Shown here piece by piece: positions 1 to 64,000 of a stretch of DNA of 64,000 bases (positions are counted from its first letter, which is position 1; every line of letters starts with the position of its first letter). The stretch comes from Portulaca oleracea (lineage: Eukaryota > Streptophyta > Magnoliopsida > Caryophyllales > Portulacaceae), in the NCBI GenBank assembly GCA_029582165.1, contig CM055879.1, positions 34,452,330 through 34,516,329 of the forward strand. Direction: 5' to 3'. The position numbers were made by a program, and so were the translations under genes. The notes beneath the pieces were generated by a model. The model did no database searches, had not been told where the DNA came from, and saw nothing but the letters and a program-made list of their open reading frames with translations.

Positions 1-437
1 GAAAACAAAGAAATAAAATTGTGAACAAATTGGAAATACAAGATTTACTATTCCTAACAACCATTTTTTTTAGAATGATATGATTAAGTTATGTAAAGTA
101 AGATTGTTAAGGAAAGAAAAAAATACGGAAAATAAAATAAAATAAATAAAATGGCATCGCTTTGAGTATTTTTTAGGGATTCAGGTAAGGTAAGGAAAAG
201 ATGAGATAAATCTAACTTACTATTCTAAAAAACATGACCTAAATCTATCTTGATTGTTTGTTTTTATTTAACGTAAAATTATAAAATATATTTTTCTAAT
301 TATAATTTATTTGCAAAAACTTTTAAAATATATATTTTTTCAAAAAATGTTGTTTATTAGGCTAAAACTTAGAGTTAAAGATATTTAATTTTAAATAAAT
401 TTTTATTAAAAAATATATTTTATAATTTGTCCAGAAA

Positions 438-581
438 CAACCCACCAAAAGAAGCTTGATAACCTCTCTAATGGAGGCCACCTCCTTCAAAGAGGACACA
501 TACTTCCTCTCCCATCTCAAACCCTCCGAGAAGAAATCCCTCCATGACCTCAAAAACAAGCTCTCTCAATCCCTGTCATGA
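438..581 (+). pseudogene. patellin-like (SEC14 family) N-terminal gene fragment
   Basis: An open stretch reads KRSLITSLMEATSFKED and continues TYFLSHLKPSEKKSLHDL, ending in a stop at 579-581. The first in-frame ATG is at 471. From family knowledge, the pattern SLMEA..SFKED followed by LK.SEKK.L..LK resembles the conserved stretch before the CRAL-TRIO domain in plant patellins, especially the patellin-6 type. Nothing resembling the CRAL-TRIO or GOLD domains follows, so this is a short captured or decayed piece and not a working gene. Assignment rests on remembered family motifs, so moderate confidence only. Confidence 0.5.
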
Positions 582-2070
582 TTTACCATCGCTATATTTC
601 CTACCAAATAATCTTGACCATTAATAATAGCAAAATAGCCACTAGAATTAAAATATGAGGTAGCCACCTATGAAGGCTACACTGCACCCAAATACTCAAC
701 CATATGTTTTTTTTTTCCCTCTTTTTTTTTCAAAGAAAGGGAGGAGGGGGAAAGGAGAATGGCCTCCCCATGTTAGCACCTTCACAAGTTAGGAACAAAA
801 GTTACACAAAACCTAAGGTCAACTTCGATCTGAAGTAACACTCTAGAATTTTCGGCAAATAGTTCATCTCCACTAGGTGTTTTGTCAAGGGATTAAAACC
901 TGCCAGAATCGAAACAGACATTTTAGCTTTAGTTGTGGCTCAAGCTGTATCCAAGAAGTCTGGATAGTCTGATTAGAAAATGTGAAAGGATTATGATAAG
1001 GCTAAGAAAGAGATATATAATCATAGTGAATCTAAAACAACTAGAATTGATGGAGGACATGGTATTAAATGAGACAATTTGAAGATCAGAGATTAAAGCA
1101 GTAGAGTAAGGGTTATAGGTGTCTAGTAGGCCCGGGCTCGACTCGATTAGAAAAAGCTCAGTTTAAAGCTCGCTGACCTTTCAATATCAAGGACCACGCT
1201 CGATTTATATACCTAGGCTCGGACTCTACTTAAAGTTTAGATCGACTCAAATTTTTTATTCTTCAAAATTTAGAACTCTCTAACTTCATAGGAGAAGTTA
1301 AGTAAATTTCTAGGGGTTTATTAAAATGAACTAGAAAATAACAGTTTTTTTACAATAAGGGTACAATCAAGCAGAACTTAAACATTAGCGCTTGAGTTGT
1401 ACGGAGCCTAACTAGAAAATTAAAGAAAATTATTAAATTCATGGACTAATATTAAATTTTAAACATCTAAACACTTCCTACCTAAAATACCTAAACGACC
1501 GAGCCTAAGCCCTTGCCTACTCGATAAACATCTGAGTCGAGCTCAAGCCAAGCTTTGATTGAGGTGAAGCCAAGCGACTTGCGAGCTGGCTTGGTTCACT
1601 TACAATTCTAATCATTGGAAAGATCTAAGTCTTGGCTTAGTGCCTTGTGCCCTCTGTGGCCTTCTTTTTGTGAAGCTAGCAAATCTATCCAAATTCTTGA
1701 AACAGCGCATGTACGGCCAAGATAAGGCTTCGTTCTTTTGAGGGGCTGTTTAGGCTCGAATGATTGGTGGCCAACTCAACCCTAAAATTAAGTAAGGGGT
1801 TGTGTATTTACTGCCTATAGAAATGAACATGAGCCTAATATTTACGGAAGTAAATTAATAAAATGTATAAATTAAAAAAAAATACGGCTATATTAATAAT
1901 TAAAATAAAAGATTATAAAAACACAAGATTTACGTGACGCCACCACGAAGCAATGATAACCAAAGAAATTACAGAGTGGATCCTTAATGATTTATTCGAT
2001 GGGAATAAAAGGCAAGGTATTAAGTAATACTATATGGGATGCATGGTCGATGATTGATGAATGATGATAT
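582..2070. other. AT-rich intergenic DNA, no gene seen
   Basis: No coding exon is recognisable. A segment near 1124-1610 is richer in GC and full of CTCGA/GAGCTCG-type words (for example GGCCCGGGCTCGACTCG), which looks like a degenerate MITE of the GC-word type seen again near 17-20 kb. No clean inverted ends or target duplication were found for it. Confidence 0.4.
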
Positions 2071-2656
2071 GAGTAAATTAAATTTACCTACCGGATATTT
2101 GTGGTAATAATTTTTACACACTCGACATTTGTGAAATAATTTTCAGCTTACTTGATATTAAATGTTCATAAATTTAAACATCATAAGATATTTTATAATT
2201 GATTTTTGTTGGATTTTCCGGCGTAACATTAAAAAGATAAACATAAATTGACTTTTTTACCCTTGATATTGATTCATATGACTTTCAATTAAATATGAAT
2301 TGACGTTTTTACCCATAGTATTAATTCATATGGCATTTAACATGGGAGTGTTGAAGAAAATGAGTGTGAGAGGAGTCAACTATTGTTGTTTTCTATTTTG
2401 AGTTTCGACACACCTTTTTACATACAAAACAATGAAAGAGTCATTTAAGTCATTTTCTTCTCAATATTATGGGCATCATGGTACATTCACATAGTCATAT
2501 AGGGGCATGATTGTATTTTCTCATTTCCGATGAGAAGTGACCGAATTTTGTCATTAAAAATCACTTTCATGTCAGGTAAAGTGAAAATCATTTCACAAAT
2601 ATCGAATATGCAAAAATTATAACTCAAATATCAGATAGGATAAATGTAATTTACGC
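2071..2656. mobile_element. MULE-type MITE with ~90-bp inverted repeats and 10-bp target duplication
   Basis: The ends are long imperfect inverted repeats. The left end starts GAGTAAATTAAATTTACC and the right end, reverse complemented, starts GCGTAAATTACATTTATCC. Similarity continues for about 90 bp on both sides through GATATTTG and ATTTGTGAAAT motifs. The element is flanked by an exact 10-bp direct repeat ATGATGATAT (2061-2070 and 2657-2666). Long TIRs plus a 9-11-bp duplication are the signature of nonautonomous Mutator-like elements. No coding sequence is visible inside. Confidence 0.8.
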
Positions 2657-3260
2657 ATGATGATATCATTGAAGTGCAAAAGTCCACTACTTGAATAGAA
2701 GCCATGTATAAACCACAAGCTTATTTGGGCCACACTGTTAGCTTAGCTCATAAGGGCTGACCAAAATTTTGAGGAATCTTACGTATCAGGGCCCAATGAT
2801 AATGGGCCTATAAATGAAAGGACTAGTCATAGGCACTAAAGATTTATTCTTTGCCTGATAAATTACCACAATATTTTTCTATTTATTTCTATCTAATTTT
2901 ATTTTCTTTAACCTAATTCTACGTGACTCTTTTACTTTTTAGATAACTCATTATCTAATTTTATATATTTTTATATAAACTATTTAAACCTACCCACTCA
3001 ATTTCTACATACTAACTAAAAGAACAAGACCTAAAATTATTAAAATCATGTCACGTCATAAATCAAAATGAGATAATTATTTTGCACAGTTTAAATTAAT
3101 TAACTCAATCTACTCTAATTTAGAGTCGTATTAACTACCAAGTCATGGCCTAAGTCACCGTTAAATCAAAGCTAAATGAAGCCTATAGTCACCAACCCAA
3201 ATAGACCATCAAGCCCAAGAAACATCCTTAACCTAGTTAGATGGGTTAATGACTTCAAGA

Positions 3261-3516
3261 AGGGATGACCCATGAAGCAAATTGATCATAAAATTTCAAG
3301 CAAGACTATAAGGTTTCAATTTATGATAATATTCATTTAATTTTTTGTTTTATGTTTTTGTTTTGTATATTAAAGAAGAAGATGAATGGTTTCATACTTA
3401 GTGCATCCATGGTTATATATTTAAATAAAAGAAATTAAAATAGATATTTTTTACAAATTGAAATCTCATAATCTTTCTTGGGATTTTATGACCAATTTGC
3501 TTCATGAGTCATCCCT
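3261..3516. mobile_element. foldback MITE with ~60-bp inverted repeats
   Basis: The left arm AGGGATGACCCATGAAGCAA and the right arm, reverse complemented AGGGATGACTCATGAAGCAA, match over about 60 bp, continuing through ATTG.TCATAAAAT. The interior is AT-rich and noncoding. I do not see a convincing target site duplication, so the superfamily is not assigned. Confidence 0.65.
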
Positions 3517-3745
3517 TTAGTTAACATTGCTTATAAAGCTGAGCCAAATTAATTACTTCCTATGACTCATTTTCTTTGTTAAAATAATTAAATTTAAAAG
3601 TCAAATGCATTATGGGAATTAAGGTAAAAATGTTGTGGATTGCCAATAATACCCTCATAATTCATGTGTAGAAAAAAGAGGGAGTTTATTTTATTAGGTT
3701 AAATGCATTAATAGAAATGAAAAAGAGGGATCGGAGTAGTATTTA

Positions 3746-3991
3746 GGCCGTGTTCTTTTATGCGGTTGGCAAACTGCGGTGCCACAGCCCACCGCAATTT
3801 GCCACAACCCATCGCATTTTACCGCAAATCATTACTTTTCTCTCTCCTCACTTTTCTCCTCTACTTTTTATATTCTCTATCTTCTCCTACCCCACATACC
3901 AATAACCTACCACAATTCCACCACACCCCACCACAATTCCACCACACCTCACTACACCATTCCGTAAAATACCGCATAAAAGAACACGACC
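3746..3991. mobile_element. Tourist/Harbinger-like MITE, TGTTCTTTTATGCGG family, copy 1
   Basis: Terminal inverted repeats GGCCGTGTTCTTTTATGCGG and, from the right end, GGTCGTGTTCTTTTATGCGG are nearly perfect. They are flanked by TTA on both sides (3743-3745, 3992-3994). A 3-bp TTA/TAA duplication with GG-starting TIRs fits PIF/Harbinger-derived Tourist elements. The interior is rich in CCACA/CACC words, for example repeated ACAATTCCACCACACC. Related copies lie at 4106, about 49310, 52531 and 62282. Confidence 0.75.
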
Positions 3992-4105
3992 TTATTTAAG
4001 TAAAATAGGAATTATAATTATTGAAATTGGAAAATAACTAATATTTTGGGATAATGAAGTAAGTTATGGTGGCAAAAAAAATGGGACAGAGGTGGTATAT
4101 ATTTA

Positions 4106-4335
4106 GGTCATGTTCTTTTATGCGGGGCATAGAGTGCGGTGATAGCGTGGTGAAATCATTGAAAAATGTGGTAAGAGTTGTGATAAGTGGGATATGTGAG
4201 AAAAGAGAATGTGAAAAGTAAAAGAAAAAAGTGAGGAGATATATTGGTAATAATTGTGGTAAAGTGTGGTGAAATATAGAAAAATATTGAATAGTATAAT
4301 AAATTGTGATAACGCAACAAGGCTTATATGTTATA
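4106..4335. mobile_element. Tourist-like MITE, TGTTCTTTTATGCGG family, copy 2 (right end lost)
   Basis: The left end GGTCATGTTCTTTTATGCGG after TTA matches copy 1. The interior carries the same GTGGTG/GTGGTAA words in the opposite orientation. No matching right terminus is visible, so the right boundary is approximate and the copy is probably truncated. Confidence 0.5.
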
Positions 4336-5640
4336 AAGCGTGATTCAATGTATGAGAAGCTCATTTACCAAATATGAGAGTGACATTACACATCCAAAGA
4401 TACATTGACTAGTGGATGATAAACTTGCCACACCATGAGGTCCATGACTATACTTCACAATCTAATTAATGGTGATGGTCCTCCTCAATATAATTCTTAA
4501 GGTTAACATTTAATTTTAGACAATAGTTGCCCTCCTTGGATGTCAATTGATGTGGGGAATTAACTAGACTATTGTATATCTTACAAACTACAGTCTCTGT
4601 TTCACTCAGCCGTTATATAATTAAGATTTCTTTATACGTGGAGTTTATTGGATTCTTTCATTCCCCTTCCATCATATACATTCCACAAATTGCCGACCAC
4701 GTATATTAGCCATATCTACATTGATTGCACACAATATCTAACAACCTAGTTTAGTGTTTTTTAAGTAGATCGATCATAATGTACAGTATAATTTGCGACT
4801 AGCAATGTCAACAATAAACTCGCAACTAGTTTTTATTAACATATGTCAGTACGTATTTTAGACAAAATTAAATAAATGAGACAAAAATAGTTAATAAAAT
4901 ATTTTATTTAGAAGAAATTTGAATATTACTTTGATTAGAATTTGAGTAATTAATATAATAATAGCATGCTTAGAAAGCCAAATGGTGATCTCATGGTATA
5001 CCCATCCACATAACCAAAATTAAGCTTAACGTGGAAGAAATGAAGAATTCTTGCGTGAGTTTATAAAACCAGTCGCCATCAAGTGATCGAAAGTTTGGTT
5101 TTGACCTCTACCCCTTTTTTGTAAAAAAATTTACTTTTATTTTAATTTTGCGTTTACGTACCGTGTAACATATTCTAATTAAGCTTTTTCTCATTTATGT
5201 TTATGTTTAGTTTATTTATTACTCCGTATGAATGATTAATGGGTGAGAAATTGAGAATCTTAATTAAGCCAGTTTGGTGACTGACTGCTTCGCCACATCT
5301 TTGAAAAGCATTTGAACAATTAAGCATTTTCCGACGACGTGGGGAGCACATGTTCATTATTTTAATTACCAATCATAATCATATTTAATATTAACAACTT
5401 GAGAAGTGTTGTGCCAAATCCAGATTTATGTAAATAGAATCAATCTTTACAAAAGGCTGATGCTAAAGAGAAAAGTATCAGGTCGAGAATGGATATTTGC
5501 ATAATTTTACGCTATTTATTTTTAGGATTTTTAGGATTTTGATTTTTTGATTTTTTTTTAGAGAAAAAGGCCAACAGGCGAAACTAAGTTTTATTGCTTA
5601 GAAATTCGTACATATCATCACTAGCTAAAGATAAAGAAAT
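4336..5640. other. intergenic DNA, no gene seen
   Basis: AT-rich sequence without a recognisable exon, RNA gene or clear repeat structure. A T-rich tract near 5540-5562 lies at the presumed 3' side of the non-LTR remnant that follows on the minus strand. Confidence 0.4.
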
Positions 5641-6370
5641 ATCAGGAAACCTCCAACCAAATTCGGTCATTAGAATCATAGGGTTGGAGGTGAGCAAAAA
5701 AATGTGCTACTTTATTTCCCGCTCTAAAAACATGATTCTAGGATATATAATCGAAAGAGTTTGCTAATGATACAATTTCAGATATTGTTGTGCCCAAATT
5801 CCCTTGGAAGCCTTGTTTGACCTTCTGAATGATAGAGAGATTGTCTTCTTCAACCACCAGAGACCTATAGCCTGTCTCCCAAGCTGTCTTTAAGCCAAAT
5901 AAACACACCTCGACTTCTTCCAAGTCAATGTAAGAGAAGCTCTGTCGCTGTCTGACTCCTGCCGCCATTATTTCCCCATCTCGATCTCTGATAATGAAAC
6001 CCCATCCTCTCCCCCACTCTCCTAATTTAGCAGCATCAAAAATTAATTTCTAGCAACCTTCAGGAGGAGGAAACCACTGTGAGTTACATTTAGTAGGGTT
6101 CGACAATTGCTATAGAGGAGGCAAAGCTTGAAAATCATCCAGTAAATCTTTTGCCTTTGCGACCAAGTGTGCGACATTTGGCGGGACTCCTTTTATTACC
6201 CACTTGTTTCGTGCATTCCAGCATTGTCAGGCAAGCACGATGAAGAGCTCCTTGTCCCTGTCGTTGAGAATCATGAAGGCTATATACACATAATCAATGG
6301 CAGAGCTATATCGAGCATTAATTCCAAACTTGCTCGTCCAAGCCGCTAATTTCCCAAATTTCAAATTGAA
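5640..6370 (-). pseudogene. non-LTR retrotransposon remnant: RNase H-type domain and upstream linker
   Basis: On the minus strand, broken frames give pieces typical of plant RNase H (RVT_3) domains: QCWNARNKWV, then WFPPPEG, then WGFIIRDRDGEIMAAG, then LVVEEDNLSIIQKV, and finally the diagnostic C-terminal NHVFRAGNKVAHFFAHL. These appear in the right order from high to low coordinates. Stops (one after PPPEGC) and at least one frameshift near 5740 interrupt it. The domain is known both from plant non-LTR elements and from stand-alone RNase H-like proteins; the zf-RVT-like linker ahead of it favours a LINE origin. Not functional. Confidence 0.65.
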
Positions 6371-6826
6371 GCGGGCATTGGAAATTTTTTTAGTTAAAAT
6401 TGAATCATTTTCATCAAAAGTACAAAGAAGAATATTGAAAAGAAAATAATTTTATCAATGAATATTATATAAAGACACATTAATGGAAGGTTGTTGAGCA
6501 ATATGTTACTCCCTTGTCCCTCCATTCTTTCTCCATTATTATACTTGCTATGAAATTAATTTAATAAATTTTAACAATTAGATATTTAGTATATAATAAT
6601 AATCTAATTTATAAAATTAATATTATTAAATTTATTGTAAAAAATTTTGGATACAAATGTAATGAAAAAAAAACAATTGTAAATTTATTATAGAAATTTT
6701 AGACGTTAATATTTTATCGTCCAAAAAAAAATTCAATCCACCAATTCTAAAATAAAGTATATTAACGTCCAAAAATCATTTATTATATCAAAAGTTAAAG
6801 ATTAAATTTGTATACTGAATATTAAA

Positions 6827-7201
6827 GGATTATTGGATGATAATATACTGAACTTTAGGGGTATTGGAAAATAATGCACTGAACTTTTTTCTTGGACTCT
6901 AATACACTGAACTTTGAGGGTATTGGACAATAATGCACTCAAACCAATTCAACTGGTGGTTGACGCGGTGGTTGTCCCACTTTGGGTATCGTTTTTCTAT
7001 TTTTTTCCAAAAAAAAAAATTAGTAATCTTGTTTATGTGTACTTTTTTACACGGCAAAAGTTTTTTCTGAAAAAAAAAATAGAAAAACGACACCTCAAAA
7101 TAGGGCGACCACCGTCAACCACCAATTGAATTGTCTGATGCGAGTCGCGTTCATTCAATACCTCAAAGCTCAAAGATCGATGTATTATCATCCAATAATC
7201 C
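6827..7201. mobile_element. hairpin MULE-MITE with very long inverted repeats
   Basis: Almost the whole element is an imperfect palindrome. The left arm (about 6827-7010) runs from GATTATTGGATGATAAT through ATTCAACTGGTGGTTGACG to TCGTTTTTCTATTTTTTT. The right arm (about 7065-7201) reads the same series when reverse complemented. The flanks carry AATATTAAA at 6818-6826 and 7202-7210, a 9-bp candidate target duplication. The unit lies about 0.6 kb upstream of the phospholipase D start codon, so it may affect that promoter (inference). Confidence 0.7.
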
Positions 7202-7741
7202 AATATTAAAAGAAGTGAAAGCAACAAATATTATTTTTTTAATATTAAAAGTTGACTAACTAGCTATTGCATTGCATTCGATGTAGCAAAATTAAAAACA
7301 ATGTAGATTACGTTATTGTCCATACATAGACACTGCTTGGAATTAATGAATCAATCAATCAAAAGAAAACCAAATTCAACAATCAAGCTACTACTATATG
7401 CCAAATCTAGACCACCAAACAACCCAGCGCCTCCCCCTGCTCCGCCGGCGCCGCCACCAATAAAACCTCCTCCGAAAATCTCTCGCTTTGTATCCTCCCA
7501 ATTCGCCACGTTTCCCAGTCCAACCCCAACCAACTAAATTTTGCCTCCCATTTCCCAATAAAACGTGCCCCACCCCCCTTCCCTCCATTCCGTTTCTTCC
7601 TCCGGCCCCACTTTCACCGGTTACCGGCCGATTCCTCGCCGGAACCGTCGTCTCCCCCGCCGGAAACCTCCCCTTCCATCGCTCCTCCTCCTCCCCCATT
7701 TCGATTTTGTGATATTGAGAGTTGAAAATCAACAACACATA

Positions 7742-7783
<42 letters not shown>
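7742..7783 (+). repeat. (CAT)n microsatellite in the phospholipase D leader
   Basis: About fourteen CAT triplets in a row end 27 bp before the ATG at 7810. No ATG occurs in the repeat on the plus strand, so it adds no upstream start codon if transcribed. It lies in the probable 5' untranslated region and is likely length-polymorphic. Confidence 0.9.
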
Positions 7784-7809
7784 TGATCATTGATCAATAT
7801 TGATCGTTG

Positions 7810-10800
7810 ATGATAATGGGGGGCGAGGTGGATCGGGTGGGGAGAAAGAAGGTGTGGCTCCACGGTGACCTTTACCTCGACATAATCGAAGCCCGATGTC
7901 TCCCCAACATGGACCTCTTTTCCGAACGGTTCCGCCGCCTCGCCGCCGCCGTGTGCACCCCCTTCTCCTCGTGCGCCGCCCCCGGAAAGCAGCAGCGCCG
8001 CCGCCAGATCCACCACAGAGACGGCGAGGGGTCGTCGAGCAGCCGGCGGTGCAACAACCACAAGAACATCATCACCAGCGACCCGTACGTGACGGTCAGT
8101 GTCGGCGGCGCCGTCGTGGCCAGGACCAGGGTGATCAAGAACAATGAAGACCCGAAGTGGGACGAACATTTCAATGTCCCCCTGGCTCATCACGTCTACG
8201 CCGTCGCGTTCATCGTCAAGGATAATGATTTCTTCGGGGCTGACGTCATCGGCTGCGCCACCATTCCGGCGGAGGAGATCGCCGCCGGGGTGGAGATTGA
8301 TGATTGGTTCCCGATTGTCTCCGCCAATGGCAAGCCTCACAAACCCGACACCGCCATCCACCTCCGCCTCAGGTACTACTATTTTATTAATTTATTTATT
8401 TATGCTTTTAATATGAGATCGATACATATAGAATTCAAATTGATTCTTTTGCAATCATTTTCCAACTTTGTCAATCAAACTAGTTACACATTAGCTAAAT
8501 TTTACTTCATTACTTGTTTCCTAAAGTATGGTGTGTCAAATTGAATTGGATATTCTTTTACTTTAAAAATTACCAAAGCTAAAAATTAAAAAGAATTTAA
8601 TTTTAATATATTAAAATAAATTTGATAAAATTTATCATAATTTAACTTTTAATCAATTAATTAATTTTTATCCATCAATTTGACTCATCATCTTCAGTTT
8701 CCTCTTTTCTATTACAATTCATATAGTAGCATATAATAATATTTATTTGACAGACATTATCTTATTGGGTGATGAACGATGATATGGGTGTTGTGTTCAA
8801 ATTGTAGTGCGCGTCTATGAATGACAATCAATGAGATCAACCCGGTTTGTTGAGGATATTTTATTATTATTTTTTTTTCAAATTCATGTATTATAATATA
8901 TCGTTTTCTAATAAGACATTTAAAAAATATATTCTAACAAGACTCTTCCTATTAATTTCAATCTTTCCACAGTTATGTTATATCTATGTCCAATTCTAAC
9001 ACTTTTAGAGTCCCCTTGCTTTTACAAAAAAGTTCATTTACATATCGATTGTCTAAATACCAAAAATGTTTTATTTCAATAATTCTAAATATAGACATAA
9101 TCAAATAAGACGATAGACAACTCCCTTTCTATAATGCTTTTTGGTAAGTGGTACCTTCATGGTGATAAGCTAGTTAACTAATGATGTGAAAGGCATTAGT
9201 TAGATTAGTATATATTCCCTCTCGTTCTGTATTAATTATTATTAATTAAAGAGTGATATCGGTAACTGTGATAGTCAACTGAGTAACAATTAATATATAA
9301 AGTAGCGAGTATATATATATATCCCTAGTTTAGAATACTTATTAGGATATGGTAAGGTTGATTAATTAACTGTGAGGTATCAGGTTCGTGGCGTGCGAAG
9401 AGAACCCAGCGTACAAGAGCAGCATAGCCGGCGGACGCCACGGGGTGAGGCGGAGCTACTTCCCGGTGCGGCCAGGTGGTTCAGTGACGCTTTACCAGGA
9501 TGCACACGTGAGAGAGGGGGAGGTCCCGAAGGTGGTTCTGGAGGACGGCCTGGAGTACAAGTCCCAAGGGTGCTGGGAGGACATCTGCCACGCCATTCTC
9601 GAAGCCCACCACCTTATCTACATTGTCGGATGGTCGGTGTACCACAAGGTCAAGCTCGTCAGGGAGCCCACCGCTGGCCGCCCCCTTCCCCCGGCCGGGG
9701 ACATGACCCTCGGTGACCTCTTGAAGTACAAGTCTCAAGAAGGTGTCCGAGTCCTTGTCCTTGTTTGGGATGATAAGACCTCCCACAGTAATGTCTTCAT
9801 TAACACGGTAATTAACCATTTACTGTACAACTTTAGTACTTCAATCATCCTGTCATTTCTCAAAAGAATACAAAAACATTAACATCTTAGGTCCAACTAC
9901 ATATGTAATAGAATATTATCTCATACTCCGTATCTCACTATATTTCTCAACTATTAATGGTAGTTGCACCTCACCATGCAGGAATATACTTGTATAACAT
10001 TTGGTGTTCCTCAATTAGAAAATCACCGATTAATATTCCATAGTCTTACAAAATTTAGCCCATGACTAGTCAGATTGATCATTCAATTGTTGATTAATGT
10101 ACGTGGCCAGCTGTCCTGCTGAACTAGTCTGAGGAACTACTTCAAGGCCGGGTTGTGTTGGTCTAACCCAAGTTTGGTCAGCTTAGCCCACAAGGTTGAC
10201 TTAGTCCCACTCATAAGATGGGCACAGACTCGCCGATAATGGGACTCATCTACCAACTTATCACATCAATCATTTTTACCATAAATAATCACATTTCACC
10301 ATATTAATCACATTTTACCATATCACATCATAACCACAAATAATCCATTACACAAAAGAGCAAGGTCCTAGTCGCATTATTCAACATGAATATATGGTCA
10401 ACCCCAAGTAGTCAATAATTAATATTTACCTTTCTGTATAGTATTTGACCATTTGAATGATTTGACCTTAATATCATATTATGTATCAGGAAGGTTTGAT
10501 GCAAACTCATGACGAAGAAACGAGGAAATTTTTCAAGCACTCGTCTGTCATTTGCACGCTGTCACCCCGTTACGCCAGCAGTAAGCTTAGCATTTTCAAG
10601 CAACAGGCATGCTTTTAATTGCTATGCATGGTTCATCCATCATGCTACATTTTTTGCACTTCTTTTTAAATTGGTTCTTTCTACTGCTACTTTTATTACC
10701 TTATAATCCACCAAAACAGTAATTCTATTATTTACATAATGCTAGCTAATTTTGTAGAAACCATGCTTGTCATTTGGTCAAGATACACAGTTCAAGATAT

Positions 10801-12964
10801 TTATAGTTTTTCTTGTGTTAAAATCAGGTTGTTGGTACCCTTTATACACATCACCAAAAATGTGTGATTGTGGACACTCAAGCCCCTGGGAACAACAGGA
10901 AGATCACGGCTTTCCTAGGAGGTCTAGACCTTTGCGATGGCCGTTATGATACCCCTGATCATCGTCTCTATCGCGATCTTGACACTGTTTACAAGGATGA
11001 TTTCCACAATCCAATACTTTCTGTAAGTTCATTCGCCAACGTATATTAATCAGTACTCCCATCAGAACCCGATACCCAACGTGCTCGTATGATGACTTTT
11101 GGTTATCTCAGGGATCCAAGGGGCCTAGAGAGCCATGGCATGATCTGCACTGCAAAATTGAAGGCCCAGCTGCATACGATGTCCTGATGAACTTTGAGCA
11201 GCGCTGGAGAAAAGCCACGAAATGGTCATTGAGAAGGAAGCTCGAGAGCATCTCTCATTGGCACGACGATGCGTTACTAAGAATAGATCGCATCTCTTGG
11301 ATACTCAGCCCCAATGAGAGTACACACAGTAATGATCCAAAGTTATGGGCGTGCGACGAGAATGACCCAGAGAGTTGGCACGTACAGGTGACCCTCCTAT
11401 ACCGGCTTAACCAACTTCTTACTGGCTTAAGTAACACCCTATACTGAACTTTGTCTCGTGTTTCGAATGGCAGATTTTCCGATCCATAGACTCCGGGTCA
11501 GTGATAGGATTTCCAAAGGATGTCCGGGAGGCGGAATCTCAGGTTTGTTTACAAGATATATTTCGATATTTCAATTCATCCTCTGTTATGTATGAAGTGA
11601 TACCATAGCTGCCTATTATCATTGCAGAACCTTGTGTGTGCCAAGAACTTGGTAATAGACAAGAGCATCCAAACAGCGTACATTGAAGCTATTAGATCCG
11701 CACAGCATTTCATATACATTGAGAACCAATACTTTCTTGGTTCGTCGTATTTTTGGCCATCCTACAGAAGTGCAGGTACGTATGTATGAATTGCTTTGAA
11801 ATTTTCTAGTAGTATATATTGTTTGATTGCTGCGTATACTCAGTTTACCCGCCAATGTGTTAGGAGCTGAGCATTTGATACCGATGGAGCTGACACTGAA
11901 GATAATTAGCAAGATTAAAGCCAAGGAGAGATTTGCAGTGTACATTGTTATCCCAATGTATCCAGAGGGTGTTCCATCCTCTGCTTCTGTACAAGAAATC
12001 CTTTTCTGGCAGGTAAGTTTGTTGAAACATGCTACGCTGGTTGAAACCCTTCGACGATTTACTTAACACTCTATTATTTGTTCAAATACTGTAGGCACAA
12101 ACGATGCAAATGATGTATGACTTGATAGCACAGGCGCTTAAAGACATGAACGTTGAGGATGCACACCCACAGGACTACCTGAACTTCTACTGCCTTGGAA
12201 ATCGAGAACCCCCATTGGATTCATTAGGTGAATTCCAACCGGGTTGCAGCAGCAATGGTGATGCGGTATGCACGTAACATTCTTAACCTCTGTACATATA
12301 TGGTCCATGATTACATTTTATAGTTGAGCATCTAATGTTGATTACATTTTCGCAGATGTCAGCATCACAGAAATACAGAAGATTCATGGTATATGTGCAC
12401 GCCAAAGGGATGATAGTTGATGATGAATATGTGATTCTGGGTTCAGCAAATATTAACCAGCGATCAATGGCTGGGTCCAGAGACACTGAGATAGCTATGG
12501 GGGCTTATCAACCCCACCACACCTGGGGTCGAAAGAACGGCCATCCATATGGTCAGGTACGTACACACGTCATTTTTTGCCTATAAGTGTCGAACCACTT
12601 GAACCAGCTTGTGCTGGTGCTTTCCGATTGATAGTGTGTTAACTCAAATGATTTATCGTGTGATCAGGTATACGGGTACAGAATGTCGTTGTGGGGGGAG
12701 CACCTAGGAGGGGTAGACGACATATTCAAGGAGGCGCATGCTTTGGAATGTGTTAAGAGTGTGAACAGGATAGCGGAAGAGAACTGGAACAAATACGTTG
12801 ATGAAGAATACGCTCCATTACAAGGGCACCTCCTTCGGTACCCAGTGAAGATAGACAAGGACGGAAAGGTCAGCCCCCTGCCTGGGCACGAACAGTTCCC
12901 AGACGTTGGGGGTAAAGTGCTAGGAGCACAGACAGCTTCCCTCCCAGACGCTCTCACAACTTAA
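7810..12964 (+). CDS. PLDdelta-like: phospholipase D, delta type (11 exons)
   Basis: Predicted to hydrolyse membrane phospholipids to phosphatidic acid; delta-type enzymes act mainly at the plasma membrane. Exons: 7810-8372, 9384-9807, 10490-10606, 10828-11022, 11112-11387, 11474-11542, 11628-11775, 11864-12012, 12095-12265, 12356-12556, 12668-12964. All join in frame to give 869 aa, the usual size. An N-terminal C2 domain (about residues 15-190, with [19 protein letters not shown] and SDPYVTV) is followed by two catalytic HKD motifs: HQKCVIVD (H377, K379, D384) and HAKGMIVD (H719, K721, D726). IYIENQYF and the C-terminal [23 protein letters not shown] match the delta class. The ATG at 7810 is the first in its leader; 7816 is a possible alternative. 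Intron 3 has a GC donor (10607-10827); all others are GT-AG. I see no defect in the reading frame. Confidence 0.93.
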
Positions 12965-13394
12965 TCACAAATTAAGTTTTGAGGCATCTGGTAGTATATA
13001 TTTCCACTTGTCTACACTATAATTTACACGTAAATTATCTGTTTGATAATCCATTTTTAACACATTAACAAAGATCAGGGAGTATATAAACGTTGATTGT
13101 AATTTTTGACTGTTTTTCTTTTTTACAATCTATTTGATTTTCTCCCTTTACTTTCCCTGTGGTTTTTGGGGTTTGTGACAGTTTGGGTGTAGGAGGGAGA
13201 GGAGGAGGGACAGTTTTTGTGTTGAGTTGTAATGCAGGACTGACAATTGTACAGGGTGTAGAGAAAAAGAATTGAATGACAATTGTACTGTACAGTATTG
13301 TTTTACTCCAGTTTGTATGGCACAAAATCAAAATCAAGTCCTGGTGAGATAACACAATTCTTGTGAATATCAGTTTTAAGGCTTTAAGAAAATA
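12965..13394. other. phospholipase D 3' region
   Basis: AT-rich sequence after the TAA stop, presumably 3' untranslated region followed by the gap to the convergent plastocyanin gene. I see no other gene here. Confidence 0.4.
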
Positions 13395-13652
13395 CTCCCT
13401 CTGTTTCAAATAATTTATCCCATTTGACTTTAATTTGCATGGTCTTTAATATAATGCTAGACCATGATTTTTTTGCATTCTATCTTATCAACACTAGTAA
13501 GGTTAGATATAGGTATAAGTATTTTTTATAATAAATCTAATAGTGATAGTTTTATACACTAAGTGATCATATAATTTGATAAATTAACGATCAAAAGTTA
13601 CAAAGTTTGACATTATTAATGAAATAGGGCAAATTTTTTGAGCCGGAGAGAG
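13395..13652. mobile_element. Stowaway MITE
   Basis: TA-flanked element starting CTCCCTCTGTTTC and ending GAGCCGGAGAGAG, the inverted terminal pattern of Stowaway (Tc1/mariner-derived) MITEs. It sits between the convergent phospholipase D and plastocyanin genes. Confidence 0.8.
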
Positions 13653-14000
13653 TAAGCAAAATGCTATAAATCAAGATAACTTATCACAATGCAATCCTTG
13701 ATTAAAATCTTATAAAAATGATGGTAAGTGCGTTATTAAATTTTAAATTTATAATAAATATAATTACAAAGTAAATAAAATTATATTTTTATCTAAAATT
13801 ATACTTTTATCTATGACTCATTCATTTGTAAAACCAGACATGATCAGTAGCAATAGGGGTTTTTTTTAAGAAACCCAACAACGTTGATTCTTTACAATTG
13901 CTTATTAGGCGACAAATTTGATGATGATATACAAATAACAACTCTCTCTATACATACGAAGAAGAAAACATAAGTTGGAAGCGACCTTTGTGTTTAGAAT

Positions 14001-14483
14001 TTACTGGACAGTTACTTTTCCGATCATGCCAGCAGCCCTGTGAGGGGTGCAGTAGAAGGTGTATGTCCCTTTCTCCGTCAGCTTGACTTTGTAGGTCTCT
14101 CCAGCAGCTTCCAGAAGGTCCTCCTCCGGCATAGATATCGTCGCCGGATCCACGCCGGCGGGAAGCGACTCCTCGTCGAACACCACGTTGTGAGGGTACC
14201 CTGCGTTGTTCTTGAAAACAATCTCCTCTCCGGCCGCCACCGTGAATTCGCCGGGGATGAACGCCAGCGACCCATCTGTGCCGCCCATCAGCACTTCCAT
14301 GCCCATCGCACTTCCGGCGAGCAGCCCGGTTGTGGCTGCGGCGGCGACGCCGACGGCGATGCCCATATCCTTAAGGGACGCCTTCACGGCCGTCCTGGGG
14401 GTGGTTGCCGGTGCTGCGGTGGTTGCGATCCTGGCGATGCCCGCCTTGAGGCCGGAGAAGCAAGGGATGGTGACGGTGGCCAT
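14001..14483 (-). CDS. PETE: plastocyanin precursor, chloroplastic
   Basis: The copper protein that carries electrons from cytochrome f to photosystem I in the thylakoid lumen. One uninterrupted frame of 160 aa starts at ATG 14483. Residues 1-61 form a bipartite transit peptide: a Ser/Thr/Ala/Arg-rich stromal part, then a hydrophobic thylakoid-transfer segment ([17 protein letters not shown]). The mature part begins MEVLMGG and is exactly 99 residues. In mature numbering the copper ligands are H37, C84, H87 and M92, within GYPHNVVF and [10 protein letters not shown]. Tyr83 and acidic patches DEE (42-44) and EED (59-61) for docking are present. The residue before the inferred cleavage is Gly (SAMG) where Ala is usual. 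The gene converges on phospholipase D, and a MITE lies about 0.3 kb upstream in its promoter region. Confidence 0.97.
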
Positions 14484-14798
14484 GGGAGTTTAGTTATTGG
14501 TGTGACCGGAACGTGTTCGATGAAATGAAAAGATGTACGTACCGTTTGGTTGGAGGCTTGACTAGTTGAGTTTGTATTTGGCCAAGAAGGTGGCGGTAAT
14601 TTTCAGTTGTGTAGTGACTAGTGATGTTGATGTAGATTTCTCTAGAGCAGGGGAGATATCAGAGAATGTGGGATTACCTGGTTGGTTCAAATGGATTTTA
14701 CTATGATAGCATTGAATATATGGTCATCAAAAGAGAAACATGGAATTTGTGGGCTTTGCATAGCAATCATTTTCATTGGATTGTGTTTATTGTCTAAT

Positions 14799-15689
14799 GA
14801 GTTCTCGGGTAAAAATGCCACTAAACTATGTATAAATGACAAATTTGTCACCTGAAAAAAAAAAATATGTTATGAAACTACCACTAATTTATGTTAATAG
14901 TAACAAAGATATCACTTTACCGGATGTGGACTTGTTAACCCATCTTCTTCTTTCTCAACCTTCCCCCATTTCCCCTGCTTCGTCCACCATAACCCAACCC
15001 TTTTCCCTATTTGTTTCATACCCAAAAATTAGGGTTTTTCCTCTCCTTCAATTGTTAGTTCAGAAAACTCTAATTTCTCACAAAAAGCAACAATGGTTGA
15101 ACATAGGAGAGAGAAAATGAGTTTGTAGGCGGTTTTCAGCAGCAAGTTTGATGTTTTCCGAGGTCTTTCCGGGTTAAAATTAGTAAGTATAATTTCCAAT
15201 TGATGATTTTTTAAGATTAGAGTATGTGGGTGTATGTGATTTGGTTTGATTTGGATAATTTGGATTGGTGGGTTTGATTCATTTTTCTTGGGTGTTGGCG
15301 ACTATTTTTGCAACAGTCGTGAATGATGGTGGTGTTGGTGTTAGATTGTTAGCCATAAGATGTTGGGTGAAGGTGGGTACGTCGATGGTTTTGGTGGTGG
15401 CAAGCAGTGGTGGTGGTGTAATGGTGGCAATGGAGGTGGAAGGAATGGAGTTATAGAGGTGGTGTTAGCTTTTAGGGGTTTTTTTTTTAGTTGATTAGGT
15501 AATTAGTGAATGTAATTAGTGAGTTAGACGGGATTTACCTGTTATATTAGGCCGTTCAACAATTCGAGCAGGTTAACTGGCATTTTCATACTAATTCACA
15601 TATTTTAATGGCAATTTCATAACCATTTTTTTTCGGGTGGCAAATTTGTCATTTCTACATAGTTTATTGGCATTTTTATCCGAGAACTC
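14799..15689. mobile_element. MULE-MITE (possible Pack-MULE) in the plastocyanin promoter region
   Basis: Long inverted repeats of about 90 bp: the left end is GAGTTCTCGGGTAAAAATGC and the right end reverse complemented is GAGTTCTCGGATAAAAATGC, continuing through AAACTATGTA.AAATGACAAATTTG. The flanks are ATTGTCTAAT (14789-14798) and ATTGTCCAAT (15690-15699), a 10-bp duplication with one mismatch. The interior has a CT-rich leader-like stretch, a short ATG frame at about 15091 and a GGTGGTG-rich section, so it may hold captured host sequence; I cannot identify the source. Confidence 0.8.
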
Positions 15690-15769
15690 ATTGTCCAATC
15701 ATACAACCGGCCCTTTTCTCTTGTCTTGTAAAAAAAAAGTGAGAGATAATGTAAGGAAAGTATGAAAGT

Positions 15770-16024
15770 ATTTGTTTCCGTTCCATATTATTTGTTCTTT
15801 TTTGAAATTGCACAGTTAAATTATAAAATTTTAATTATAAATTTCTCAAAGTATGTAATAATTTGATAAATAAAATTATTATAATTATATTCGCAACAAA
15901 AAATACTATCATAAAAGTATAATACTACAATTATTAATAAAATTTTATATAAAAAATTGTTAAACAAAGAGTGACATTGGGAATGTGACACTATACAAAT
16001 AGAAAAATAATATGGAATAGAGAG
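15770..16024. mobile_element. degenerate Stowaway MITE
   Basis: The left end GTTTCCGTTCCATATTATTTG and the right end AATAATATGGAATAGAGAG are inverted and match the TTCCATATTAATTG subfamily found at 43641, 43957, 51209 and 58642. Boundaries are approximate. Confidence 0.55.
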
Positions 16025-16850
16025 CGTACACAATGTAAGAAAAGTAATCAAATTTGTGTAAATGTTAGTACCTGGGCCAAGTTAATTAACGAAAGTGAGT
16101 AAAAGTAGTTTAAGTAATGTAAGTAAAAACCTTGCTTTACAAAAGAACAAGGTATGAGATTTTAGTTGTGTCGATCTTTTTCCTTTTTTGCAAGCAGATA
16201 GTGGGAACAATATAAGAATAAATTGGTGATATTATTCCAACAGTACAAGAGAATCATAAGACATGTGAGAATCACGTAAAACAAGCTAAGGATCGTATAT
16301 AAACTAAACATAAGTAATATGATCAACACATGACCAAACTAGATTTGACATGGATCGTGTCATGATCCAGAGAGCAAGAATATGGGAAATGGGTCTCACA
16401 TAAACCGTGTCACCCCTGACATGGTCTGTGTCAGTGCCAAATTCTCAATTAATGCCCAACATCTATTTCATTTGGTTTGTTAATACATAATCTTTATTTA
16501 ACACATGTCAACCCCAACAACTATATTTGTGATATGATGTGTGGTCAATTAATTTTGTCAAGATCATGATTCTAATTAAGCACCCTAATTAAATCATTGA
16601 CCATATCTTAATTAAGGGTTGTAGGATATCTCCTATAAACAGGAATCATTTGTAAACAATTTGTCATATCTAATCACAACCTCTCATTATTGTCTAAACT
16701 GCAACTATACTTGTGAATCAACCGAGAAACAAGTTTCTTTAGTGTGTTAAGTGAATAAGGAATTTGGTAGGTGACTCTAAGACCTTGTTTAGGTGTTATA
16801 TTCGGATATTTCCTTCATCGCAAAAGAGACTAAAAGTCTAAAAGCAGGGC
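16025..16850. other. intergenic DNA, no gene seen
   Basis: No exon found. The stretch 16610-16760 (TATCTCCTATAAACAGG followed by a leader-like run) faintly resembles the TATA-R region of a decayed LTR, but no second LTR, primer site or clean TG...CA ends were seen. Confidence 0.3.
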
Positions 16851-17497
16851 TAAGCATTGTTCAATCCGGACTAAAATTTGGATTGGACTGAAAATTATCG
16901 GTCCAATCCCTAGTCCAAATAATTTTCATCTTTGGTCTCGGTCCAAACCTCCAGACCAAACTGAGTGGACTGAAAATCGACAAAAGGATCAAACTTTTTT
17001 AATAACATATCGAATGTTTAGGGGTTACACTACCTAACTCCTTCGGAGTCTCGGTCCCTCCTTCCAGTCCCAACTCACCACACTCGGTCAATCCCCATGG
17101 GACTCGTCTTCTCCCACCCAACTCCCCTCACACTCTTACACACCGCCAACCCTCGCGCATCAACGCCTCCTCTCTCACTCTCTCAGTCGCTTGCCCCTCG
17201 TCTTAGGCCATAGATGCCGTCAATCCGTCATCGGTGTCTGGACAACAACCAATGATGGAAACTGCCCTAAATCACTCAAAACTCGCCTATAACCCTAATA
17301 AACTAACGCTACTTCACCGGCCGCCGGCCGCCGCCAAAGTTCAGTCCATTCTGGCGGTTCAGTTCCTGACCTACAAAGGTACGATCCGTCTAGTCCAAGA
17401 GGACCAAGATCAAACTTTTTTCAGTCTAATGTTTGGTCCATCCCAGTCCTACAGTTAGGTTCTCGGTCCATTCGATCCAATCCCGAACCAATACTTA
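16851..17497. mobile_element. GC-word MITE-like element
   Basis: Probable inverted ends: TAAGCATTGTTCAATCCGG on the left, TAAGTATTGGTTCGGGATTGG reverse complemented on the right. The interior is rich in GGTCC/GGACC words (TCGGTCCAAAC, GGTCCATCCCAGTCC) and holds a GC-rich, leader-like segment at 17040-17220. No target duplication could be assigned. Confidence 0.45.
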
Positions 17498-17715
17498 ACT
17501 TATCTAAAAGAGCCTATTTTTTAGATACTAATTTTGAAAAGTGGATTGTTTTGTGGTAATAATTACTTGTGTTAGCAATTGTGAACGAGATGGTGAGTTC
17601 AATTTGTCCTATATGCCTTAATCCAACTATTCTGTTTTTTCCTCGTGTCAACGAAATTATACTTAAATATGTCGTTGCTTAAAAAAAGAAACTCTTTTCA
17701 AAAGTAAAGTTTAAG

Positions 17716-18131
17716 TAGACTTGTTTAATGGGCCGGGGACCCGCCTGGCCCGACCCGAAAAATTGTGGGTCAATGTCACAAATTTAGAAGGTGACCCGAC
17801 CTGGCCCGAAAAACTCGGGGCCTCAATGTATGGTCGGGTCGGGCTTGGGCCGGGGGTCGGTGACGCGGCCCGGCCCGGCCCGCCGACCCGACTAAATACA
17901 TTTTTTTAAAAAAAATATTAGATTAATTTTTAGTTTTTTTGCGACCCGACTTGATGACCCGGCTAAATAAATAAAAAAAATGCGTAGACTTTTATGCTTT
18001 TTAATTTAAAAAAAATCCGTTTTATATATTTGTCGACCCGTTGACCCGGCCCGCGGCCCGTAGGGTCAAAAACTTTCGGCCCGACTGGCCCGACCCGTGA
18101 CTCGGCCCAACTCGACCTTTGAACAGGTCTA
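17716..18131. mobile_element. GC-word MITE (GGCCCGACCCG repeats)
   Basis: Inverted ends TAGACTTGTTTAATGGGCCG and TAGACCTGTTCAAAGGTCG (right end reverse complemented). The interior is dominated by short GC words such as GGCCCGACCCG and CCCGGCCCGCGGCCCG, which stand out from the AT-rich surroundings. The one long open frame here is a by-product of this composition. Confidence 0.55.
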
Positions 18132-18172
18132 AATTATGTATGACCCTGTCCGTTGACCATTGAAAGCCTTAA

Positions 18173-19206
18173 GGGCCTGTTTGGTGGGTATAAAAGGAAT
18201 GGAATAAGTCATGAATGAGTTCTAATTCATGTTTTTGCTGTTTGGAGAGCAGTTTCTGGAATGGAATAGTAATCCTTGGGGATTTGCTATCCCTTCCAAA
18301 TGGGGGATTAGAAACCTCCCAAATGTGAGGGGAATAGGCTATCCCTTTTCTTCAATAATAATAATAATAATAATAATGATAATTATTATTATTTATCAAT
18401 TGTTACATTTAATCAATAATAATTGATAATAATTAATAATTTAATAACTAATAATTAATAAAAAAATTATTCATTAATAAAAATATTAATAATTAATAAT
18501 TTACAATAATAATTAATATCAATATCAATAAAATTTAATAATTAATAATAAATATTAATATTAATATTATTAATTAATATTAGAAATTAATAATTAAATA
18601 TTAATTACTAATTATTATAATTACTTAATAATAATTTATAATAATTAATAAATAATATAATAAATAATATATAGCAAATAAAAAACAATGTTAAATACTT
18701 TATGGTTAATACTAATTAATAATAGTGACAATATTAATAAAAATTTAAAAATATAAATATTAATAATTATTTATTAATTAACAATTATTTAAATTAGTTA
18801 TTAATAATTGATAATAAATATAAGTTAACGAATAATAAATAATAAATAATAAATCGCAATAAATGAAGTATTATTATTAATTAATTATTCATAATTTATA
18901 ATTATTAAAAATAAATAATAAACAATAATGAATAAGATAATTAATAATTGATAATTATTAATTATTAATTTTTAAATTTTTAAATATTAAATTATAATTA
19001 ATTATTAATAGTAATTATAATCATTATATTTATAACAATAATAATAATAATAATAATAATAATGATAACTATACCTTTGATTCCATTCCTATGCTCACCA
19101 AACACTTTCAATTTGCGGTTCTGATTACATACTCAACCCTTTAGGATTCTCTCTAAACAATTAATTTCATACCCAATTCATTCTATTTTTCTCTCCAAAC
19201 AGACCC
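18173..19206. mobile_element. Tourist/Harbinger-like element with an almost pure A+T core
   Basis: Ends GGGCCTGTTTGGTGG and, reverse complemented from the right, GGGTCTGTTTGGAGAG, flanked by TAA on both sides (18170-18172, 19207-19209). Subterminal motifs also mirror each other (GGAATGGAATAAG near the left; CATACCCAATTCATTC near the right). Between about 18355 and 19070 the sequence is nearly only A and T, made of TAATAAT/AATTAATA words. Confidence 0.7.
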
Positions 19207-19240
19207 TAAAAGTTTCCAACTGGTTACGGCCCACACAACT

Positions 19241-20017
19241 AGGGGTGTTCATATTTCGGTCCGGACCGGTTGACCCAAAAAGACCGGACCAAAAACCCGG
19301 ACCAAACCCGGACCGAATGGTAACCGGTCCGGTCTTCGGTCCAAGTTTTTTACGTTTTCGGGTTCCGGTCCGGGTTGGTCTAAACCCGGAAAAACCCAAA
19401 CCCGGACCGGAAACCCAATTATTATAAAATTTAAATTTATTCAAAAAAAATATTCATGATATTGTAGGCGCTAATCACGCATAATAAATTATCACCTAAA
19501 AAAATATTATATCCTAATTCAACAGCCCCTCCCCACAAAATTAGAAAGATAATTATTTTGACATAATTTATCCTATTTTAACTTTGTATAAATCACGTAA
19601 ATGGTAATTAAATTTTAGCCAACTTTGTATGTATTTGTACGTGACTACAAATTTTGTCATATTTGTTATGTATTCTACCATATTATTATATCATTTAAAT
19701 TTGTATAATTCATTACTTTCTAAAATTTCCCAACATAATTTCATAAACAATAACTTACATTACAAAAACAAAATGTAATTTTTAACAAAATGACATACAT
19801 TAATTAACTAATCAATCATTTTACAAATTTGAATAGAAAATTTTTAAAAAATCTCAACTGGTCCAAACTGGCAGGTGTTGTCCCGTCCAATCTAATTGGG
19901 TTGGTGCAGGTTGGGAGGTTGTTTCCGGTCTGTCTTTGGTCAAAGTTTTGCTATTTGGGTTTGGTCAGGCCCAATTGTCTGTCGGATTGGTTCGGGTTTG
20001 ACCTAATGAACACCCCT
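19241..20017. mobile_element. MITE with AGGGGTGTTCAT ends, upstream of the SR45a-like gene
   Basis: The terminal inverted repeat AGGGGTGTTCAT is exact at both ends. Inner words GGTCCGGACCGG and CCCGGACC on the left, and GGTTCGGGTTTGACC on the right, belong to the same GC-word class as 16851 and 17716. Its right end is about 0.2 kb before the start codon of the SR45a-like gene, so it lies in or next to that promoter or leader. Confidence 0.65.
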
Positions 20018-20213
20018 GCACACAGCAAGAAAGGAAAAGGAAAAAAGGAAACAAAAATATCGGGGCGGGTAGTTATTTACAAATACTATTGTGGAATTAC
20101 AAGCTGGAGCTTGAAATCCAATTCGAAGGCCGTCGCAAACCCTAACCCTAAATCGCGACTCGCTCGTCTTCTTTCCTCAATTCTCTCTATACAGCGCTTG
20201 ATTTTGCACATCA

Positions 20214-21693
20214 ATGGTATATACTTGCGATCTCCTCGTTATTCCTTCATTTTTTTGGCAAGCAAGTTTCTGTTATGTGATTGACTAACTCTATGTCCCT
20301 GATTATATTTTGCAGGCGGATGCTCCGCGCAAAAGGTACTGTTTTTGATTCATCGCATTTTGTTCGTAAAATTGATTCTGTAATGTTTCGATCTTTTTTT
20401 TGTGGCGGTGCATAGCATAAAGTTATGATGTTCTGGCTTTCTTACAGCCGCGTAATTTGATTTGTCGATTCTAATGCAGTCTGAATCTTTCCTTTGTTGT
20501 TCACACCAGTTATTGCGTGATTAGTTATGGAGTGGTTCAATTTGAGATCGCTTTAAATGTTTGGCCGTTTGGGGAATCGATTTAAACTTTGAATTTACCT
20601 GTATATTTTACAATGTAGTCCAATGTTTAGTGAATACCGTTGATTGCTGCGTGTAATTTCAAAGATGAATGCTTCCCAAATTTCTGGAAGATTGATGCTA
20701 AAATTTCAATGATGGTCTGAAGGAAACCGTTTCCAGAGTGAACTGTTATTTTTCCAAAAATAATGAGTGCATAGTGCCGGATGTGATGTGTATTCTTGAT
20801 AAGATGAAAACTTGTAATGATAAATCAGGGAGAGAGCACCCACTACAATATTACATTGTCATTTTGTGTTTGATATTCTGTATATCTTACCGTAATTCTG
20901 TAAATATGGTCCAGTGGAGTCTCTAGAAATCTCTTTGTTGGGTCTGAGTTGTTGCCCTTGGCATGTATGTATCATAAATTTCATGATTGGGTTCATGTGG
21001 TTAGGTGTTTCTTCAGAAACATATTATTCATTAGCTGCCACTTGTGATGGAAACTAATTGCCTTTGTTGGGTGATTACAGTGTGGGCTTGTTGTGTCTAA
21101 TCTTTGCTCTATGCTCGTGTTATTGCCTTATAATGAAGATATCGATAATTTATGAAACAGAGGGGAAGCAACTGAGATAATAAAAGTTAGGATTGGGGAG
21201 GCTGAATGAAAACCCTGCAAAGCTACCGTCTTGGTGGATATATATGCGTTTGCAGGGTGTTTTATGCGATTATAAGTTTTTGGTCTTGTATGTTTCCTAT
21301 CACAGGTCATATAAATCTTTTCCTTTGCCTTGATCTCCATATCATACTGTATATATAATATAAGCTGAAAGTTCTCAGTGGTTAATATTGGCTAATATTG
21401 ATTAGTGAACCTTGCTGAACTTTAGCCACAGGTTGTGTGAGACTCCGGTCGTAAGTGTATTACTAATGTTTACCTAACAGATGCTGGTGAAGCAGTCAGA
21501 CCTTTGATGTTTTTCATTGTCATTTATGGTTATCCTGGTTAACTTTGTTACAAAAAGCGCGCCTAGGCTCATAGAAGCCCAAAGCCCAAACCGTTGTGCC
21601 TTGATAGGAAAAGCTTGCGTTTTTTGGTACTTTAAACCTAGGTCAAAAACTTTTGTATGTGGCATCAACCCAAGTTTTCATGATTTTTCTGTC

Positions 21694-21739
<46 letters not shown>

Positions 21740-24700
21740 TTCTCTCTCATTCCTCTACGTCCCCCTAGCCTAAAAGAATGCAAGAACGTGCTATTTTCCA
21801 TAGTTATGATAAAGTCTTATCACTTCTTTCATGTCGTGTCTACCTTAAAAATTATGGTTTGGGACTGATTTTAACCATTAGTTTAAGTGTGCCTTGCATC
21901 TAAAAAGCCTCTGCCTTTGCCATGAAGCGCACGCCTTGGGCTCTAGTACCCAGTCTGCTTTTCTGCACCTCAAGCTTTTTAAAGCTAATCTGGTTAATCT
22001 TCATCTACCAACTGGTAGTGTTGATATTTGAAGAAATTGTTGTTCATGCCATTTCTGTGCTTTGTGGCTAAGACAAGTATTTGATGACTCATCGACAGTG
22101 TCGTGAAATGGATCTTGTCTTATGTCCACAAAATACTGATACCTTATGGGCAGAGACCTTTTCTTCCTCTATTATGAGTTATAGTGACAAGTTATGGCAA
22201 GAATCCTGTTCATAATGACAAAATTGATGAGATTCCATTTTTCGGCTTGCTTGTACATTTCATGAAATGTACTATTTGTTTGTGTGTGAAGAATTTGCCA
22301 TAATTATGTTCTATGTTTGCCAGTATTTTTGATATTTCATAGTGCTGTTTCCTCTGTCAATCAATGTTTTGTCTGGCTAAACTTGTACCTCATTTTCCTG
22401 TGCTCTACTGGTATTGAGTTTGTGTGGTATATTCTAGATACTCTAGGTCTCCTTCACCTCGAAAAGCAAGATCAAGATCCCATTCGAGGTCTCGCTCCAG
22501 GTCTTTGACACCACAGAGGTACAGATCTCGGTCTCGTTCCAGGTCGAGGTCTAGGTCTGGCAGTCGTGGCAGGTGAGCTTATAACCCGAGAAGTATTTGT
22601 ACTTTACATTGTGCTGTACCGTGGCCAACCTACTTGGTAATTGGCAGGACTGAAGCTGTGAATCCTGGAAACACTCTCTTCGTTACTGGTCTGTCTTCTA
22701 GGGTTACTGAAAGAGATCTTGAGGAACACTTTTCTAAGGAGGGTAAGGTATGTGTAGTATGTAATATTCCTTTGTCTCCCTTGTGCATTGAAATAATGTC
22801 TGCTTTTGGGCCTCAATCGTTTATGTTGTCTTATTTTAGGTAGCCTCAGTTTTTCTGGTTGTGGAACCACGTACGCGCATTTCACGGGGCTTTGCTTTTG
22901 TGACAATGGATTCTCTTGAGGATGCTGATCGTTGCATCAAGTATCTGAATCAATCGGTCCTTGAAGGTCGTTACATAACTGTTGAGAAGGTACGTTTATT
23001 GTGTTCATACCAAAATCTTGTGAAGGGGGTATATGATTCTTCTTTGTTAACGTGGAGGTTTTTGGTTACATTCAGACTGCATTGCGTCAGCTTTGTTGGC
23101 AGCAATCAATGATGATGAGTGTCATCCATCTCAACTTTATTCAAACAGCTTGATCAAACGGCCAGCTAAACACATTTCTCATGCTTCTGATCAACTAAAC
23201 ATAGCAAATATTGCCCAACAACAACTTAACAACATCCGTTCCCAGTTCCCACCATCAACTCTCAACTAATCAACGGATAATCAACATTTCTAGTCAGGCA
23301 TTTATGGTATTTCATACCTGAATCTGTGTATGGATATCTTGTTCTTGTGTGGCTTTCAGCTTGGTTTCATGTTGCTGCTATCATATAGGTGAGATATCAT
23401 GGTATGCTTTCATATTCTGCATAGCTGATTCCTGATATTTGTGGTAGTCCCTTTTGTGTTTGCTTATCCGACTGTGAGTGCATAAGGTTTTAAGCACTCT
23501 ATCTGGGTGGTTATTGTTATGGTTTCTCCCTTTTGTGTCTAGGCACATTGCAACCATCTCTATTCTACCTATTAGAATTCATGTGACAGCATGATGCTTT
23601 TCCTCCAGCTCCTCCCTCCCCTTCCCCATTCCTATTAGTTCGTAGTTTCATCTTAGTGCTGAGATATATTGTTCGTTAGTTGTGCTTGCGCTTAGCTATT
23701 TGTGATATTGTGGATTAAAGCTGACAAGATGAAACTAAGATTATGAATTGATGAACTAGTTCTTTGTGTTATGCCCTCTTTATTGCAATCGTCAAGCTGT
23801 CAAGGTATAGTCACCTCAGGGATGTCATGTTTTGTTCCACCTCATCTTATGCCACCTTCAACTTCAAGTGTGCTGGAATTCAAATCTGTGTTCTTTATTG
23901 TACTCGACTTCTGTGCCCTCTGAAAGATATTGCTCAAGATAGCTGTTGAAAGGCATAAATTTATGTCGATGTGCTTGATTTACATATATTTTTTGCAATT
24001 CTAGATTGCATTTTTTATGTTTATTTATTTATTTATTTTTGTTGTTGGGGGGGGGGGGGGGGGTTTAAATTTGGGGTTATGATGCAAACTTTAAGTGGTT
24101 ATGGAAAGAACTGGATGCACATTGCAACAGTATAGTGAGTACTGAGTAGTGATGATCTCAGTGCAAACGCCTAGAGCATAGCAGTGAAGAGTTGGGCCTG
24201 TGAGAGAAAGAGGATGATTGTGTGCCTTTATGGAACATCTTTTTTTTTTATATATATTTATTTTTGCCCAGGGATGGAGGTTGAAACCCAACTCCCATTA
24301 GAGTCAGGAGGGTAGAATACCTCAACTGCTTATATGGTATAGTCCCATACCATAATTATTTTTGTCCCATATACATAAGTAAAATATGGGAGGTGATTTT
24401 GGGTAATAAAAATAACAAGAAACTTGATAACATGTAAAATGAAGTGCTGAATAGAGTACTATCAATAATTTCTTCTCCAATGCATCATCTGCCTATCCCT
24501 GCTTTGGCAATTGCTTTATATTTCTACTTTCTATTTTGTCATTTTTCCTACATGCTCTTTTTCGACCAATTTTCTGGCATGAATGTCATATTTTTGTGCT
24601 ATGTACATAATATTGCTAGTGCTAGTTAATATGCCTTTGCCTTTTCACTACATGCCATAATAAATTACATTAAGAGCGGATAGAGTGAGGTGTTGTTCCC

Positions 24701-25101
24701 ACTTTTCAGTCAAGGAGGAAACGACCGAGGACCCCAACTCCTGGACACTACCTTGGGCTGGGAAAATCTAGAGACTCAGGTTTGTGCTCTTTCTCTTCTT
24801 TCCCCTTCACCACAAACATCGAAAGTTGAAGGAACTGCTGGCATCACTTGAAGTTGACTTATCGAATGACCTGTCAATGGCAGGGTATCGTGGCAGACCC
24901 CATGGTGGTGGGTATGGTCGGGATGACTACGACTACAGGAGATCACCAAGGCGGTCCCCATATCGTGGTAGTCGTGGCTATTCTCCTCGGCGCTCCCCTT
25001 ATGCTGAGAGGTCGAGGAGATACCGATCGAGGTCTTACTCCCCCTATGGAAGCCCTGACAGAGGAGGTTACGGCCGACGCTCTGGTGTTTATGGAAGATG
25101 A
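20214..25101 (+). CDS. SR45a-like: SR45a/Tra2-like serine/arginine-rich splicing factor (7 coding exons)
   Basis: A nuclear RNA-binding splicing regulator. Coding exons: 20214-20216, 20316-20335, 22438-22572, 22648-22747, 22840-22989, 24710-24779, 24884-25101; all junctions are GT-AG and join in frame to 231 aa. The first exon contributes only the ATG. Residues about 8-53 form RS domain 1 (RYSRSPSPRKARSRS, then repeated SRSRS). An RRM covers about 58-137, with RNP2 LFVTGL and RNP1 RGFAFVTM, and the family hallmark VTERDLEEHFSKEGK. TPTPGHYLGL follows, then a Gly/Arg/Ser/Tyr-rich RS domain 2 (RRSPRRSPYRGSRGY) to the end. The two-RS-domain layout around one RRM is that of Transformer-2/SR45a. 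Introns 2 (2.1 kb) and 5 (1.7 kb) are unusually long; family members are known to be alternatively spliced under heat and high light. Confidence 0.92.
21700..21737. repeat. (TA)n microsatellite in SR45a-like intron 2
   Basis: About nineteen uninterrupted TA dinucleotides inside the 2.1-kb second intron. Confidence 0.95.
24047..24063. repeat. poly(G) run of 17 in SR45a-like intron 5
   Basis: Seventeen consecutive G residues after TTTTTGTTGTT. Such homopolymers are prone to length error in sequencing. Confidence 0.9.
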
Positions 25102-25953
25102 AACCGAAACGCTCAATGGGTCTATTGGAATTTGTCTCTCTCGAGTGTGTGGTCGAATCTGAGTCTGGTATGCTAGTACCCTTGTAGTTAGAAAATGCTC
25201 TTGTGATTGTCACTGGACTAATCAAAAGTTTTTTAGCCTCTACTACTAAGGTTGGTGAATTTGTTTAAGGAATGTTGAATAGGTATCTCAAGTGAAATGC
25301 TTGTCCCTCCCTTGAATTTGCAAGCAATCACTATCCGTTGAATTTTCAATTTGAGTTTGTTTGCGTTTTTGCTTTTGGGTATACCCAAATGCATTGGCTA
25401 TTTGGGTATGGTCGATGATTGGGTTTTGTAATGATTTGTCATGGTCTCACTCTCATAGGCTCGCTACAAAAATGCACTGAAATGTCATTTGTAAGTGTTC
25501 GGTTCAGTTAGTTGCGGACTTGCGGTTAATCAAAGGAATCAGCAAGACAAATATAAAGAGAAGATTACAACATAGTCAAGCTACAAGTGAGGAGAAAACA
25601 GATCTTCCTCCTCACTCACTAGTCACTAGCCAGACTTTAGCCAACACTGTTAATAGCACCACATTCACAATACAACAAAGATTCAAACTATGATGGAGAA
25701 TATGAGCCCTAAAAATGTTGTCTTCCTCATGGGCACTTGCTGAATTTACTTCCTCATCAATATGTGATGGAGAATATGAGCCCACACTTCATATTTTTAC
25801 CACTTCATCCTCAAGTCCATCTGTTTCCTGCGAATCAACCATGTTCATGCTGGGTACCTCAATCCCCATACTTTTATTCGTCTCCGGTACTGACAGATTC
25901 TTAGAGTTAGGAGAAGAAACCCTTGAGTGAGGATGTCAACGAACTCTAGTGTA
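25102..25953. other. SR45a-like 3' region and intergenic DNA
   Basis: Presumed 3' untranslated region followed by noncoding sequence. No further exon is recognised. Confidence 0.4.
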
Positions 25954-26237
25954 CTCCCTCCTTCCCATATTATCTGTCACTTTAACTAACTTTCTTTTTT
26001 TCCATAATATCTGTCACTTTATATTTCCAATAGCACATTAATTACTAATTTATCAAATCAACCTTATTAATTACATCTTTTTCATTCATTTTTCTTTTTT
26101 ATTCACATTTTTCCTTTTTTATTTACCATTTTATTCAACATTTCCACATTTTCAATGCACTAAATTAATGTAAATGGGAAGTTTTTTTGGTCTTTTAAAT
26201 TATGTCCCAAGTGACACTTAAATTGGGAAGGAGGGAG
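25954..26237. mobile_element. Stowaway MITE
   Basis: Starts CTCCCTCCTTCCCATATTA, ends GGGAAGGAGGGAG, flanked by TA at both ends (25952-25953, 26238-26239). The interior has an inner inverted CTGTCACTTTA/AAGTGACA pair. Confidence 0.85.
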
Positions 26238-26538
26238 TAGCCTACATGAAAATGTTACACTCTTATCCTGCACAATCTGAATATATAATTTTCTTGGAAC
26301 TTTTAAGCTGCACACCCAGTTTTTGCATACACGGACAAGTAACCATGTACGGTTTTTAAGTGGAAGGAAATGCTTCATGAGATCGAAGTAATCTATTAAC
26401 AATGTAATAATGAAAGCAAATGTACGTTAAATGTAAGGTAAAAGTTGTAAAATGTAATGTAAAAGTGAGGATTAAAATGAATAAGGTAAACACAAATGTC
26501 AAAGAAAACCAATCGAATCTAATTTTCCCCCTTGCATC

Positions 26539-26680
26539 GGGCACGTAGATGCTGATCCCGGGAGCATGATGCTCCATGCGCCCGGCCCACATTATCTTCA
26601 GCGTGGCCCAATGAAAAGAAAAGATCTGAAAGACGGCGGCCCAATGAAAAGAAATGAAGGGCGCGGCCCAATTGAAAGTA
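26539..26680 (+). repeat. left terminal inverted repeat and GGCCCA repeats of the MULE
   Basis: Begins GGGCACGTAGATGCTGATCC and holds four GGCCCA motifs (26584, 26605, 26638, 26665). Three of them head a roughly 30-bp tandem unit, GGCCCAATGAAAAGAAA. GGCCCA is the reverse of TGGGCC, the plant 'site II' element bound by TCP factors in genes of dividing cells, so the terminus may double as the transposase promoter (inference). The transposase ATG lies about 330 bp inside. Confidence 0.75.
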
Positions 26681-26870
26681 AAAGAAAAACAAACGAAAAA
26701 CAAAAGCAAACGAAAACGAAAAACGAAAAACGAAATCGTTTTTCAGATTATTTGCTAGAAAAACGAAAATCAAAATCAAACAAACAAAAGCAAGAAATCA
26801 TTCAAACAAACGAAACTCCAATTCCCAGAAAAACGAAAATCAAACCCTAGAAAACAATTGCATTTAGATT

Positions 26871-29800
26871 ATGGATCAAGATCAAGCAAATTCAACGAAA
26901 AACGACATCAATCAAACAGGTAAACGTTAAACAATTTTCATTGTTGAAGGACGATTTCATATTATCAACAATTACACTTAATGTGTTCGATCCTTTAAAT
27001 CTGCAGAAACATCCACCCAACATTCGAGTGCAAAAACACTATACATAGATGAATGTGATGATGATTCACGAGAAGAAGGTAAATAGATATTGTCAACAAT
27101 GCTCATAACATACAACGCAAATGCTCATGACCTATCATTACATTGCTCATACTCTACATGGACAATGCTCATGACCTATGCTCATATCCTACATAGCAAA
27201 TGCTCATGACCTATCATTACAATGCTCATAGCATACAACGCAAATGCTCATGACCTATCATTACATTAAGTCAGTAAGACAATGCTCATAACATTAAGTC
27301 ATAATGCTCATGACTTATCATTACAATGCTCATGACTTATAATGACAATGCTCATAATGTATAAGTCAATTGCTCATGACCTATCAAATATAGTTTTGCT
27401 CATATACTAGAACTACTATGCTCATAACATATAAGTATTATGCTCATCATGTAGAAGTAGAATGCCCATATCAAATATAGTTAATCAGTAAGACAATGCT
27501 CATAACATTAAGTCATAATGCTCATGACCTATCATTACAATGCTCATAATGTACAGGGCAATTGCTCATGACCTATCAATACAATGCTCATGACTTATAA
27601 TGACAATGCTCATGACCTATCATTATATTGCTCATGACTTATAATGACAATGCTCATAATGTACAAGGAAATTGCTCATGACTTATAGTGACAATGCTCA
27701 TGACCTGATTTTGTACTCATGTTAATGCTCATGATCTGATTTTGTACTCATGTTAATGCTCATGACATATAAAATATAGTTTTGCTCATATAATAGAACT
27801 ATTATGCTCATGGTGTACAACTTTAATGCTCATAACATATAAGTATTATGCTCATCATCTAGAAATAGAATGTTTGTAATGTTAATTTATAACATCAATT
27901 TTGTATCAACAGATCATGAACCTGTGGATAAACAAACATCAATGGCCACAAAAGAGTTCCAAACATTGAAAGCTCAAGCACTTGCAGAAATTATGGTACC
28001 ATTGCCAGACAACCAAATAGTAAAGGAAGCTGAATGTTCTGAAATCCTAGGCAAGAAAGTTACATCAGAAAAGGAAGCATTTTCGTTATATAATGAGTAT
28101 GCATTCAGAATTGGATTTAGTGTTCGTAAAACCAAGACAAGATATAGGGAAAATTCAAGGGAACTTAGACGTAGAGAGTTTGCTTGCAATAAGGCTGGAT
28201 TGAAAGAAAACAAAGGGAAGGATGGGAAAATGTACACAAAGCTTGACACAAGAACAAATTGCAAGGCAATGGTGTATTTTGAGATAAAAGATGGGGTATG
28301 GACAGTGGCAAGGCACAGAACAGAGCATAATCATAGATTTTGCCAGTCAGATCAAAGGCATTTACTTAGATCACATCGAAAGATTGACCGACAACAGTTA
28401 CTGTACCTTAAGCAATTGATCAACTCAGGGGTCAAAATTGCTGATGCAATTAGAGTAATGAAGAAAGAAGCTGGAGGATCACCTTCTCTTGGATTCACTA
28501 AAAGAGATGCATATGATGAAATATTGAGACAAAAAAAGAAGCATTTGGATGGATGCGATGCAAATACCTTGATAAAGTTGTTCGAGAAAGAGGAAAAAAA
28601 AGAGTCTGATTTCTATTATGATTTTGAGTGTGATGAAGAGGGTTCGATAGAGAGGTTTTTTTGGAGAGATTCCCAAATGAAGAAAGATTACATGTTGTTT
28701 GGGGACCTTGTGGTTCATGACACAACTTATAGGACAAATAAGTACAACTTAATATGTGGCCCATTTGTTGGAATGAACCACCATGGTCAAAATGTTATGT
28801 TTGGATGTGGCTTCTTGTTAAATGAAAATACGGAGAGCTTTATATGGTTGTTTGATAAGTTCTTAGATTCAATGGGAGGAAAAATGCCAATTACCATAAT
28901 GACTGATCAAGCAAATGCAATGCGAAATGGTATAGCCAAGGTGTTCCCGACAGCTGCACATAGATTATGCATCTGGCACTTGATTGAAAATTCAAAGACA
29001 CATATCAAGCACTTAAGATGCATGGAAGGATTCCAAGAAAAGTTTGACAGATTACTCAAACTACCAGACACAATACAAGAATTTGAAGACTCATGGCAGA
29101 GGTATGCTCATATCCTACAACTACATTGCTTATAATTCTTGAACATTATTACTCATAGACACTTATCATTATTGCTCATTTCATAAAACCATAATGATCA
29201 TGAATCTAAACACCAATGCTAATGACCTAGAACGACAATGCTCATTATTTACAAAAAATAACAAATTCTCTAATTTAACTCATATGCTCATAAACTACAA
29301 ACACATATGCTCATGACCTACAACTACTATGCTCATAATGTATAAGACCAATGCTCATGACCTACAACTACTATGCTCATAATGTATAAGACCAATGCTC
29401 ATGACCTACAACTACTATGCTCATAATGTATAAGACCAATGTTCATGACCTACAACTACAATGCTCATAATGTATAAGACCAATGCTCATGACCTATTAT
29501 GACAATGCTCATGACATATAATGACATACAACTACTATGCTCAAAATTTATAAGACGAATGCTCATGACTTAGAACGACAATGCTCATTACATAAAATCA
29601 TAATGCTCATGAATCTTATGCTCATAATCTAAATCTACTATGCTGATAAAATCTTCAATTTTCCCATGTCAGTTTGATGGAAGAATATGACTGCAAAGAT
29701 GATGAGTGGTTAAAAAGGTTATATGGTCTTAGGGAAAAATGGTGTCCAGCTTACAACAAACAGTTCTTTTCAGGAGGTATATTGTCTTCGCAACGGAGTA

Positions 29801-31050
29801 AGTCAACAAATAGTTCACTCAGGAAGAGATTACATGCAACTACTACTTTAGTTGAATTTTTCCATATATTCAACGATGTAGTTCATGAATGGAGAAGTAA
29901 TGAAAACACACTTAACTTCAAAAGTGGGCAAGGGATTCCAGAAATGACATTGAATGATATACCTATGTTGATTCAAGCTGCAAACATATACACACCCAAC
30001 ATGTACACAGAATTTGAGAAAGAATACAAGCGTATCCATACGTACCATCATTCCCAAGTAGAATCTTGCGATGAATATGAGACTTACAACGTTTGGCATC
30101 GTGTGAAGCCTCAATATAAGTATTTGGTGAGTTTCAACAAGTTGTCACATGATATACAATGCACCTGCATGGGGTTTCAAGAAACAGGCATATTATGCTC
30201 ACATTCTTTGAGGGTTTATGACTTAAATTGTGTTGAAGTTATGCCAACAAAATATATGACACCAAGATGGACGAAAAGCATTAGGCCCCAAGAAGACCTA
30301 GAAAACACAACAAAAAAAGGGGTTTCAACACCACCAGCAGTGTGGAGGACGCAAATGAAGAGAAAATATAATTCAGTTATTTCAGCAAGTGCTGAAAATG
30401 AAGAAGCAAGGAAAATAATTGAAGACAATTTGACACAAGTCAAACAACAAATACAGAATGAAGGATTGGTTGTATCTGAATCAGAAGATGACCAGAACCA
30501 AGACGTTGAGGAGCACCATATAGACAATGAAACAGTTGTCTTAAATCCCAAAAAATCAAGGCAAAAGGGTGAGAGCAACATTAGAAGAAAGTCAACAACT
30601 GAAAAAATGGCAAACATAGCTAGAGGGAGAAAAAGAGCAGCAGAAACAAGGAAGGTAAATATGCTCATAAACTTGAACTTCATTGCTCATCACCATACAC
30701 ATATCAAACACATACTATGCTAATATGCCTCAAGAATGTTTATGCTTAGAACATATTGAAAATGTCTTCACAGGAAACTACAGCAAGAAGAAAACAACAA
30801 CAAAGAATAGAAAGACAAGAACAAGAGCAACAAACTCAACATCAAACATTTACCACAGTGGAAAGTGCTATGTCACAGGTACCAAAACCAACCAAATACA
30901 TATTTGAAATTAAAAAATTTGAATATATAGTAACTCTATTTTATATTGACAATGCAGAGTCCCAATTTTGTTTCATTCACCCAACTGCTCCAACAAAGCA
31001 TGGCAGGCGTATCTTCACAAGATGTTCATCCACATCCCCATCAATATTAG
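26871..31050 (+). CDS. MULE transposase with FAR1 DNA-binding, MULE and SWIM domains (6 exons)
   Basis: Expected to bind the element ends and catalyse cut-and-paste transposition in the nucleus. Exons 26871-26919, 27007-27078, 27913-29101, 29673-30654, 30774-30878 and 30958-31050 join in frame with GT-AG borders to give 829 aa. An acidic N-terminus precedes a FAR1-type domain (AFSLYNEYAFRIGFSVRK, then NCKAMVYF and HNH). The MULE transposase core follows, with FGDLVVHDTTYRTNKY, MTDQANAM and AAHRLCIWHL carrying the expected acidic residues. A SWIM zinc finger, CTCMGFQETGILCSH (CxC...CxH), lies after the core, and the C-terminus is Lys/Arg/Gln-rich. Domestic FHY3/FAR1 light-signalling factors share this layout, but the position inside a TSD-flanked element marks this one as the transposon's own enzyme. 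Introns 2 and 3 consist of the 22-bp repeat. Confidence 0.88.
27079..27870 (+). repeat. 22-bp ATGCTCAT array in transposase intron 2
   Basis: Tandem, slightly variable units of about 22 bp starting ATGCTCAT, such as ATGCTCATGACCTATCATTA or ATGCTCATAACATACAACG, fill this intron almost edge to edge. All copies read in the plus orientation. Confidence 0.9.
29102..29665 (+). repeat. 22-bp ATGCTCAT array in transposase intron 3
   Basis: Same unit as in intron 2. The middle section is more regular, alternating ATGCTCATGACCTACAACTA and ATGCTCATAATGTATAAGAC units (44-bp dimers). The array begins at the splice donor itself (GTATGCTCATATCC). Confidence 0.9.
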
Positions 31051-31129
31051 CAACATTGACAATTAGTATTATAATCATATATGTACACACAAGTGCTTCA
31101 GTAAAGCTGAATTAGAAGTGTCATGAATT

Positions 31130-31995
31130 ATAAAGACAATGCTCATTACATATAATGACAAATGCTAATGACTTATAATGCTCATGACTTATAATGACAA
31201 TGCTCATTACACAAAACCATAATGCTCATATGATACAATACCAATGCTCATGATCTATCATTACAATGCTCATAACATACAATTACAATGCTCATGACCT
31301 ACAAGACTAATGCTCATGACTTATAATGATAATGCTCATTACACAAAACCAAAATGCTCATTACTTATAATGAAAATGCTCATGACCTATCATTATATTG
31401 CTCATAACCTACAAAGTTTAATGCTCATAACTTATAATGACAATGCTCATGACCTACAAAACTAATGCTCATGACTTATAATGATAATGCTCATTACTCA
31501 AAAACATAAATGCTCATGATCCAAAACACCTATGCTCATATCCTACATGGCCAATGCTCATGATCTATCATTACAATGCTCATACTCTACATGGACAATG
31601 CTCATGACTTGCAATTACAATGCTCATGACCTACAAGACTAATGCTCATGACTTATAATGATAATGCTCATTACACAAAACCAAAAATGCTCATGACTTA
31701 TAATGACAATGCTCATAACCTACAAAGTTTAATGCTCATGACTTATAATGAGAATGCTCATGACCTACAAAACTAATGCTCATGACTTATAATGATAATG
31801 CTCATTACTCAAAACCATAAATGCTCATGATCCAAAACACCCATGCTCATATCCTACATGGCCAATGCTCATGATCTATCATTACAATGCTCATAACATA
31901 CAACGCAAATGCTCATGACCTATCATGACAATGCTCATTACACAAAACCATATTGCTCATGTTGTAGAACTACAATGCTCATAGCATATAACTGT
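31130..31995 (+). repeat. 22-bp ATGCTCAT array between the two MULE genes
   Basis: Begins about 80 bp after the transposase stop. Units carry variants such as ATGCTCATGACTTATAATGA and ATGCTCATTACACAAAACC. A block of about 290 bp appears twice (compare 31230-31600 with 31560-31920), showing segmental duplication of the array. Confidence 0.88.
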
Positions 31996-32398
31996 TATAC
32001 CCATAATGCATACATCAAGCCTTTTCATAATGAATATACTTTTATGATAATAGAAATTAATAATTGCATCAACCACAACATTTGCCAAGATTGAGTACAA
32101 TCGAATCTGACCAAATATATTTAAACTAATTGACAAATGTGCAAATACATTTAACAAAGGAAATACAAATTCTCATCAGCACATGTTCCCAGATGCTCCT
32201 AGATAAAACAAGATAAAGTACATATTCCCAAAGTACACTCCTCATCAGCACTCGTTTTTCTACAGATACAACTAATCTAATTCAGCACAATCATCTACAA
32301 CAGACAAGTTTCTGAATTATATACAACTCCAAAACCATGACATTTTCACCCTATTCTTCAATAGGAGAACTTGTAAAATTGTTGCGCAATAGGTTTTT
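31996..32398. other. MULE internal spacer after the Ulp1-like gene
   Basis: AT-rich noncoding sequence between the array and the 3' end of the minus-strand gene. It presumably holds the 3' untranslated region of the Ulp1-like gene. Confidence 0.4.
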
Positions 32399-35300
32399 TT
32401 AAATGCACAAACATAAGTCTGCATATGTCACTCGGAGCATATTAATTTGTTTTTGCTGCAATTAAAAACAAGAAAAAAAATGTAAGAATTCCATACTTGT
32501 CATTAAAAACAAATAAAAAAATATTGGTTGCTTTGTGAGAGAGCAAGAGATACATACATTATCTTTCTCCAAGCCGCATGGCCAATCATTTACATCCCCA
32601 AAAAAGGTTTCCATATGCCTCATAAGAAAAACACCACAATCGGTGCTATTATCCTTTGTAAACCACGGCATGTTGGCATAACTAAGTTTGAAATCTTCGA
32701 TATTGGGGCATGAGTCTGAGCCATCATACACCTTAGTTTTCATGAAATAACCAAGTGCAGTAGCCTACATTAAAAAAAATGAACATGAAAAAAGTTAAAA
32801 AAAATTATAATGCTTAAGTATATACTTTTATGCTCATAACGTAAAAGTTAAAAATGAACATGAAATAACCTAAAACTTTAATGCTCATGACATACAACTT
32901 TAATGTTCATAACGTAAAAGATCAATGCTCATAACCTACAGAGGCTAATGCTCATGACTTATAATGACAATGCTCATAACACAAAACCATGATGCTCATG
33001 AATCAAAACACCCATGCTCATAACCTACAAGATCAATGCTCATAATCTACAAAGGCTAATATATGCTCATGACTTATAATGACAATGCTCATATCTTTTC
33101 GCAAAAAACAAGCATGAAAAAGTTTAAAAAAGAATATTAACACACGTTGAGGCAAAGTTCCATATCTTTTCTTTTGAGGCACATCGACAATCAAATTGTC
33201 GATGATTAAATTTTCTTGCTTTTGGATGTTTGAGCAGAACAAAAAGTAGTGCTCATGGGCACAAATTGGAATAAAAATCTGAAATAAATAACATAAAAAA
33301 ATATAATTAGTTTCAAAAATTAAATAATTGATCATAATCAATACATAATTGACAAAACTTACCAAATCAACCTTTTTAAGATCAATATGATCTTGCTCTG
33401 CCAATTCATTCGATGCAACTTCAACAAAAAAATTCTATTGATTTTTGTTTAGAGCCTTTTCCATGAGCAAGAACCAGGCTTTGCTGTAAATAAATGGCAA
33501 CAGAAATCACAAAATCAAAAATTCTAAAAAATAATCTAAGATTATAACTTAAAAATAATATGCCCAAATGCTCATAAATTACTCACCACACAATTTGAGG
33601 TGAAGAAAAACCGAGATACAGAAGAGACATTTCTGTATAGCTCCAAATTATTTAAAAATCTGCTCCACTCATTAACTACCTCATCATAAACATATGATTC
33701 CTTATACACAAGAGATTTCAAATTTTTTCGAGTGAGCTCCCCCCACTTTGACTTTGCAAGAATCTCACTGTAAAATATAATAAAATAATTTCGATTAACA
33801 AAATGAACTTTAAAAAAAATCTAAAAAGCCAAAAAAAAAACTTACTTGTTGTCAGCATCTTTTGCAAAAATGATTCTAACACATTGTCTTTCACGTGAAG
33901 TAAATTTTTTCTTCAATGCTGCAACTCGGTCAAGGTAGGGGGAACACATACTGGGAGGCATATGTGTTATTTTTCTGTTTGGTTTCTTCTTTATAGGTAG
34001 TTCAAGAGCTTCATCACTTTTTTTCTTCACCAAATCATCATTCTTAGCCTGGTTAGCATGCTCATCAGATTTGTTTTCTGCTGGCTCTTCTACTTGAGCG
34101 TCAATCATAATCTCATCGACAACATTACTAATAACTTGATTGACATGCTCATCAAGATCATCATTCGCAGGGTTTGATGGAGGAGGGGGGGTAGTAGGTG
34201 ATGGTTGTTGGTTATCGAACATAGGGTCATTCAGGAACCCACCCTCAATTGAATCCATCAATATTTCGAGGGCCTCTAGAATTTTTGGATTGTTCCAAAA
34301 ATCCTCATCTTGACTGAGGGTTCCCTCATGACCACCATCACTTGGAGCTTCAGTTTGCTCCTCCTCCTCCTTAACAAATTCTCGGAAAAAACTGAAGATC
34401 TTGCTGTCATGGCTAGCAAGTTTCTTGGCTGCACTCACATTAGGGGAAAATTCAAAGGCAGCTTTAGATGTTTCCCTAAATTGCTTGAATGACCTTGCAA
34501 GATCATTTACAACCTCTAAAAACTTTTTGATTAGCCTCTGCAACAAAAAAAAAAATCAATAATAGTCATGAATCAAAACACCTATGCTCATAACAATACA
34601 AAGGCCAATGCTCATGACCTACAACTACTATGCTCATAATGTATAAGACCAATGCTCATGACCTACAACTACTATGCTCATAATGTACAAGACAAATGCT
34701 CATGACCTACAACTACTATGCTCATGACATGTAATGACATACAACTACTATGCTCATAATTTATAAGACCAATGCTCATGACCTACAACTACTATGCTCA
34801 TAATGTATAAGACCAGTGCTCATGACCTACAACTACAATGCTGATAATGTATAAGACCAATGCTCATGACCTACAACTACTATGCTCATAATGTATAAGA
34901 CCAATGCTCATGACCTACAACTACTATGCTCATAACAATACAAAGGCCAATGCTCATGACCTACAACTACTATGCTCATAATGTATAAGACCAATGCTCA
35001 TGACAATACAAAGGTCAATGCTCATGACCTACAACTACTATGCTCATGACCTACAACTACTATGCTCATAATGTATAAGACCAATGCTCATGACCTATAA
35101 CTAAAATGCTCATAATGTACAAGACCAATGCTCATGACCTACAACTACTATGCTCATAATGTATAAGACCAATGCTCATGACGTATTATGACAATGCTCA
35201 TGACATATAATGACATACAACTACTATGCTCATAATTTAGAAGACCAATGCTCATGACCTACAACTACCATGCTCATAATGTATAAGACCAATGCTCATG

Positions 35301-37011
35301 ACCTATTATGACAATGCTCATGACATAATAAAATTTTACCTGACAGTTATCTACATTTTCTGATTTGTCCGAACTGACTTCAATGTGTTCTTTTTCAGAT
35401 TGTTGATTTGAAGCAGTTGGTTTCCTTGCATAAAATGCTTCAATTTCACCGTCAGGGAAAGGAGTGCGTGGATCTTGCACCAAATGTCTTGCACCAGCGC
35501 ATTCATTGAAGCAAACAAAGCAAGAGCCCATCCTTGGATTTATGATGCCCTTGCCAAAGCCGTAATTTCTTTCAAAATTGACCCTCTCATTGACAGAGTC
35601 ATTGTCCCATGCCCCAATGATTGGGAATGATCGATTGTGTTCGAGAAACATGAAGGACACTCTGTCGAGGTAGAAGGCCTATGATTTTAAAATGAAGAAA
35701 AAAAGAAACATTATTGGTCATAGACAAATTCAATATACATAACTTATGATGTGCAACATGTATGCTCATACTCTAAAAACAATGATTGAAAAACATAATC
35801 ACACAAAAATGTTCATACCCTAGAATGGCAATGCTCATTGCATAAAACCATAATGCTCATGAATCTAAAAACCTATGCTCATTACCTATAATGACAATGC
35901 TCATTCCATATAAACCATAATGCTCATGGATCTGAAAACCAATGCTCATTACCAATAATGACAATGTTCATTGCATAAAAAACATAATCCTCATGAATAT
36001 AAAAACCCATGTTCATTACCCTACAACAGCAATGCTCATTTCATAAAACCATAATGCATGAATCTAAAACTTTATGTTCATAATCTACAACATATATGCT
36101 CAAACAATTTTAAAAAAAAACAGTAAAAAGAAAATTACCAACAACAGCATAATCGGTCCATCAAAGTAAGAGTCATTCTTTGCTTGCCACTTTTCCACTG
36201 AATGGCAAAGACTCTTCAACGCAAACAAACACCAATTATATTGCTTCACTTCATCTAACTTAACAAACAACCTAAACGCCTTTTTGTTGATGTATCTATT
36301 CTGATTTCCCATAAGCATAGTACAGAACACATACATCAAAAAACCCCATTGGAACATTTCACCACCATCCTTAAACTCCAATATTTTCTCTGGCATGCTT
36401 GCAATCACACCTTTATCCCCATTGAAATAAGCTTGCATAAACCTATCTAATTCACTCTTATACACCCTTTCATTTTGTTTGCTTTGGGAGTCTAACATAC
36501 ACTCAAAAGTATCAGAATACTTTCCCATTGGTAAACCAAAAATCTGATACACATCGTATGTATCAAGGGTCAATCTTCGACCATTAGAAAGGGCTAAACT
36601 ACAAGACAAAAAATCGAAATTCTTACAAGCCCACTGTGCTAAAGGTTTAGGCACTTGATTCATTTTTACTTCTAAAAAACCACCAAAACCCAAACTCCGA
36701 ATTGCTTCCTTCTGAGCATCATTGAATTTTGGGATCATACTAAAAAGCTTAGCAGGAGACATGCGGTTGTTGAAAATAACGTCATCTTTCTTGTTTTGTT
36801 GATTGTTGTGCTCTTTTTCTGAATCTGCACAAAAAAATCAACACTATTAAACAAAAAAGGATCATGACATAAAAACCTCAAAATAAATTGACAAATAATA
36901 CATGTTTTTTTTACCTTCTTTGACCATATCTTTTTTTGGTTTTTTCTCAACTTTTTCCTGCTCTTTCATTGAAAACCTCCTTTTGTAAACAATCTGACTT
37001 CCGGATTGCAT
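32399..37011 (-). CDS. Ulp1/C48 SUMO-protease-like gene carried by the MULE (9 exons)
   Basis: Exons in transcription order: 37011-36915, 36824-36139, 35678-35340, 34537-33846, 33767-33587, 33434-33363 (or 33483-33363), 33278-33144, 32764-32558, 32455-32399. With the shorter sixth exon all parts join in frame to 821 aa. With the longer one the stretch KAWFLLMEKAL is included, but the frame shifts and a TAG appears. The N-terminal half (DFLSCSLALSNGRRLTLDTYD, LPMGKYSD) resembles the plant-mobile or DUF1985-like region of transposon Ulp1 proteins. An acidic, Pro/Asn-rich linker follows. The C-terminal protease part shows the catalytic His (PICAHEHYFLF), a following Asp (IIDN) and the catalytic Cys in NSTDCGVFLMRH. 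Normal Ulp1 proteins have Trp after the His; here it is Tyr. The role in the element is unknown. The stop at 32399 may be premature, because in-frame residues NNFTSSPIEE lie beyond it. Confidence 0.65.
32810..33105 (+). repeat. 22-bp ATGCTCAT array in Ulp1-like intron 7
   Basis: Units such as ATGCTCATGACTTATAATGA and ATGCTCATAACCTACAAGA, in the same plus orientation although the host gene is on the minus strand. Confidence 0.85.
34550..35332 (+). repeat. 22-bp ATGCTCAT array in Ulp1-like intron 3 (most regular array)
   Basis: The cleanest array: 44-bp dimers of ATGCTCATGACCTACAACTA(CT) and ATGCTCATAATGTATAAGAC(CA) repeat many times, interrupted by a few 20-bp variants (AACAATACAAAGGCCA). Confidence 0.92.
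35735..36110 (+). repeat. 22-bp ATGCTCAT array in Ulp1-like intron 2 (diverged)
   Basis: The same unit with more changes (ATGTTCAT, ATCCTCAT), e.g. ATGCTCATTGCATAAAACCA and ATGCTCATGAATCTAAAAAC. Confidence 0.85.
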
Positions 37012-37690
37012 TTTGTCTCTGCCATTAAACACATAAATGAAACCAGTTAATAAAACAAATCTCAATACATCATAGACTAACTCTATTAAAAACAGAGACT
37101 CACAAAAAACAAATAAAATTGAATAAACCTCACACAAAAACGCATAAAAACACAAAAATATACCACAAAATCTCACACAAAACGCATAAACCCTAAAAAT
37201 AAACATAGAGAACTCATATTAGAACAGAAAATCGTCAACAAAAACACATAAAACCCCAAACACAGAGAATGCATCACAAAAACAGAGAATGCATGAACTT
37301 GCTTGGCATAAAGAAAGAAGAGCACAAAATCTCTTACACAAAAACGCATAAAACCTTAAAAACACAAAAAAATATCACAAAAATCTCACACAAAAAGCAT
37401 AAAACCTAGAAATCATATTAGAGCAGAAAATCGTAAACTTACATTCGAAAAATTTTGAGCAGAATCGCCGCAGATGATTGACACACAAAGAGAATGAAAT
37501 GCAGCAGTTCAATCGATACAGAATCGCCGTAGAGAGTTGCAAGAAGTAGAGAGAGAGTTAAGCAGTCGTCGATGAGTGTGAGTGATTCGATGAGTGTGAG
37601 TGTGAGTGATTTGAAAGGAAGTCGACGAGACGAGTGAGCAAAAGAGGAGCAGTAGAGAGAGAGTTGCAAGCTGTAGCACGCGCGAGTAAA
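37012..37690 (-). promoter_or_regulatory. leader/promoter region of the MULE Ulp1-like gene
   Basis: Noncoding sequence between the right MULE end and the Ulp1-like ATG at 37011. It has A-rich, poorly conserved repeats of ACACAAAAACGCATAAAA type (37120-37400) and an AG/GTGTGAGTGAT-rich strip at 37540-37620, likely leader sequence. CACGCGC at 37677 equals the core site bound by FHY3/FAR1 proteins. Confidence 0.45.
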
Positions 37691-37699
37691 AGACGAGTG

Positions 37700-37817
37700 A
37701 GAAAAATGAATTGGGCCACGTCATTTCTTTTGTTTTCATTTGGGCCGCCAGCTTAGGAATTTAAATGGGCCCGGGCGCACAATGCTACCTGCACCCGGGC
37801 TCATAATCGTTTTTTTA
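37700..37817 (-). repeat. right terminal inverted repeat of the MULE
   Basis: Reverse complemented it opens TAAAAAAACGATTATGAGCC, then CGGGTGCAGG, GTGCGCCCGGGCCC and GGCGGCCCAAATGAAAAC, in the same order as the left end. It carries three TGGGCC motifs (37712, 37741, 37766). The outermost eight bases do not match the left terminus. Confidence 0.75.
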
Positions 37818-38231
37818 CCTTGCATCTGTCTAAGTTTTATGTGTTTGGGGATGTATTTGTCCTAGGTCATTCAGAACGATGATTTTTATTTTAAATTTTT
37901 ATCGTATCATTATTTTAATAACTTAAAAATTTAGCAATAAATTGATTATAAAATGGACTCAACATTCATAATAATAAATTTTAAATATAACACCCCATTT
38001 CATATGTTATAATAAATTTTGTATCTGGAGAATTTTATTTATCGAGCTAAGATCACTACATTGGATTAATATGCGATAAACTATTTTTTTATAGGGTCCA
38101 ACTAATATATACAACTAAGCAATATTTGGTAATGTATCATATTAGCATCTTTTAGCAGAAAGTCTAAAATGTATTTTCCCCCCTCCTATTTTAGTAAAAT
38201 TAATAAAATAAAAGATAAAAATTGTTAAGTA

Positions 38232-38449
38232 CTCCCTCCGTCCCAAATTAATTGACACTTTGACAAAATTTTGACCTTAAATTATTCATAAATCACAATC
38301 AGTTATAATATGAAATTACTGTCATTAGAAGGATACTTTACTAAACACTATGATTGAAGTAATTTCATTTTATAACTCATTATTATAATTTATGAATAAT
38401 TAACGATTAAAATTTAGTCAAAATGCCAATTAATTTGGAACGGAAGGAG
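38232..38449. mobile_element. Stowaway MITE
   Basis: TA-flanked, starts CTCCCTCCGTCCCAAATTAA and ends TTAATTTGGAACGGAAGGAG, a nearly full inverted match. A classic intact copy just right of the MULE. Confidence 0.9.
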
Positions 38450-40225
38450 TATTGTATATGTAGATGTAAATATCTAACAAAATAAATAAATAAATAGACA
38501 CAATGTATGAAATATGAATCACAATAAATATGTGCATATGTCTTAGGTGGGAGGGAACAGTGAGCATTAAATTTGGAGGGAATCTTTGTCTGACTGCAAA
38601 GCAAAAGACTACAGCATTCCACTGGGATTTCTGAGTTCTGCTCATCTTCAATTTTCCCAGATCCCCTTCTCTTCCTCCTCTGGTCTGCCTTTACTTTTAA
38701 CCTATCAAATTGCATTTTCCACCCTACTTCCTTACATATTATTTATTTATCTATTTATTCAATATGCACTTGTTTTTTCTGCCCTACTTCACTTCCCTAC
38801 ATGTTTATTACCTCTGAAAAATCTCACCCATTTGGGGTTAATTTGTTGCTTATGAGTCATGAACTAATGAAGTATTACTTCTTAAACAAAAAAGAAATAT
38901 GTGTAGTTAATTTTAAAACATTTGGCTGTTTCCCTGTTAAAATGGAGACTACACAATTACAAATTGTAGTGCAAAATAATTAAATAAGAAATAAAATAGG
39001 ATTAATACGAAGATTTAAGATGGAAAAGCCTAACACTGGGAAAAAAAAAACTTAGAATAATGCACTAGAAACTTTTAGAGATTTATGACCTATATATTAA
39101 AATGACTTTTCATAGAAATTAGAAGGAAATTCATCTTTATCTTTAATCATACACCTTCACCCTAATCAAGATTTACAACCTAGCTATAGGTGTTATAACG
39201 CCGCAAAACACTTTTTTCTTCACATTTTTTCACCATGGCTACTTATCCCGAGTTCTATGAGACTTTGATTCATTCAGGCACTAACTTTGTTAGCTTCCAC
39301 ATCTCAACATTGTCAACATAAGGATACATTAAAGTAATATTTACTAAAACTATAATGCAAGAAATTCATAAAAATATAATTCTATCAACTTTTTAAAACT
39401 ATTTTATGATACACTATGATTAAATTAAAACATTAAAAGTGTAAAAAAATCGGCCTTCTAACACACAAATTAAACATATATAGCAACAAATGGAGGGAAT
39501 ACTATTGATTTACCCAAGGCTCCTCTCATTTATTCTTGTCAACAACTTGAATTGAACCCCTACGTAATAAATGTATAATCGTCATGATATGATAAATAAA
39601 TGTATGGAGGTTTGATTTTGAAATTCCAATCCGTGTATTGTCAATTTATCAGCAAGAGATGTTGCTTCTTCTATGTCTATTCCATGTTTGCCCATACTAT
39701 TCCAACCCCCCAATTTGGACCTCCTTTTTACCTAAATCAATTCAATTCATTTGTCAACTTTGCAATATCCAAAAAGGCTGACACCAGAAACACCAATGAG
39801 TTGAGTCAATTAATGAGGATTCCTGGGCAAATTGATCAGATTTGGGTATAAGAAGAAAAGTTAAATCAAGAGAATACAAGGAGAAAGCAAGATCAAAATT
39901 TGCATGCATACAACCATAACATTCTAGGGGAACACGTTTTAACGTAGTTGAAGGGAATTCAAATGTAGGCAATCTTCTCTTCATGAAGTAGAGTTTATGG
40001 AGAGACTGATTTCTCGAGATCCACAAAAGCATTCGGAAAACCTCTTTGGAAAACCATAATTTGGACCAAAGAAACTCGGAAGAAAAACCATTAACAAAAA
40101 ACAATTTGGGAAACCAAAAAGCTTGCATGAGTACTGATATGAATATATACTTGTGTGCTCCGTACACATACGGAAGAGCTAGATATACTTATACGATCAA
40201 ATAAAAGGCACATGGAAGCCTAAAG
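38450..40225. other. intergenic DNA, no gene seen
   Basis: No recognisable exon, RNA gene or clear repeat. The open frames here show no family motif and no plant codon structure. Confidence 0.35.
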
Positions 40226-40229
40226 AAAA

Positions 40230-40860
40230 GGGCAATACCCTATATGCAACCTCACCCTACTCTACCTTAACCCTAGCCCTCCAAAAGCCTCTATCTAATG
40301 TCATATCCTCCACTAAACCTAGATGTTTCAGGTCAGCTCTAATCACCTCTTTCATGGACATTTTAGGTCTCTCACGTCCTCGACTCCCAAGGGCTATCCT
40401 GGTCTGTTAACACCTCCTAATAAGAGCGTCCTCATTTCTCCTAAGAACATGTCGATCCATACCATCTCAGTCAAGTTTTTCTCAACTTATCCCCGATTGG
40501 CGCTACCTTTGGTTTAGCTCGACAAACGTCATTCGTAATCCTATCCAATCTAGTATAACCGCAAAACCAACAAATCACGCTCATCTCGGCCACGTTCAAC
40601 CTCTGATAATGAATCCTCTTAGTTGCTCAACAGTAGGCTCCATACCATATCGTCGATCTAACTACTCTACATACTGTACACCTTGCCCTTAAGTTTTATA
40701 GGAATTTTCCTATCAAACAAAACTCCTGCAGCCCCACTCTCCACTTTTACCAACTAATCGTGATTTGGTGGGTAGAATCACCAGTAATTTCTCCCTTGCT
40801 TTGTAACCTGGATATCGAACTTCTGGATGCATAGAATGAATGAATGATCGCCCCTCCAAT
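40230..40860 (-). pseudogene. non-LTR reverse transcriptase C-terminal remnant
   Basis: Minus-strand frames read, in order, LKGKVY, IWYGAYCWATKRIH, YQRLNVAEMSVICWFCGYT, RLDRITNDVCRAKPKVAP, LRWYGS, and ERPKMSMKEVIRADLKHLGL with EDMTLDRGFWRARVKV. This succession (an Y..ECWA.K motif, GYTR.DRIRN, VAPI..K, LRW.GH, GRGRPK..W.E.I..DL) is typical of the end of plant non-LTR reverse transcriptases. Several stops and frameshifts make it a relic. Confidence 0.7.
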
Positions 40861-41289
40861 TGTACTTGTTGATGCTTGTTCTCATTTTCAAGCCTACTAA
40901 AATGACATAAATTTTAAAGGGATAAATAAAATAAAAAAATGAAGTATTTTCATCATTTCAAATAGAATTTCATTTTTATCACTTAAATATAATTATTTAA
41001 TTATAATATAAATAATGTTTTGTCAAAACAATATAGTTTATTTTCATAGACTACTTTTCAAAGTAACTCTCCAATCTTTAAAAATAGTAATAACTAAGAA
41101 AATGTGGAAATACATGCTATTGTGGGAGAAGTTTTCTCTGAAAAGCAGAGGAAACAATAAAAATTATAGTAGTCACAGAGTAACTTTTGATAAACAGGCT
41201 TATAACTCGAAATCCTTAGCATAGATGTTGTTTTTACTGTTTTTGTTTGGTTTTATGAATGTTGTGTCTATTCCCAGTCTTCTATTCTT

Positions 41290-41610
41290 ATTGCTGAGAC
41301 TACTTCGTTGAGGAATGAGTTACGTGTTGCTGTGTCTATGGTTTATTTTTGTCTTCTTATTGAAGGAGATAACTTGCTCATTATTAAATTAGTATTAGGT
41401 GAATTCCAAATATCTTAGGTAATCTATGCATTGGTTCATGATATTAGGTTTTTGTTGAATTATTAATGTTTTTCGGTTTCATTAGGGCACATTTATCGGG
41501 AGGGTAATTCAACTCCAAATTGGTAAGCTAAGCCAGTTGCTATTAGTTGATTTCATAGTCTGATATTAAAATTTTCTTCTATTTTGTATGAAAATATTCT
41601 TGGTAGATCC
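41290..41610 (+). pseudogene. RNase H-type (RVT_3) domain remnant
   Basis: Frames give LLIEGDNLLIIKLVLGEFQI, then VIYALVHDIRFLLNY, then HIYREGNSTPNW and AKP. These match the end of plant RNase H-like domains (E.DN..VI..L, I..D...LL, H..RE.N..AD.LAK). Stops replace one Trp-like position and the Leu before AK. Orientation is opposite to the RT remnant just before it, so the two are separate insertions. Confidence 0.55.
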
Positions 41611-42106
41611 CTTGAAAAAAGAGCTACGTAGGTTGTTTTGTTTAAAAGAAAAAATTCAAAGGTCGTGAATTGAAATATCACAGTTAATGTATGACCCTTG
41701 TTGTAGGCGATCTATAACTATCTTTGCAAATGCTCTTTGAGTTTGAAGAAATGCCCTAATCTTGATAAATCTTCGAAACCTTTCATTAGCCTTTCAGCAT
41801 TGACAGACAATATTTTAGAAGTACAAACACAATATTTTTCTTGCTTATGTACGTAGTTGGAATCCGATTATAGCCTCTTATGAATTGTCCAATCCAAAAC
41901 AAATACGAGAAAAATGGGTACTATACATCAATTTCCTGTCCAATATCCGACTTGCTCGGACCTAAAATGATCCAAAACCAAAGCCAGAATCAATATTCCA
42001 AAATTGTGTTATAGGGGGCAAGGTCTAGAAGGGAAGCATCCTCCATAATTCAAATGGATAGTATGGAATTTGCTAATTAATTCAAAGGGGGGAATTTTAA
42101 AAAACA

Positions 42107-42134
42107 CCCCCCCCCCCCCCCCCAAAAAAAAAAA
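42107..42134. repeat. poly(C)17-poly(A)11 run
   Basis: Seventeen C followed by eleven A. Likely slippage-prone and possibly length-miscalled. Confidence 0.85.
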
Positions 42135-42657
42135 GAGTCAAAAAGAGGGGAAGGTTACACTTTGCACCTTTAGGTTTTTGAGCATTGATTTTTCAATCCT
42201 TTTATTTTTAAAATTAATATTCTCCATCTTTGGCCATGTCTTAAATGCGGTTTGAGACTTGAAACATAACTAAAAGCTCAACCTCTTTTTTTTGATGATC
42301 GAAAGTCAAAAAAGCTTGAAAAATTCTCAAATTACAGCAAATACAACATTACAAACTTTAAACAACAAATTTTGACAACTGTTTTACTTCGTTACATTTT
42401 TATTTTGAAGACTTTTGGTGTTTCATTTTATGTTGCGTGCCTTGCTATTATTTTTTGTGGTTATATGTAACTTTTATTGCAAACCCTTCAATGTGATTGA
42501 GCTTTGAATAACCAGAAATAAAATATATACCCAGCGCCTCATTCTTCATGACAAGACCAACATATAATTTAGTGACAACAATATTGTCACAAGCAACATT
42601 GACAAGCTTACTTCAATATACATTTGCTTTCATTTCTATCAAACCCATAAAAAAAGG

Positions 42658-42891
42658 GAAATGAGGTCGACTCTAACAATGATCGTACTCATAGCAACTC
42701 ATTTGATTCCCTTGATGGTATGGCTGAGCAGGACATAATTGCAGATCTTGAAGAATCTATCCTTGAAGCTTCGAAAGGTAAAGACAGGAGTAAGAGAAAA
42801 TTGAAGATGTTGATGAAAAATAAGTGGCAACTTGTCAGGATGCAACTTGTAGACTTGCTCGTGGACAAAAGGGTGGTCAGAAGGTTAGGAT
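42658..42891 (+). pseudogene. unidentified coding-like fragment
   Basis: An open stretch reads DSNNDRTHSNSFDSLDGM, AEQDIIADLEESILEASKGK and DRSKRKLKMLMKNKW before a stop at about 42889. The acidic-then-basic, low-complexity composition recalls the tail of ORF1 in plant non-LTR elements, but no zinc knuckle or other family motif is present, so no function is claimed. Confidence 0.3.
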
Positions 42892-43640
42892 GAATAGGCG
42901 TGCGAATTGAGATTGACTGAAGGAATGTGATTATTGGCAACGCTATTGGTGTGCGTGTCCTTGAGGACCCAAGAAGCTAAATTCTTTGATCTTGCTTCTT
43001 TTTGCGATGTAATGGTTTTGTCTGGCTTGGTGCATGCTAAAACCCTTGCTGTGTTACTTTATTTAGCAGTTTGGTTATAACCTTTTGGTGGTGATTGTTT
43101 GCTGTTTTGTATATCAGTTGCTGTATTTTATAAATTTTTAGCTTTATGGCTACTAATAATCGGAAAAAAATAAGGAAGCAAAGATTCTATAGCATAAAGC
43201 TAAATTCAACAACAATATTACAATATTGGAACAAATATTTTAAGATTTTGACCAGCTTACAATATAACATTAGTTACCTGTACAGCAATCTTACAATATT
43301 ACAAGACACTTATCATTTAGATGAAACTTAAAATGATTATTAACCATCTTAAATCAAGATGCTTATCATTTTACATATTAATTTTTGATAAACTAGCATT
43401 TCTAAAATGCAATAAAAATTTAGCTTTAAAGGACATTACCATTCAGCTTTTCAACTTCGAAGATAACCTTTGGTACTCTTTTGCTACATTCAAATCGATC
43501 ACATACGATTTGTTAGTTCTAAGTTTTAGTAATTTATTATATACATTTATGTCAATGTACACTTCCCAACTAGGCTAATTAATTTGTCAATAACTCAAAT
43601 AATTAGTGTTGGCGACAGGAAAAAGAAACTCAAATTTATA

Positions 43641-43901
43641 CTCCATCCGTTCCATATTAATTGTCGTCTTTGAAAATCGTACAGTTAAATTTCAAAAAAA
43701 ATTAACCATAAATATCTCATATATACAAAGAGTTGTTATATAAAATTACATCATTAGATTCGTAACGAAAAATATTATCATAAATGTATAATGTTGTAAT
43801 TGTTAATAACATATTATGTAAAAAATTACCAATCAAAGAGTGACATTATATTGAAAATCGTAAAATTTAAAATTATGACAATTAATATGAAATGGAAGGA
43901 G
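43641..43901. mobile_element. Stowaway MITE
   Basis: Starts CTCCATCCGTTCCATATTAA and ends TTAATATGAAATGGAAGGAG between TA dinucleotides. Same subfamily as the next element. Confidence 0.85.
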
Positions 43902-43956
43902 TAAATCCAGCTTAAATCCAGCTTTGACAAAAGGATTAATTGTCATAATTTTAGTA

Positions 43957-44201
43957 CTCCCTTCCTCCCATATTAATTGTCATAATTTTGACTTTTATGA
44001 TCTTCAATGACACTCTAATTTGATTGATAATTTCTTACATAATATTTATTAATAATTGTAATATTATATTTTTATGATAGTATTTTTTATTACAAATCTA
44101 GTGGTAATAATTTTATATAGCAACTCATTATATATATTTAAAAATTTTAAAATTTGACTACACAATTTTAAAAGACGATAATTAATATGGAATGAATGAA
44201 G
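43957..44201. mobile_element. Stowaway MITE
   Basis: Starts CTCCCTTCCTCCCATATTAA and ends TTAATATGGAATGAATGAAG, TA-flanked. It lies 55 bp from the preceding copy. Confidence 0.85.
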
Positions 44202-44859
44202 TAACATTGAAACTATCCAGTGTTACTAATATTATTATGGTCAAGGAATTAAGCGCGTGAGCAATGAAGTTTCAACTCCCAAATTGGCTATGAAGAGAAG
44301 AAGAAGAAAACAAAAGTGGTTTGGGGTTCCAAAAAAGAAATGCTAGAATTGGGCTCCCCATATTCAGCAAAAGAGGGAGGAAAATACGTTCATGGATTAC
44401 ATCACCCAACAATAAATAGGGCATCAATATGAAAACAAACTACAGAATTGACCGGCTCCCTAATTAACTCTTATGATGCCAAAAGTCATCCCATTAAGCC
44501 TAGCTTTACCGAAATTTGTGACTCTGTAAGGAGATCAAGTCAAACATGATCTCTGCACCTAGATTTAATTTGTCAAATCAAAATTTCATACTCCTGTTTT
44601 TTTAAGTGTTAGATAGGAGATAACCAATATTACGATGCGATAGTTAACAAGAAAATTATTCAATGAATATTATAAGTACAATAGAAAAATATTAATTAAT
44701 ATGTTATTGAAATTGGAAAATGACAGATAATTTGAATGAAACAAAAAAGATCAGTAAAAAAATCAGATAAAAAAGAACAGGAAAGGAAGATATACAGTGA
44801 AATGTGAAGTTTAAATACCTGGTGGAGATGGAGCATGATGATGAGGAGTAGTAGTAGGG

Positions 44860-45030
44860 AAAAAGGCACTAAGATATTGGCACGGCTCAATCAAGTAGAG
44901 ATGACAAATTAACACACTGGCTGCACACTTAATTAATTAATTAGTGGGTAATTAATTAATTAATGGGTGTGTTAGGATTGAATACCCTCTTGAGTGAACC
45001 GGGCCAACATCACAGTACCCTCTTCCAGTT
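44860..45030 (-). ncRNA. MIR171: MIR171 microRNA precursor
   Basis: The minus strand of 44873-44893 reads TGATTGAGCCGTGCCAATAT plus C, the established mature miR171 sequence. On the opposite arm, 44991-45011 reads GATGTTGGCCCGGTTCACTC plus A, the expected star strand. The two pair along 21 nt with only two mismatches (positions 4 and 12 of miR171) and two G-U pairs. Pairing continues outward (GGTACTGT with TTAGTGCC), and a roughly 97-nt AT-rich loop (TTAATTAATTAAT) joins the arms. miR171 guides cleavage of mRNAs for GRAS-domain SCARECROW-LIKE 6/HAM factors. A splice donor-like CCACCAG|GTATTT lies about 60 nt downstream of the mature sequence. I recognise no protein-coding gene within several kilobases on either side. 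Confidence 0.93.
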
Positions 45031-45048
45031 TATCATCTTCTATTGTTG

Positions 45049-45082
45049 TTAGGGTTAGGGTTAGGGTTAGGGTTAGGGTTAG
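45049..45082. repeat. interstitial TTAGGG repeats beside MIR171
   Basis: Five and a half TTAGGG units. On the transcribed (minus) strand this is CCCTAA repeated, equivalent to tandem telo-box cores (AACCCTAA), and lies in the probable 5' part of the primary transcript. Confidence 0.85.
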
Positions 45083-45221
45083 TGCATATACATATGTTGT
45101 TGTCTTCTGGAAAAACCAGAAGAAAACATCACATGAAATTTGAGAGAGAAAGATGGAGATATGAGAAATGAAGGACGAAATGGGGAGGAATGTCTCCATC
45201 CAATTTAAGGAGGAGGGTATG

Positions 45222-45266
45222 GGATGGATGGATGGATGGATGGATGGATGGATGGATGGATGGATG
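45222..45266. repeat. (GGAT)n microsatellite
   Basis: About eleven GGAT units, upstream of MIR171 on its strand. Open frames through it are artefacts of the repeat. Confidence 0.9.
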
Positions 45267-45431
45267 CATGGGATGATGGAGAAGATGGGGCCCATCTTGT
45301 GGGAGTGCATTTATGTAGAAACCACCTCCCTCCCTCCTCAGTCATCCATATTCATAACCTCTTCATATGCCCACCCCAGTAGACAGTAGTAGTACTACAC
45401 TGCATTTATTTCCTCTCTCTAACTTCCTACC

Positions 45432-45434
<3 letters not shown>

Positions 45435-45472
<38 letters not shown>
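45435..45472. repeat. (CT)n microsatellite
   Basis: About nineteen CT dinucleotides, i.e. (GA)n on the MIR171 strand, of a kind common in plant promoters and leaders. Confidence 0.9.
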
Positions 45473-45475
<3 letters not shown>

Positions 45476-45725
45476 AAACACCTTCAATTCATAGTCATAG
45501 GGTCATCCATGCATCCTAGCTCATGTACAACACATGCTATCTGTTCAACACAGACATCTTTCATCAAACACCTCTTCTCAATTTAATTAGGGTTTCAATT
45601 TCATGCATTATTTTCTATCTTTTTTTACTTTACCATTTTTTTTAAAAAATATTGATGCATGGGAGGTGGTACATATTTTTGGAAACTGGTTGGAAGGTTG
45701 CCACTTTTTTTTACGAACGGGTCAC

Positions 45726-45737
45726 CTATATTTATAA
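45726..45737 (-). promoter_or_regulatory. possible TATA box for MIR171
   Basis: TATAAATATAGG on the minus strand, about 0.7 kb upstream of the hairpin. It is the best TATA match seen on that side, but the link to MIR171 is inferred from position only. Confidence 0.25.
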
Positions 45738-46724
45738 AGACTGGTTGTAGGATGACAATTCGATTATTTTTCACTAAATCTGACAAAATATGTTTAAAAA
45801 GATGAAAATGACTATTTATCTCTCTAATTTAACTCAATTTGTATCTTATCTTTCTTTGCGTCTTTTCCTCGCCCTCTTTATCTATAATTCCTTCATCTCA
45901 GTCCTCACCGTTTTTAGTCATCTCCTACTGCGAACACATCAATCGTCCATTTCTCTTGTCACTCCCCTTAAACCCATTTATTCTTCCACCTCCTCTTCCT
46001 CATGGTGTTTTCTAGTAAGTTTCTAGTATTAATTGTTGTTTTAGGGATTGAGCTGTGTGTGTTTTTCAATTTTTGGTGATTGAATTAGAATTTCATAGGA
46101 ATGGGGGAGTGACATTGAAATTCGATTTTGATTGAAGTGGGTGGTAGCTGCTCGTGGTGTTGGCGGTGTTTGCCAAATGGTGTACAAATGTGGTGGTAGG
46201 TGTTGGTGGTGACTTGGATGATAGTTTATGTAGTGAGTGAAAGACTTAATAGAGATGGCAGCAATGTAGTATGGAGAGACTGAAGACGGAGATGATGATA
46301 GTTCATGACAATTGCAAATTAATGAAGAAGAAAAAACTAATTAAATTTGGGCTGGGAGAGGGGGATCAAAGTTATGCATCCATAAAGTCAATTCTTAGCT
46401 AGATCTTCTTTTATCTGGTGAGATCATTTTATTTTATGTAACTAGATCATTTTCTATCCAAAACAAAAAAATCGTTAGGATTTTTCTTGTGCCTATAAAT
46501 TATCTTAGGTTTCAATAAACCTATTAAGTATTGAACCGGATATGTCATATAAAACAAAGTTTTGATTTCTATTGAAACGTACCTCCAAAACAGGACAAAA
46601 AAAAATTCTTCGTCCATAATATCCAATTACATAGAATTAAATAGACCCAACAAATATAATTTTCTTATTTCCTTTTATTTATTAAATTACTTGAAAATGA
46701 AAGCTACTATATAAAACTAATAAC

Positions 46725-46755
<31 letters not shown>

Positions 46756-47830
46756 TTGTTATTATTATGAAAATGCATTCATAAATTTGGAGAAAATATC
46801 AATATAATACGAGGTAATTAAGATAGAACATTGAAAATTGTAGAAAGTAAGAAAAACACAAATAAATTGGAATGAATCAGTTGTGAAAGAAAAGTTTTCC
46901 CAATATATATGATAGTGATTATCTTATCTTTTGAATTTATTTTTATTTATTTATTTATTTATTTATTTTACAGCTAGGTCAGTCTACTTTTAGACATGGA
47001 ACGGTAAATAACACTTTTAACGAGGGCTAAGAAGGATTGACAACCGTACCCGATGCCCCTACCCTCTTGCATTAAAATTGTGAGTACTTACCACTTGTAC
47101 AAGTGAGTCTCCTTGGTCACCCCTCGACCCACAAAGAAGAGGGAAAGGGGTTAGAATGCAAGGTTTTTCTTATTTTAGAAGTTGGCATGGCCAAATCAAT
47201 GCTTAAAATTTACACAAGAAATCATACAACACACCCTACTATATATCTAAATCACATGGAACAACAATTTTAAGCAAAATAAACTCCTAAGGGCATAAGA
47301 TAACTAAACTCAAATGATGTCTTATAGCATAATTTGAAGTCCCCTTCAATATACATCGGAATCAATACCTAATACAAGCATAAGGAGCATTAATCTCGAT
47401 ACTATGCGATCTTGACATGCACCAAGAAAAGACATATCTTTCTTTGAAATAGCCATATGTGATGTTTTCTTTGTGCTTTTAGACCTGTCTGCCTCCAAGT
47501 TACTAGCAACCTTCAACCATGACGCGTTGCCTAAACAAGTTCCTCATGTCTTGAAATTTGCTTTCGCATTAATTTTGCTCCCGACGATTTATACTCACAC
47601 ATTGCCTATTTCTTATGAGCACAAGTTTTTTTTTATTTTTTTTTTTATATATATGATTTCTAGATTGTCAATGGATGGTTTCTTTTGTCACCATAGAGGG
47701 TGTCCTCAATATAGAGACTATAAGACTTGTAAGAGTTAGTTTAGGGCTTAGGCTCTGGTTTTTTATATCGTTCCACATTGCATTTATCATATTTTTCACT
47801 TATTATAATTCTTCCATGTCATTCAGGGCA
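45738..47830. other. intergenic DNA, no gene seen
   Basis: AT-rich. It holds an (AAT)n run near 46725-46754 and an (ATTT)n run near 46945-46970. No gene is recognised; a GGTGGT-rich stretch at 46135-46215 is not coding in any familiar way. Confidence 0.35.
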
Positions 47831-48119
47831 TGTAAATTTCATGGGTATCTTGAGGTAAGGTAAATGATGAATTTTGGTAATATTTGGTAACTTTTTGTAA
47901 TTTTTGGTAACTTTTGGTAACTTTTGGTAATTTTATATCGGTAAATTTTTGTTTTTGAAATAAAAGGAAAAAATAAAAAAACCTACTTTACACATGTCAT
48001 GTGATTTTCGATAATTTTGGTAACTTTCGTAAATTTTGGTAACTTTTAGTAATTTTCGATAACTTTCGATAATTTATGGTAATTATTTACTTACCTCAAT
48101 CAACCTATGAAATTTACAG
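47831..48119. mobile_element. MITE with TGTAAATTTCAT ends and TTTTGGTAA core repeats
   Basis: The left end TGTAAATTTCATGGGTATCT and the right end, reverse complemented, TGTAAATTTCATAGGTTGAT are followed by TTGAGGTAAG in both. The interior is built of TTTTGGTAACTTTTGGTAA-like words. No target duplication was settled. Confidence 0.6.
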
Positions 48120-49309
48120 GGCCTCAATATCATTCCATACTTTATCACAGCAAGTATAATTTTCTTTATCCTCACTTTTCTTTCTCTACTTTTCATATTT
48201 TCTCTCCTCACATATCACATCAATTATTCTTACTACAAATTTTACCTTACCTTATCATACCATACTTTTCAAAACATTGTCATCTACTACACATCATCAA
48301 AAATAGTTTCAAAAGAAAGAAAAGGGCCGGGAAAACATACAGAAAGTGGAACAAATATTGAAAAGAGTGGGTTAAGAAAGCAGGAAGAAGCCAGACAAAG
48401 AGGGAGGGAGGTTGAAACAGGAAATGGAATCATTAATGGCGATATGGGAGCCAAGCTGAGGAAAGAGAATCAGCTGCAACTGCAACTGGAACATTACATT
48501 TCTTTTCACCAGCTTTAAACCTACACAAATTAACAATTTTCTTTTGAAAAAAAAGAAAGAGCATGCAGTGATGTACAGTAAATAAGTAGCTACACATACA
48601 GCCATGCCTGAGTAAATAAGGAAGGCATTTATTGCTGTGTATCATAAACAAGGGAATCTCATCAGAACTGATACACGTACATACATATTATACAGAGATA
48701 GCTACAAAGTTATTAACAACAAGGAAAACAAAACACCACTGTTGGTTGGTTGCCCATTCCCCTTTGGTTACCCCAGTCTCAGTTAAATTACATTAACTTC
48801 TCCTTTGCCCCAAAACCCCACCCTATTTATTCATCATTAGGGTTGTGCACCAGTGCCCTAGCAATGGTAGGGTAGGGTTAGGGTTAGGTAGGGTTTGGTA
48901 GGGTACCCCCCCCCCCCCCCAAAACCAATATAATTAACCAAAACAAAGCTAAGTTACACAGTAGGGTAGTACTACTCTTTGATCTCCTTAATGTTGCATT
49001 TATGGTATTAGGGCTGCCCCTGTTTCCTTCCCTTTGGAAAAGGTTGCCTCTCAGTAAATACGCACGTACTGTGTCTGTATATCTGTTTCTGGCTAACTGG
49101 TGAATTGTCTTCTTTACGTACCAGTTTTTTTACCCCCCCCAGGTCAAGATTCCTTTTTGCGGGGGTTTCAATGGTGATAAATACTTGTGATTAAAATGAA
49201 GTCGACATGAGTACAAGGATCAAAAGTTGAGTAGTTAGACTTGCTAATTAGGAGGAGTTAGGACCCATTTTGGCCCAGGGAAGAAGATTTGGGCTGTATT
49301 CAGCAAAAC
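48120..49309. other. intergenic DNA, no gene seen
   Basis: No recognisable gene. It contains GTAGGGTTAGGG-like telomeric words (48868-48905) followed by a C15 run (48906-48920), and a short C-run near 49133-49140. Confidence 0.35.
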
Positions 49310-50045
49310 TCCTAACGCACCATTTTTTTATGCGGTGAATTTGCGGTGGGTTAAGTTGCGGTGTGGTAAGTTGAGATGAGTTGTGATGGATTGCGGTAGA
49401 AATAATAAATGAGTGTTGAAATATTTTTACGAAAATGATAAACATCTTGACACAAGATGGTTCTTAACCATCTTGCATTTAATATAAAACACTCAGAAAA
49501 TTAAATGTAAATATATGTAAATTATTATAAAAGTAAGTTTCATTACTTTAAGGGTTATTATGACTTATAAATTATATAAAAATATTTATTTATTTATATA
49601 ATTATATTTTGTCATAAATATACAAATATGCACAAAATGTGCATTTTCTACTATGATTGATAAAATTAGGCTATCATTAATATTTTTGACCTAGAAAATA
49701 AATATTATACTCTTATATTTGATAAATATATATAATTATTTGAGAAAATATTATTAAAAATTAAAAAAATGTGAATTATGCACAATTCAAGATGGTTCTT
49801 AACCATCTTAAGTCAAGATGTGTTAGGCCATGTGTATCATTATCCATATTTTTATTAGGAAATATATTAAATAATAAATTAGTTGCGGTGGATTGCGGCA
49901 AGTTGTGGTGGAAATAATTTTGTGGATTTTATGGAAATATATTAAAAAAAAGGTAAATGGTAATTCGTGGTGAGTTGCGGTAGGTTGCAGTAAGTTGCGG
50001 TAAATTACGGTCCGGTAACTTGCGGTACCTCATAAAAGAACAGGG
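49310..50045. mobile_element. Tourist-like MITE, TATGCGGT family, copy 3, split by a nested element
   Basis: The right end reverse complemented is CCCTGTTCTTTTATGAGG. The left end is diverged (CGCACCATTTTTTTATGCGGT). The interior on both sides is made of GTTGCGGTG/TTGCGGTAAG words, the same as in the copies at 3746 and 62282. The element at 49443-49820 is inserted within it. The TSD is not clear on the left. Confidence 0.55.
49443..49820. mobile_element. nested MITE whose inverted repeats are themselves palindromic
   Basis: The left end is CATCTTGACACAAGATGG, the right end reverse complemented CATCTTGACTTAAGATGG. Each terminus also contains AAGATGGTTCTTAACCATCTT, which folds on itself. A fragment of the same terminus (TTAACCATCTTAAATCAAGATG-like) recurs near 43342-43362. 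Confidence 0.6.
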
Positions 50046-50417
50046 ATATTCAGCATTTTGATAAAGTTAAAATTTTCACTGGACAATTAACTTTCAATGA
50101 TCTAGCGTTTCAATTTAAGTCATTAATAAAGTTAACGGTTAACGTTTGAAATAATATTTATTCTTTTGCCACAAAATGCCTACAGAAATATTGTCTTTGG
50201 AAATAATTTGTAACATTTTGATTGTACCTCTCATGAATCGCGGACATAGGGGATCTATAGGTGTATTGGACACCCTTAGCCAAAGAAAAATTTGTGTTTC
50301 TTGAATATTATTCGGAATAAATTTTCTTAATTGGAGCAAATGGACACCGTAAAAAAATCACAAAAAACATAATAGGGGTATCCAATTTAGTAGCAACCCA
50401 AAACCCCTAAAATAGTA

Positions 50418-50666
50418 CTCCCTCCGTCCTAAATAAATTATCCAAGTTTGACTAATTAGGTAATTTAACTTTTGACCGTTAATTATCAAATTATATGATG
50501 AGTTATTATACAAGACTACTGCTATTAGATTTGTGATGAATAATATTTTTATTTTATTACAATATTATTAGTCTTGTTAAGATAAAACATGAAAAACTAA
50601 CGGTCAAAGTGCTGCATCGAAGACCATGAAAAAGTTAATTGGACAAGTTAATTGGGGCAGAGGGAG
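50418..50666. mobile_element. Stowaway MITE
   Basis: Starts CTCCCTCCGTCCTAAATAAA, ends TTAATTGGGGCAGAGGGAG, TA on both sides. Confidence 0.88.
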
Positions 50667-51208
50667 TACCAAATTATTTTTTTATAAACAAAAAGTGTAA
50701 GCCAATAAATTTGGTAATTAAGTATTAGTACAAGTTTAAGATATAAATATCTAATTAATGTGAACTTTCAATTTATTTAGTGGACATATTTATGTGAAAT
50801 TTTGTTAAACTTGTGAATATATTTATTTAATATTTATTTTTATTTTTATTGTTATTCATTTAATTTTTATTATTTAATTTTTCAAAAGCGCTTATATTAT
50901 AACAAGTATATTGGACACCCCTAAATTGAATGTCTGAATCCGTCACTGATCGCGGATGTTATCGATAACTATTAGAGGGATTGATTACTCGTCCACAAAT
51001 TACCATAAGTGCTTTCGGTGTACTTTCTGCTCATTCACATACTACTTAGGAAAATGTTCAAGGAGATTACTTATCCTTCAATTGTTTTCCTAAACCAAAG
51101 GTGGACAGTTAAGTCAAACTTTATATCACTTTACACTAATTGGTTAGCTCAACCGTCAAGTTTACTGAACGCACTTTTTTAAACGCTAATTTGAAGAGCT
51201 ATCTTATA
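50667..51208. other. intergenic DNA, no gene seen
   Basis: Noncoding, AT-rich. Confidence 0.35.
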
Positions 51209-51465
51209 CTCCCTCCGTTCCATATTAATTGTCATAATTTTGACTTTCACGGTCTTCAATATCATTCTTTGATTGATAATTTCTTGCATAATATGTTATT
51301 AACAATTGCAGTATTATACTTGTATGATAATATTTTTCGTTACAAATCTAATGGTAGTAATTTTATATAGCAATTCATTGTATATATTGAGAAATTTATG
51401 GTCAAAATTTTTGAAGTTCGACTGCACAATTTTCAAAGACGACAATTAATATGGAACGGAGGGAG
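51209..51465. mobile_element. Stowaway MITE
   Basis: Starts CTCCCTCCGTTCCATATTAA and ends TTAATATGGAACGGAGGGAG, a perfect 20-bp inverted pair between TA dinucleotides. The closest to an intact copy of the TTCCATATTAATTG subfamily. Confidence 0.92.
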
Positions 51466-52530
51466 TAATCGCTAAAAAAGGGGTTAACTTTATGTTACTG
51501 CTGAAGACTCTCAAATGTGAAGCTTCACTACATTGTTCTCCATAGGCCTCAAAACTTCATCGCCATTGTTGCTTGCAAGTGGTATTATTGTTATCTAAGG
51601 CTTCTTTAGTTGATTGAGTACAACTCTAATTTTAGTTTATTTAGTCCTTACTCCTCCAACCCTTTTATTAGCATACATTAACCTGAAAAATCAAATCAGA
51701 TACTCAAAAAATCTAACTCCCTGTAAATACAATGTTTTTACATACCCTTTCCTACTTAACTACTAAACACTCGGCATATTCACGCCAATTAATATAATTC
51801 CTCCAACCATTGTTCGTCAGAAAAAAAAAATCAATTAAACACGAATTTTATTAACCTTTTAACTTCAGCTTTTTCTTCTATAAAGGAGAGTTAGAAAGCT
51901 TCGTCAGCATAATCATCAAAAAAGTTAGAATGCATATTTTCGACCTTTCATTTTGGTTGGGCCATAATTCTATATATGACCATGGCCCATATAACAAAGT
52001 CAGCCCGACTAAAGTGACAATTGAAATAATGCCTATGTTACTATATAAGTCCATTAGTCAACCATCTCAAATGAGTACTATGTGACATATGGATTTCGCC
52101 TCTAGCAGTTTTTGCAGCCGACATAGATTTTGGCCCAAATGAGCTAAACTAGCATTTCAGACAGAGTTCAACAAATCATATGTAGCAGTAGCCAGTAGTA
52201 TATGATATATTTTTTAAAAAAGAAATATTTTAAATTTAAAAAGTAGAAATGAGTTTTTATTATTGTAGAATAATTGACATGAAATTTCAAAAAGTATGGA
52301 TGATGGGTGATGTCGAAGGGGTAGACCCTCACTTAATTTCAAAAATTTGGATTGCTATTACATTTGCTCTTAGCATCTTCTTTTTTAAAACGGATAAATA
52401 ACTCAAATAAGAATACAAGAAGATTTGGGGGACTCTTTTGTCACAACATCTTAAATTGCCCGCACATAAAATCAAAGAAAAAAAAACTAAAGACTATGGG
52501 CTTGGTCTTTATATTGGTACATTAGTTTTA
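51466..52530. other. intergenic DNA, no gene seen
   Basis: Noncoding, AT-rich; no exon or repeat structure recognised. Confidence 0.35.
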
Positions 52531-52719
52531 GGCTATGTTCTTTGGTTAAGTTGGATATAACTCTCCCAACTTATACCTAACTTATCCAAACTTATCCAAA
52601 ACTAACATAATTTCTCAAAAAAACATCCACTCTAAAAATACAATTCCCCAAAAAAATATCATAACTTATCCTAATTTATCCATTTAAACCTGAAAATAAC
52701 CTAACCAAAGAACAGGACC
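52531..52719. mobile_element. Tourist-like MITE, TGTTCTTTGGTTA variant
   Basis: Ends GGCTATGTTCTTTGGTTAAG and, reverse complemented, GGTCCTGTTCTTTGGTTAGG, flanked by TTA on both sides (52528-52530, 52720-52722). The interior repeats AACTTATCC words. It shares the TGTTCTTT core with the TATGCGG copies but differs beyond it. Confidence 0.75.
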
Positions 52720-53127
52720 TTAATCATACCTTACCTTAACTAGTTTATCTTACTTACATTACCATTCAAAAGAAAAATATTACACCTTTAGATAATTCAT
52801 ATTTAAATTTTTTTGTTCAACTTATATAATTTGTTTAAAAATAAAAAGGAAATAGGTAATATGATATTTACCTACTTCCATTATTTTTCTTACCTGACTT
52901 TTATTATATTGTCTTACCTTATCTAACTTAATTCAATATATAAAGAACAACCCTGCTACAATTTCAAATAATAACGGAAGATTATAGCAGACTTGCATGC
53001 ACGCAGTGTTGCAATATCCAACTAGCTAGCAGCATGAAAAGATAATTACCTTTTGAACAAGTACTATGTTGTCTACTCTACAAGGTACTGGAATCACCTT
53101 AATTATTATAATTAGGGAATGCCATAT

Positions 53128-53332
53128 TGTGAAGATAGTTACCTGTATCTTATTCTTGTAAATACTAGTCTAAGATATTTTATTAAGTTTGTTAGAGCTG
53201 CTGCCAGGTCAGCTTAGGAGGTTGGATTCATTTGTGTATATAAATCATTGTTGCTGTATATTTTCATATACACATATAACAAATTCCTCACTCTCTCTCC
53301 CGATACATACATTCTCTCTCTACTTTTCTTCA
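53128..53332 (+). repeat. 5' LTR of the copia element
   Basis: 205 bp, TG...CA ends. A TATA-like GTATATAAATC at about 53237 and a CTCTCTCTC leader near the end would be its promoter and R/U5 part. Confidence 0.93.
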
Positions 53333-53344
53333 TGGTATCAGAGC
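53333..53344 (+). promoter_or_regulatory. primer binding site (tRNA-iMet)
   Basis: TGGTATCAGAGC immediately follows the LTR, complementary to the 3' end of plant initiator tRNA-Met. Confidence 0.9.
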
Positions 53345-54222
53345 ATCGAGGAGATTTCGATCCTTGATTTTGCTCATTCTTTCCACTCTGATATTTTGCT
53401 TCTGTCAATTTGTTGTCAATCAACACCTTCTTGATCATCAATTGATCAATTTCTCTCCTGAATCTCTATGGATTCGAAAATTCCATTCTGGAGATTCAAG
53501 CTGGACTGAAAATTTCAGCCTTAAATCAGTGAGGTAGTTACGATGATCCTCTGTTTCTTTCTAGTTCGATCACGCTGGCATGCAATTGATCGCTAAGCAA
53601 TTTGATGGGAGCAACTTCATCCTTCGAGCAGATCGCTCGTCGTGCACTCGGAACCAAAACCAAATTAGGTTTTATTGATGGTTCGTGCAAATGTCCAGAA
53701 TCATCTCCGATTATATGAGGTGGATAAGGTGTGATAGCATGGTGACATGTTGGATCCTTAATTCGCTAGTTCCGAAATTTGAGCGTTCACATACATCAAA
53801 CATCAAAAGAGTTGTGGTCCGAGATCGCGAGCGATTTCGCCAAACTAATGGACCTCTCTTGTACCAATTGAAGAAAGAATGGTCGATTTGGCGCAAGGAA
53901 ACAATTCAATCATCATTACTATAATCGAATGAAGCGAATTTGGGATGAACTTCAATCGGTGGATCTGCGCCTCAATGTTCTTGCGGTGCGATGAAAAGCT
54001 GCGAATGTGATTTGTTGAAGAGAATTTCCGAATTGGAAATGAGAAATCGCCTCATCTGATTTCGATGGGATTGAGCAGTGGATATGATCAAACAAGAGGA
54101 TGATCATCGCCATGGACCCTTTGCCACCTCTAAATCGTGTTTACTACATCCTACAACAAATTGAGAAGCACGTGAAATCACGGATGTGATTAATGTGAAG
54201 GAAGATGTAGCTATGGAGGCCT

Positions 54223-54939
54223 ATGTCATCCATAAATCGCCAAGATGCGAGGACTGGTTCCGTTCCTGGAAGGAAGGAATCCAAGAAGGGAAAACTTGAT
54301 CTATTTTGTGACTACTGCAAAACTCGAGGTCATACGATAGATAAATGCTTTAAAATCCATGGTTATCCAGACTGGTTCAAAGGAGAACGCAAAACTAGCG
54401 TGAAGACTGCTGCTCAAGTGATTGGAGATTCTTCTGAGACTGTCCTTGAGACTCCATTGGCAGATGATTACAATAACATGAAGACCAAAGTGGATTCTAC
54501 TTTGATCCAAACACTGTGTAATGAAGTTCTCAAGGCTCTAAAGGATAAGGGAATAGATCGTGTTGGAAGCTCTAGCAACTTTGCTGGTAAGGTCTCAACT
54601 CCAACTGTTTTTTCAAATAATGTGAATCTTCATCGTGACACCGGTATGGTAGGTTGGATAGTTGATTCAGGGGCCTCAGATCACATGTCACCCTATTTGG
54701 AGTTGTTTGAAAATAGGAAGGTTTTATCCAAACCTATTTTAGTTGGTCTCCCTGATGGAAGGTTGAAGGAGGTTAAGATCATTGGCAACATTAGAATACA
54801 TACTAACATAATGTTGCAAGATGTGCTATTTGTACTGAGTTCAAGTTTAACTCGTTGTCTATTGGCAAGTTACTTGATGATTCGACTTTATGGTCGAATT
54901 CACTCGGTTTGGGTGTTATTTTCAGGACCTTATTACTAA
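54223..54939 (+). pseudogene. copia gag 3' part and protease
   Basis: Open frame with the CCHC zinc knuckle CDYCKTRGHTIDKC and the aspartic protease active site WIVDSGASDHM. The gag capsid part expected upstream (53460-54220) is not open in any frame. The frame leaves the conserved path near 54830-54900 and integrase continues in another frame. Confidence 0.8.
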
Positions 54940-56896
54940 ATCCTGTGTGGCTTTTGGGAATAAGGTTGCTGGCTTATACAAACTTGATGGAAATCATGCT
55001 CAAGTTGCAGCTGTGGTTCATGACAGTAAGGCAGATTTTGTTGACTCTAGTGTCACAGGTTGTAATAAGGGGTTGAATAAGCATCTGTTACATGCTAGGC
55101 TAGGGCATTGTTCTTGGTCTAAGCTAAAGCGAATTCCGGGCTGTGAGATACATTGTTTAGACAATGAACATTGTGAGACTTGTATGTTGTCAAAGTTTCA
55201 CCGATTGCCTTTTCCGAAAAGTGCTTCAATTGCTTTACAGCCATTTGAGCTCATACATATGGATTTGTGGGGACCCTATAGGGTAGCAGATGTTGATGGA
55301 GCTCATTACTTTCTTACTGTACTTGATGATTGTACTAGATGTACTTGGACGTTTTTGCTTCAAAATAAAATGCAAGTTGTTACTCAGATTAAGCATTTTA
55401 TTGCTTATACTAAGACTCAATTTGGAAGATGTGTGAAAGCTATTAGAAGTGACAATGGCTCAGAATTTATTCAAGGCCAATGTGTTGAGTTTTTTGGTAG
55501 TCATGGGATTGTTCATTATAAGAGTGTCCCCGGTACTCCTCAACAGAATGGTAGGGTTGAGAGGAAGCACAGGCACCTTGTTGAGACTGCTAGGGCTCTT
55601 AGGGTTCATGCCAATCTTCCACTCAAATTTTGGGGACCTTGCATCTTAGCTGCTACTCATATAATCAATAAATTGCCATCAGCTGTTCTTGGTTGGAAAA
55701 CACCTTTTGAGAAGTTGCATGGCAGGTTACCTACATACAATGAGTTGAGAGTGATTGGGAGTCTTTGTTACTGCTTGAATTTGTCCTGTAAGGATAAATT
55801 TAAAAAAAAAGGGAGGAAATGTATACTCATCGGCTACCCCTCTCATCAAAAGGCTTATAGGTTGTATGACTTGGAAACTCATAAGACTATTGTGAGTAGA
55901 GATGTGAGGTTTTACGAGGATGTTTTACCCTTCAAACACAACCATGTTGATAGTTCTTCACCCTCTACTTCATCATTTTTTCCTGACCATCCCGCACTTA
56001 TTCCCTCTGATCCAACACCCGTGTCTGACATGTCTTCCTCATCCACAAATGATTGTAATTCTCCATCTTTATGTGATGATTCGGTTCATGAAGATTCTAC
56101 CTCATCTCCTGATATTGCAGCGAGGCGGACACCTCCTGCTACACCTCCTCGTAGATCTACGAGAACCACTAAACCACCTGCTTGGTTAAATGACTACGCC
56201 CACACGGCTGTAAAATATCCTTTGTTTGTTCCAGCAGATTTCGCTCATCTACAGCCGGAATACATTGCTTCATTGTTTCATGCGTTGTCTGTTCCAGAGC
56301 CATCCACTTATGACTGTGCCAAGGGTGATCCTCGTTGGGAGGATGCCATGCAAAAGGAACTTGCTGCATTAGAAGCTAATGAAACCTGGGAAATCGCTGA
56401 TTTGCCTAAGGGAAAACAAGCCATTGGCTCCAAGTGGCATTACAAGGTGAAATATAAATCTGATGGGACTATTGATAAGTTCAAGGCTAGATTTGTTGTC
56501 CGAGGATTCACTCAAATCAAGGACAAGGACTATAAACACACATTCTCCCGGTCGCGGTCGTTGCCCAGCGCGCATCTTGATTGCTTTAGCTCTTTCGCAG
56601 GCTGGCCCTTGCATCATTGGGACGTTAATAACGCCTTTCTTCATGGCCATTTAGATGAAGAAGTGTACATTTTACCTCCCAAAGGGTATGACATACCTCC
56701 GGAAAGTGTGCAAGCTTCGCAAATCGTTGTATGGGTGAAACAAGCATCGAGGCAATGGAATCTTGAGTTGACTAAGTTCTTCAAAAGTCTTGGATTTGGC
56801 GGTCTAAACAAGATTATTCCCTTTTCACCAAGTCTCATGGAGATACTTTTATTGCGGCTTTGGTATATGTCGATGATATGTTGCTTATCGCAATGA
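54890..56896 (+). pseudogene. copia integrase and N-terminal reverse transcriptase part
   Basis: Contains the pre-integrase zinc site (HARLGHCS...CETC), integrase acidic residues (HMDLWGPY, RSDNGSEF, PQQNGRVERKHR) and the GKKGRK/FYEDV C-terminal region. It then enters the RT domain (WEDAMQKELAALEANETWE, KFKARFVVRG, WDVNNAFLHG). Around 56540-56600 the residues depart from the family and return, which suggests compensating indels. The YVDDM codons near 56865 lie in a different frame, so another frameshift precedes them. Confidence 0.85.
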
Positions 56897-57255
56897 TGAC
56901 TTTGCAATTTCTTTGGTGAAACATGAACTTGATAGAGCCTTCACTATCAAGGATCTTGGTCGCTAGGTATTTTTGGGTATTGAGATTGCTAGGTCCTCAA
57001 TCGACCATTCTTAACCGGAGGAAATATATTCGATATCTTGACAGATGCGGGACTCTGGTTTGTAAACGATGTCCAACCCATCGCCCACTAATCTTGACTT
57101 ACTCGATACAGAGATATTCTTGCACATGACGACATGTATAGAAGATTAGTCGTGATTACTTTATCTAAATTTGACGCGACATAAGTTTTCTTTGTGCAAC
57201 ACTTAAGTCGATTCTTAGCTCTCAGAGTCAACCTCACCTAGATGCTGCATTTCAT

Positions 57256-57816
57256 GTGCTCAAGTACCTCAAGGGCACTATCAATAACGGTCTATTCTTC
57301 CCCGTTCAATCATCTTTACAGTTAACCGGTTACTCCGATGCTGATTGGGCCAGATGTTCTTTTAGTAGAAAGTCGGTTACCGGTTATGGTGTCTTTTTGG
57401 GAGATGCATTGGTGTCATGGAAGACCAAGAAGCAGAAAACCACATCTAAATCCTCGGCAGAATCTGAATACAGAAGTATGTCTTCTACTGCTAGTGAATT
57501 GGTATGGGTTGCAGGTTTGCTAAAGGATTTGCATATTCAGGTTAATTTCCCGGTTTCCTTGATATGCGACAATAAAGCTGCACAACATATTGCCGCCAAT
57601 CCTGTATTCCACAATCGCACCAAACATTTGGATGTGGATTGCCATTATGTACGAGATAGAGTTCAAGAAGGTTTTCTTCAGACAAGCCATGTTCCATCTA
57701 AGTTTCAACTTGCTGATATATTTACGAAACCTTTAGGAGCTGCTCAACACCAGTTTCTATCTTTCAAGCTTGGTCTTGTAGATCCTTCACAAGTCAAGCT
57801 TGAGGGGGGAGTGTGA
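57256..57816 (+). pseudogene. copia RNase H domain
   Basis: Open frame with LKYLKGTINNGLFF, YSDADWARC, KSVTGYGVFLG, SSAESEYRSMS and DNKAAQHIAANPVFHNRTKH, the standard C-terminal copia RNase H, stopping 1-5 bases inside the 3' LTR. The connection to the RT (56897-57255) is degenerate. Confidence 0.85.
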
Positions 57817-58016
57817 AGATAGTTACCTGTATCTTATTCTTGTAAATACTAGTCTAAGATATTTTATTAAGTTTGTTAGAGCTGCTGCCAGGTCAGCTTA
57901 GGAGGTTGGATTCATTTGTGTATATAAATCATTGTTGCTGTATATTTTCATATACACATATAACAAATTCCTCACTCTCTCTCCCGATACATACATTCTC
58001 TCTCTACTTTTCTTCA
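57812..58016 (+). repeat. 3' LTR of the copia element
   Basis: Same length as the 5' LTR and, by eye, the same sequence. Preceded by the polypurine tract at 57800-57811. Confidence 0.93.
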
Positions 58017-58332
58017 CATATGGCCATCTCTGCAAAATCCAGGATCAACAAAACCCATAAACAATGCAATTAGCCACTAATTAGATTATGTAAGCGGCTA
58101 CCGATTAAAATAATTAAGCAATCAGAGGGATTAGTTGTTGCACCCATTACAGCTTAACAGGTGGGGGATAATGGTCGGCTGATTAAGCACACAACGTAAT
58201 TCAGATAATTCCACGTGGTAGAAGATGCACCCTGTCACAGTCTTGTGGGCCCCCTAGCTTGTTGATTCACATTTACTGCTTCCAAATTCTCCGCTTCTCA
58301 AAAATTATCACTGGTTCACACCACTGGTGCTA

Positions 58333-58546
58333 CCTCCGTCTCAAAATGTTTGTCTGTTAACTAAATTTTAATTGTTAATTATTCACAAATTATAATGAAT
58401 TAAAATATGAATTCATTACCATTTGAAAGATAATTTGGTAAAGATTAATTACAATGACGATAATTTTATATTGTAACTCATTATAATTTGTGAGTAACTC
58501 ACGGTCAAAATTTAATTAACGGATAAATATTTTGAAACGGAGATAG
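58333..58546. mobile_element. Stowaway MITE
   Basis: TA-flanked CCTCCGTCTCAAAATGTTTG on the left and AAATATTTTGAAACGGAGATAG on the right. Confidence 0.8.
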
Positions 58547-58641
58547 TACTAAAGTCCTGATTTTACTTGACTACAGTTTACAAGAATATCACGCATTCAC
58601 GGTTTCAAACGCTCTTTTCTGTGTGTATTTTAAAATTACTA

Positions 58642-58895
58642 CCTCCGTTCCATATTAATTGACATAATTTTGACTTTCACGGTCTCCAATGTCACTCTTT
58701 GATTGATAATTTCCTACGTAATATGTTATTAACAATTGCAATATTATACTTGTATGATAGTATTTTTCGTTATTAATCTAATGATGGTAATTTTATATAG
58801 CAATTCATTGTATATATTGAGAAATTTAAGGTCAAAATTTTTGGAGTTTGACTGCACAATTTCCAAAGACGACGATTAATATGGAACGTAGGGAG
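58642..58895. mobile_element. Stowaway MITE
   Basis: CCTCCGTTCCATATTAATTG at the left and AATATGGAACGTAGGGAG at the right, TA-flanked. Its interior is very like that of the copy at 51209 (ATTTTATATAGCAATTCATTG shared). Confidence 0.88.
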
Positions 58896-59759
58896 TAATA
58901 CATTAAAAATTAAAATTGTATATTCCATCTTTTCGGGTAGATGTTGTGAATATTTAGTTTTAACGCGCAAACGATTAGAATTTCGTAAAGACTTGTGAAT
59001 TCGTTGGATTTTGAAGATTTAGATGCTAGTCCTCACAGAGAAGAGATTTCAATAGTCTAAGTATGAATGATAAGATACGGATCAAGCCAAAAAAAAAATT
59101 AAATGAATTCGGATCAAGGCAAACCCGACCTAAATTCTATTATTTGTTACTATAATAGTTGCCAACCAACAATCTGCATTGGTGAGAAGGTTTTTTTATC
59201 ATCAAGAGAGAACAAGTATTACAGAACTTATGAAACTACACGTATTGTCCAAAATTTGATTGTTGACATCATCTGGCACCATACCCACCCAAATCTTCTT
59301 GGCGAAGCTCGTACAGTCTCACATGCCCTTGTTACCCTCAACATTACTAAACAACCCAAATATAAAGGCACTACATAATTAAGAGCTTGGCTCACAAACA
59401 AATATTCAACATTATTGTGTAAGGACCTTGCTTGAAGCTTCCAAATAACTATCTAGGAGTCTCCTTCCAGTGTTATCCTTTGGAATGATGAGCGATTTTG
59501 AGAAGAAAAGGTTTGAACGTGAATTGAATTCACTGTCTTTAAGGAATTATTTGCCCTCTATCACTCAGATGCTCTCTAGATTAGCAAATATCCCTCCAAG
59601 AGTAATCAAGCCTTGTGAAAATCTCAAAAGAACAAAGCTGAGAAGTTCCTTGGTAAAGTGCTAAATGTCGTCTAATAAGATGCCAAAAGCCGCCAACCTT
59701 AGTACCACCACTAACTCCATAGTAACCCATTAGCTAATTATGAGCCCAAGTAGTATTGT

Positions 59760-59812
59760 ACCTTATAAACTAGTGAAAAGTCTCTTCCACTACCAATGTG
59801 GGACTTTTCACC
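59760..59812 (-). promoter_or_regulatory. snRNA-type USE plus TATA-like pair
   Basis: On the minus strand GTCCCACATTG (consensus plant USE is RTCCCACATCG) is followed about 24 bp later by TTTATAAGG. That spacing is the one used by RNA polymerase III snRNA genes such as U6 and U3. No known snRNA follows. Similar words occur in some LTR and TRIM promoters, so the call is tentative. Confidence 0.3.
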
Positions 59813-60130
59813 TTCCTCCCTTCTTAGTATCAAATAATAAAACTATCAACATGGAAACCATGCCTTCTTTCCTTTCATCAGCGACATTATACCCCACAAG
59901 CTCCGCATCTCCCGAACTCTCCCTAGCAACAAAACCCCAAGCGTAGCCATCGACACCTATTTTCCCTCCGTTAAAGTTGATCTTGACAAACCCCTGGACA
60001 GGTGCTTCCACAAATTCTTCAAAATGATCGGGTGTTGAAAAATGTTGTACCCGCTGCCTTTTGATAGGCATTTAACATTTCAGTGGCTCTTGAGGCTACA
60101 TCCGTAGCTGGACATTCCTCCCACAATCAT
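59800..60130 (-). pseudogene. RNase H-type (RVT_3) domain N-terminal remnant
   Basis: The minus-strand frame reads PVQGFVKINFNGGKIGVDGY, then WGFVARESSGDAELVG, the start of a plant RNase H-like domain (G.VKIN.DG......G.G.V.RD..G). Just upstream, in another frame, VASRATEMLNAYQKA resembles the linker that precedes this domain. The rest of the domain cannot be followed below 59808. Confidence 0.55.
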
Positions 60131-60184
60131 AAGCATTATATTTACCGGAGTTCATCTACAAGGCAAAGTTTATGTAGTAGAATA

Positions 60185-60442
60185 CTCCCTTTATTTCATA
60201 TTATTTGTCGCCTTAGAAACTGTACATCAAACTTTAACACTTTGTCCAATGATTTCTAAACATATAAAGTGATTCATAACATAAAATAACTATTATTAAT
60301 TAGTTTGATAACGAGAAAATTATCATAAAAATATAATATTGCAATTGTAAAATAAAATATTATATTACAAAAAACTATTGTATGAAAAAAATTTATCTCG
60401 ATAAAACATCAAATAAATAATAAATGATATGAAAAGAAGTAG
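60185..60442. mobile_element. Stowaway MITE (diverged)
   Basis: Starts CTCCCTTTATTTCATATTAT and ends ATGATATGAAAAGAAGTAG near TA dinucleotides. Boundaries accurate to a few bases. Confidence 0.65.
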
Positions 60443-60856
60443 TAGCAAACAACATAAAGAAACACACCCGCATCAAACTTAGTTTAACAAAATTTAATTT
60501 TAAAAATAAATCTACAAAGAAGCTATAAAATTACCATAATATTAACTAAATAATTATAATCATTAAAATTCAAACTTGATGGATGATGAGCCTCAAACTT
60601 TTGAAATTTGTTCGTTGAGAAATGCTAGTAGTAGTAATTTTTCATTCTAACAGAAGATTTTTTTTTCTGGTTTTTTGTCAACAGAATTTTGTTTATCATC
60701 AATTAGTAAAAAATTGACAAAACAATGCTCCTTAAATGGTGGTCCTAATTTATCTCTCAAATAGAGGACCCACTTAACGTGGTTCGGCTTCTCACGCATG
60801 TCTGGTCATGCTGACCCCCCCACGGCCCAAAACCCAAACGCAAGAATTTGAACTTA

Positions 60857-61093
60857 GAGAGCGTTTGTTAAAACCCTGCGAAATTTTTTCAGAAAATTTT
60901 TCACGTAGCCTTCCATGAAAGATTTAGAAAAATTTCCTTAGCCCCACTGAAATTTTCCTGCGAAATTGTATGAATTGGTGGGCCCGCCGTAAAATTGTTC
61001 CCATAATCAATCTATTTCCAAACATGGGGAAATTAAGTCAACCCGGAAAAATTGACCATTTCCCTGAGGTTTTTTGACCAACCAAACGCACCC
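60857..61093. mobile_element. Tourist-like MITE, GCGTTTG ends
   Basis: Left end GAGAGCGTTTGTTAAAA, right end reverse complemented GGGTGCGTTTGGTTGGTC, flanked by TTA on both sides (60854-60856, 61094-61096). Inner arms AAATTTTTTCAGAAAA and related words are partly self-complementary. Confidence 0.6.
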
Positions 61094-61172
61094 TTATTCA
61101 CTTTTTCATTAAGCCTAAGGTAATGTCTAAATGGACAGGTAGTTTATGATTAAAAAAAAAAAGTAGTTTACT

Positions 61173-61982
61173 TTTTTTTTTGGAAGCCAAACAGGTTAAA
61201 AAGCATCAAAAATGCTACAAAATATCCGTCAAAACAGCAAACATAGCATAGGCAAACCACCAAAACAAACAGTAAAAGCGGAAACTAAAGCTAGGAGAAC
61301 CCAAAAAGGCACCTAAAAACAACAAGAAAACCACTCAAAGATGTAAAGAACCAAAAAAAAAACAAATCATTTCTTCTTTAATGGAACAACCTTTGGCCCA
61401 CAAATTTTTTCCACCAGAGCCTTCTTTCGATCAATTGCCGCTCTAACATCCTCAATGACCTTCAACTTCCGTGAAGATTCAAGGGACGTCGATTTAGACT
61501 TCAACACAACCTTTCCTCTCCTTTTACTCCTACCACCGACCTTTGAAACTTAAAAGTACTAAGACAGAATCCTCAAGATCAGAAGAGACATCAGACACAG
61601 ATTTGATCGAAACTTTGTCTTCATCAATAGGAGCATGATCACAAAGGACATCCATATAAGAACGCAAAGGAGAAGTAAAACAACCACCACGTGATCCAAG
61701 AGCGCCATCACCGTTAAATGAATGAATCAAATTTGTACAGACGGGGTTTGTAAAAGTTCGCTCAGAATCAGCAAGGACAAAAGAGGGTGAGTGAGACGGC
61801 ATACTCATATTGGCTTTAGGAACCCAAATCCACTTGACAGGTTTAGAGTTCGGCTTCTTATGAAATTTAGCCCACGAGACAGCTAACGAAGATCCATTAA
61901 AACACCAACCATTAAGACATCGAATAGCATTCAAACCCGCCTACTTGTCACTAAAACGAACAAAGCCAAACTTCTTCCCATT
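61173..61982 (-). mobile_element. retroposed sequence with poly(A) tail and 12-bp target duplication
   Basis: Flanked by an exact 12-bp direct repeat AAGTAGTTTACT (61161-61172 and 61983-61994). The low-coordinate end is a run of T (61173-61181), i.e. a poly(A) tail on the minus strand. Both features mark insertion by target-primed reverse transcription. It carries the broken RRM frame listed next. It could be a 5'-truncated LINE with an RRM-type ORF1 or a processed mRNA copy. Confidence 0.75.
61368..61982 (-). pseudogene. RRM-containing ORF, truncated and frameshifted
   Basis: On the minus strand GKKFGFVRFSDK (RNP1-like) is followed by a TAG and then AIRCLNGWCFNGSSLAVSWA, the end of an RNA recognition motif. 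A Ser-rich middle follows, and after a frameshift near 61540 a basic C-terminus, VGGRSKRRGKVVLKSKS to EKICGPKVVPLKKK, then a stop at about 61368. The 5' half of the RRM is missing. RRM proteins of this kind occur as ORF1 in some plant LINEs. Confidence 0.6.
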
Positions 61983-62281
61983 AAGTAGTTTACTAAAAGA
62001 ATAGTTCTAGATTTCCTAAAAAAAATAGTTCTAAATAGGTAGCTAAAAGAAGTATTATGGAATAATTCATTCTTTTTAAACACTCAGTGAAGGTAAGTAA
62101 ATGTTACATCACTTTTTTTTTTTGAATAAATTATGTGAGTCATTGAGTTGAATAAAAAAATTTAAATATAAATTATGTAAAAGTAAGTCATATTTTTTTG
62201 GATAATAAAATAAGGCAAGGTTAGATTCGGTTAGGCAAAGATAATACTACGAACATGACTTTAAATTTCCTATCATATTAA

Positions 62282-62513
62282 GGCCCTGTTCTTTTCTGCG
62301 GTTGTGAATCATGCACAAACACACATTACCATTTTACAACCCACCACAAAATACCATTCTACCACAATTTACCACAACCCATCACAAATTACTTTTTCAC
62401 AATTACCAATACAATATTTATATATATACACAATAAACCCACCACAACATACCAATAACCCGCCACACTTACACCACAACATACCGCGGCATACCGCATA
62501 AAAGAACAGGGTC
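62282..62513. mobile_element. Tourist-like MITE, TGTTCTTTTCTGCGG family, copy 4
   Basis: GGCCCTGTTCTTTTCTGCGG at the left, GACCCTGTTCTTTTATGCGG from the right, flanked by TAA on both sides (62279-62281, 62514-62516). The interior is rich in CCACAA/TACCACA words. Confidence 0.8.
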
Positions 62514-62516
62514 TAA

Positions 62517-63035
62517 GTATACATGTTTAGAAAATAACATTATCAAACATCGCTTGAATTTTTATTGTGTTTGATTGAAAATTTTTTTCTAGAAATTTTA
62601 GAATCCTTTTGTAAGTTGATACATTTCTCATGTTTAGTTGTATTTACTCAATTTTATTGTGTTTGATTGAAAACTTATTATTATTTTTTAAATCCAGTAA
62701 ACATTTTATAGAAGATATTAAGAATTTTTCCCAAGAAAAATCTATTTCAAAAAAACCACTCAAATACTAAAATACACCATGAATAAACAAAATAATATAA
62801 CTAAAGTCACATTCAAACAATCAAATTAAATTAAATAACGTGTCTTCAATTCAAGGCTATCATTGATTTCCATATATTCGTGACATATTTGAATACTGAT
62901 ATTATAAATGATCTCAATATAAAGTTATTGGATGCATAATATTTAGAAATTCCAGCTGGCATTTATAGATAATTTTCTAATATCAACCTTTCACATCAAG
63001 TTTATGATTGAAAACTTATTATGTAAATTGAGTTA
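62517..63035. other. intergenic DNA, no gene seen
   Basis: AT-rich, noncoding. Confidence 0.35.
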
Positions 63036-63241
63036 CCGTTATTTCATATTTACTTGTTATAATTTTAATTTTTATAATTTTTTGAATATTTTTTAGTTGA
63101 TAATTTTAATATAATATATTATTAATAATTGTAATATTATATTTTTATATAATAATTTATATATTGATAAATTTATAATTAATATTTTAAAAATTTAACT
63201 GTAAAATTTAAAAAAATAACAATTAATATAAAATGGAGGGG
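63036..63241. mobile_element. degenerate Stowaway MITE
   Basis: TTATTTCATATTTACTTGTT at the left and ATTAATATAAAATGGAGGGG at the right, the TTCCATATTAATTG subfamily with many AT changes. Confidence 0.5.
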
Positions 63242-63644
63242 AACATAAAAATTCATAACCACATGACCAATTATAAACAACATTTTTTCATTAGCATTTG
63301 CAGTGATTATTACTGATTGTCATAGTCAAATAATCTTACCGTGGAAGTCAATTCCCTGAACTACCGTAGTGATGGTGCAACATTCAGCAGCAATAAGCAG
63401 CATAGAAGATAGTTTGTATCCCATTCATGAATGACAATTGACAAAACACAACACAACCCTCCTCAAATTCCAACCTTTAACCTTACCCTTTCAGATTTTC
63501 CAAAACCTGCCGTATCTTCTCCCTCCTCAGTCCTCACCCACTCCACTCTCTCTCTCTAAAACTCTTTTTTTGAACTCTTCTCTGATCAAATTCATCCCTT
63601 GAATTGCTGAACATACAGAGGAATTGCTCTGAAACTCCATTGAA

Positions 63645-64000
63645 ATGGACGGAATCAGAGGAAGCCCATTACGAAAATCAGTCAGCAAGCAGCCAAATGA
63701 GTCTCCTTCTTCTTCCCGGAAGAAGAAGATTCCAGAACCCGAAGAGAAGCTGGGTCTACTCCAGAATCGGAACGACCCAATGTCCCAATCCTTCAACTCC
63801 GACGAACCCAACTCCTTCTTCTCTCTCCAAATCGACTCTTCCTCCGCCGGAGCTTCCGCCGGAACTTCCGCCGTCAATGTCGCCGGAAATGGTGACCAGG
63901 GTATCTGGCGGGACTCCAGCTACGACTTCCAAAACGACGTCGTCCCGGGCAAGAGGCCCACCACCGCCGGCAGCCCTAAGGTTGAAGCCGATGAAGATGA
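63645..64000 (+). CDS. mechanosensitive channel MSL-like protein, N-terminal part (runs off window)
   Basis: The frame opens at ATG 63645 (MDGIRGSPLRKSV) and stays open to the window edge, 118 codons. Codon use is GC-rich and host-gene-like, unlike the surroundings. GIWRDSSYDFQNDV resembles the WR.SSYDFW motif in the cytosolic N-terminus of plasma-membrane MSL channels (MSL4-10 type), which gate ions in response to membrane tension. The rest is low-complexity Ser/Pro/Gly sequence. The membrane and MscS domains would lie beyond 64000, so the assignment rests on this one motif. A CT-rich leader (63540-63556) precedes the start. Confidence 0.6.
   Translation, partial: MDGIRGSPLRKSVSKQPNESPSSSRKKKIPEPEEKLGLLQNRNDPMSQSFNSDEPNSFFSLQIDSSSAGASAGTSAVNVAGNGDQGIWRDSSYDFQNDVVPGKRPTTAGSPKVEADED

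Follow-up and report, generated by a model that had tools for sequence, protein, structure and literature searches.

Single-direction motif arrays and a predicted VANC-like protein in a FAR1-type Mutator-like element of Portulaca oleracea

A Mutator-like element with two facing genes

The 64,000-bp stretch of Portulaca oleracea DNA analyzed here (the window) contains a whole Mutator-like element (MULE) of 11,279 bp on the + strand (26539..37817). It is bounded by a 9-bp target-site duplication, CCTTGCATC, whose left copy (26530..26538) and right copy (37818..37826) match exactly. Its ends, the left (26539..26590, +, with a CCCGGG block) and the right (37766..37817, -), form a terminal inverted repeat that is imperfect and about 50 bp long, as judged by eye after reverse-complementing the right end. 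The duplication, the imperfect inverted repeat and the PF10551 domain of the transposase (8.5e-29) together identify the element as Mutator-like. A stretch of 148 bp from the right end has at least 41 matches, at 40 places, in the 1.13-Gb, 63-contig assembly; by-eye comparison placed 29 of the 40 less than 3 kb from a listed match to the second gene of the element, and 11 not.

Two genes face each other inside the element, and the splice models of both were built by hand on GT-AG sites. The transposase gene (26871..30879, +), whose 3' end is uncertain, has exons at 26871-26919, 27007-27078, 27913-29101, 29673-30654 and 30774-30879. In Pfam its product matches FAR1 (6e-19) as well as the MULE domain, with a weak SWIM match (0.0011) just under the cut-off, and its named relatives are from flowering plants. 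Searching the genome of the plant itself with the transposase returned at least 78 matches from the 59 candidates scored out of 2402.

The second gene, gene 2 (32399..37011, -), joins a VANC-like N-terminal domain to a Ulp1-like C-terminal domain. Its exons 1-5 lie at 37011-36915, 36824-36139, 35678-35340, 34537-33846 and 33767-33587, and exons 6-9 at 33483-33363, 33278-33146, 32764-32558 and 32455-32399. The frame is broken in the window copy, and exon 6 measures 121 nt there against 120 in all eight siblings that cover it. The Ulp1 C48 domain scores only 0.01 in the window gene, against 3.7e-7 in joined sibling exons (30.7 bits, cut-off 20.7). A fold model of the N-terminal domain (36139..36762, -), followed by structure comparison, gave the fold of DNA-bound VANC21 (PDB 9lnj). 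Fold comparison alone made this match; sequence searches of solved structures did not find VANC21. At the sequence level the same domain is weakly PMD-like (7.4e-6) and DUF1985-like (0.016), both under the curated cut-off, and DUF287 was not found at E up to 1 in exons 1-3, exon 4 or the C-terminal exons. The one protein that a search with gene 2 brought up is from quinoa; it is distant, at 24% identity, and shows no related domain in Pfam. In the genome of the plant itself, about 36 loci carry the gene-2 domain at 80% identity or more, by a by-eye count among the 150 matches listed.

A 22-bp repeat in one direction

The initial annotation described same-strand arrays of a 22-bp unit in the introns and spacer of this one MULE, and that description is borne out. 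The core ATGCTCAT has 130 exact matches in the 64-kb window, all on the + strand and all within 27099-36039, with none on the - strand and none outside the element. Chance origin is rejected, as 100 shuffles averaged 3.09 matches and never exceeded 7, and as core pairs spaced by 22 bp number 11,685 genome-wide against about 0.9 expected from base composition (the reversed pattern occurs once). Tandem Repeats Finder recovered the same arrays. A weight matrix for the 22-bp unit, built from 83 units of the window element, detected 141 units on the + strand and one on the - strand, close to the roughly 150 units estimated earlier. Every + unit falls in non-coding parts of the element, outside the exons; the absence of units from the far flanks holds by construction, because the cut-off equals the highest score reached within 24 kb of either end of the window. 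Successive units are exactly 22 bp apart in 104 of 140 intervals, and both genes have introns in which a 44-bp higher-order unit recurs.

Within the transposase gene, arrays on the + strand occupy intron 2 (27099..27855; 30 units, 25 exact cores) and intron 3 (29104..29625; 20 units, 16 exact cores, the first of them 2 bp into the intron), and a single core stands in intron 4 (30661..30668). The largest array fills the inter-gene spacer (31121..31982, +; 39 units, 36 exact cores). In gene 2, again on the + strand, there are arrays in intron 7 (32830..33092; 11 units, 10 exact cores), intron 3 (34584..35321; 30 units, 31 exact cores) and intron 2 (35762..36039; 10 units, 8 exact cores), and a single core in intron 5 (33568..33575). 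The reported avoidance of exons is not absolute: 128 of the 130 cores are non-coding, and two lie in gene-2 exon 4 (34058-34065 and 34145-34152, +), where the protein reads DEHANQ and DEHVNQ. All seven siblings in which exon 4 could be placed carry at least one of the two exonic cores; C25, where that exon is incomplete, is left out of this count. No weight-matrix units occur in the terminal regions of the window copy (26539-26870 and 37012-37817).

A unit two bases past the donor site of transposase intron 3 gave rise to the idea that the arrays are intron-creating elements. We set this idea aside, as five of the seven short introns are without an exact core and the spacer holds the largest array.

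Siblings, turnover and constraint

Ten near siblings were taken as 12-kb stretches; each is truncated where its stretch ends or has an internal deletion, so that none includes all exons in full. In these ten and the window copy, all 1305 cores in the introns and spacer (57,920 bp) and all 12 cores in the exons (42,743 bp) are forward; the C5a stretch has 2 reverse cores past its last placed exon. Across 30 transposase-centred loci, which represent 25 distinct elements including that of the window, 1500 of 1500 cores run in the direction of the transposase, a count in which strands were compared by eye and five elements, each in two overlapping loci, are partly double-counted. Because one direction is kept across two opposite genes and follows the transposase at every one of the 30 loci, the signal belongs to the element and not to either transcript, as had been proposed from the window alone.

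Large exons are about 90-99% identical between copies (minimum 86.8%, in a 72-bp exon). From copy to copy, spacer length varies between 1535 and 5385 bp and intron 2 length between 659 and 1260 bp, and motif repeats are gained and lost fast between copies. One sibling, C4, has an internal deletion that joins transposase exon 4 to gene-2 exon 2 and keeps 44 cores, all within the genes, at positions 1123 to 4121 of its stretch.

The core is more constrained than the rest of the unit. Units for this comparison were chosen solely by an intact core in the neighbours at -22 and +22, which put no condition on the middle core; in the 650 units chosen, the match to the consensus is 92-100% in core columns and 35-94% in spacer columns. 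Between elements, mismatch is 2.6% in the core versus 11.4% in the spacer columns over 599 aligned pairs from five introns, pairs that are non-independent and in which misaligned units would inflate the spacer value. Even so, such sparing of the core would not be produced by mutation, slippage or conversion alone. Units also resemble their counterparts by position, with a mean of 6.10 differences of 14 in the same intron of other elements versus 6.91 in other introns of the same element.

Gene 2 has a dN/dS well below 1, with pairwise means of 0.30 in exons 2 and 3 (21 pairs) and 0.51 in exon 4 (28 pairs); these exons make up the scope of the estimate, exon 5 having yielded no pairs. The corresponding mean for the transposase is 0.35 (55 pairs). 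The values are rough because decayed copies were included with their stops skipped: two of the ten siblings have one stop in gene-2 exons 2-4, and four of the ten have stops in transposase exons 3-4.

Related families with other motifs

Of three more distant relatives of the element, two carry comparable arrays built on other words. In L060, whose transposase is 47% identical to that of the window in the first large exon, TTGCACACTAA occurs 29 times forward and 0 times reverse with a period of 22; in L059, at 54% identity over the same exon, AGTGAACA occurs 26 times forward and once in reverse with a period of 22-23. Arrays of ATGCTCAT are absent from both (0 cores in L060, 1 reverse core in L059). 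The readable half of L061 (51% identity in that exon) has a weak 23-bp repeat and no clear motif. The finding of a period of about 22 bp in two other families, each with an unrelated word, favors the original suggestion that the units are candidate protein-binding sites. The sequence TTTGCACACTAATAYAT has 263 occurrences genome-wide and none for its reversed control. The 100 places listed for it include eight clusters of at least four matches, each running in a single direction. Of these eight, five lie within 4 kb of a gene-2 relative, among the matches listed, that runs on the opposite strand to the motif, the arrangement seen in the window; the relative on C6 is L064.

The second genes of these families have diverged further than their transposases. 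The gene-2 domain is 35% identical in L064 (family 2, on C6; this domain was folded), which was assigned to family 2 because of the adjoining motif on C6, the second gene of L060 itself not having been read, and 31% identical in L065 (family 3, at the end of L059). These values of 31-35% compare with 47-54% in the first large transposase exon. Judged from their sequences, related families carry their own motif and their own diverged, predicted second protein.

The three words share the pattern TGYWCAY (TGCTCAT, TGCACAC and TGTTCAC, that of family 3 on the other strand). It occurs 155 times forward and 14 times in reverse in the window element, and the corresponding counts are 51/4 in L060, 10/46 in L059, 5/4 in L061 and 31/22 in the window flanks. 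These counts serve as a lead and not as a test, because the pattern was picked after the words were known. Of the Arabidopsis words, YAGTATTAY occurs in the element once forward and 0 times reverse, AGTTGTCC 0 times on either strand, and AGTTGTAC 0 times forward and twice in reverse. With the VANC21 and VANC6 words nearly absent, the code of this element is neither of these Arabidopsis ones.

Comparison with known systems

In the published descriptions of Arabidopsis VANC-VANDAL systems, dense motif arrays of one orientation lie in non-coding DNA and turn over fast, and related families have different motifs, with a transposase that is conserved and a second protein that diverges (PMC5735166, PMC10398659). 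Relative to the account of VANC21 and VANDAL21 (Hiun; PMC5735166, PDB 9lnj), the present element is likewise a MULE with extra genes and the same second-protein fold; it has a dense short motif in a single orientation in introns and intergenic DNA with fast repeat turnover, different motifs in related families, and a transposase more conserved than the second protein. Unlike VANDAL21 as described there, its transposase carries a FAR1 domain, its motif is TGCTCAT and not YAGTATTAY, the terminal regions of the present copy are without the motif, and its second gene ends in a Ulp1-like domain, DUF287 not having been found (PMC5735166). The likeness to VANDAL21 is one of sequence and fold, and anti-silencing is here a prediction.

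Other groups share parts of this architecture. Kaonashi (KIU) and other Ulp1-carrying MULEs also have a second gene with a Ulp1 C48 domain (PMC13317346; grapevine, PMC2528002), but KIU elements are described as non-TIR Arabidopsis MULEs (PMC13317346), unlike the present element with its imperfect inverted repeat. Jittery and FAR1-type MULEs have the same N-terminal FAR1 domain and MULE core, SWIM being weak here; however, the Jittery sub-group of dicots and monocots is described with one reading frame and no such second gene (PMC6446971). A table in the same source lists FAR1 for Jittery and not for VANDAL (PMC6446971), and the FAR1 domain suggests that the carrier may lie outside the VANDAL clade. 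The locus is a variant of a known VANC-type arrangement and not one without precedent. Neither this repeat nor a FAR1-type MULE with such arrays was found in the titles and abstract starts of the open-licence PubMed Central papers listed. VANC systems have reportedly diversified in eudicots, and motif sequence, density and helical periodicity are said to matter (Sasaki 2022, EMBO J).

Interpretation of the arrays

We hypothesize that the arrays are cis binding sites for the gene-2 product, a relative of the Arabidopsis VANC anti-silencing proteins, and we consider this very probable. Protein-binding sites, perhaps for the Ulp1-like protein, were among the initial suggestions, and they are the best-fitting reading, predicted in part from the fold that the N-terminal domain shares with DNA-bound VANC21. 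The observations beneath it are one motif in one direction, a 22-bp register, non-coding placement and a constrained core, together with fast change in array length, a gene-2 dN/dS below 1, the VANC21 fold, and the motifs and diverged second genes of other families; binding, demethylation and mobilisation are the steps that it would add. Because this picture is so like that of VANC-VANDAL, we hold that gene 2 would make a VANC-like protein that lifts silencing.

Under this hypothesis, the gene-2 protein would bind TGCTCAT, and with sites two helical turns of B-DNA apart, successive proteins would line up on one side of the double helix. If introns and spacer were densely occupied, DNA methylation could then be removed or blocked across the element. 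Relief of methylation would allow expression of the transposase and the second gene, and only elements with the right word would be freed. The window copy, with its own second gene broken, would rely on intact siblings.

It is improbable that the arrays are instead sites for the FAR1 zinc finger of the transposase, serving synapsis or internal recruitment. The clear FAR1 DNA-binding domain and the agreement of motif and transposase direction in 25 of 25 elements would suit such a role, but the terminal 332 bp and 806 bp of the window copy, where a transposase must act, are without units, and the deleted sibling C4 has its 44 cores inside the genes. In addition, the clear match to a solved structure is to an anti-silencing DNA binder and comes from gene 2, the transposase not having been folded.

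We give equally little credence to a passive or selfish satellite that grows by slippage, unequal exchange and conversion in tolerant introns with no bound protein. Such processes would hit core and spacer alike, which is not what the mismatch values show, and the units group by intron position across elements. Quickly changing array lengths, a 44-bp higher-order unit in introns of both genes, and core pairs that are abundant genome-wide in other contexts are all as a satellite would have them; two other families with unrelated words, a similar period and again one direction are not. The proposal that a satellite hops between introns of its host element is less likely for the same reasons, its units being closer to those of the same intron elsewhere and its core constrained. 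Least probable is that the arrays are targets or decoys of RNA-directed DNA methylation, which is described as sharing overlapping non-coding VANDAL regions with VANC (PMC10398659) and would suit the near absence of CG and CHG sites from the window arrays (observed/expected 0.10 and 0.15) but not the L059 arrays, which are without the CHG depletion, or that they are intronic splicing signals, which a fixed element strand would present as opposite sequences in the transcripts of the two genes and which would not explain the largest array, in the spacer.

If the arrays are binding sites for the gene-2 product, the locus bears on a process, sequence-specific escape from DNA methylation, that has been shown for a few Arabidopsis VANDAL elements. 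It offers another plant in which to compare motif arrays, their likely cognate proteins and diverged codes in one genome, with the solved protein-DNA complex as a template. The questions of which residues set the word, and of why a near-two-turn spacing persists when the word changes, become testable.

Repeats beyond the element family

The initial annotation held that wide dispersal of the unit outside the family, or frequent opposite orientation, would count against it. Wide dispersal is partly what we found. Eleven elements have 24-122 core pairs each, so that 36 copies at the highest count would provide about 4,400 pairs at most, versus the 11,685 in the genome. Some of the 100 core-pair places listed have other spacers, absent from all eleven elements, and at a few of the 100 the opposite orientation occurs within about 500 bp. 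These other-spacer arrays may be older or non-autonomous members of the family, or other elements using the same address. A broader possibility, which we advance tentatively and regard as open to real doubt, is that FAR1-type (Jittery-like) MULEs run a VANC-like system of their own, that one genome holds at least three address codes fitting TGYWCAY at a two-turn period, and that the other-spacer arrays are non-autonomous or unrelated elements freed by the same protein. If other elements do use the shared core, they would be passengers exploiting the anti-silencing protein of another element.

The 17-base unit ATGCTCATGACCTACAA occurs 586 times in the genome, and its reversed control 0 times. 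In the 100 places listed, 14 matches at seven places have no family gene nearby among the gene matches listed. Two of these seven places (451 bases) are both one-direction arrays of the ATGCTCATGACCTACAA unit, one of them decayed.

Core pairs, a deleted sibling and right-end matches in the genome

The core word of the arrays, ATGCTCAT, recurs at the spacing ATGCTCAT-N14-ATGCTCAT 11,685 times in a pattern search of the whole genome, with examples on contig C1 at C1:9562432-9563413, C1:12495205-12496004, C1:12673840-12674819 and C1:7176303-7176832. Among 100 places listed for this pattern, the spacers differ in some arrays, and at a few places both orientations occur near each other.

In a sibling, or near copy, at C4:49195000-49206999 (L047, L048), an internal deletion fuses transposase exon 4 to gene-2 exon 2; this copy retains 44 cores, every one in the direction of the element. 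A genome search also matched the element's right end at ten places that have no nearby gene-2 match among the matches listed (C13:37746721, C16:39874753, C2:55523696, C13:40412629, C13:13742620, C4:54203001, C9:39335684, C10:29624780, C13:36157550 and C1:48032017), and these may be non-autonomous copies.

Gene 2 of the window copy

Exon 6 of gene 2 (33363-33483) in the window copy has one extra base compared with each of the eight siblings that cover this exon, and the Ulp1 frame is broken in this copy. Two cores lie within coding sequence at 34058-34152, where they are read as DEHANQ and DEHVNQ, and one or both are present in each of the seven siblings with a placed exon 4.

Comparison with distant relatives

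Symmetric methylation sites are almost absent from the window arrays (observed/expected 0.10 for CG and 0.15 for CHG). The arrays of family 2 (L060) are similarly poor in them (0.05 and 0.28), whereas those of family 3 (L059) are not (0.29 and 1.78). We give the depletion low weight, because one shared unit composition counts once. A pattern picked after the fact, TGYWCAY, matches the words of all three families (window arrays at 27099-36039, L060 and L059), in family 3 on the opposite strand.

In a third distant relative (L061, C5:43749900-43758899), whose transposase is 51% identical, no strong array was found in the readable half examined. This relative may represent a lineage without the proposed VANC-like anti-silencing system of gene-2 protein and motif arrays, or a domesticated copy.

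Short elements in the flanks

Both flanks of the window element hold short elements, at about 25950-26240 and 38230-38450, with ends CTCCCTCC...GGAGGGAG or GGAAGGAG. By eye, they look like MITEs.
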